A stretch of 32,356 bases of DNA, taken from IMG/VR virus record IMGVR_UViG_3300030503_000302, positions 1 through 32,356 of that record, one strand, 5' to 3'. A program made the translations under genes and the position numbers. This document shows, piece by piece, positions 1 through 32,356 of the stretch. The stretch comes from a virus. Each line of letters begins with the position of its first letter. Within the stretch, counting starts at the first letter, position 1. The notes under the pieces were generated by a model that had not been told where the DNA came from, did no database searches, and saw nothing but the letters and a program-made list of their open reading frames with translations.

Positions 1-144
1 TACATCCTCATAGCGGCCGAACTGCATATCGCCGTCTCAGATGAAATGCCAGTTTACCGCTTCCAGCAGCTAGCGGGATTCGCGCAGAAGAGGCGTAATG
101 ATCGCATAAAAGCAGCAGAAGAGGGCAAGAACTGGGTGGGATAA
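1..144 (+). CDS. Unknown phage protein, C-terminal 47 residues (5' truncated by window edge)
   Basis: Frame 1 is open from the first base to a TAA at 142-144 and gives 47 residues rich in charged side chains (ending EEGKNWVG). The start lies outside the window. It ends 12 bases before the tape-measure start and runs in the same direction, so it is very likely part of the same late operon. In T4-like phages the genes just upstream of the tape measure encode hub assembly factors or tail chaperones. That context is only suggestive, because I recognise no family in these residues. Confidence 0.7.
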   Translation, partial: YILIAAELHIAVSDEMPVYRFQQLAGFAQKRRNDRIKAAEEGKNWVG

Positions 145-156
145 AATAGGTGATTT

Positions 157-1941
157 ATGGCAACCAAGAAACCAACGACATTCAACTCTGACCAGGCGAA
201 GACTAAGTGGGATTCGCTTGAGAGTAAGGCAGGTGCATCGATTCAAAAGATCGTATCGGGCACTGCCTCGTCTAGTGATATCAAAGCTATCTCTGGCACA
301 CTGACTCAACTGTCTAACGTCGCTTCGTTGGTTTTCGAGGAGGCTGTGACTAGCGCTGAGAAGAATGCATTGATGATCCAGAAGGCTGGGAACATCAAGG
401 TCAAGGAAGGGCTGACTGCTTTTGAGACTGCGTTGAACATGTCCCTGCAGTCGTCCTTCTCTAATCTCATTCAACAGATCAAGGACATTCTCGAGCTCGA
501 CCTCCTGGGACAAACAGAAGAACTCAAAACCACGATGGGTGGTAGATTCGATGAGATAGCGATGATGCTACCTCCAAAGGATCTACCGACAGTCAATGAC
601 CTGCTGGCATCCAATGAGTTATTGGTTGAGAAGTTGCAAGAAGCTTCAGCTAATGACTGGGATAGACGTTCGGACGATTTGCTCGATCGTATCTACTCAA
701 TGTTCGGCGAGAAGCTATCTAATCTCAAAGTTAAAGTGCCGACGGTCATTGGTGGATCCGGGAGTAAGCATACCAAGGGTCAACGGCACGTAATGAATCC
801 CTATGAGCTGCGTAACCTGGCGGAACAGGGAGCAGCTCTGACGGGTCCGGGGGATGAGAACACCATAGAAGGTGGGATCACTGAAGTTGAACCTACGACA
901 GATCCTCTGGCGCAGGTGTCAATGCCTAAAGGCGACGGCACAGTAGATGCTACTACCACCGAAAGTGCAACTACTTCAACAGGCAACCAATCGAACGCAC
1001 AACTCGATGAGATAACACGCAAGATCAATCAGCTCATTGCCTCCAAGGGTAAAACAAAGAAGGGTGAAGAGAATGAGGACGACCAAGAGAAGGAAACAAA
1101 GAAGGCTGACTCATGGTGGAAGTCATTCAAGAACTGGATAGGCCATCCCCTAAAGAACACTAAGAAGGCGGTGGGTGGATTCCTGGACGATCATCCTTGG
1201 CTCAAGGGATTAGGTCTTGGTTTGTTATCTATGATCCTTGATCCAACCTTGTGGACTACCCTCGTCGACAAGTTCAAAGAATACGTGACGTGGGACAATA
1301 TCAAAAGCACTGCCTTATCAGCCTGGGATTCAATAACCAGTCTTGCTGACAAGTATCTCACCTGGGATAATGTCAAAGCCGTGGCTTCTACCGCGTGGGA
1401 TTGGATCAAGACGATTGGCACTGATATCTACAGCTGGATTCAGGAAGCAATCCATGGAAAGTCCCCTACAGTCAACAAGGGAGTGGATGTAGCCAAGAAG
1501 GACTGGAACAAGCCAGCTACAGATAAACATGCACAGGGTGTAGGTCCGGTTTCTGTGGGTTATGCTGCCGGGGATGCAACCCGTCAATGGGTCATAGACA
1601 AATACACCCAAGCTTCAGGAGCTGTATCGAACTGGTTCAAAGGTGGGGATCAAACGACATCGAGTCCGACCATTAGTCTTAACCAGAATCGCAATTCATC
1701 CCTGAGTCAACAGGTGGGAAACATCACCGCATCGCAGACAGCAATACGTCAGGGATCGATGACTGTCACCCCGGGCACGACTACAACCAATAATGTCCAG
1801 ACTCCTGCGCAGGCATCGGGTACCCAAGGTAGGCAGTCAGCGGCAGGGACACCCAATATTTCCATGAATAGTTTTGGGTTCACTTCAGCAACCAATGACC
1901 AGTTAATGCTCATGAATGTTCCTGGCTTCATGGGCTCTTAA
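157..1941 (+). CDS. Tail tape-measure / baseplate hub protein, T4 gp29-like
   Basis: The 594-residue product is probably the tail tape measure, which fills the tube, sets tail length and is released at infection. The case rests on position and architecture rather than a signature motif. It is the first complete gene before the tail-tip muramidase and tube-initiator genes. The N-terminal 180 residues look helical. A low-complexity acidic/Thr-rich linker covers about 235-315, and one hydrophobic stretch lies near 348-361 (LKGLGLGLLSMIL). A 24-residue repeat carrying TWDN recurs at 378 and 402, each followed by an aromatic amphipathic helix (AW or AWDW). T4 gp29 is 590 residues, almost the same length. 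The start is ATG with AGGTGAT just upstream. A membrane-interacting hub protein other than a tape measure remains possible. Confidence 0.6.
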   Translation: MATKKPTTFNSDQAKTKWDSLESKAGASIQKIVSGTASSSDIKAISGTLTQLSNVASLVFEEAVTSAEKNALMIQKAGNIKVKEGLTAFETALNMSLQSSFSNLIQQIKDILELDLLGQTEELKTTMGGRFDEIAMMLPPKDLPTVNDLLASNELLVEKLQEASANDWDRRSDDLLDRIYSMFGEKLSNLKVKVPTVIGGSGSKHTKGQRHVMNPYELRNLAEQGAALTGPGDENTIEGGITEVEPTTDPLAQVSMPKGDGTVDATTTESATTSTGNQSNAQLDEITRKINQLIASKGKTKKGEENEDDQEKETKKADSWWKSFKNWIGHPLKNTKKAVGGFLDDHPWLKGLGLGLLSMILDPTLWTTLVDKFKEYVTWDNIKSTALSAWDSITSLADKYLTWDNVKAVASTAWDWIKTIGTDIYSWIQEAIHGKSPTVNKGVDVAKKDWNKPATDKHAQGVGPVSVGYAAGDATRQWVIDKYTQASGAVSNWFKGGDQTTSSPTISLNQNRNSSLSQQVGNITASQTAIRQGSMTVTPGTTTTNNVQTPAQASGTQGRQSAAGTPNISMNSFGFTSATNDQLMLMNVPGFMGS

Positions 1942-1950
1942 GGGCTAGAA

Positions 1951-3330
1951 ATGGAATTCGTGGACATCGCTAACCAATATGCACGAGAGGATCTGGGGCA
2001 ACCCGTTCTCTCGGATGAAAAGGTTCAAAGCCTAGATGACTACATTCCATCATCCATGGCTTCAGCAGTTAAGCAGGCTTCGAGTCGAGAGGAGGCTGAA
2101 GACTGGATCATGGCGACAATGGGTGCCTGGGACTTTCTTGAGAATCTGGACGACGGAGAGGAAGGGACGACCAAGAAAAAGAAGAATGAATCCTTACTAC
2201 ATAAGATTCTCCATTGGCTAGGCAAGAAGATTGAACATAGGATGGAAAAGGCAGTCTTCCGATTCATCCGAAACCAGATCTTCAAGGTCATTCGTTGGAT
2301 AGTTGATGAAACCATCAAGCCTATCTTTCGTTATGCCATGGAAGAATTGGTCGCCCCCATCCTAGAGACCATAGTTAGTGCTATAGTTAGTCCTGAGTTG
2401 TTGATCGCAGCTGGCATTGGTGCAGTGGCAGTGGGTCTTGGTTTTGTCGGAGAATGGTTATTTAAGAAGTACTTTCAGTCTGGTATGGAACCTGCTGGCG
2501 ATTCCCGCGTAGGCTATATGGATCCTTCCGCATCGGCAGCACCGCGGATGCCAGCGGGTGCAGCTCAGGCAAATACGCAATACGTTCCACCTCCTCCCAT
2601 GCGTCCGGGTATAGCTGGCAAGACTTACTCTCAACTTGAAGCCCTGATTCAATCTGGTGAGTCGAGTAAGAAAGGATATGATGACTATAACTTCTCCTCC
2701 ATTGGTAGCAAGCACGGTTATGCAGGAAAACCTGTTTCGCAGATGACGATTCAGGAAGTACAAAGTCAACAAAGCCAGCATAACTACAACGCGGTTGGTC
2801 GCTATCAGATGATCGCCACTACTTTGGATGCCGCGGTGGAGTTCCTACATCTGGATCCATCAACTACGTTTGATATGGATACACAAGACTATATCTTCGA
2901 GTCCTATCTTATCACCAGGAAGCAGCAGGAAATAGGCGACTACATCTCAGGTAAGTCAGATGATTTGTGGGGCGCAGTTTATGCCGCAAGTAAGGAATGG
3001 GCTTCGGTGGCAGCACCTCCCAGCTATCCGCTGTACAAAGGTGGGGTAAGCGATGGTCTAACTTCCTACTACTCGGGCTTGCAAGGCAACAAGGCTTCTA
3101 TCAGTGCGATTCAAATGGCGCAAACTCTCCAGCAGGAGAGACAGAATTACCAGCTGGCAAATGGTGGGAAATCTAGCGTTCAGGATGGTGTGGCTACCCA
3201 GCAGGTGAATCAACAACAAGCACCGGCACAAAGTTCTGGTCCTACAGCAGCCGTTATCGGTGGCTCTCAAGGTTACACGACTCCAAACATCATAAAGCAT
3301 CAAGGTGTTCTTCTAGCAGTTAACGGGTAA
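1951..3330 (+). CDS. Membrane-anchored tail muramidase (lysozyme-like, tail-tip)
   Basis: The 459-residue protein combines a helical N-terminus, a hydrophobic segment at about 150-171 (LIAAGIGAVAVGLGFVGEWLF), a Pro/Ala linker near 195-220 and a lysozyme-like domain at about 225-360. The muramidase signature is clear: a GES motif whose Glu (about 237) is the likely general acid, followed by KGYDDYN, SQMTIQEV, the substrate-groove motif AVGRYQMI and the downstream LDPSTTFDMDTQDYIF block. The C-terminal 90 residues are Gln/Ser-rich and look disordered. It follows the tape-measure stop by 9 bases with AAGGG upstream of the ATG. The likely job is local peptidoglycan cleavage as the tail tip crosses the envelope, with the hydrophobic segment contacting the inner membrane. 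The enzyme class is well supported; the exact place in the virion is inferred. Confidence 0.8.
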   Translation: MEFVDIANQYAREDLGQPVLSDEKVQSLDDYIPSSMASAVKQASSREEAEDWIMATMGAWDFLENLDDGEEGTTKKKKNESLLHKILHWLGKKIEHRMEKAVFRFIRNQIFKVIRWIVDETIKPIFRYAMEELVAPILETIVSAIVSPELLIAAGIGAVAVGLGFVGEWLFKKYFQSGMEPAGDSRVGYMDPSASAAPRMPAGAAQANTQYVPPPPMRPGIAGKTYSQLEALIQSGESSKKGYDDYNFSSIGSKHGYAGKPVSQMTIQEVQSQQSQHNYNAVGRYQMIATTLDAAVEFLHLDPSTTFDMDTQDYIFESYLITRKQQEIGDYISGKSDDLWGAVYAASKEWASVAAPPSYPLYKGGVSDGLTSYYSGLQGNKASISAIQMAQTLQQERQNYQLANGGKSSVQDGVATQQVNQQQAPAQSSGPTAAVIGGSQGYTTPNIIKHQGVLLAVNG

Positions 3331-3347
3331 GTAAGGAATAAAATAGT

Positions 3348-4322
3348 ATGGCATCCTCACCAAATTATTTAGTGTACGTCCAGAGCTACGGTACTCCAGG
3401 TACCACGACTCCTCTTGTTTCTGTTACCGCTCCGATTCCTGAAGACGTTATGTTTGACATGGAATCGACTTATGAGATGAAGCTGCCGCAAGGTCCTGAC
3501 AAAGGTTTAGCCGGTACTGCGTTAGCTGCATTGGGTCTGAAGTTAACTGTTCAAGCCCTCACCGCTCAACTGTGGTCTGGTTCAACAACTAGTGACCTGA
3601 CCATTGCTTTGGAGTTTCACACCGAGACTGATCCTGTGGCTGACGTCAGAACACCAATCGTTAATCTAATGAAGTTGGTAACACCTAGTGTCTCCTCAAC
3701 TGGTGGTATTCTTCAGGCGCCGGGTCCTCAACTGGATCTCGCACAGCTTTTGCAAATCGCGAAAGATATCGTATCGCAAGGACAGGGAATATTCACCTCA
3801 GTTGGTTCTGGTGTAGGTTCGACTTCAGGTTATTCTTCCTCGACTGTCCTTAACGGGCTGGGTTCCACTTCGACATCAACCCAGCAGATCACGCAGTCGA
3901 CAATGGTTAACTCAAATCTGCAAACCGCGGATGGGACGAATAGTACGGTGTTTCAATCACCCACCCAGAACGCCTCGAAAGGTACAGCAGCATATTGGAA
4001 ATCACAGATATCGAATCGCATCTCAATTCAAATCGGCAACTACATGTTATTCGACAATGTGGTGATCACGAGGTTAAGTTCGACTTTTATGTCGAATCTT
4101 GACGCGACCACAGGACTACCACACCACGTAAAGGTTGGCTTGTCCTTTCGCCCAATGTTCATGCTCACCCAGTCCGATCTCGATAACGTTTACCTGAACC
4201 CGGGCCAGAATTACACACCTGGTAACAACAACTATGGCTTCTCGATGACCGGGTTGTCTGGTGTTGGTAATGCTTCACTGGCCCCCTCAGGTTCTCTGAG
4301 TCCTGGCGAGACGCTGGGCTAA
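3348..4322 (+). CDS. Baseplate tail-tube protein, gp48/gp54-like
   Basis: The 324-residue product has the features of the proteins that link the baseplate hub to the first tail-tube ring. The N-terminus (NYLVYVQSYG) leads into a beta-rich region. A Ser/Thr/Gly-rich linker spans about 150-200. The C-terminal domain contains IGNYMLFDNVVITRLSSTF, then a GLPHHVKVGLSF strand and LTQSDLDNVYL, a pattern typical of T4 gp48/gp54 and related tube-initiator proteins. It sits between the tail muramidase and the gp53-like wedge gene, which fits. AAGGAA precedes the ATG. Assignment to gp48 or gp54 individually is not possible; only one such gene is present here. Confidence 0.6.
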   Translation: MASSPNYLVYVQSYGTPGTTTPLVSVTAPIPEDVMFDMESTYEMKLPQGPDKGLAGTALAALGLKLTVQALTAQLWSGSTTSDLTIALEFHTETDPVADVRTPIVNLMKLVTPSVSSTGGILQAPGPQLDLAQLLQIAKDIVSQGQGIFTSVGSGVGSTSGYSSSTVLNGLGSTSTSTQQITQSTMVNSNLQTADGTNSTVFQSPTQNASKGTAAYWKSQISNRISIQIGNYMLFDNVVITRLSSTFMSNLDATTGLPHHVKVGLSFRPMFMLTQSDLDNVYLNPGQNYTPGNNNYGFSMTGLSGVGNASLAPSGSLSPGETLG

Positions 4323-4338
4323 TTCAAAGGTTATTCAA

Positions 4339-5487
4339 ATGACCAAGTCACAACTATACACCTTCCTCCTAACTTATCAGCAAGAGAATTCTAGTGGCCG
4401 CGCCTGGATTGAGAGAGCTCTCTCAAAGTTTCCTAATGTTCTAAAGACATTGAGGATTAATCTAGGAGATGAATTCGGCACCATTGAAGTCTATCAATTC
4501 CTGAAGCCTCAAGAAGGTCTGTGTCAACTCTGTAGTAAGCCAACGAAGTTCAGATCATTCTCTTCGGGTTTCAAGAAGTTCTGCAGTACCCAATGTGCTA
4601 ATGAGAGGAACTTTGGTCCCAAAGAAGAATTAAATCTTGAACCAAAAGTTAAGGTCGAAGGGTTCGATGACATTGTTGATCCCTCAGTGGTGCCCAAAGA
4701 GAAGGTTGAAAAACCCAATAAAAAGGTAGTTTCGGCCGTAGTCGAAAAACCACCTGTTTCTATAGAGAAAACCGTCCTTAAGAACTCTGGTGGGACTATG
4801 TACGATCCGCCTAAAAAACCTACTATTGCACCTGAGTTAGAGCAGCCCAGAGTAAGGCTATTAGCCGATCTTAAACAGTTCGGGATTCGTCGTTCCAATC
4901 CGCCTAAAAGAATCACACAAGGACATTGGGACAGGATCAAAGAGAGTGAGGAATTGGTTGCCAGGTCAGAGGCCGAACTTCAGGATCGTAAAGCTAAGAG
5001 AGAAGCTAGAAAGGAAGAACTTAAAGTCGAACCACAGATCGAGCCTATCAAGAATGACAAGGTCGAAATTCATGGAGATCGGACTTTTGAACTTCAAGGT
5101 ATGGAATCTAATGCTTTGTCTGTCCTCCTCTATGAGATGGGAATTCCGGTGCATCTGTTCGATACTTCGAGGAAGGAAGTCTCGTACTTCAACAAGGCTA
5201 TTGGCAAACAGAAGAACTACGTTCCTAATCTCGTGCTAGACAATAAGATTGTGATAATGGCTAAGGGTCCTTCAGCTCTTAAGAATGAACGACTGGTGCA
5301 AGAGATAAGAGATAAATGTACGGGTGTTATCTGGAGTGGTCGTCATTTCCTCCTGCTTGTCATGGACAACTATGGTAACATCTTATCCGCTAACGTCGAT
5401 CAGGTTTCAGACATGGAAACAACTCCTTTAAGCAAGGAAGCTGTTCTTCAGTTGGCTGGGATGATTCGAGAATTACTAAACAGGTGA
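4339..5487 (+). CDS. Zinc-finger protein with degenerate PD-(D/E)XK-like nuclease domain (probable inactivated homing endonuclease)
   Basis: The 382-residue protein is not an obvious structural protein. Residues 20-95 hold a helical segment then a Cys4 finger (C62, C65, C82, C86; CQLC..KFCSTQC), of the kind found at the N-terminus of phage-encoded Vsr/Hef-like homing endonucleases. A charged coiled-coil or linker region rich in Lys/Glu covers 95-245. Residues 251-345 follow the layout of the matching nuclease domain: GMES (E256) for the usual GYE, then YVPNLVL and IVIMAKG where active relatives have YPD...IIEVK. The acidic residues are replaced by N297 and M307 while K309 is kept, so cleavage activity is doubtful. 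The gene lies 16 bases after the tube protein and 4 bases before the gp53-like gene, has an intact frame and its own ribosome site (AAAGG). The family reading is from memory of motifs and is moderate. Confidence 0.5.
   Translation: MTKSQLYTFLLTYQQENSSGRAWIERALSKFPNVLKTLRINLGDEFGTIEVYQFLKPQEGLCQLCSKPTKFRSFSSGFKKFCSTQCANERNFGPKEELNLEPKVKVEGFDDIVDPSVVPKEKVEKPNKKVVSAVVEKPPVSIEKTVLKNSGGTMYDPPKKPTIAPELEQPRVRLLADLKQFGIRRSNPPKRITQGHWDRIKESEELVARSEAELQDRKAKREARKEELKVEPQIEPIKNDKVEIHGDRTFELQGMESNALSVLLYEMGIPVHLFDTSRKEVSYFNKAIGKQKNYVPNLVLDNKIVIMAKGPSALKNERLVQEIRDKCTGVIWSGRHFLLLVMDNYGNILSANVDQVSDMETTPLSKEAVLQLAGMIRELLNR
4409..4426. repeat. 18-bp perfect palindrome inside a coding region
   Basis: TTGAGAGAGCTCTCTCAA equals its own reverse complement. 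It falls in codons of the zinc-finger/nuclease-like gene and codes for an ordinary helix segment. There is no U-run, so it is not a standard terminator. Confidence 0.6.
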
Positions 5488-5491
5488 GATA

Positions 5492-5842
5492 ATGAGTGTA
5501 GCAGGATATACAGGGGATTTCGATTATTCGAAGTACACGCCGTTGGACAACACCTTGGATCAGTACGATGTCTTTCAATCTGGTTACAAGAATATCCGTT
5601 TCAATATCCAACAGCAGCAACAGATTCAACTCGATAACTCGAATGCCTACAATCTTCCAGGCATTGCATATCAGGCTTATGGTGATACATCGCTGTGGTG
5701 GGCTATCATGGTTTACAATGGACTATCAGATCCCTTGACAGACATTCAACCAGGAATTGTTTTGTTGCTGCCTGCCAAGTCGACGATTCAATCCTACATC
5801 TCAAGACAGTCTTCGTCGTCGTCTTCGACCATGACCGTCTAA
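5492..5842 (+). CDS. Baseplate wedge protein, gp53-like (LysM-like fold)
   Basis: The 116-residue product carries the hallmark of the gp53 wedge family: LPGIAYQAYGDTSLWWAIMVYNGLSDPLTDIQPGIVLLLP. The YGD...LWW.I...N...DP...I..G..L..P pattern is shared with LysM-like baseplate proteins. A Ser-rich tail ends the protein. In T4, gp53 helps join wedges around the hub. The start ATG is preceded by AGGTGAGATA, and the gene begins 4 bases after the previous stop. Its own stop codon overlaps the ribosome site of the next gene (TAAGGAGG), which suggests coupled translation with the hub protein. Confidence 0.8.
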   Translation: MSVAGYTGDFDYSKYTPLDNTLDQYDVFQSGYKNIRFNIQQQQQIQLDNSNAYNLPGIAYQAYGDTSLWWAIMVYNGLSDPLTDIQPGIVLLLPAKSTIQSYISRQSSSSSSTMTV

Positions 5843-5852
5843 GGAGGATCCG

Positions 5853-6971
5853 GTGGGATACATCTTACAAGATAGTATCGAGGTAACGATCCTTATCAAC
5901 GGATCTGAATATTACCTCGAAAGTTTCAACCAGTTGCAATTCCTCCACATAGGGATGACCACGAAGTTGAATGTGCCGACATGTCACTTTGCTGTTCAGG
6001 ACGTAACTCATTATTTCGATGTTGTCAACCTGCAGGATGGAATTCCAATTCAGATCGTTATCAAGCCGATCACCGGTGACACCACGACTTTCAACTTCCG
6101 AAAGTTCAACCACAAGAAAACATTCAACGGTCAGTGTTTTGAATACGAGATTGATGGCTACTACGATGCGCCTCTGTATTGGTCACAGACGTCCATAGCG
6201 GGGATACAGGGAACATCATCTACCGCTTTGTCCGATATCGCGGCAACCTGTGGTCTGAAGTACAGTGGAGTAGCAACTGCAGACTCCCAGATATGGATGC
6301 CTCGCAACAGAACTTACTGCGAGTTCGTCAAGTCCGTGGTATCACGTGGTTACGCATCCTCGACTTCCTACATGTGCTCAGGAGTAGACTTCACGGGAAC
6401 CCTGTTATACAAGGACGTGAACAATCTGCCTGCGTCTACTTCTACCATAATTCTCGGACAGATTCAGGATGGAGCATGGGTTGCAACTGACTATCGACCC
6501 GTCGCTGTTTCGGGGTTAACGAATAAGATGCAGGGGTATCAGCACACCCGCTACAACCAGTCGTTAACAACCGATACCCTGTCATCCTCGTACTCGACCT
6601 TGCAACTAACACCCGATGTTTTGGCCCCTCTATATAACCCTCAGGTGGCTCAGCAAATCACCTCAGGCTACAGGTCATTCGGAGGCATAGACGTTGGAAA
6701 TACCCACGAAGCATATGAGTTAGCTTATTACCAGAATCAGAGATACGCCTCGTTCTTCTCCATGGCTGTTGAATTTCAAATGTACACGCCGACGACCTAC
6801 ACTTTGTTTGATAAGTTTACGTTCTCGGTAGACAGCGATGCACAGAAGGCGGATGTCCCATACGCTGGTGATTACACTGTAGCAGCCAAGGCGTGGTATA
6901 TCCAAGGAGGTTGGTTCTGTGAGAAGATTCTCGGAGTTCGTATGGGGACCAACAACTCCTCGTCTACCTGA
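5853..6971 (+). CDS. Baseplate hub protein, gp27/gpD-like
   Basis: The 372-residue protein resembles the gpD/gp27 hub fold, the trimer that links spike and tail tube. It has an N-terminal beta domain (VTILINGSEYYLESF, then FHIG-type and VPTCHFAVQD strands), a domain with SSTALSDIAATCGLKYSG, and the characteristic WMPRNRTYCEFVKSVVSRGYAS helix-strand unit near 148-172. The C-terminus has two further beta-rich stretches. The start is GTG at 5853, chosen because an excellent AAGGAGG lies 5 bases upstream and no better ATG follows. It is directly upstream of the spike gene, the order seen in P2 and T4 relatives. Confidence 0.7.
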   Translation: MGYILQDSIEVTILINGSEYYLESFNQLQFLHIGMTTKLNVPTCHFAVQDVTHYFDVVNLQDGIPIQIVIKPITGDTTTFNFRKFNHKKTFNGQCFEYEIDGYYDAPLYWSQTSIAGIQGTSSTALSDIAATCGLKYSGVATADSQIWMPRNRTYCEFVKSVVSRGYASSTSYMCSGVDFTGTLLYKDVNNLPASTSTIILGQIQDGAWVATDYRPVAVSGLTNKMQGYQHTRYNQSLTTDTLSSSYSTLQLTPDVLAPLYNPQVAQQITSGYRSFGGIDVGNTHEAYELAYYQNQRYASFFSMAVEFQMYTPTTYTLFDKFTFSVDSDAQKADVPYAGDYTVAAKAWYIQGGWFCEKILGVRMGTNNSSST

Positions 6972-6986
6972 TATAAAGAGAGCGAT

Positions 6987-7823
6987 ATGTCATTTCAATC
7001 GACTTCAGACTTTGTCGGAGCGACAGAAGATTACGGGCAAGGTTATTACGTCGGGACAGTTTACTCGAACTCAGACCCACTGGGACTGAATCGAATTCAG
7101 GCAACTGTTCCAGGAATCTATGATCCAACACGGGGTCCCGTTCCGTGGATTGCCCCCTTGCCTTACTCACCATTCGGATTCGGAACTTCAGCCAAGGGTC
7201 CTTATGGAACTTATGGAGTCCCTCCAGTTGGATCTGTGATAAAGATCGAGTTGCAAAATGGTGATGTCCATAAGCCTTTGTATACCAGCCTTTATACGTT
7301 GCCAAATGTTAACTCAGCATTTCCGTCCACCATCTGGGGATTTCAGGATCCAGATGGTAACATCGTTCAATACGACACGACAAACCACACCTATAGATTT
7401 GTTACCTACGGTGGAGCAATCATAACGATATCCCAAACGGGGCAAAGAACAACTACGGTGAACGGGGATACAACGAACTCAGACGGAGCTTGGCAAGTTA
7501 ATGTAACGGGTAATGCTGGGATAACTGCGAGCGGCAACGTAAGTGTAGACGCGACTGGTGGTAATATGAGTTTGGATACCAGTGGAAACTTTGCAATGAC
7601 TGCGACAGGCACGGCAACATACACGGCGTCAGCTCATAACTTCGTTGGACCTTTGAACGCCTCTTCGACCATCGGTGCTCAAGGCGATATCACTGATGAC
7701 ATAGCAAGTGGCAATGGCCAGACGATGGCAGACATGCGTCAGATCTATAATGAGCATATTCATACCGTAATAGTAGACGGTAGTGAAGAGGACACTTCTA
7801 TTCCTATTCCGCAAGTACCATAA
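6987..7823 (+). CDS. Central spike protein, gpV/gp5-like, with HxH metal-binding tip motif
   Basis: The 278-residue protein has the architecture of a cell-puncturing spike. An OB-fold domain occupies about 17-105 (YYVGTVYSNSDPLGLNRIQATVPG...PPVGSVIKIELQNGD). A triple-stranded beta-helix of short alternating repeats runs over about 130-220 (VNVTGNAGITASGNVSVDAT and onward). The C-terminal segment has MRQIYNEHIHTV, whose H257-I-H259 pair matches the HxH motif that binds iron at the tip of P2 gpV-type spikes. No lysozyme domain is inserted, unlike T4 gp5; the muramidase is a separate upstream protein. AAAGAGAG precedes the ATG. Confidence 0.8.
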   Translation: MSFQSTSDFVGATEDYGQGYYVGTVYSNSDPLGLNRIQATVPGIYDPTRGPVPWIAPLPYSPFGFGTSAKGPYGTYGVPPVGSVIKIELQNGDVHKPLYTSLYTLPNVNSAFPSTIWGFQDPDGNIVQYDTTNHTYRFVTYGGAIITISQTGQRTTTVNGDTTNSDGAWQVNVTGNAGITASGNVSVDATGGNMSLDTSGNFAMTATGTATYTASAHNFVGPLNASSTIGAQGDITDDIASGNGQTMADMRQIYNEHIHTVIVDGSEEDTSIPIPQVP

Positions 7824-7840
7824 AGAGCTTCAATTTTAAC

Positions 7841-7908
7841 GATGAGTCGTAGGAGAAAAGACCGACGGGTCCTGAGTTGCCAACACAACTCTATCCTACG
7901 TGCTCATC
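7841..7908 (+). ncRNA. Candidate three-way-junction RNA upstream of the homing endonuclease
   Basis: The strand folds by eye into a closed three-way junction. The outer stem pairs 7841-7846 with 7903-7908 and 7848-7854 with 7894-7900, giving 13 Watson-Crick pairs around a 1x2 internal loop. Inside it are a 4-bp hairpin (7860-7863 with 7868-7871, loop GACG) and a 6-bp hairpin (7874-7879 with 7886-7891, loop CCAACA). Junction strands are GAAAA, CT and TA. It ends 14 bases before the GGAG ribosome site of the GIY-YIG gene. There is no U-tract, so it is not a simple terminator. It could be a leader that controls endonuclease expression or a remnant of a structured mobile element. No known class is recognised. 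Confidence 0.5.
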
Positions 7909-7935
7909 CTCCTCAACTTGTTGGAGTTGTCAAAG

Positions 7936-8904
7936 ATGTCTGTATGTTTAGAAGAGTCTGCCCACGGTGAGCAGTTGGTGAAGATGCTTAATGCCTGGGG
8001 TCCAAAGATTCTAAAATCCAAAAGTATCAAGTTTGATCGCACCGTACATGCTCGAGCGTGGAATTTGCAGGTTAAGTGCGAAAGTGACTATCATGCCGGT
8101 CTGCGTACTACCATCTATTCTCTAGAGAAAATCTTCTATGTCTATGTGCTTATGGATCCACTGAAACCTGGACCATTCACATACAGCTTCTTTGGAAGGA
8201 AATACACCTTTCCGTTCGAGGTATTCTACGTAGGTAAAGGTAAAGGAGATCGGGTAACCGACCACGGTAGGTGGGCAAGGACACATCCAAAGCCTCAGAA
8301 GAGACAACATAAGCTTAACCGAATCCGTAAGTTACACCGATTAGGACTAGAGCCCATCGAGAAAAAGATCTCTATGCATGAGGAAGAATGTCTAGCCTTG
8401 GTTAAAGAGATGCTTCTTATAGAGAAGATAGGTAGAAGATTAACCAAGGATGGTCCGCTGACTAATCTAACGCCTGGTGGTGAGGGCGGAGCCGGTGCTA
8501 CCAGAGGTCATCCCGTCAGTGAGATGACTAGAGAAAAATTGAGAGTTAGCCAAACTGGGCGAAAGTTAAGCGAGGCACATAAAGCGAAGATTAGTACCAA
8601 TTCGCCCAGACGAGGTAAGAAGAATTCGCCGGAACACTCTAAAGCTATAGCAGAATCAAATAGTAGGCGCAAGGGCATCTCCCATAGGACACTAAGATCT
8701 AAAGAAACCAGAGCAAGGTTGTCTGCCATTCATAAAGGCAAAAAGAAACCTCTGTCGGTTTCTTTGGCAATCGCAGAATCTAACAGGCGTCGCAAGGGTG
8801 AGAAGAGAGGACCTATGGATCCCATAGCGATAGCTAAAAGCGTAGAGACAAGAAGGCGTAATAGGGAACTAAGAGATAAAGGATTATTATCATGCCGACA
8901 ATAA
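7936..8904 (+). CDS. GIY-YIG homing endonuclease with NUMOD3-type DNA-binding repeats
   Basis: The 322-residue product is a free-standing homing endonuclease. The GIY-YIG core starts at YVYVLMDP (about 68-75), has a short insertion (KPGPFTYSFFGRKYTF), then FYVGKGKGDRVTDH (about 97-110) with the conserved Arg, and a Glu in the LVKEMLLIEKIGRR helix (about 155-168). TNLTPGGEGG follows. The C-terminus holds several Lys/Arg-rich NUMOD3-like repeats (SPEHSKAIAESNSRRKG, SKETRARLSAIHKGKK and similar) that bind DNA. I chose ATG 7936 because GGAG lies 9 bases upstream; a GTG at 7900 falls inside the RNA stem. Codon use and an Arg/Lys-rich composition differ from the neighbouring virion genes. Its end overlaps the gp25-like start by 13 bases, so it supplies the upstream context for translation of an essential gene. 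Confidence 0.88.
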   Translation: MSVCLEESAHGEQLVKMLNAWGPKILKSKSIKFDRTVHARAWNLQVKCESDYHAGLRTTIYSLEKIFYVYVLMDPLKPGPFTYSFFGRKYTFPFEVFYVGKGKGDRVTDHGRWARTHPKPQKRQHKLNRIRKLHRLGLEPIEKKISMHEEECLALVKEMLLIEKIGRRLTKDGPLTNLTPGGEGGAGATRGHPVSEMTREKLRVSQTGRKLSEAHKAKISTNSPRRGKKNSPEHSKAIAESNSRRKGISHRTLRSKETRARLSAIHKGKKKPLSVSLAIAESNRRRKGEKRGPMDPIAIAKSVETRRRNRELRDKGLLSCRQ

Positions 8905-9305
8905 CTAACTGGCAGTATTCGACAAATGGGGCCACGTGGGTCGATGCTAACTCACAGTTCACGGTCAATGGTGCGCCGGATTTGTTACCAGATTCCTACG
9001 CTATATCGAACTCTATATACAATATCCTTAATTGCCCCATAGGAGGACGTGGTCGCATCATGCAACCCACCTACGGTTCCCTGTGGTGGCAGTTCCTCCA
9101 GGAACCGATAGATCAGGTAACAGCGAACAAAATGAACCTGTCTACGATCCAGGCGTTGCAGAGATGGGAGCCCAGGATCTCCATAGACAATTCGAACTCG
9201 TATATCAACCCCGATTATGGCTTGCCCGGGTATGATGTCAGGATAGCCTTCACGGTGCTTCTTACCAGTCAGAAACAACAGGTAACGTTTCAACTTCAAC
9301 CTTAA
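8892..9305 (+). CDS. Baseplate wedge protein, gp25/gpW-like
   Basis: The 137-residue product matches the gp25-like wedge family. It has an N-terminal strand pair, SNSIYNILNCPIGGRGRIMQPTYGSLWW, a helix, and the family hallmark RWEPRI near position 93. In contractile tails this protein is the conserved wedge element that nucleates sheath attachment. The ATG lies within the end of the homing endonuclease gene and has AAAGGA 8 bases upstream. The gene is followed after 15 bases by the gpJ-like wedge gene, the standard order. Confidence 0.85.
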   Translation: MPTITNWQYSTNGATWVDANSQFTVNGAPDLLPDSYAISNSIYNILNCPIGGRGRIMQPTYGSLWWQFLQEPIDQVTANKMNLSTIQALQRWEPRISIDNSNSYINPDYGLPGYDVRIAFTVLLTSQKQQVTFQLQP

Positions 9306-9320
9306 GATAGGAAGGTTCGA

Positions 9321-11108
9321 ATGTCCTCAGTAACAACGATTTTTACTCTAAGCGATCTATCACAGGATTTCGACCAATTCGTAACCCAGTTCCAAACACA
9401 ACTGCAAGCTCAACCTTCGTGGATTGGTAACCTGACAACCCAGACATCCGAGACGTTGATCGAATACGTCTCGACTGTCGGGACGTTTGCGCAGGGTAGA
9501 ATTACCCGAGCATATGAAGATGCTTATGCAGAGACGGCGCAGTCGAATGACGCCATTCTTTCCATCGCGCAGATGCAGGGCCTGAGACTTTCGAGATTCC
9601 TCCCGGCATCGATGGACGTCGTGTTGAATTCGACTACAACGGTGTCCTTGCCACCTCTGACCCAGTTCCAATGTGGTGGTTCATACTTCTACAACAATGT
9701 GGCATTGACTATCGAGTCGGGAGTTCCTCTAGACACCACGTTGTATGAAGGTCAGATTTACTTCTACTCAATGTCTGGTCTGGGAACAGAGCGTCAACTT
9801 TGGGTTGCCTCACAGGACTCTTTCGTTATCGCAGACCAGGATGTGTGGGTGCAAGTGAATGGTTCGTATATTCCAAAGTCGTATGGCAACCTCTGGAACT
9901 ACGATGGTCAACCTGCTTATGCGGACATGACGTTGAGTGATGGTCGTATGTTTATCCAGTGGGGGAACCTCGGCGGAACGAATGGACAGTTCGGGACGAT
10001 CCCTCAGGTCAATGATACTGTGCTTGTTAGTTACCCAGTGACGCAGGGGGCAAACGGTAACAGTTTGCAAACTGCTGGGTCACAGATAACATGTTCGGGC
10101 TTCCTGACAATCACTGGTGTGTCTTCGGAGAATCCTTCCGGGGGTGCGAACCAGACTAACATCGTTGCCTACAAGAATGTGGCCAGCGGAGCATTTGGTA
10201 CCTACAGTTCTGCTGTTACCAAATCGCAGTATCAGGCGTTGGTTGCTACGTTCCCCGGCATAGTCGATGCAGTGACGCAGGCTCAAAGAGAGATTGATCC
10301 AGGTGACTTAAGGTGGATGAATGTTATTCGGGTGTCCGCTCTAACGACCTCGACGTGGACGCAGGCACAGATTCAGAGCTTCCTTACGTACTGCCAGCAG
10401 GTCACGATGTATGCACCGTATTTCCTTTGGCAGGATGCAATTGCAGTTCCCAATGCGGTGGATGTTGATATCTACATCTACAACTCTGCTATTCCTACCC
10501 AGGTGCAGGCGAATGCAACTACGGCTATAACGAATCTGTTTGCTCCACGTCCTGGTATTCTGATGACGAACTTCTACCCCTCGGACATCGAGCAGGTGAT
10601 CTTTAACTCGAATACAGGTCTGGTCGACTACGTGACTATCAACGAGCCAACTGGACCGATGATTGTAACTTCTCCGACCAGTCCACAGATTACCTACACG
10701 ATCGTTCCTGGTGCAGGCGTACTGGGTCCCAGCGTTTATGCATATTCGATCTCGACTACGTTGACAACTGGTGCAGTAGGGTTCCCGCAGAACTGGGTAT
10801 TCCCTCAGATCATCTCGGGATCAGATAACGCTATCACACTGACATGGCTAGCAGTGTATCAAGCAGCATCATACTCTGTCTGGGGTCGCTCTGCTGAAGG
10901 GACTTTGGGATTGATTGCCACCGTCACTTCACCTACCCTCACTTACGAAGACGTGGGATCGATAACTCCTGTTGGTCCTTTACCCAATAGTTCGGGATTT
11001 CCCATCCAGTACAATTCACTCTCTTCTCTGACAGTTAATGTATTCTACTCCGCACGTCAACAGGTTAATCCTGGATCCGACCCAACGCGTCTACTCGGAG
11101 GCGCCTGA
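9321..11108 (+). CDS. Baseplate wedge protein, gp6/gpJ-like, with a fibronectin-III-like insertion
   Basis: The 595-residue product belongs to the Baseplate_J group. The N-terminal helical region (ETLIEYVSTVGTFAQGRITRAYEDAYAETAQ) and the ILSIAQMQGLRLSR motif are typical, as are the middle block around SKSQYQALVATFPGIVDAVTQAQREIDPG-like residues and the C-terminal wing with VDVDIYIYNSAIPTQVQANATTAITNLF. Near 456-550 a segment reads GPSVYAYSISTT...AITLTWLAVYQAASYSVWGR...GLIATVTSPTLTYEDVGS, which fits an Fn3/Ig-like fold inserted close to the C-terminus. Two copies per wedge form the iris of the baseplate in T4. AGGAAGG precedes the ATG, and the stop overlaps the next start (TGATG). Confidence 0.8.
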   Translation: MSSVTTIFTLSDLSQDFDQFVTQFQTQLQAQPSWIGNLTTQTSETLIEYVSTVGTFAQGRITRAYEDAYAETAQSNDAILSIAQMQGLRLSRFLPASMDVVLNSTTTVSLPPLTQFQCGGSYFYNNVALTIESGVPLDTTLYEGQIYFYSMSGLGTERQLWVASQDSFVIADQDVWVQVNGSYIPKSYGNLWNYDGQPAYADMTLSDGRMFIQWGNLGGTNGQFGTIPQVNDTVLVSYPVTQGANGNSLQTAGSQITCSGFLTITGVSSENPSGGANQTNIVAYKNVASGAFGTYSSAVTKSQYQALVATFPGIVDAVTQAQREIDPGDLRWMNVIRVSALTTSTWTQAQIQSFLTYCQQVTMYAPYFLWQDAIAVPNAVDVDIYIYNSAIPTQVQANATTAITNLFAPRPGILMTNFYPSDIEQVIFNSNTGLVDYVTINEPTGPMIVTSPTSPQITYTIVPGAGVLGPSVYAYSISTTLTTGAVGFPQNWVFPQIISGSDNAITLTWLAVYQAASYSVWGRSAEGTLGLIATVTSPTLTYEDVGSITPVGPLPNSSGFPIQYNSLSSLTVNVFYSARQQVNPGSDPTRLLGGA

Positions 11109-12400
11109 TGAGTGATACAAGTTACCTGATCTATTCGTTGGATGGTCCTTCGATAGATCCCAAAATCAATAAGAGGTTGGGGTACAGAACACCGCGTACC
11201 GTGTTGATGCCACCATACCTTTCACAGAATCCATACTACATTGAATATGCTGAATCGATCGATGCTGTGTTCTCTACTACGGTGGATGAACCAACAGAGA
11301 CCCTAGGTTATTTACGAGACATGTGGCCGACGGATCCATACGTTGAGACCAACTACATCTACGCGAATCCAATCGACTATCTGGAGAACAATGTCCCTGT
11401 AGTTCAGATGATTCCCTTCGATGCATTCCCCCAGTTCGAACGTCCAATCCTGGTCAAGCAGGTGAATGCGCTGGGGATGAAGTTGCAGTCAGCGGGTCTG
11501 ATTACAAATGACCAGTATCAGATAATTTCACGTTGGGTTGGGCAGTATTGGTTCGGTAAAGGAACTCAATCGTTTATTGACTTTATCAACTATTGCTTAT
11601 CATCCTCATTGACCGTTCAGACATTGTGGACCGAAGACTATTCGACATTCTGGCCTGCGGGTAGCTCTGAGATTGGAACACCGATCTGGGATGGAGGAAC
11701 TTGGTATCCGACGTCTCAGGTTACCATCACTGCTCAAGGTGGTTTGGGTTCGATCGATCCGACAGATCTGATTACGTTCTTCTATGAGATCGCTAACTAC
11801 AACCTGGTCCTGCAAGCACTGGTGATCTCGTTCGATATGTGGATTACAGATGATCCAAATCTTGTTCGAACGGATGCAGAGATAGTTGCCATAGGACTCT
11901 GGGCAGTTAACTCGATTGTGATATCGAACTTTGGCCAATACGGTGCAGCTGCTCCTCCGACGTATAACACGGAACCAGAGTTGCCGATGAATGCTCTAGT
12001 CACTTCGGCAGGGATGACCGGAGCTTATCTGATGGCTGCTCCGACCTCGTGGTTCCTGCAGGATGGTCGCATCTATCCTGTGTATAGTCCGACGGATCAG
12101 ACGATAAGCACGGGTAATTCTCTACCAACTACTTTATGTGGTGGACCATCGACCAACGGTGATCCTTCAGGCTTCTCGATCATCTATGGTCCTGTGACAG
12201 AGTGGGTGAATGTTCCTGGGTCGACAATTGGCAATGCGAAGATGCCTGGATACACGGCAGAGCCTACGCAGAAGACTTTGACACTAAATCAGATTCCAAC
12301 GACCATCCTTGGTCAGCAGCGAGCAAACCTGTTGGTTAATCCGGCTGGATGGGATTCGACAATTGTGCCAGGCGTTTATATCCCTTACTGGCTAGCTTAA
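11108..12400 (+). CDS. Baseplate wedge protein at gpI/gp7 position
   Basis: The 430-residue protein follows the gpJ-like gene with a TGATG start-stop overlap and has GGAGG upstream, so the two are probably made in a fixed ratio. In P2-like and T4-like tails the protein encoded after gpJ/gp6 is gpI or gp7, which binds gpJ and carries the fibres. Residues 125-200 (LVKQVNALGMKLQSAG...ISRWVGQYWFGKGTQSFIDFINYCLSSSL) are helical and resemble the central part of tail protein I families. The C-terminal 250 residues are beta-rich and aromatic with no recognised fold. The assignment rests mainly on order. Confidence 0.55.
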   Translation: MSDTSYLIYSLDGPSIDPKINKRLGYRTPRTVLMPPYLSQNPYYIEYAESIDAVFSTTVDEPTETLGYLRDMWPTDPYVETNYIYANPIDYLENNVPVVQMIPFDAFPQFERPILVKQVNALGMKLQSAGLITNDQYQIISRWVGQYWFGKGTQSFIDFINYCLSSSLTVQTLWTEDYSTFWPAGSSEIGTPIWDGGTWYPTSQVTITAQGGLGSIDPTDLITFFYEIANYNLVLQALVISFDMWITDDPNLVRTDAEIVAIGLWAVNSIVISNFGQYGAAAPPTYNTEPELPMNALVTSAGMTGAYLMAAPTSWFLQDGRIYPVYSPTDQTISTGNSLPTTLCGGPSTNGDPSGFSIIYGPVTEWVNVPGSTIGNAKMPGYTAEPTQKTLTLNQIPTTILGQQRANLLVNPAGWDSTIVPGVYIPYWLA

Positions 12401-12409
12401 GAGAGAAAC

Positions 12410-13513
12410 ATGACAACTGAAACGCCCGCATTTTACGATGCAACAAACGCAGTGATTCGTCCCATGGATGCTGGAGCGACGATACCGAACACCGCGATTC
12501 CCGTTTCCGCTGCATTGGGAAACGTTATCCAGAATCTTAGCGACGGCCTTTACGTTGGTAGCTATCAGGGAACCGCATTGTATGTGAATTCCTCTACGGG
12601 TTCGGACTCGAATGCAGGAACTGAGGGTTCACCATTTCTTACCATCAATGGTGCACTGACGCACTTGCAATCTCTGTTCTTGAGTAATCAATTTGTAGGG
12701 CAAGCAACGATTGCTCTGGCATGTGGACACAGTTATCCATGGACCGCAGACTTCAACCTCTACGGCGGGTCGATTGATTTTACGTTCTATGGAGATCCAA
12801 CCTACGGCGATTACAACTCAGCACTGGTTAATGGGACGACTCACGGATGGTTCATGTCAAATCTTGAACGTCCTATAATTACGCCCACGACCTACACTGG
12901 AACATCTGGTCAGTATCAGATGTATGGTATCAACATCCTGGGTGGATCAGTATCATTGAATGGCGTGCAGATCAATCTACCAGCTGCTCCTGTTTCACCC
13001 GGGATAACAAACTACGGCGGTTATTGCGACTTCATTCGTTCCGCCATTGGTGCTACACAGGTAGGAGTCTATACCTCGGGAACTGTGGTAAACATGACTG
13101 ACGTCACTGCCTTCTGGGGATTCTTAGGATGCTTTAGTCGTTCATTTGTGAACCTCGGTCAACTCGCTACGCAATTCCAGATCAACGGGATTGTAATGTC
13201 GGCAGCAAATAGTCCGAGCTCCACCCAGTTGCAACAACGTCAGTACTTCATCAAGTTCATCCAGGACTATGCGACTAACAACCAGAACGTCCTTTGGTTG
13301 TCGACTACGGCAACCAATTCCTCGACGGGTTCAGGGATGATTCAATGTTCGTGGTCAGACGGAGAGTCCTTGACGGTTACCGGTAGTGAAGTAACACTGG
13401 CAACGTTCCCCATTTCGTTCCAACCCAGCTATGGTTTGATCAACTACATCCTGAATCTGACCACAAACTCTAGCGGTCTGCCGCTGAATTTCCTTAATAC
13501 GCGACTGTCCTGA
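12410..13513 (+). CDS. Tail spike/fibre with right-handed beta-helix fold
   Basis: The 367-residue protein contains LYVNSSTGSDSNAGTEGSPF near 55-75, followed by LTINGAL. This is the common entry motif of phage pectate-lyase-like beta-helix spikes (DUF1565-type). After it come short alternating hydrophobic strands with turns (INILGGSVSLNGVQINL, TVVNMTDVTAFWGFLGCF) expected of helix rungs. The N-terminal 50 residues would be the virion-attachment part. No enzyme active site is evident, so depolymerase activity cannot be claimed. It lies between the gpI-position wedge gene and a collar-type fibre, with AAGAGAG before the ATG. Confidence 0.65.
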   Translation: MTTETPAFYDATNAVIRPMDAGATIPNTAIPVSAALGNVIQNLSDGLYVGSYQGTALYVNSSTGSDSNAGTEGSPFLTINGALTHLQSLFLSNQFVGQATIALACGHSYPWTADFNLYGGSIDFTFYGDPTYGDYNSALVNGTTHGWFMSNLERPIITPTTYTGTSGQYQMYGINILGGSVSLNGVQINLPAAPVSPGITNYGGYCDFIRSAIGATQVGVYTSGTVVNMTDVTAFWGFLGCFSRSFVNLGQLATQFQINGIVMSAANSPSSTQLQQRQYFIKFIQDYATNNQNVLWLSTTATNSSTGSGMIQCSWSDGESLTVTGSEVTLATFPISFQPSYGLINYILNLTTNSSGLPLNFLNTRLS

Positions 13514-13531
13514 TTACCCATAGAGGTTTAA

Positions 13532-15310
13532 ATGTCTTCAGTAACTCCAGAAACAACACCCCTATTTCTCATCACCAACGCAGGCCTGGCAGCTGCTTCA
13601 GTAGCAATGCCTGAAGGTCCTTACATCCACATAGTTGGATTCCAGATTGGCTCCGGGTACGGCTACACTCCGACATCTAGCCAAACAAGTATTCAGGGGA
13701 CACTTCTTTACTCTGCGTCGCCTACAAGTTATCAATCGATTGGTAACAACACGTTAGATATTCTCTGTGAGATTCCGCCGACAGCAGGACCCTTCCAATT
13801 CGGTGAAGTCGCATTGTTCTTAGCAGATGCGGATGGGAATTTCAGCTCGTCTTCGGTGATGTTTTGTATCGCAGTATTCGAGACTCCGCAGACGAAGTTT
13901 TCATCGTTGGGAACGAACGTTGTCTCGTCCTATGATCTGAACTGTCTACTGAAACTTCAACAGTCGACTGCAGTATTTCAGATTTCGGATGCAACGGTAC
14001 CTCCCGCTATCTACAATATCTTTCAATGGTCGGATGTATACCCACCAGACATTTCGGCAAATCCGAGTATTCCTCAATACCTGGTAAAGGAATTGAATTC
14101 GTTTGGTGATGCATCGATACTAGCGAATGCGACGGTGGATAACTGGTCAATTGAATCTTCCTCGTACGCACGCTACTATGGTCCACAAAGCGTCGCTACG
14201 ATGCCCGTTGTAAATTCGTCTACCACGTGGATACAGATTGCTTCGTCCTACTTCTTTGCCAATGCGGTAACTGAAGGGGCGCACAACAGGAGATTCCTGG
14301 TACAGACAGCAACAGGGTTCTGGCGTTCGGTTAGTAGCATCGTGGTATCGGGTTCCAATCTGCAGTTGAATCTTAACTGTACGAACGATGGGACATATAA
14401 TAACTCGCCGCTGCCCTCAGCCCCCACCGTTGGATCAGAAGTGCAAGTGTATTGCGATCTTGATGGTATTGGTCAACCGATCTATTACTCGCAGCTGTTG
14501 GGTACGCCTCCAGCACCTCCTGTTGCAACCCCTGGAACACCAGGTCTTGCTTATGGTGGAGCAGGTACGTACATGCCAGGCGGTGGAGCAATCAATGCAT
14601 ATGGACTGCTTCAATCACCATCGACCTTGAGTGGTCGACCCCTGACGTCTGCTGATGACTTGAATAACATAGCACTACCCTCTGGCTTATACAACGCAAC
14701 TACTGCATCGCCTCCAGCGAACATGCCGTTTAGCTGGGATGCCATGATATGGATTCACAATCTTGGCAACGGAACTTCAAGCTCAAACGGAGCAGACATA
14801 ACACAGCTGGCTTTTCCGTGGGACACTGGTGGCGGACCAAATCAGAGTGGCTTGGGTGGATATCCTATGTACTTCCGTCAAGGTTCTAACTCAGGTGCTA
14901 ACTGGACTAATTGGATGCCGCTGGCTACGGTTGGTCGTAAGTCTTTGCAGTCTGCAAACTTTGAGTCGCAATACACTTCGACAAACTTTATACCAGCTGG
15001 TGGTTCCACACATAACATCGGGCCACTGACGTTCACTCCCGCAACTTATGGGCAAGTGATGGGCATCATAGTAAAGAACAACGCGGCATCTAATGGAACA
15101 TCTGCTTCGTCTGAAGTGACTGTGACTTCGTCTACATTGGGAACTACGTCAGACTCTGACCACACCCAATTGCCAACGCAGCAAATCGCAGTACAGCAAG
15201 TGGCACCTGGTGACACTGTAACCATAGCTGGATCCATCGTACAGGATGCGGGAGGGGGTGGTCCTCAGATGGGCATCAAGTTGACGTATGTCTTCATCCC
15301 TCAGTGGTAG
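13532..15310 (+). CDS. Tail fibre with collar-type N-terminus and pyocin-knob-like domain
   Basis: The 592-residue protein starts with a tail-collar fibre domain (about 10-120: ITNAGLAAASVA...IHIVGFQIGSGYGYTP...GPFQFGEVALFLADADGNF), the region that plugs fibres into the baseplate in P2 gpH-like proteins. A central beta region and a Pro/Gly-rich hinge (about 322-350) follow. Residues 375-466 fit a pyocin-knob-like module: DLNNIALPSGLYN, then a DITQLAFPW strand, YFRQGSNSGANWTNWMPL. The C-terminal 110 residues end in a beta domain likely to contact the receptor. It is the last gene of the rightward operon and is followed by a strong terminator. Confidence 0.75.
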   Translation: MSSVTPETTPLFLITNAGLAAASVAMPEGPYIHIVGFQIGSGYGYTPTSSQTSIQGTLLYSASPTSYQSIGNNTLDILCEIPPTAGPFQFGEVALFLADADGNFSSSSVMFCIAVFETPQTKFSSLGTNVVSSYDLNCLLKLQQSTAVFQISDATVPPAIYNIFQWSDVYPPDISANPSIPQYLVKELNSFGDASILANATVDNWSIESSSYARYYGPQSVATMPVVNSSTTWIQIASSYFFANAVTEGAHNRRFLVQTATGFWRSVSSIVVSGSNLQLNLNCTNDGTYNNSPLPSAPTVGSEVQVYCDLDGIGQPIYYSQLLGTPPAPPVATPGTPGLAYGGAGTYMPGGGAINAYGLLQSPSTLSGRPLTSADDLNNIALPSGLYNATTASPPANMPFSWDAMIWIHNLGNGTSSSNGADITQLAFPWDTGGGPNQSGLGGYPMYFRQGSNSGANWTNWMPLATVGRKSLQSANFESQYTSTNFIPAGGSTHNIGPLTFTPATYGQVMGIIVKNNAASNGTSASSEVTVTSSTLGTTSDSDHTQLPTQQIAVQQVAPGDTVTIAGSIVQDAGGGGPQMGIKLTYVFIPQW

Positions 15311-15322
15311 TTATCAAAAGTT

Positions 15323-15341
15323 GAAGATGGAAAAGGCCACC
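15323..15341. repeat. 19-bp direct repeat, left copy
   Basis: GAAGATGGAAAAGGCCACC occurs here and again, identical and in the same orientation, at 17054-17072. Both copies include an arm of a transcription terminator. Together they bracket two leftward fibre-related genes. Confidence 0.8.
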
Positions 15342-15366
15342 ATGAATAAAAACCATGGTGGCCTTT
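15332..15366. terminator. Bidirectional intrinsic terminator between convergent operons
   Basis: A perfect 13-bp inverted repeat pairs 15332-15344 (AAAGGCCACCATG) with 15354-15366 (CATGGTGGCCTTT) around a 9-base A-rich loop. T-rich sequence follows on both strands. It lies between the stop of the rightward tail-fibre gene and the stop of the leftward 135-residue gene, so it can end both transcripts. Confidence 0.88.
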
Positions 15367-15376
15367 ATCTTGCTTG

Positions 15377-15784
15377 CTAGATACCGGTTAACGTACTAGT
15401 GAACGCCAGGATGACATTCGCCACTTCAGTTGTACTGGTGTTTGTCAGGACAAACGAAGTGAACGATTGATCGATGATAAACAATTGGTTCACGGTGATC
15501 GTCATAGCGATCGACCCATTGTTCAACGTCAGTTGCACCGGGCTATCAGTTGAGACTAGTAACGCAGTACAGGATTGACCTGGTGAGTATGATCCACTGG
15601 TAGCAATCGTAAGGTTCTGTACACTCTCATTGGTTGTCGGGTAATAACCGTTCACTAATCCCCGATGTCGAATCAGGTGGTTGACACCTTCCTGGATATC
15701 TACCTTGAACTTCAGGCTTAATGTCGAGGCATTGGGTACGGAGATGATACAGTCTCCGCACGTCCCTATAACTTCACTACTCAT
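15377..15784 (-). CDS. Small beta-rich fibre-associated protein
   Basis: The 135-residue product has no family that I recognise. Its last 45 residues (MTITVNQLFIID...FVLTNTSTTEVANVILAF) line up with residues about 85-125 of the adjacent 398-residue fibre (ISLNVNQQTTIDD...FQVTNPGTTQVAVNLIW): both have VNQ, ID, F.(V/L)TN, TT.VA in the same spacing. This points to a duplicated beta domain, so the protein may cap, connect or assemble with the fibre. AAGGAG precedes the ATG. It is the last gene of the leftward block and starts 10 bases after the fibre gene ends. Confidence 0.6.
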   Translation of the reverse strand: MSSEVIGTCGDCIISVPNASTLSLKFKVDIQEGVNHLIRHRGLVNGYYPTTNESVQNLTIATSGSYSPGQSCTALLVSTDSPVQLTLNNGSIAMTITVNQLFIIDQSFTSFVLTNTSTTEVANVILAFTSTLTGI

Positions 15785-15794
15785 CTCTTACTCC

Positions 15795-16991
15795 TTAGAT
15801 TTGAACAGGTTGATCTGTTGAGAACACCCGCCAGTTCTCTGTAGACCAATATGCAGGAACGCCCGTCCCATGACCTGCAGCTTCACCAACTTTCCGTCCA
15901 TTGGTAACAAAAATCATCGACCCGTTAATTGTTCCCGTAGGAAGATCTGCGAATGCGTAAGAGATTGGTGATACTCCGATAACGCTTAACGTGCCATCGC
16001 CTGCTATAGTTACATTCGTCCCTTGCTTGACCCCACCAATCACGGATGCTGTTGCAGGAGCGATCGAAAGGGATCCCGATGTCACGGATAACCCAGACGT
16101 AGTGCTGACTTTAACACCACCTAGAACTGTTGGTGATGCAGTGGGCAATGTATATGGAGCAGGGATATTATCAAGATCAGAATACGATCCGCTTGTCGCC
16201 ACCAAAGCAAGAACAGGAGCACCAGTCAAGGACGAATAGAGACCGGTTGTTGCTACAGGTGCAAGCGTGGGTGTATCGATGAGATTGTTATAGCTTCCTG
16301 TCGTTGCTACTGTAGCAAGAGTAGGAACGCCCGTCAAAGATGAATATGATCCCGTTGTTGCCACGGCGGCTAACTGAGGCTTGTTCAGGATCTGAGATAA
16401 TCCCGAACTTGAATTCCAATCGGCGTTTACCGGTGCTGTCGGAATAACAGGAAGATTTGTTAGACTGTTATAGCTACCAGTCGTTGCAACGGCCGCCAGG
16501 TTAGGAAGATTTATAAGGTTGAAGTAATTACCTGTTTGCGCGACCGTAGCTAAACCTGACAGCGAAGATGCAGTGAGGACGACTGCCCCCGTCTGACCAT
16601 TCACCGAGGTGACTACAGAAGTAACAGGCGTTGATGTCGAGACCTGAACAATCCAGATGAGGTTGACTGCAACCTGAGTAGTGCCCGGATTCGTCACCTG
16701 AAAAGTATCAACTGTGTCATCGATCGTTGTCTGTTGATTGACGTTCAAACTTATGTATGCGGGATTACTTCCCTTCTGCGCGGTAAGAACCACAGTGGCT
16801 TGTGGGTTCACAGTGATCTGCGAGAAGCCGGCAGGCGAGCTGAACTGCGACCCAGGTGATCCACTAGGTTGTAGCAACAGGGTTTGCGTTATAGTCTGTC
16901 CAGCCTGGTACAGCGAGGAAATATTCTCCGCTATGCCCGCCGGCGTATTCTGTGTTCCGACCTGTGTGTTGACTACCAGACTCGAACTCAT
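15795..16991 (-). CDS. Repeat-built tail fibre
   Basis: The 398-residue protein is a typical long thin fibre. The N-terminal 125 residues form a beta domain shared with the neighbouring 135-residue protein. VTSVNGQTGAVVLTASSLSGLATVA then leads into about seven repeats of the type LA.VATTGSY..L...P (residues about 140-280). Two units of the LGGVKVS...GSLSI type follow, and a C-terminal region near 350-398 ends in WSTENWRVFSTDQPVQI. The same VNGQTGAVV and LGGVKVG modules occur in the giant fibre at 21943-28890. I used the ATG at 16991 because GAAGGAG lies 8 bases upstream; an in-frame ATG 30 bases earlier would bury this site inside the gene. Confidence 0.8.
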   Translation of the reverse strand: MSSSLVVNTQVGTQNTPAGIAENISSLYQAGQTITQTLLLQPSGSPGSQFSSPAGFSQITVNPQATVVLTAQKGSNPAYISLNVNQQTTIDDTVDTFQVTNPGTTQVAVNLIWIVQVSTSTPVTSVVTSVNGQTGAVVLTASSLSGLATVAQTGNYFNLINLPNLAAVATTGSYNSLTNLPVIPTAPVNADWNSSSGLSQILNKPQLAAVATTGSYSSLTGVPTLATVATTGSYNNLIDTPTLAPVATTGLYSSLTGAPVLALVATSGSYSDLDNIPAPYTLPTASPTVLGGVKVSTTSGLSVTSGSLSIAPATASVIGGVKQGTNVTIAGDGTLSVIGVSPISYAFADLPTGTINGSMIFVTNGRKVGEAAGHGTGVPAYWSTENWRVFSTDQPVQI

Positions 16992-17053
16992 TATCTCAAC
17001 TCCTTCTTTATACTTCATCACTATGCCTCAGATATGATGAAATTGATAAAGCA

Positions 17054-17072
17054 GAAGATGGAAAAGGCCACC
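17054..17072. repeat. 19-bp direct repeat, right copy
   Basis: This copy is identical to 15323-15341. It overlaps the terminator downstream of the small zinc-finger gene and lies upstream of the fibre gene. Confidence 0.8.
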
Positions 17073-17085
17073 TCATGGATGGCCC
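17061..17085 (-). terminator. Intrinsic terminator after the small zinc-finger gene
   Basis: On the minus strand GGCCA, then CC, a loop ATGA, GG and TGGCC form an interrupted 7-bp stem followed by TTTTCC. It lies just past the stop at 17091 and before the fibre gene start at 16991, so the fibre genes may need their own promoter. Confidence 0.6.
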
Positions 17086-17090
17086 AAGTG

Positions 17091-17306
17091 TTATTTCAAC
17101 CCGTTTATTTCCCTCATCCTCTGTTCCTTTGAGTAGTCATCCCGACACTCTGAGGAGCAGAATAGCAAAGAGGTGCCAACGTTGTCTTCACAGTAATAGC
17201 AGACTCCGGTAGGCAGTAATGATTTCTTGGTCTTGTCTCTAATGTTCTTTATCCTGGCGTTGAATTGAATCTCGGTTTCAGTTTGTGCAAGGTCTAGTGG
17301 ATCCAT
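17091..17306 (-). CDS. Small Cys4 zinc-finger protein
   Basis: The 71-residue product has an N-terminal charged helix and a zinc-binding unit, CYYC (C36, C39) and FCSSEC (C50, C54), followed by RDDY. This CxxC...FCSxECRDDY form recurs in small proteins of many phages, and is related in style to DksA/TraR-type or treble-clef fingers. Function is unknown; RNA polymerase or nucleic-acid binding is possible. A GAGAGAG element rather than a canonical Shine-Dalgarno lies about 8 bases before the ATG. It sits between two terminator hairpins. Confidence 0.65.
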   Translation of the reverse strand: MDPLDLAQTETEIQFNARIKNIRDKTKKSLLPTGVCYYCEDNVGTSLLFCSSECRDDYSKEQRMREINGLK

Positions 17307-17328
17307 CTTAGTGCTCTCTCAAATATTA

Positions 17329-17367
17329 AAGGTGGTTCATTCAAAGTCCGAAGGTGAACCACGCCTT
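17329..17367 (-). terminator. Probable terminator after the metallophosphoesterase gene
   Basis: On the minus strand AAGG-CG-TGGTTCA (17367-17355) pairs with TGAACCACCTT (17339-17329), leaving a 2-base bulge and a 15-base loop. TTTAATATTT follows. It begins 5 bases after the stop of the upstream gene. Confidence 0.6.
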
Positions 17368-17371
17368 AAAA

Positions 17372-18433
17372 TTATCTCTTCGATTTGCGTTTGCGCAGGA
17401 ACTTCAGGTAATCTGCACCTGCGTGCGTATCCCAGAAGGGCTTGACCTTGTCTACAGGATTTGCTGTTGGATCCAGGATGAGAGTAACCGAAGGAGCGAA
17501 TCGCATAGGCATAAAACGATGCGTGTCTGCGTAGTCATCAACCATCTTGTAACCAGAGACCCGGAAGAGGTGAGAGATCCATGGGTCATCTGCATGTGCA
17601 TGCATTGCATAGGCATCGATATGGCGGTGACCAGCCAACAGGATGTGATCTCTTAAACCGAACGCAAGCTCACGACGTAGCGAGTGGGCAGCATTATAGA
17701 TAGAGTTACCGGGGAAGTCGTGTCGTGCATGAATACGAATAGGATCTCCAGAAGGGAATTTGAGATTCAAACGTACTCCGTGTGGCTGAGCAATCACTAG
17801 TTGGTCTTCTAATGCCCAGTCAAGGAGATTCTGTCCATCGTTCCACAGGTCATGGTTACCCGAGACTACAAACATATTGGGACGATCTTTCAGTACCCAG
17901 TTGATGAGCTTACGTGCATGGGCTCTGGTTGTTACCTGATCTCCATACTTGAACTGCAGACGACCAATCCAGTTGTTGGTTATATCACCAAGGTGGCCTA
18001 AGAACATGGCCTCGGTTTTGCATGCGATATCAAGATCAGATTCGAGACGAACGATATCGCATGAATCATCATCTACGTGCGGGTCTCCTAGGACGATCAA
18101 ACCAACCGGACCATCAATCGATACATTAACATCTATAAGGTGGTTATAGTTCTGAGCAGCAATCTTTCGTCTTGCGAGTTCCTTCTTTGAAGAGATGATC
18201 TCGTCTATAGTCAGATCACCCAGAGGTGGTTCCTGTTCAATAGACATACCTTTCGACTGTGTAGTCTGGGGCTTCTCATTCCTGTCGAGTATACCTCGAT
18301 CGATCGATATTCGACAACGCTTCTTAAAGGCTTGCTTTGATATACCGCAAAGAGTGTAACCGTTGTTACCCAACTTGCGGTAAGCTTCTGCCGTCTGTTG
18401 AGCTAATGCATCTGACAATCGGGGAGTAGGCAT
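17372..18433 (-). CDS. Calcineurin-like metallophosphoesterase with N-terminal HTH-like segment
   Basis: The 353-residue protein has all metal-binding blocks of the calcineurin-like phosphoesterases: GDPHVDDD (116-123), GHLGD (146-150), GNHDLW (192-197), the late His in HARHDF (238) and AGHRH (267-271). The fold hydrolyses phosphomono- or diesters with two metals. The N-terminal 60 residues (LSDALAQQTAEAYRKLGNNGYTLCGISKQAFKKRCR) look like a helix-turn-helix of the kind used to read DNA, which suggests a nucleic-acid target. The DPH in block 1 is the usual DxH. Substrate is unknown. A GGAG lies 11 bases before the ATG. It stands between the DUF3175-like gene and a terminator. Confidence 0.8.
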   Translation of the reverse strand: MPTPRLSDALAQQTAEAYRKLGNNGYTLCGISKQAFKKRCRISIDRGILDRNEKPQTTQSKGMSIEQEPPLGDLTIDEIISSKKELARRKIAAQNYNHLIDVNVSIDGPVGLIVLGDPHVDDDSCDIVRLESDLDIACKTEAMFLGHLGDITNNWIGRLQFKYGDQVTTRAHARKLINWVLKDRPNMFVVSGNHDLWNDGQNLLDWALEDQLVIAQPHGVRLNLKFPSGDPIRIHARHDFPGNSIYNAAHSLRRELAFGLRDHILLAGHRHIDAYAMHAHADDPWISHLFRVSGYKMVDDYADTHRFMPMRFAPSVTLILDPTANPVDKVKPFWDTHAGADYLKFLRKRKSKR

Positions 18434-18517
18434 GTGGTGAGACTCCAGTGTTAGGAATCCGACAGAGGTGGTTGTACGTTATATTCAAGACTCGATAAAA
18501 TTAACTACCAGTACCCC

Positions 18518-19591
18518 TTATTTACCTATCTTACCCTTGACGTCTTCCAGTACTTTCTTACGCTCAGGGCTCAGGTTCTTCCCTGCTCTGTTGATATAAA
18601 AATTCAACGAAGATGATGCCTTACCCGTATCACCCTTATGACTCTTCTTCAACCACGAGGCAATCTCATCTGCGGATCCCTCCTTGAACAAACCTTCAGG
18701 TGGGTGCTTCTTGGTCTTGACATCTGAACTCCATTTATCGGCCACCATGATATGCTTGAATGCACTATCAAGGATTGACGTAGCGTATGCAGAGTTCGAT
18801 ATCGGGTTGACTTCCTCAAAGTTGTTATCGAGTGAGTCCGATGTCGAATCACCCTTTACCTTCTTTGGGGCTATAGGAGTCTCTTCCAGGTTGTTGATCG
18901 CGGTAGAACCAGCTTCAGTCTCCTCAGGTTCTTCCACACTAGACATTCTTTGGTTGGGATCCTGCACCGAGTTCAGAATGGAAGCCTGAGCCAACCTGTT
19001 TCCAATCTTCATTAGAGAGCCCATTGTAACCCTTGCATTCAACTTCGGTGGGTTATCAACAAATTGAGGATCCTGCTCTGGATCCTTTTGACGATTGTCC
19101 GGTACTTCCTTCAAGAGGTTTACCATACCATCATCCTTGTTGTGACCAGGTGGCAAAGCATAAATCGACTGCTCATTCATTGCCCGGATACTACTAGTCG
19201 TTGTCGTCGAGTCAGATGTCGAAGTATCAGAAGTATCAGTTGATGTCTCCTGATCCCCGTACTGATTCTTCAAAGCTTCCTTGGATTGGTGCAGACGTTC
19301 CTTGTCTGCACCCTGCAGATTACGACCATTGCGATTGATATAGGAATCGAGTTTCTTCTCAGCAGTTCCATAGTCAGGCGAATGATTCTTGACTATCTGC
19401 GCTATACCCGACGGACTTTTGTCGAACGTACCCTTGGGTAGAACCTGACCGGGCTTCCTCGGCTTATGGATTTGTTTGTCCTCCATCTCATGCTGCCAAT
19501 TCATGTTCGGGTTATTATTGCTTGGGTTGTTACTCCCAATGCTATCATCGGCTTCTATCAACTGAGCCTTAATCATGTCCGCGATAATCAT
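18518..19591 (-). CDS. Protein with two DUF3175-like domains
   Basis: The product (357 residues from the ATG at 19591) contains two copies of one small helical domain. Copy 1, at about 51-108, reads LPKGTFDKSPSGIAQIVK...YINRNGRNLQGADKERL. Copy 2, at about 298-357, reads PPEGLFKEGSADEIASWLKKS...FYINRAGKNLSPERKKVL. The YINRAGKNL core matches the DUF3175 family, whose function is unknown and which is usually a single-domain protein. A 180-residue polar linker with a Thr/Ser-rich tract separates them. An earlier in-frame TTG at 19627 is possible, but GATAAGAGAGTGAATGAG before ATG 19591 makes the latter the better start, and it avoids more overlap with the outer spanin gene. Confidence 0.6.
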   Translation of the reverse strand: MIIADMIKAQLIEADDSIGSNNPSNNNPNMNWQHEMEDKQIHKPRKPGQVLPKGTFDKSPSGIAQIVKNHSPDYGTAEKKLDSYINRNGRNLQGADKERLHQSKEALKNQYGDQETSTDTSDTSTSDSTTTTSSIRAMNEQSIYALPPGHNKDDGMVNLLKEVPDNRQKDPEQDPQFVDNPPKLNARVTMGSLMKIGNRLAQASILNSVQDPNQRMSSVEEPEETEAGSTAINNLEETPIAPKKVKGDSTSDSLDNNFEEVNPISNSAYATSILDSAFKHIMVADKWSSDVKTKKHPPEGLFKEGSADEIASWLKKSHKGDTGKASSSLNFYINRAGKNLSPERKKVLEDVKGKIGK

Positions 19592-19607
19592 CTCATTCAC
19601 TCTCTTA

Positions 19608-19784
19608 TCAGGTCCCCGTTTTATCAATCTTGATCTTCTGACACTCTTTGTACATGCTGATGATATGTACGGTATAGTCCTTCAGAGTCTCCTGATCTCC
19701 CATGCTAGGAACATCCGGACACCCTGAGGATCGGGTAGCACATGAGGCGAGTAGCAGGGTGAATATCGCTATAACTAATCTCAT
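19608..19784 (-). CDS. Outer-membrane spanin lipoprotein (Rz1-like)
   Basis: This 58-residue gene is short enough to be missed. The product begins MRLVIAIFTLLLASC, a signal peptide ending in a lipobox (LLAS before C15), so mature lipoprotein would start at Cys15. Further Cys occur at 22 and 47. It overlaps the stop of the inner-spanin gene by ATGA (19781-19784), the coupling expected for an Rz/Rz1 pair. In Gram-negative hosts the o-spanin sits in the outer membrane and joins the i-spanin through the periplasm to fuse membranes at lysis. The mature part is short and not notably proline-rich, unlike lambda Rz1, but o-spanins are very diverse. Confidence 0.8.
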   Translation of the reverse strand: MRLVIAIFTLLLASCATRSSGCPDVPSMGDQETLKDYTVHIISMYKECQKIKIDKTGT

Positions 19785-20257
19785 TTGTTCTTCCCCTTCA
19801 CTACTGCGTTGATCTGTTGACGATCCTTTTCGGTCGCACCTTTGGTGACTTCCGTGACTGCGGTCTGTGCAGCAGAGGCAGCCTTCTTCATGGTCTCCAA
19901 CTCGGCTTCGCGAACATGAACCTGTTGCTTCTGGGTCAGCTGAACATTACCCACTATGTCTTTGAGTTGATGGATAAGTTCAGTCTGTTCCTCTATGCGA
20001 CCAGTCTGCTCCGTCGTCATATCCTTGGCTTCCACCAGACGTGCGTCGCACTCCGCTGCCATGCGTTGTCTCTGTTCCGCCAGTTGGGCATACAGAGTAG
20101 CGCGTTCATTCCTGTCCCCGATATTTTTCAGAGAGTATCCGAGAGCAAACATGCCAACGGTAAGGATTATTCCTATAGCATTTCTACGGAGTAACTCAGT
20201 TATGACTTCAGCGAGGACTGTAATTCGGGTACGTAGATTCGGTTTCTTTTCCTGCAT
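19781..20257 (-). CDS. Inner-membrane spanin (Rz-like)
   Basis: The 158-residue product has a short basic N-terminus, a single membrane segment at about 27-43 (NAIGIILTVGMFALGYS), then a long heptad-rich, charged periplasmic region (about 45-150) with no Cys except C74. This is the type II N-in topology of i-spanins. The gene is followed by a lipoprotein gene in ATGA overlap, which clinches the pairing. CGAGGAG lies 6 bases upstream of the ATG. The start lies 50 bases inside the end of the upstream gene. Confidence 0.8.
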   Translation of the reverse strand: MQEKKPNLRTRITVLAEVITELLRRNAIGIILTVGMFALGYSLKNIGDRNERATLYAQLAEQRQRMAAECDARLVEAKDMTTEQTGRIEEQTELIHQLKDIVGNVQLTQKQQVHVREAELETMKKAASAAQTAVTEVTKGATEKDRQQINAVVKGKNK

Positions 20258-20957
20258 CTGATTCTCCTCGATTCAACTTCAATTCTTGTGGTGCTTCCAA
20301 CAGGGATGGTAGCTCGTAGTTTTTCTTTACCAAGAGAGCCGTAAGCTTTGCCTCACCTTCCTTCGAGCCCGCCAACATCTTTACACCAACGAATTTATCA
20401 ATTGCCGGCAGGATTTCATCTTCAAAGGCTGGGTGCATACGCATTGTCCCCCAATGATCGTGTGGGATATTGCTTGTTGATAGCAAGTGATTCTGTGCCG
20501 TATGAATCAACTGCAACTTCCACTCTTCGAACTGTGCAGCCTCGTGTGCTTGAGAATCCGATAGATGGGCATACTTTCGAAATGGTTGCAACTTGTCCTG
20601 ACATTGACGAATGAACGCTAGTTCGGCGACAGCTGCGTCATAATTCTTCTGCGTTGTCCCTGCCAATGCGCGTAGCTCTTCGATATCCGCCAGAGCATCC
20701 ATGTAATCGGGATCCTCCTTGTTAGCTTCTGCGATCTCACCTGTTTGAGGATCAATGAAGGAGGCCATGAGATGCTCAGCCCGTTTGATCTTAGCCTGAT
20801 CTCTCAAACTGTAGGCCTTGAATGACTTAAGTGCATTCGAACGATCCTCTGCAAGATCACACAAGATCGAGTAGGCGGCATCCGCGGTCTGGCACGCGCC
20901 CGCAATGAAATAAGCAATCTGAAAATCATGGTTGAGTCGGTTGGTTTTGTAATGCAT
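20208..20957 (-). CDS. Unknown helical phage protein
   Basis: The 249-residue product is predicted from sequence to be mostly helical. It has charged stretches around 55-115, an internal acidic region (IDPQTGEIAEANKEDPDYMD) and a Gln/Glu-rich helix near 130-165. No catalytic motif or membrane segment is visible, and I do not recognise the family. AATAAGAGAG precedes the ATG. The 3' end overlaps the i-spanin start by 50 bases. It stands between the kelch-like gene and the spanins, so a role with virion appendages or lysis is possible but unproven. Confidence 0.7.
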   Translation of the reverse strand: MHYKTNRLNHDFQIAYFIAGACQTADAAYSILCDLAEDRSNALKSFKAYSLRDQAKIKRAEHLMASFIDPQTGEIAEANKEDPDYMDALADIEELRALAGTTQKNYDAAVAELAFIRQCQDKLQPFRKYAHLSDSQAHEAAQFEEWKLQLIHTAQNHLLSTSNIPHDHWGTMRMHPAFEDEILPAIDKFVGVKMLAGSKEGEAKLTALLVKKNYELPSLLEAPQELKLNRGESDAGKETESTYPNYSPR

Positions 20958-20990
20958 GATATCTCTCTTATTGGTTAATGTTAAATTAAA

Positions 20991-21896
20991 TCAGGTCCAC
21001 CCAGGATTCGAAGATGTACCAGCGAGCCAGTAATTAGCTGTGGTCAAACTAGTGCCGGCGGCGACCGCGTTGTTACTGAAAGTGTAGACATCCGTTACAG
21101 AACTTCGTGTCGGTGTATTATTGGTGGCTCCACCAGTGAACACTCCGATCACTGGATTACTACCTGATGCCAACTGTTCTCGAGCTACGGTAAGACTTGT
21201 CCCAGATACTGAAGTATTGCCCGAGTACGTATAGACTGAACTTGATGATATCGGTCCCATGCCTCCGGCGAATACTGCTTTCGCCGAAGTACCACACGCC
21301 GCTGGGTATTCTGCAGCTGTAGTTAGATTTGTGCCCGAGACATCTGAGTTGGTAGAGTACGTATAGATGTCTGTGACGTTGGTTATAGATCCCGTAAAGC
21401 CAGCACCGAAAAGTCCTATGGTAGTATTTCCTGCTGCAGCAAGAGCGTAGCGTGCGGTTTGTAAACTTCCTCCGGATGCGACAGTATTACCAGAGTATGT
21501 ATAGACAACGGATGCAGTTGAAAATCCTGGAGTACCACCTGCGAATACAGCCACGCTAGTATTTCCAGCTGCGCCACTAGCGTAGTTGGCATTACTTAGT
21601 TGGGTTCCAGCCGATACTGTGTTAGTGCCATAAACGTAAAGATCGGTATATTGGATCTGCCCACCGTTGTATCCGTTGCCAATTATACCTTGGGTAGCGT
21701 TTCCTGTTGCATTGACTGCATAACGCGCTTGACCAAGGTTTGTTCCTGAAGCCAACGTGTTGTTAGGGTAAGAATATTGAACCGTGGTGGCGATTACTGC
21801 TGCCGAGGTGTTGCCTCCGGCAAATAACGCGTACCCGGTGTTCGAAGGTGGCGGTGCACTATGGGATGCTGCGGCAAGGAGAAGAAATAAACTCAT
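20991..21896 (-). CDS. Six-repeat kelch-like beta-propeller protein
   Basis: The 301-residue product is built almost wholly from six repeats of about 45-48 residues. Each has the pattern AGNT..AVFAGG...........VYTYSGNTV.SGTSL.TARY.LA, which fits kelch-type propeller blades (strand, GG, strand with YTYS, strand with T.R). The N-terminus MSLFLLLAAASHSAPPP is hydrophobic and signal-like but lacks basic residues. Propellers of this sort usually bind glycans or proteins, so a receptor-binding or fibre-tip role is plausible beside the giant fibre. No recognisable Shine-Dalgarno precedes the ATG, and a terminator hairpin lies 17 bases upstream of the start. The fold is well supported by repeats; the role is inferred. 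Confidence 0.7.
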   Translation of the reverse strand: MSLFLLLAAASHSAPPPSNTGYALFAGGNTSAAVIATTVQYSYPNNTLASGTNLGQARYAVNATGNATQGIIGNGYNGGQIQYTDLYVYGTNTVSAGTQLSNANYASGAAGNTSVAVFAGGTPGFSTASVVYTYSGNTVASGGSLQTARYALAAAGNTTIGLFGAGFTGSITNVTDIYTYSTNSDVSGTNLTTAAEYPAACGTSAKAVFAGGMGPISSSSVYTYSGNTSVSGTSLTVAREQLASGSNPVIGVFTGGATNNTPTRSSVTDVYTFSNNAVAAGTSLTTANYWLAGTSSNPGWT

Positions 21897-21912
21897 AGTT
21901 AAGTACCCGAAA

Positions 21913-21937
21913 AGAGGTCACCCTTCGGGTGACCTCT
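21913..21937 (-). terminator. Intrinsic terminator after the giant fibre gene
   Basis: AGAGGTCACCC (21913-21923) pairs perfectly with GGGTGACCTCT (21927-21937) over 11 bp with a 3-base loop. On the minus strand TTTTC follows. The hairpin starts 6 bases after the giant fibre's stop. Confidence 0.8.
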
Positions 21938-21942
21938 ACTGA

Positions 21943-24900
21943 TTAGGTGGCCATCGCTAGGCCGAGTGTGAATATCATGTAAACGGCGCTGATTGCATCG
22001 TATTTGACGCCAATCATGTCAATACCCGAAGCTGATAACGTGGGCGCAGTTCCACCCGAGTACAATGAACCTGTGGGCCATGTAATATTTGTCCCACCAT
22101 TTGTTATACGAAGATATACTACCTGCCCAGTACTCGTCCCCAAAGTATTCGTGAATGCAATCGTAGTAGCCGCGGACACGGTGAATGCAAATTCTGAGTA
22201 CAACCCTAAATCGAGTGTTAACGTTCCAGAAGTCGAACCGATATTGTCTATCGCATAACTTTGTGAAGTAGTTTGCAATCTGCGGGTCAACGCTGCGGGT
22301 TGAACTGCAATGACACCGACAGTGTTGGATATGACAGAAGTCGCAACTGTTTCCGTAGCCAACACTACAGACTGCGGAAGCACTAGACTTACGCCACTTC
22401 CGTTCGTCAAAGTGACTGTGAAAGTGTTAGTACTAGTATTCGTCGTCGTGTTATAAACCGTCCAGGACCCGACTGTAGGAACTGTAACTACCACACTCGC
22501 CGTCAAGGTACCTGTGAAAATTATAACCGGTACCGAATACTGGGTAGCTGTGAGTGTAACATTTGATCCCGTCAAAGCTACCGAAGAAGAGCCCTGATCC
22601 GCATTGTAGACAAAAGCTGTTGTCGCCAACTGAGTTGTATCTGTACCTGTTGATGCCGTAGGCGCTGTTGGAGTTCCCGTAAATGCAGGCGACGCCAGAG
22701 GTGCATAAGTTCCCGTAGTTGCAGCTTGAACAAAAGCAGTGGTTGCAAGCTGGGTCGTGTTCGTACCCGTAGTTGCCGTAGGAGCCGTAGGAACACCGGT
22801 CAACGCCGGATTAGCTAAGGGCGCGAATGAGGTCGCAACGAATGCCGTTGTTGCCACTTGAGTTGTGCTCGTTCCAGCCGTTGCCGTAGGTGCTGCTGGT
22901 ACTCCGGTGAATGTCGGAGAAGCCAGTGTTGCGATCCCGGTTACTGCGCCTGTGCTTCCATTCACTGAAGAAACACCAGTGATGATAGGATTCACAGGAA
23001 GCACACCAGCAGATCCATCCGAGATATAAGGCGATGTTGCGGTTCCCGACTGCGGCACCACGGCGGTCGCACCCGTACCATTCGACAACGTGACCGAGAA
23101 CGCTCCACTTGTTGCGTTGTAGAAGATCCACTGACCCGAAGTCGGCACCGTTACGGTGACGTTTGCGGTCAGAGTGCCTGTGAAGATAATAACCGGTACC
23201 GAATACTGGGCCGCGGACAGCGTAACGTTTGCTGCGGCCAATGCAACCGTTGCAGATCCTTGTGTCGCCCTGTACACATAAGCGTCTGTCGCAATCTGCA
23301 CCGAGTTGTCACCCGCTGCAGCAGTTGGAGCTTGTGGTGTCCCCGTAAATACAGGTGAAGCCACAAGAGCACCGCCGGCGCCGCTAATGTCTGTGTTCGT
23401 CAGCGTCACCGTTCCCGAACGTGTGTTGAACGTATTGACAACAGTTGAGCCACCGCCTGCTATGGTAACCATACCTGCTGTCGAATTCGCCACCACCGGC
23501 AACGTGTTTTCCGTTGCTTGCGGGATCACAAGATTCTGCCCAGCGCCATTACCCAATGTTACAGTGAATGCTCCGGTGCAAAGGTTAAGAACTTCCCATG
23601 CACCAGAGCCTGGCATCGTAATAATGATGTTAGCTGTTAAAGTTCCTGTAAATTCCAAAATCTCCGCACTGTACTGGGCTGCCGTCAATACTAGTGTGGT
23701 TGCTCCGCCAGTTAAACTGATTACCGCTGTGCCTTGAGTCGCCGCATAGACGTACGCCGTGGTTGCTACGTCTGTGTTATTGACACCTATTGTCGGCGTC
23801 GGAGCAACCACGGTTCCCGTGAACGTCGGACTAGCCGCCGGTGCTCCACCCACTCCTGTTACGTCTGCCAACGTCAGTACCACAGAGCCCGTTCTACCGA
23901 ATACCGAAACAACGTTTGCCGATAGTACACCAGTTCCGGAAATCGTGACGCCCGTACCTTGCGAAACGATACCTGCCGTTGAACCTGTTGCTGCGGAAAC
24001 TGCAATGTCGCCCGAAGAGTTAACCGTTAGCCCGGAACCATTCGGAACAATCACACCACCGAGCGTTGTTGACGTGGCTGGCGTTAAGGTGAACGCAGAG
24101 ATGTTTGAGTTGACGATACCCAGAGTGCCCAGAGATATGACGCTCGAGCTTTCGTTATCGAGAGCCACATAAGTAGCACCACTTCCGTTACTCAACGTTA
24201 CATTAAACGTCCCGCCGGATGACGTAGTGTTATTGTAGAACGACCAGATACCACTCGTCGGCAACGTCAAAGTCAGATTGGCAGTAAGACTTCCCGTCAA
24301 CTCAATAACAGTTGTACCATATTGCGATGCTGGAACGGTATAAGGTGAAGTCAACCCACTGACGTTAATCGTAGTCGTATTTAACATCGCGTTGCTAACG
24401 AACGCCGTCGAAGCTGCAGCCGTGGAGCTCGTACCTTCCGCAGCTGTCGGAACCGTAATCGAACCACCAGTGAAACTATTTGCTGCCGTCCACGTATTAG
24501 CCGAAGCAACAAGGGCACCACCCGCCCCAGTTATATCCCCACTCACCAGAGTAACCGCACCCGAGCGAGTATTGAACGAAGTAACAACACCCGTTCCCAA
24601 ACCTAACACATCTTGAACGTAAGCAGTCGTCGCTATGTTTGTTGAGTTATCCGTAGGCGATTGCGTAACTGCGGTGCCCGTCGAAGGAATAACACCCAAC
24701 GTAAGATTACTCAACACCTGAATCGAAGTGCCCTGAGCCAGCACGTAGGTAGCGGTACCTCCATTGCCCAACGTCAGAGTAAATGAAGTTGAACCTGTAG
24801 TGGAGTTGTGGAATGTCCATTGCCCTGTGATAGGAATCGTTACCGCGATACTAGCAGTTAACGCCCCTGTGAAATAAATAACAGGGAAACTTAGTTCTGC

Positions 24901-27900
24901 GGTCGTCAAATTCAATGAGCTAGATCCACCAGCAAGACTAACGGTCGTCGATCCAGTCAGCGTCGTTCCCACGACGAATGCAGTTGTCGCCAACTGAGTG
25001 GTTGAAGTTCCATTGGCCGCTGTCGGAGCTGTTGGAGTTCCCGTAAATGCAGGCGACGCCAACAGCGCACCACCAACTCCCGTAACGTCTGAAGCTTGCA
25101 GTGTTACAACGCCGACCCGCGTGTTGAATGAGTTGACGACATTCGATCCACTACCTAGCAATGTATGGACGAACGAAGTAGTAGCCAGGTTGTTCGAGTT
25201 ATCCAAAGACGCTGTGGTAATACCCGAGGTGATGGCAGGTAAAACTCCAAGGTTTGTATCGCTAAACAGGTGGACCGAGGATCCTTCTTGAAGGACAAAT
25301 GTTGCTCCCGAAGTCACGCCGTTCGACAATGTAAGAGTAAAGCTTCCTGCATTAGTCGTTTCGTTGTAGAAGATCCATTGACCCGGGAACGGCAGGGTAA
25401 CGATAACATTTGCCGTCAGGTTACCAACGAAAATCACCGTATTGTAGTTAGCGTTCGTGCCCAGAGAGATATTCGAGGAACTAACGGTGACGCTTATAGA
25501 AGCCGCCAGCGTATTTTGTACAAATCCCGTCGTTGCCAACTGCGTCGTATCGGTGCCCACCGAAGCTGTAGGAGCAGTTGGAGTTCCCGTGAATGCTGGA
25601 GAGGCTAGAGGAGCGGCGCCAGATATATCCGTTACCGACAATGTGACTGCACCCGTTCTCCCCGCTACAGTTGTGACATTGGCCGAAAGTAAACCACTCG
25701 TTTGAACAGTCAACCCCGAACCAACGATTACCCCACCAAGAGTTGTCGTCGTTGCGGGTTGAACACCACCAGACGCAACCGCTGTAGTAACGAATGCTGT
25801 CGTCGCTATCTGAGTTGTATTCGTTCCCGGTGACGCCGTTGGTGCAACAGGAACACCAGTGAATGACGGAGAGGCAAGAGGAGCTCCACCAGCGCCCGTG
25901 ACGTCTGCAAGTGTTAAAGTGACCACGCCTATCCGGGTGTTGAACGAGGTGACTGCTCCGCTGGACAGCGAGGCTTGAACAAAAGCTGTTGTCGCTATCT
26001 TCGTGGTGTTGTCACCCGTCGACGGTGTAGTCGAGGTCGGTACTCCCGTGAATGCAGGAGAATTCAGAAGTGCACCACCAGCTCCAGTAATATCCGTGCT
26101 GTTGAGCGTGACTGCCCCATTCCGACCGTTAAAGGTCGTAACTCCCGCATTCGTCGTAATCGCAGCTTGAACAAATGCGGTTGTTGCCAACTGAGTTGTA
26201 TTCGTCCCAGCAGTAGCTGTTGGTGCTGTCGGCGTCCCAGTTAGTGCAGGAGAATTCAGAGGCGCATAACTCACCAGGTTATTCTGAACGTACGCCGTGG
26301 TGGCCAGGCTCGTATTATTTGTACTAGTCGAAGGCGTCGGGGCGGTGGGTGTTCCCGTAAATGCAGGACTAGCCAGCAAAGCTCCACCGACTCCTGTGAC
26401 ATCGGCAGCCTGAAATACGACTGCGCCGGTGCGAGTATTGAAGGAAGTAACACCCGTAGCCAACGTTGCTATAACTTCCTGAACGTATGCAGTCGAGGCT
26501 GCATTGTTCGAATCGTCCGAAGTTGCTACGGTCGGTACAGTAATTGTTCCACCGGTGAAACTATTTGTTCCCGTGTAGTTGTTATTCCCGGAAAGCGTAT
26601 TGTTGTTCCCCGCTATAACCGCACCAAGATTTACTATGTCAGAGAGTTGCAGGGTGACAGCCCCGATACGACCATTGAACGAAGTGATAACCTGAGTTGG
26701 ATCAACACTTAGAGTTCCACCGACAGTTATCGCCAAACCGGATCCAGGCTTGACTGCACCATTTGCCGAAGTAGTTGCGGCGGGCAGGTCTCCTCCGACC
26801 AATGAACGGAACGTCGGCTGATTTGCAGAGCCCGTTGTCGGCCCAGCCCAAATCAGATTTGCATTCTGACTGTTCAGCGTCGCAGTCAGAGTCCCTGTTG
26901 TCGTCACCGGAGAACCAGACACCGTGAAAATCGGAGGCATCGCCAACCCGACTTCCGTAACCGTACCACCCGTTGCACCAGAAGCTGCGATGGTGATGGT
27001 CGAACCTGAAGTCGTAACGGTGACGCCTGTACCTTCGGCAATCGTTACTGCACCTGCTGTTGTGTTTATCGAAGTTACGACATCCGTGTCATTGATAGAA
27101 AGGTTGCCCGAACCATCAACGACCAATCCACCGGAAGGTGGAACAATTACCCCACCAAGAGTTGTCGTCGTTGCTATGACCAAAGGCGTTGTTGAGATTA
27201 CGCCATCATCCGTGATAGCTATTCCGGATCCAGCAATTACGCCACCCAAGGTCGAATCAGTAGCAGGAGGCAGGTCATAATCGAGTTGCCCATTACCTTG
27301 AACCGACAGCGTAGGACCAACGATGATACCGCCCAACGAACTAGTCGTTGCCGCCGCCAAGGTATAAGGTACTACTGCGAGCGTGCCATCTGATTGAACA
27401 GTCAACCCCGAACCAACGATTACCCCACCAAGAGTTGTCGTCGTTGCGGGATTGAGTTGCAGCGCATTAGCACTAAGTGTTCCATCTCCAGCAATCGTCA
27501 GGTTCGATCCGACCTTTATACCACCCAATGTCTGCGAACTTGCAATCGGTAAGACGTAGGGCGTCGGCGTATTAATCAGGTCGTCATAGTTGCCTGTCGT
27601 CGCTACGGTTGCCAAGCCAGTGATATCTGAAGCCGTGATAACGACTGCCCCTGTCTGACCATTCACCGAAGTAACAGGAGGAGTTATGGATGCTGCAGCA
27701 ATCGTGATCGTATCAAGACCGACGTCTTGCGTTATCGTGATGTTAGCGCCTGCAGATATCGACTTCAGGAGGGCGATGGTTGTCCCACCCGAACCATCAT
27801 AGTTCACCAGAGAAGTTCCGGAGCCCGTCGATTGAACTGCGGTTAAATTCCCGCCACCGCCCGTATTATTCGTGGCATTGATCGTTACGCTGTTACCGTC

Positions 27901-28890
27901 TGTCGCGAAGTTAACATTCGCACCAGCAACAAGTTCTTTGATTTGCGCAACCTGTGTGACTGAGCCATCGTTAGCAACGAGAGTAGTACCTCCAGCCTCT
28001 GGTGAAGATTGAACAGCTTGCACGTAGCTCGGAATAGATAGCGCTATATCCGTGCCATTGTCCGTCAACGTGATATCACCGGTGCTAACCAGATTCTTTA
28101 TCAGGATATTGCCGGTTGTCGCTCCGCTATCGCTTACCAAGGACAACGAGGTGGAAGAAGTAGTCTCTGCCGGGAGAGCTTGAACAACAACGGCTCCCGT
28201 TGACCCACCAGTTTGTCCATTCACGCTGTGGATGATATCGAGAGCCGAAGGACTTTCTGCTACCCATTGACTAATCGAGTTCGAGAAGCGCAGGAGATAA
28301 CCATCAATCGCCGGACCTTCCGAAATGCTAACGTCCGGAAGATTGCGAAGGTATACATTTACGTTGTGGTTCGAATCAACACCAACGCCGTTCACCGTCC
28401 AAACAGCCGAAGCCAGTTCAGGTGCAAGATCCGGAATATCAGTAATCTGCAACTCGACATTGCCAGAAGCATCTGGATCAACGCCATTGACCGAATAGAC
28501 TCCTGCTGCGACATCAAACGATTGAATGACACCGTAGAAGCCATTCAGAACTGCATCAACTACTGTACCATTGATTGGTAAACCATTGACGAATACCGAG
28601 GTCGTTGTCTGAGATCCACCGTAATCCACATCCTCGGTTGAGTTGTAGATGACGGTGATACCCGCGCCATTTATTATAGCTTGCGTGATAGGTTCATATG
28701 GGATGGCAAGTTTCCACCCGCCGTTAGAACCGACATAGAGACCGGGCACATACGAACCCAAGCTCGATTGCAGAACAACAACTTCATTTTGCGGGTTAGC
28801 GTCGAGAGAGGTAACCCAAGGAACAACGTAAGGCTCTGACTGAGCACCATTGACCAACGTTACTTGATAATAAAAGATCGGGTCCGCCAT
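21943..28890 (-). CDS. Giant modular tail fibre (2,315 residues)
   Basis: This 6.9-kb gene takes up more than a fifth of the window. The N-terminal 230 residues differ from the repeats and probably attach to the virion. Residues about 400-640 hold a run of TTTTLGGVIVGSGLTVQSDG units. From about 720 on there are about ten blocks of the form V.SFNTR.GAVTL...DVTG, then SPAFTGTPTAPTA..GT.TTQLATTAFVQ, a spacer module common in phage fibres. Six beta domains of about 90 residues are interleaved near 1130, 1313, 1503, 1717, 1877 and 2098 (QYS.PVIIFTGTLTANV.VT.P.SG.W.FYN). The C-terminal 115 residues, from SGTLTLDLG to WPTGSLYSGGTAPTLSASGIDMIGV, are a widespread fibre tip domain. The upstream ribosome site (TAGAGAC) is weak. 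Confidence 0.88.
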   Translation of the reverse strand: MADPIFYYQVTLVNGAQSEPYVVPWVTSLDANPQNEVVVLQSSLGSYVPGLYVGSNGGWKLAIPYEPITQAIINGAGITVIYNSTEDVDYGGSQTTTSVFVNGLPINGTVVDAVLNGFYGVIQSFDVAAGVYSVNGVDPDASGNVELQITDIPDLAPELASAVWTVNGVGVDSNHNVNVYLRNLPDVSISEGPAIDGYLLRFSNSISQWVAESPSALDIIHSVNGQTGGSTGAVVVQALPAETTSSTSLSLVSDSGATTGNILIKNLVSTGDITLTDNGTDIALSIPSYVQAVQSSPEAGGTTLVANDGSVTQVAQIKELVAGANVNFATDGNSVTINATNNTGGGGNLTAVQSTGSGTSLVNYDGSGGTTIALLKSISAGANITITQDVGLDTITIAAASITPPVTSVNGQTGAVVITASDITGLATVATTGNYDDLINTPTPYVLPIASSQTLGGIKVGSNLTIAGDGTLSANALQLNPATTTTLGGVIVGSGLTVQSDGTLAVVPYTLAAATTSSLGGIIVGPTLSVQGNGQLDYDLPPATDSTLGGVIAGSGIAITDDGVISTTPLVIATTTTLGGVIVPPSGGLVVDGSGNLSINDTDVVTSINTTAGAVTIAEGTGVTVTTSGSTITIAASGATGGTVTEVGLAMPPIFTVSGSPVTTTGTLTATLNSQNANLIWAGPTTGSANQPTFRSLVGGDLPAATTSANGAVKPGSGLAITVGGTLSVDPTQVITSFNGRIGAVTLQLSDIVNLGAVIAGNNNTLSGNNNYTGTNSFTGGTITVPTVATSDDSNNAASTAYVQEVIATLATGVTSFNTRTGAVVFQAADVTGVGGALLASPAFTGTPTAPTPSTSTNNTSLATTAYVQNNLVSYAPLNSPALTGTPTAPTATAGTNTTQLATTAFVQAAITTNAGVTTFNGRNGAVTLNSTDITGAGGALLNSPAFTGVPTSTTPSTGDNTTKIATTAFVQASLSSGAVTSFNTRIGVVTLTLADVTGAGGAPLASPSFTGVPVAPTASPGTNTTQIATTAFVTTAVASGGVQPATTTTLGGVIVGSGLTVQTSGLLSANVTTVAGRTGAVTLSVTDISGAAPLASPAFTGTPTAPTASVGTDTTQLATTGFVQNTLAASISVTVSSSNISLGTNANYNTVIFVGNLTANVIVTLPFPGQWIFYNETTNAGSFTLTLSNGVTSGATFVLQEGSSVHLFSDTNLGVLPAITSGITTASLDNSNNLATTSFVHTLLGSGSNVVNSFNTRVGVVTLQASDVTGVGGALLASPAFTGTPTAPTAANGTSTTQLATTAFVVGTTLTGSTTVSLAGGSSSLNLTTAELSFPVIYFTGALTASIAVTIPITGQWTFHNSTTGSTSFTLTLGNGGTATYVLAQGTSIQVLSNLTLGVIPSTGTAVTQSPTDNSTNIATTAYVQDVLGLGTGVVTSFNTRSGAVTLVSGDITGAGGALVASANTWTAANSFTGGSITVPTAAEGTSSTAAASTAFVSNAMLNTTTINVSGLTSPYTVPASQYGTTVIELTGSLTANLTLTLPTSGIWSFYNNTTSSGGTFNVTLSNGSGATYVALDNESSSVISLGTLGIVNSNISAFTLTPATSTTLGGVIVPNGSGLTVNSSGDIAVSAATGSTAGIVSQGTGVTISGTGVLSANVVSVFGRTGSVVLTLADVTGVGGAPAASPTFTGTVVAPTPTIGVNNTDVATTAYVYAATQGTAVISLTGGATTLVLTAAQYSAEILEFTGTLTANIIITMPGSGAWEVLNLCTGAFTVTLGNGAGQNLVIPQATENTLPVVANSTAGMVTIAGGGSTVVNTFNTRSGTVTLTNTDISGAGGALVASPVFTGTPQAPTAAAGDNSVQIATDAYVYRATQGSATVALAAANVTLSAAQYSVPVIIFTGTLTANVTVTVPTSGQWIFYNATSGAFSVTLSNGTGATAVVPQSGTATSPYISDGSAGVLPVNPIITGVSSVNGSTGAVTGIATLASPTFTGVPAAPTATAGTSTTQVATTAFVATSFAPLANPALTGVPTAPTATTGTNTTQLATTAFVQAATTGTYAPLASPAFTGTPTAPTASTGTDTTQLATTAFVYNADQGSSSVALTGSNVTLTATQYSVPVIIFTGTLTASVVVTVPTVGSWTVYNTTTNTSTNTFTVTLTNGSGVSLVLPQSVVLATETVATSVISNTVGVIAVQPAALTRRLQTTSQSYAIDNIGSTSGTLTLDLGLYSEFAFTVSAATTIAFTNTLGTSTGQVVYLRITNGGTNITWPTGSLYSGGTAPTLSASGIDMIGVKYDAISAVYMIFTLGLAMAT
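25702..25758. repeat. 57-bp perfect direct repeat, copy A (within giant fibre)
   Basis: All 57 bases are identical to 27394-27450, in the same orientation. The unit encodes one LGGVIVGSGLTVQ module. Other modules of the same protein family are far more diverged at DNA level. Confidence 0.85.
27394..27450. repeat. 57-bp perfect direct repeat, copy B (within giant fibre)
   Basis: This is the second copy of the unit at 25702-25758, about 1.7 kb away in the same gene and in the same reading frame. Confidence 0.85.
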
Positions 28891-28924
28891 GGCAGGGTCT
28901 CTATAATGTTCTTACTGTTGAAGA

Positions 28925-29578
28925 TTAGGGCCAAACGAGTACAGAGTTGACCTTGTTCAAAACTGGTAGGCGCTGAGGAACGGTCACTGTTGAACCATTT
29001 ATCACTCGTGTCGCCTGCGTGAATGAATCTGAATCCGCTAAGGCATTCATATGGTTGTCGTCCCAGAACCATCCAGCGGAAAGGAATGCATCCACAGGTT
29101 GGGCAACAAGATCGGGATTCAAGACGATTCGATTATCACCATACGCCGCCTGACTGTATGCCGTATAGTTCGACCTGAATGTCAGGTCGAATGCACCGCG
29201 TCCACGAAAATTCCAACCATCGCCTGAGGACGTTGGACCATTCCCATCCCGATTTGCGTACACAAGATTCGCTAGCTTCTGCGGATTGTTGATGTAGTTC
29301 GGTGCATACGCATAGTTCGTATGTGTTGGATCTAGAGTAAATCTTGAGGGCCACTCTGTTACCAATCTTTCAGGCGTCGTATAGTCTAGATTCTCCGACC
29401 AGGATGTATATTGCTGCGTTTCAAAGAACGACTGCGCCACAAAGTAGCGCAAGCGTATTGCTGATTGGTCGATACCGTAACGAGAAGCACACGCATTGAT
29501 GCCATCTGCTAGTGCTTGGGCATTCGTCAAGTTTGAGTTGAGGCCAAGAATCTGATTTGCTGTAACTTGAAATGACAT
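28925..29578 (-). CDS. Endolysin, glycoside hydrolase family 19 (chitinase-like)
   Basis: The 217-residue protein matches the GH19 endolysin pattern, which cuts the glycan chain of peptidoglycan. An N-terminal helix bundle leads to FVAQSFFETQQYTSWSENLDY with E53 and E62 as the likely catalytic pair. YINNPQKLANLVYANRDGNG and SGDGWNFRGRGAFDLTFRSNY then form the substrate groove. In many relatives the last motif is YRGRGLIQLTGR.NY, so the IQ-to-FD change is a mild departure. No signal peptide is seen, so release depends on the holin encoded upstream. AGTAGGAATAATC precedes the ATG. The gene ends 35 bases before the giant fibre start. Confidence 0.88.
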   Translation of the reverse strand: MSFQVTANQILGLNSNLTNAQALADGINACASRYGIDQSAIRLRYFVAQSFFETQQYTSWSENLDYTTPERLVTEWPSRFTLDPTHTNYAYAPNYINNPQKLANLVYANRDGNGPTSSGDGWNFRGRGAFDLTFRSNYTAYSQAAYGDNRIVLNPDLVAQPVDAFLSAGWFWDDNHMNALADSDSFTQATRVINGSTVTVPQRLPVLNKVNSVLVWP

Positions 29579-29586
29579 GATTATTC

Positions 29587-30048
29587 CTACTTGATCACCA
29601 CATTGGACAACTCAAAATCAACCGTACCATTCTTTATCGGATTGAACCAATAGATCAGCTTTGCGCCGATCTGATACTCTCCGGGTTTGAGATCAGGTAG
29701 TTGAATGTGGTCATCAATCAGTTTGAATTCTGAAGGATCCTTGACGAAGTGATCCGGATATACGTAGATCACCTCGCCTGCTTTATCCTTGATGAAGATT
29801 CTGTATAGCGCCTTGTTTGTCTTGGTCTGAACTGTGACAGGGATGGAGATTGAAATCCAACTCCCTGCACTTTCCCACATGTAACCGTTGGAGATGAATT
29901 TTTGTTCTGGCGCCTGCTCCACAAACATCACCAATGAACCACCCACTATCGCAGGAATAATGAGGCAAGAGGCCATAGACAGGAGGACGTCGAGGCGAAC
30001 AAGCAATTTCTTTATCGCAGGATTTAGGGAATTGTGAATGGTTAACAC
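29587..30048 (-). CDS. Single-TM protein with exported beta domain in the lysis cluster
   Basis: The 153-residue product has a basic amphipathic N-terminus, one membrane segment at about 22-43 (LSMASCLIIPAIVGGSLVMFV), and a soluble beta-rich C-terminal domain of about 105 residues with LPDLKPGEYQIGAKLIYWF. Topology is probably N-in with the domain in the periplasm. It starts with GTG, supported by AAGGAG 7 bases upstream, and lies between holin and endolysin genes. A holin antagonist or lysis-timing sensor would fit this place and shape, but I recognise no family. Confidence 0.7.
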   Translation of the reverse strand: MLTIHNSLNPAIKKLLVRLDVLLSMASCLIIPAIVGGSLVMFVEQAPEQKFISNGYMWESAGSWISISIPVTVQTKTNKALYRIFIKDKAGEVIYVYPDHFVKDPSEFKLIDDHIQLPDLKPGEYQIGAKLIYWFNPIKNGTVDFELSNVVIK

Positions 30049-30050
30049 GG

Positions 30051-30437
30051 TTACTCTCCTTCCTTACTCTTGTCGTCTGGATGAACTACGGGTGTCGTTC
30101 GATCATTTTCTAGAGCTTGTTCAATCGGTGCTTCAGCTTTCATGCCCATGCGAACCATATATAGGTTTTCGAGGATACGTAACAATCGCGTTCCCATCAA
30201 ACCAGATGTGGCAATCATAATGGCAGAGAGCGGACCAACAATGTTCATCCATTCGCATGCCCAGAATGTACAGAGTCCACAAAAGGCAGCGGTCAATAAA
30301 TCCTTGACGAGCACACCGAATTTAAATCCTTCAGTGTGGTTAACATATCTTACCAGACCACCCAAACAGGCTACGCCTATAGCGGTGGCGTACGTCAACA
30401 GCGAATCGGTGAAAGGGTTCTTGTCTGAACTCAGCAT
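30051..30437 (-). CDS. Holin, LydA/holin superfamily III-like
   Basis: The 128-residue product has three hydrophobic segments at about 14-32, 40-60 and 66-86, and a hydrophilic charged tail rich in Asp/Glu/Lys. The residues GGLVRYV, KDLLTAAFCGLCTF and MIATSGLMGTRLLRILE resemble the LydA-type holin group (Phage_holin_3_3). It would form the inner-membrane lesions that release the endolysin encoded just downstream. Its stop codon overlaps the AAGGAGAG ribosome site of the next gene, implying coupling. It is the first gene of the leftward block, next to a divergent intergenic region. Confidence 0.75.
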   Translation of the reverse strand: MLSSDKNPFTDSLLTYATAIGVACLGGLVRYVNHTEGFKFGVLVKDLLTAAFCGLCTFWACEWMNIVGPLSAIMIATSGLMGTRLLRILENLYMVRMGMKAEAPIEQALENDRTTPVVHPDDKSKEGE

Positions 30438-30573
30438 AACTGCTCCGTATTTTTAAGCTTGGTCTTCCTAGCGTGTTTCGGCCCTTACGCAGGTTTGCAC
30501 CTCATTAAATTGATAGAGGGATTCGAAAATTTGATGAGTAAGATGTGGTAAATAGTACCTTAAGGAGGATAGA
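30438..30573. promoter_or_regulatory. Divergent intergenic region, presumed promoters both ways
   Basis: These 136 bases separate the leftward lysis/fibre block from the rightward exonuclease block, so both should start here or nearby. I see A/T-rich elements (TTGATA at 30510-30515, TAAATA at 30549-30554) but no pair with good -35/-10 spacing, and no clear hairpin. The exact promoters cannot be called. AAGGAGG at 30561-30567 is the ribosome site for the first rightward gene. Confidence 0.3.
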
Positions 30574-30855
30574 ATGACCACGTTAGCCGGTTACAGAATT
30601 ACTCCAGCTGCTCAACTGGAGTCTCCTCATCCTCGGGAACTCATGTTATTCATAGAGCACAAAATCAACATGGCACCAGACATAATGGAACGTGAAGATT
30701 TCATGAAGGAACTAGATGCAACGCTCAGGAAACAATTCGGTGCACATTTCTCCGCTACTCTGATAGATCCAACTACAGACATGAAATCCGATGACTGGGA
30801 TGATGTTTCGATCATTCAGGTGGATGCACTTACTCAAAGTACAGGAGTACATTGA
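30574..30855 (+). CDS. Small unknown acidic protein
   Basis: The 93-residue product has a central helix-rich part (MEREDFMKELDATLRKQFG) and an acidic C-terminal half (DMKSDDWDDVSIIQVD). I recognise no family. The start is secure because TAAGGAGGATAG lies just upstream of the ATG. The last 4 bases overlap the start of the next gene, so the pair is probably co-translated. Location beside an exonuclease suggests an early or middle gene, without indicating function. Confidence 0.7.
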   Translation: MTTLAGYRITPAAQLESPHPRELMLFIEHKINMAPDIMEREDFMKELDATLRKQFGAHFSATLIDPTTDMKSDDWDDVSIIQVDALTQSTGVH

Positions 30856-31229
30856 TGAAAAGCATAATGGGCAAAGGATTTTGGGCTCTCAATTCTTCTT
30901 ATATCGGGATTGGTCGGGATACTTCTGATCCCTACAGTAAGCCGAAGCCCGAGGTAAAGATACCCTATCGTCACGGTATGAGGTCCGCTGAGAATTCCTC
31001 ATCTGTGGCTTCGATGGCAAATCGTGTCGCTAAAGATTACATCGTTACAGATCCTCAAGGTGTGGAGCAAAAGATACATAACCTAGCCAGGTTTTGTCGA
31101 GAGCACGATCTGGAGCCTGGATATATGCACCAGGTAATGGCGGGTAGGTTGAAACATCATAGAGGATGGAAATGCCGCCGGGTGGAAGATAAAGAAAAGG
31201 AACAGGATGGAACGGATATTCGTGAGTGA
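30852..31229 (+). CDS. Small protein with orphan homing-endonuclease-type DNA-binding domain
   Basis: The 125-residue protein has a basic, poorly structured N-terminal half. The domain at about 62-110 reads YIVTDPQGVEQKIHNLARFCREHDLEPGYMHQVMAGRLKHHRGWKCRR. That layout (TDP.G....NL..FC.EH.L....M..V..G...H.GW.C) is the modular DNA-binding unit often attached to phage HNH or GIY-YIG endonucleases. No nuclease motif is present here, so it may be a remnant or a stand-alone DNA-binding protein. The gene starts inside the end of the previous one and overlaps the exonuclease start by 23 bases. Confidence 0.6.
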   Translation: MMKSIMGKGFWALNSSYIGIGRDTSDPYSKPKPEVKIPYRHGMRSAENSSSVASMANRVAKDYIVTDPQGVEQKIHNLARFCREHDLEPGYMHQVMAGRLKHHRGWKCRRVEDKEKEQDGTDIRE

Positions 31230-32112
31230 CACCAACTGGTATCTATATCGCGCCATGCTGGTAGCCGGTAAATCATCGAGACCAATAGAGCAGTCATTAC
31301 CTTACGCCCTGCTATCCATGATCTGTGGCGATGCGCTTGCTGTTGGTGCCAACTATGTCCTGGCAGCGTTTGACGGTCCGAAAGTATTCAGGCACAAGAT
31401 ATACCCGGCGTACAAAGCTAACCGTGAAGGTAGGAATAACGATGGTCGAACTGATGCAGAGAACGCAGAACAGGGAGAATCGGATAAGGATCGCATGTAC
31501 GCATGCCTACCCTACGTCTTCGAGCTATTCGATAAGATTGGTCTAGCTTACTACGTCCCGAAGATATACGAAGCGGATGATGTTCTGTGTTCCATCGCAA
31601 GAAAGTATGGATCAACTTACAAGATTGCTTGTGGCACACAGGACAAGGACGCTTATCAATATCTGTCTGACACCGTTTGGTTATATGATTCGAGTGCCAA
31701 AGGAAAGGACGGAAAGAAGAAGCCGAAGTGGATACGTCCCGCGGACGCAGAGAAGATAAAGGGTGTTAAGATAAGTCAGATGATAGCATATCAGACGCTG
31801 CTTGGAGACATGGGTGATAACGTTCAACCAATCAAGGGTATGGATAAGCGGGTGGTGAAGAAGATATTGACAGAGTACGGATCGATAACGAGGTGGGGTC
31901 GAGCAAACAAGGCAAATGCGAAATTTCTCACCATTCACTCTGAGAGAATTCAGTTGAATCGCAAGTTAGTGACGCTTGTTGACACAGCTATTCCACCGGG
32001 TGATCCTAAAGAATGGAAGCTCCTGAAGAAGAAACCAAATGATCGATTTCTCAGCCGGAGCTTCCACGAGCTACATAACCTCTTATGGCCTAAGACCAAG
32101 GGTTTATTTTAG
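31207..32112 (+). CDS. 5'-3' exonuclease, FEN/T4 RNase H family
   Basis: The 301-residue protein carries the acidic metal-binding sites of the structure-specific 5' nucleases in order: VSDTNWYLYRA (D8), AAFDGPKVFRHKIYPAYKANR (D56), YEADDVL (E122, D124, D125), CGTQDKDAYQYL (D146, D148) and LLGDMGDNVQPIKG (D201, D204), the last leading into the helix-hairpin-helix clamp (GMDKRVVKKIL). In phages these enzymes remove RNA primers or flaps during replication or chew DNA ends. AAAGGAACAGG precedes the ATG. It overlaps the previous gene by 23 bases and shares 4 bases of stop codon with the convergent fibre gene. Confidence 0.88.
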   Translation: MERIFVSDTNWYLYRAMLVAGKSSRPIEQSLPYALLSMICGDALAVGANYVLAAFDGPKVFRHKIYPAYKANREGRNNDGRTDAENAEQGESDKDRMYACLPYVFELFDKIGLAYYVPKIYEADDVLCSIARKYGSTYKIACGTQDKDAYQYLSDTVWLYDSSAKGKDGKKKPKWIRPADAEKIKGVKISQMIAYQTLLGDMGDNVQPIKGMDKRVVKKILTEYGSITRWGRANKANAKFLTIHSERIQLNRKLVTLVDTAIPPGDPKEWKLLKKKPNDRFLSRSFHELHNLLWPKTKGLF

Positions 32113-32356
32113 TTACACCAGATATGCCACTGACATTCAGCGGAGCCACGAAGAACAAGAGCACCAGTGTTGCCCCAATATGTTGGTGCGTAAATGGTTA
32201 TGGTAGTTAGGCTGAGTGGAGCAATACCAAAGCTGTAGGCGTTGTTCCCGATGTCTGATGCTAGCCCATTTAAATATGCCGTGGGGATTGCCGTGGGTAA
32301 TGTGACTACGACACTGTTCACTCCGGATGCCACCGTAGCATTACCCCACATCTCGA
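32109..32356 (-). CDS. Tail fibre, C-terminal part (5' end beyond window)
   Basis: The frame is open to the window edge, so the apparent ATG at 32351 is probably internal. The visible 82 residues include WGNATVASGVNSVVVTLPTAIPTAYLN, then SFGIAPLSLTTITIYAPTYW and end in ALVLRGSAECQWHIWCN. This is the pattern of the gp53-like C-terminal domain found at the tips of many fibres, which contacts receptors. Its TAA overlaps the exonuclease TAG by 4 bases with no terminator between. A further fibre locus therefore lies to the right of this window. Confidence 0.65.
   Translation of the reverse strand, partial: EMWGNATVASGVNSVVVTLPTAIPTAYLNGLASDIGNNAYSFGIAPLSLTTITIYAPTYWGNTGALVLRGSAECQWHIWCN

Follow-up and report, generated by a model that had tools for sequence, protein, structure and literature searches.

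A probable dead, still-folded descendant of a homing nuclease inserted in the baseplate operon of a jumbo phage

Background

Phage nucleases carrying the DUF7487 domain (PF24308), among them gp297 of Pseudomonas phage PaBG, the 'HJR family nuclease' of Vibrio phage Va1 and the phrog_3339/phrog_15137 proteins, are encoded by freestanding genes found beside core genes, the major capsid gene being one example. The domain is attached in these genes to fingers, treble-clef repeats or HTH-like repeats, and Pfam lists its function as unknown. I-Bth0305I, a Vsr-like homing endonuclease with an EDxHD motif, is also built from DNA-binding modules and a Vsr-like nuclease. The usual expectation is that homing genes die and are then deleted. 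The C-terminal pseudo-nuclease of FANCM (with FAAP24), in the eukaryotic XPF family, is a dead restriction-like domain kept as a DNA-binding part. Among enzymes of other nuclease folds, T4 I-TevIII is a homing nuclease inactivated by deletion (PMC2988022), WhiA is a homing-nuclease descendant turned transcription factor (PMC3781837), and I-TevI represses a promoter (PMC10448857, PMC3943268).

The gene described here lies in a 32,356-base virus record, a genome fragment that is referred to below as the window. Its product differs from I-TevIII, WhiA and I-TevI in that a PD-(D/E)XK domain would have been inactivated by point changes. We consider it likely that the gene is a dead, still-folded and inserted descendant of a homing nuclease; a homing-nuclease origin had been proposed in an earlier reading of the sequence alone, and the insertion, the domain profile and the fold presented below all support it.

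The inserted gene and its operon

The gene and its immediate surroundings consist of the following features.

3348..4322, plus strand: upstream neighbour, a PmgG-like tail-operon gene (phrog_1114, E 9e-36)
4339..5487, plus strand: probable homing-endonuclease-derived gene, 382 aa, comprising a finger, a linker and a C-terminal PD-(D/E)XK pseudo-nuclease domain
5482..5488, plus strand: AGGTGAG, resembling a ribosome site for the gp53-like gene and overlapping the TGA stop of the inserted gene (5485-5487)
5492..5842, plus strand: downstream neighbour, a gp53-like baseplate wedge gene (Pfam Phage_gp53, phrog_15542/7145)

The frame is complete and begins with ATG. It is separated from the upstream stop by 16 nt, is preceded by the ribosome site AAAGG, and ends 4 nt before the gp53-like ATG, so that the full-length frame, ribosome site and tight spacing described in the sequence-only reading were all found. 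Of the wedge genes which that reading placed on both sides, only the downstream one is recognised as such; the upstream neighbour is a tail-operon gene that matches the PmgG-like family. Downstream the order is gp53-like, hub-like, spike-like, GIY-YIG homing gene, gp25-like and gp6-like wedge gene, and the same operon is present in Burkholderia phages BcepSauron and BcepSaruman and in Achromobacter phage Motura, all of which exceed 220 kb.

In 10 relative loci the gp53-like gene comes immediately after the PmgG-like gene, with no gene between them, and since the site is empty in these loci the gene at 4339-5487 is an insertion in the baseplate operon. The closest empty-site locus, L010, is 73% identical in the gp53- and hub-like proteins, and there the gp53-like gene has another ribosome site, a GGAG sequence. 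The gene is carried only by the window and two near-identical IMG/VR contigs. A scan for further contigs with the gp53-like gene gave no additional carrier, and tblastn against phages and plasmids, together with pattern scans of IMG/VR and GTDB genomes, gave no close relatives beyond the two sister contigs. No homologue was found at this position in the other operon relatives examined, where the site is empty. The gene is thus inserted beside conserved genes at a site that is empty in relatives, as is expected of a freestanding homing gene.

Atypical codon usage was considered as a sign of recent arrival and was rejected, as the codon usage of the gene is ordinary; its GC content is only slightly low (0.434 vs 0.485). 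Elsewhere in the window, three genes on the minus strand were noted: a threonine-rich protein of 2,315 aa (21943-28890) that matches many tail-fibre families, a 369-aa protein (18518-19627) with a C-terminal DUF3175 domain (Pfam 3.6e-17), which is odd for a phage, and a GH19 chitinase-like domain (28925-29578) that is probably lytic.

Other homing genes in the operon

In these jumbo phages the baseplate operon is a hot spot for homing genes. An intact-looking GIY-YIG/NUMOD3 homing gene is located at 7900-8904 of the window, between the spike-like and gp25-like genes. A 43%-identical GIY-YIG homologue lies on the other side of gp25 in L010 (3001-4059), and the Motura homologue (L005:10051-10932) is on the same side of gp25 as in the window.

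The interval that separates the gp6-like gene from the one after it is longer by approximately 127 bases in the sister contigs (L008:10878-11017, also L009); the window lacks these bases at position 11108. They encode a 41-aa zinc-finger stub (MRRWHFSNC...CPHCGKKG...HHFNNCKEA) resembling the tail of a phage homing endonuclease. SNPs are dense just downstream of the stub (18 and 13 per 100 bases) and then fade, in the manner of a co-conversion tract. From the 41-residue stub it would seem that dead homing genes can undergo deletion in this operon.

The finger, the linker and the nuclease domain

Three regions were distinguished in the 382-aa protein.

4522..4596, plus strand: putative Cys4 zinc-finger region, residues 62-86 (CxxC...FCSxxC), with weak matches to phrog_3339 and phrog_1271
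4612..5055, plus strand: Lys/Glu-rich linker, residues 92-239, of low model confidence and lacking EKYGV-type repeats
5056..5484, plus strand: C-terminal pseudo-nuclease domain, residues 240-382 (HMM, AlphaFold2, VIA-align 2)

The cysteines of the finger, which had been recognized from the sequence earlier, are C62, C65, C82 and C86. The two families that it weakly matches are phage homing/HNH endonuclease families, and several DUF7487 nucleases have this finger in almost the same place (approximately residues 59-83). The finger would be expected to bind zinc, and the protein DNA. When the linker region was searched alone only chance matches were obtained, and a pattern count gave no EKYGV-type repeats in it, compared to 3-6 in several finger-bearing relatives.

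Profile comparison places the C-terminal domain in DUF7487, members of which were gathered from phages and IMG/VR (loci L024-L029 and L030-L128). An HMM built from nine relatives, with the query excluded, aligned residues 250-347 with 28.2 bits (E 2e-6), and since the best of 2,000 shuffles reached 7.5 bits the resemblance to these nucleases is beyond chance. The Pfam DUF7487 model scored residues 240-382 at 17.2 bits (E 0.005), below its 27-bit gathering cut-off. An hhalign comparison was discarded as circular, its profile already including the query, and an NCBIfam search returned nothing. The C-terminal domain is alignable with the DUF7487 nucleases over approximately 100 residues, although identity does not exceed about 30%, and the query differs from them in having N and M for D and E, one residue fewer and no EKYGV repeats. 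In a tree, the end branch of the query measured 1.88 against a median of 0.35, and it was still five times the median without the catalytic columns; as the query is long-branched and has no supported sister, its deep placement was given up.

The fold was modelled with AlphaFold2. A prediction of the domain guided by homologues (41 aligned rows) gave a pLDDT of 91.8 and a pTM of 0.84; a single-sequence prediction of the whole protein (pLDDT 41.9) was not used. With VIA-align 2 the best match was I-Bth0305I (Z 7.8, 97/97 residues, rmsd 3.5), followed by TnsA (Z 7.6 and 7.5) and Vsr (7.0), with archaeal Hjc enzymes near the top; all of these Z-scores are below 8 and modest taken alone. Foldseek by itself was indecisive (best E 1.6e-3). 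Sequence profile and model together settle on a predicted restriction-like PD-(D/E)XK fold of the Vsr/TnsA/Hjc-like kind, which is the outcome that the sequence-only reading had anticipated from a structure search. I-Bth0305I, the best structural neighbour, is an active enzyme with its own motif and no detectable sequence match to the query, in which the acidic ligands are gone. FANCM is a weak structural match (Z 5.1) with no sequence relation to it.

Models of TnsA and of phage endonuclease I are likewise matched by DUF7487 relatives. The profile aligns D55/E65/K67 of T7 endonuclease I to the motif, but with an E of 0.03 this is consistent only. We assign DUF7487 to the PD-(D/E)XK nuclease domains; its E, D, E and K are conserved, and it is similar to Vsr, TnsA and I-Bth0305I.

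Loss of the active site

The four positions that correspond to the conserved E, D, E and K were compared with those of 54 distinct relatives, 48 of which cover the position of E256.

5104..5106, plus strand: E256 (GAA), glutamate of the first helix, retained (E in 48/48 relatives covering the position)
5227..5229, plus strand: N297 (AAT), in place of the invariant D of the PD motif (D in 54/54)
5257..5259, plus strand: M307 (ATG), in place of the invariant E of ExK (E in 54/54)
5263..5265, plus strand: K309 (AAG), lysine of ExK, retained (K in 54/54)

These are the replacements and retained residues named in the sequence-only reading. Since 27 of the 54 are recognizable by a motif involving neither the D nor the E, recruitment bias does not account for the invariance of these two residues. 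The same N and M codons are found in two other assemblies, three in total, and so cannot be a sequencing error of one contig. The query is also one residue short between the positions of N297 and M307, and the signature residues Y255, V308, S310 and T313 near the active site are eroded. The protein therefore has the ExK lysine and the helix glutamate of an active enzyme and lacks the catalytic D and D/E. Because both acidic ligands are lost and two-metal chemistry is established for these enzymes (PMC3943268), DNA cleavage by the protein is very unlikely, and the nuclease is almost certainly dead.

Retention of the frame

The query keeps 8 of the 15 near-invariant columns, the lowest of 49 rows (the next lowest keeps 74%), and 17 of the 19 core hydrophobic columns, which is inside the family range. 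When the erosion is read as a neutral clock, the frame should have acquired about 8-14 stops, and none is present. The probability of no stop under neutral erosion is 0.0003-0.02 depending on the threshold; it rises to 0.44 under the most stringent choice of columns once the catalytic pair is left out, so that the death may have been recent. Retention of the hydrophobic core is by itself compatible with neutrality (P 0.33). The kept core and the lack of a stop despite erosion of the active site argue against long neutral decay.

The gp53-like gene is probably translationally coupled to the inserted frame, judging from the overlap of the stop with the gp53 ribosome site. As the stop lies inside that site, the frame might stay open through polarity or coupling even if the protein served no purpose. 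It had been proposed that a decayed parasite should carry frameshifts; this argument is only in part valid, given the probable hold of gp53 coupling on the frame, but the erosion arithmetic and the collapsed homing-nuclease stub elsewhere in the operon of the sister contigs lend it some weight. Among the three carriers the gene shows just three synonymous changes and one conservative change, which decides nothing on selection. Between locus L002, in one sister contig, and the window, three synonymous differences fall within a 10-base stretch of the gene (4503-4512), with almost none for kilobases otherwise; it is possible that this cluster is a small conversion tract or a strain mixture.

Origin and possible role

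The course of events that best explains these observations would start with a freestanding finger-plus-DUF7487 homing endonuclease whose gene entered a phage related to BcepSauron and Motura at the junction of the PmgG-like and gp53-like genes. Catalysis would then have been lost at D297 (to N) and E307 (to M), the two acidic metal ligands. The protein may still be made from the late tail operon and may still fold, and it could still bind DNA through the finger and the surface of the nuclease domain without cutting. Any benefit would come from occupying the site, for example through protection of the insertion region, competition for it, or a damping of operon expression. That the gene is kept by such a non-catalytic DNA-binding role is a tentative proposal, somewhat short of an even chance. 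The more specific proposal, that a PD-(D/E)XK homing endonuclease has been domesticated as a non-cutting, finger-guided DNA binder that keeps competing homing enzymes out of the baseplate region or regulates the operon, we regard as rather unlikely.

About as likely as retention for DNA binding, and likewise a little below even, is that the gene is a functionless passenger. The frame would then be held open by gp53 coupling, and the gene would either spread by co-conversion with the GIY-YIG gene 2.4 kb downstream or have died recently. The overlap of the stop with the gp53 ribosome site, at a distance of 4 nt from the gp53 ATG, and the intact-looking GIY-YIG/NUMOD3 gene are in keeping with this explanation, as neighbouring homing genes have been proposed to mobilise together (PMC10448857). 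It is also consistent with the homing-gene stub and its fading SNP gradient in the sister contigs, and with the confinement of the gene to one lineage. However, the coupling is itself read from the sequence, and it would account for the missing stops but not for the core hydrophobic pattern or the confidently predicted fold.

Three other explanations are all improbable. A still-active nuclease with a rearranged metal site, in which another acid such as D301 or E280 stands in for N297 and M307, would fit the retention of E256 and K309, and PD-(D/E)XK enzymes are known to relocate acidic residues; the loss of both strictly conserved acids and the erosion of Y255, V308, S310 and T313 nevertheless make it a slim prospect. 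Slightly slimmer is the chance that the protein is the non-cutting half of a dimer, paired with an active relative whose gene lies in the unsequenced part of the genome. Relatives of the PD-(D/E)XK fold often dimerise, and the contig is a 32-kb fragment compared to genomes of 220-260 kb in its relatives, but there was no DUF7487 match in four records of operon relatives with lengths of 221-264 kb (BcepSauron, BcepSaruman, Motura and an IMG/VR record of 231 kb). Least probable is a baseplate protein with a structural or assembly role, such as the assembly factor or scaffold that the sequence-only reading had suggested. The position inside the operon would fit it, but all other relatives examined assemble without the gene, the finger and predicted nuclease fold are DNA-related, the linker is of low complexity, and no tail-protein match was found.

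Conclusions

Inactive and re-used homing enzymes are already known from I-TevIII, WhiA and I-TevI, and the present PD-(D/E)XK case is a variant of these. The uncharacterised domain DUF7487 can now be assigned to the Vsr/TnsA/I-Bth0305I-like nucleases. With its predicted fold, its finger and its reading frame kept and both acidic ligands lost, the gene provides a concrete case for asking whether phages purposely keep dead nucleases.
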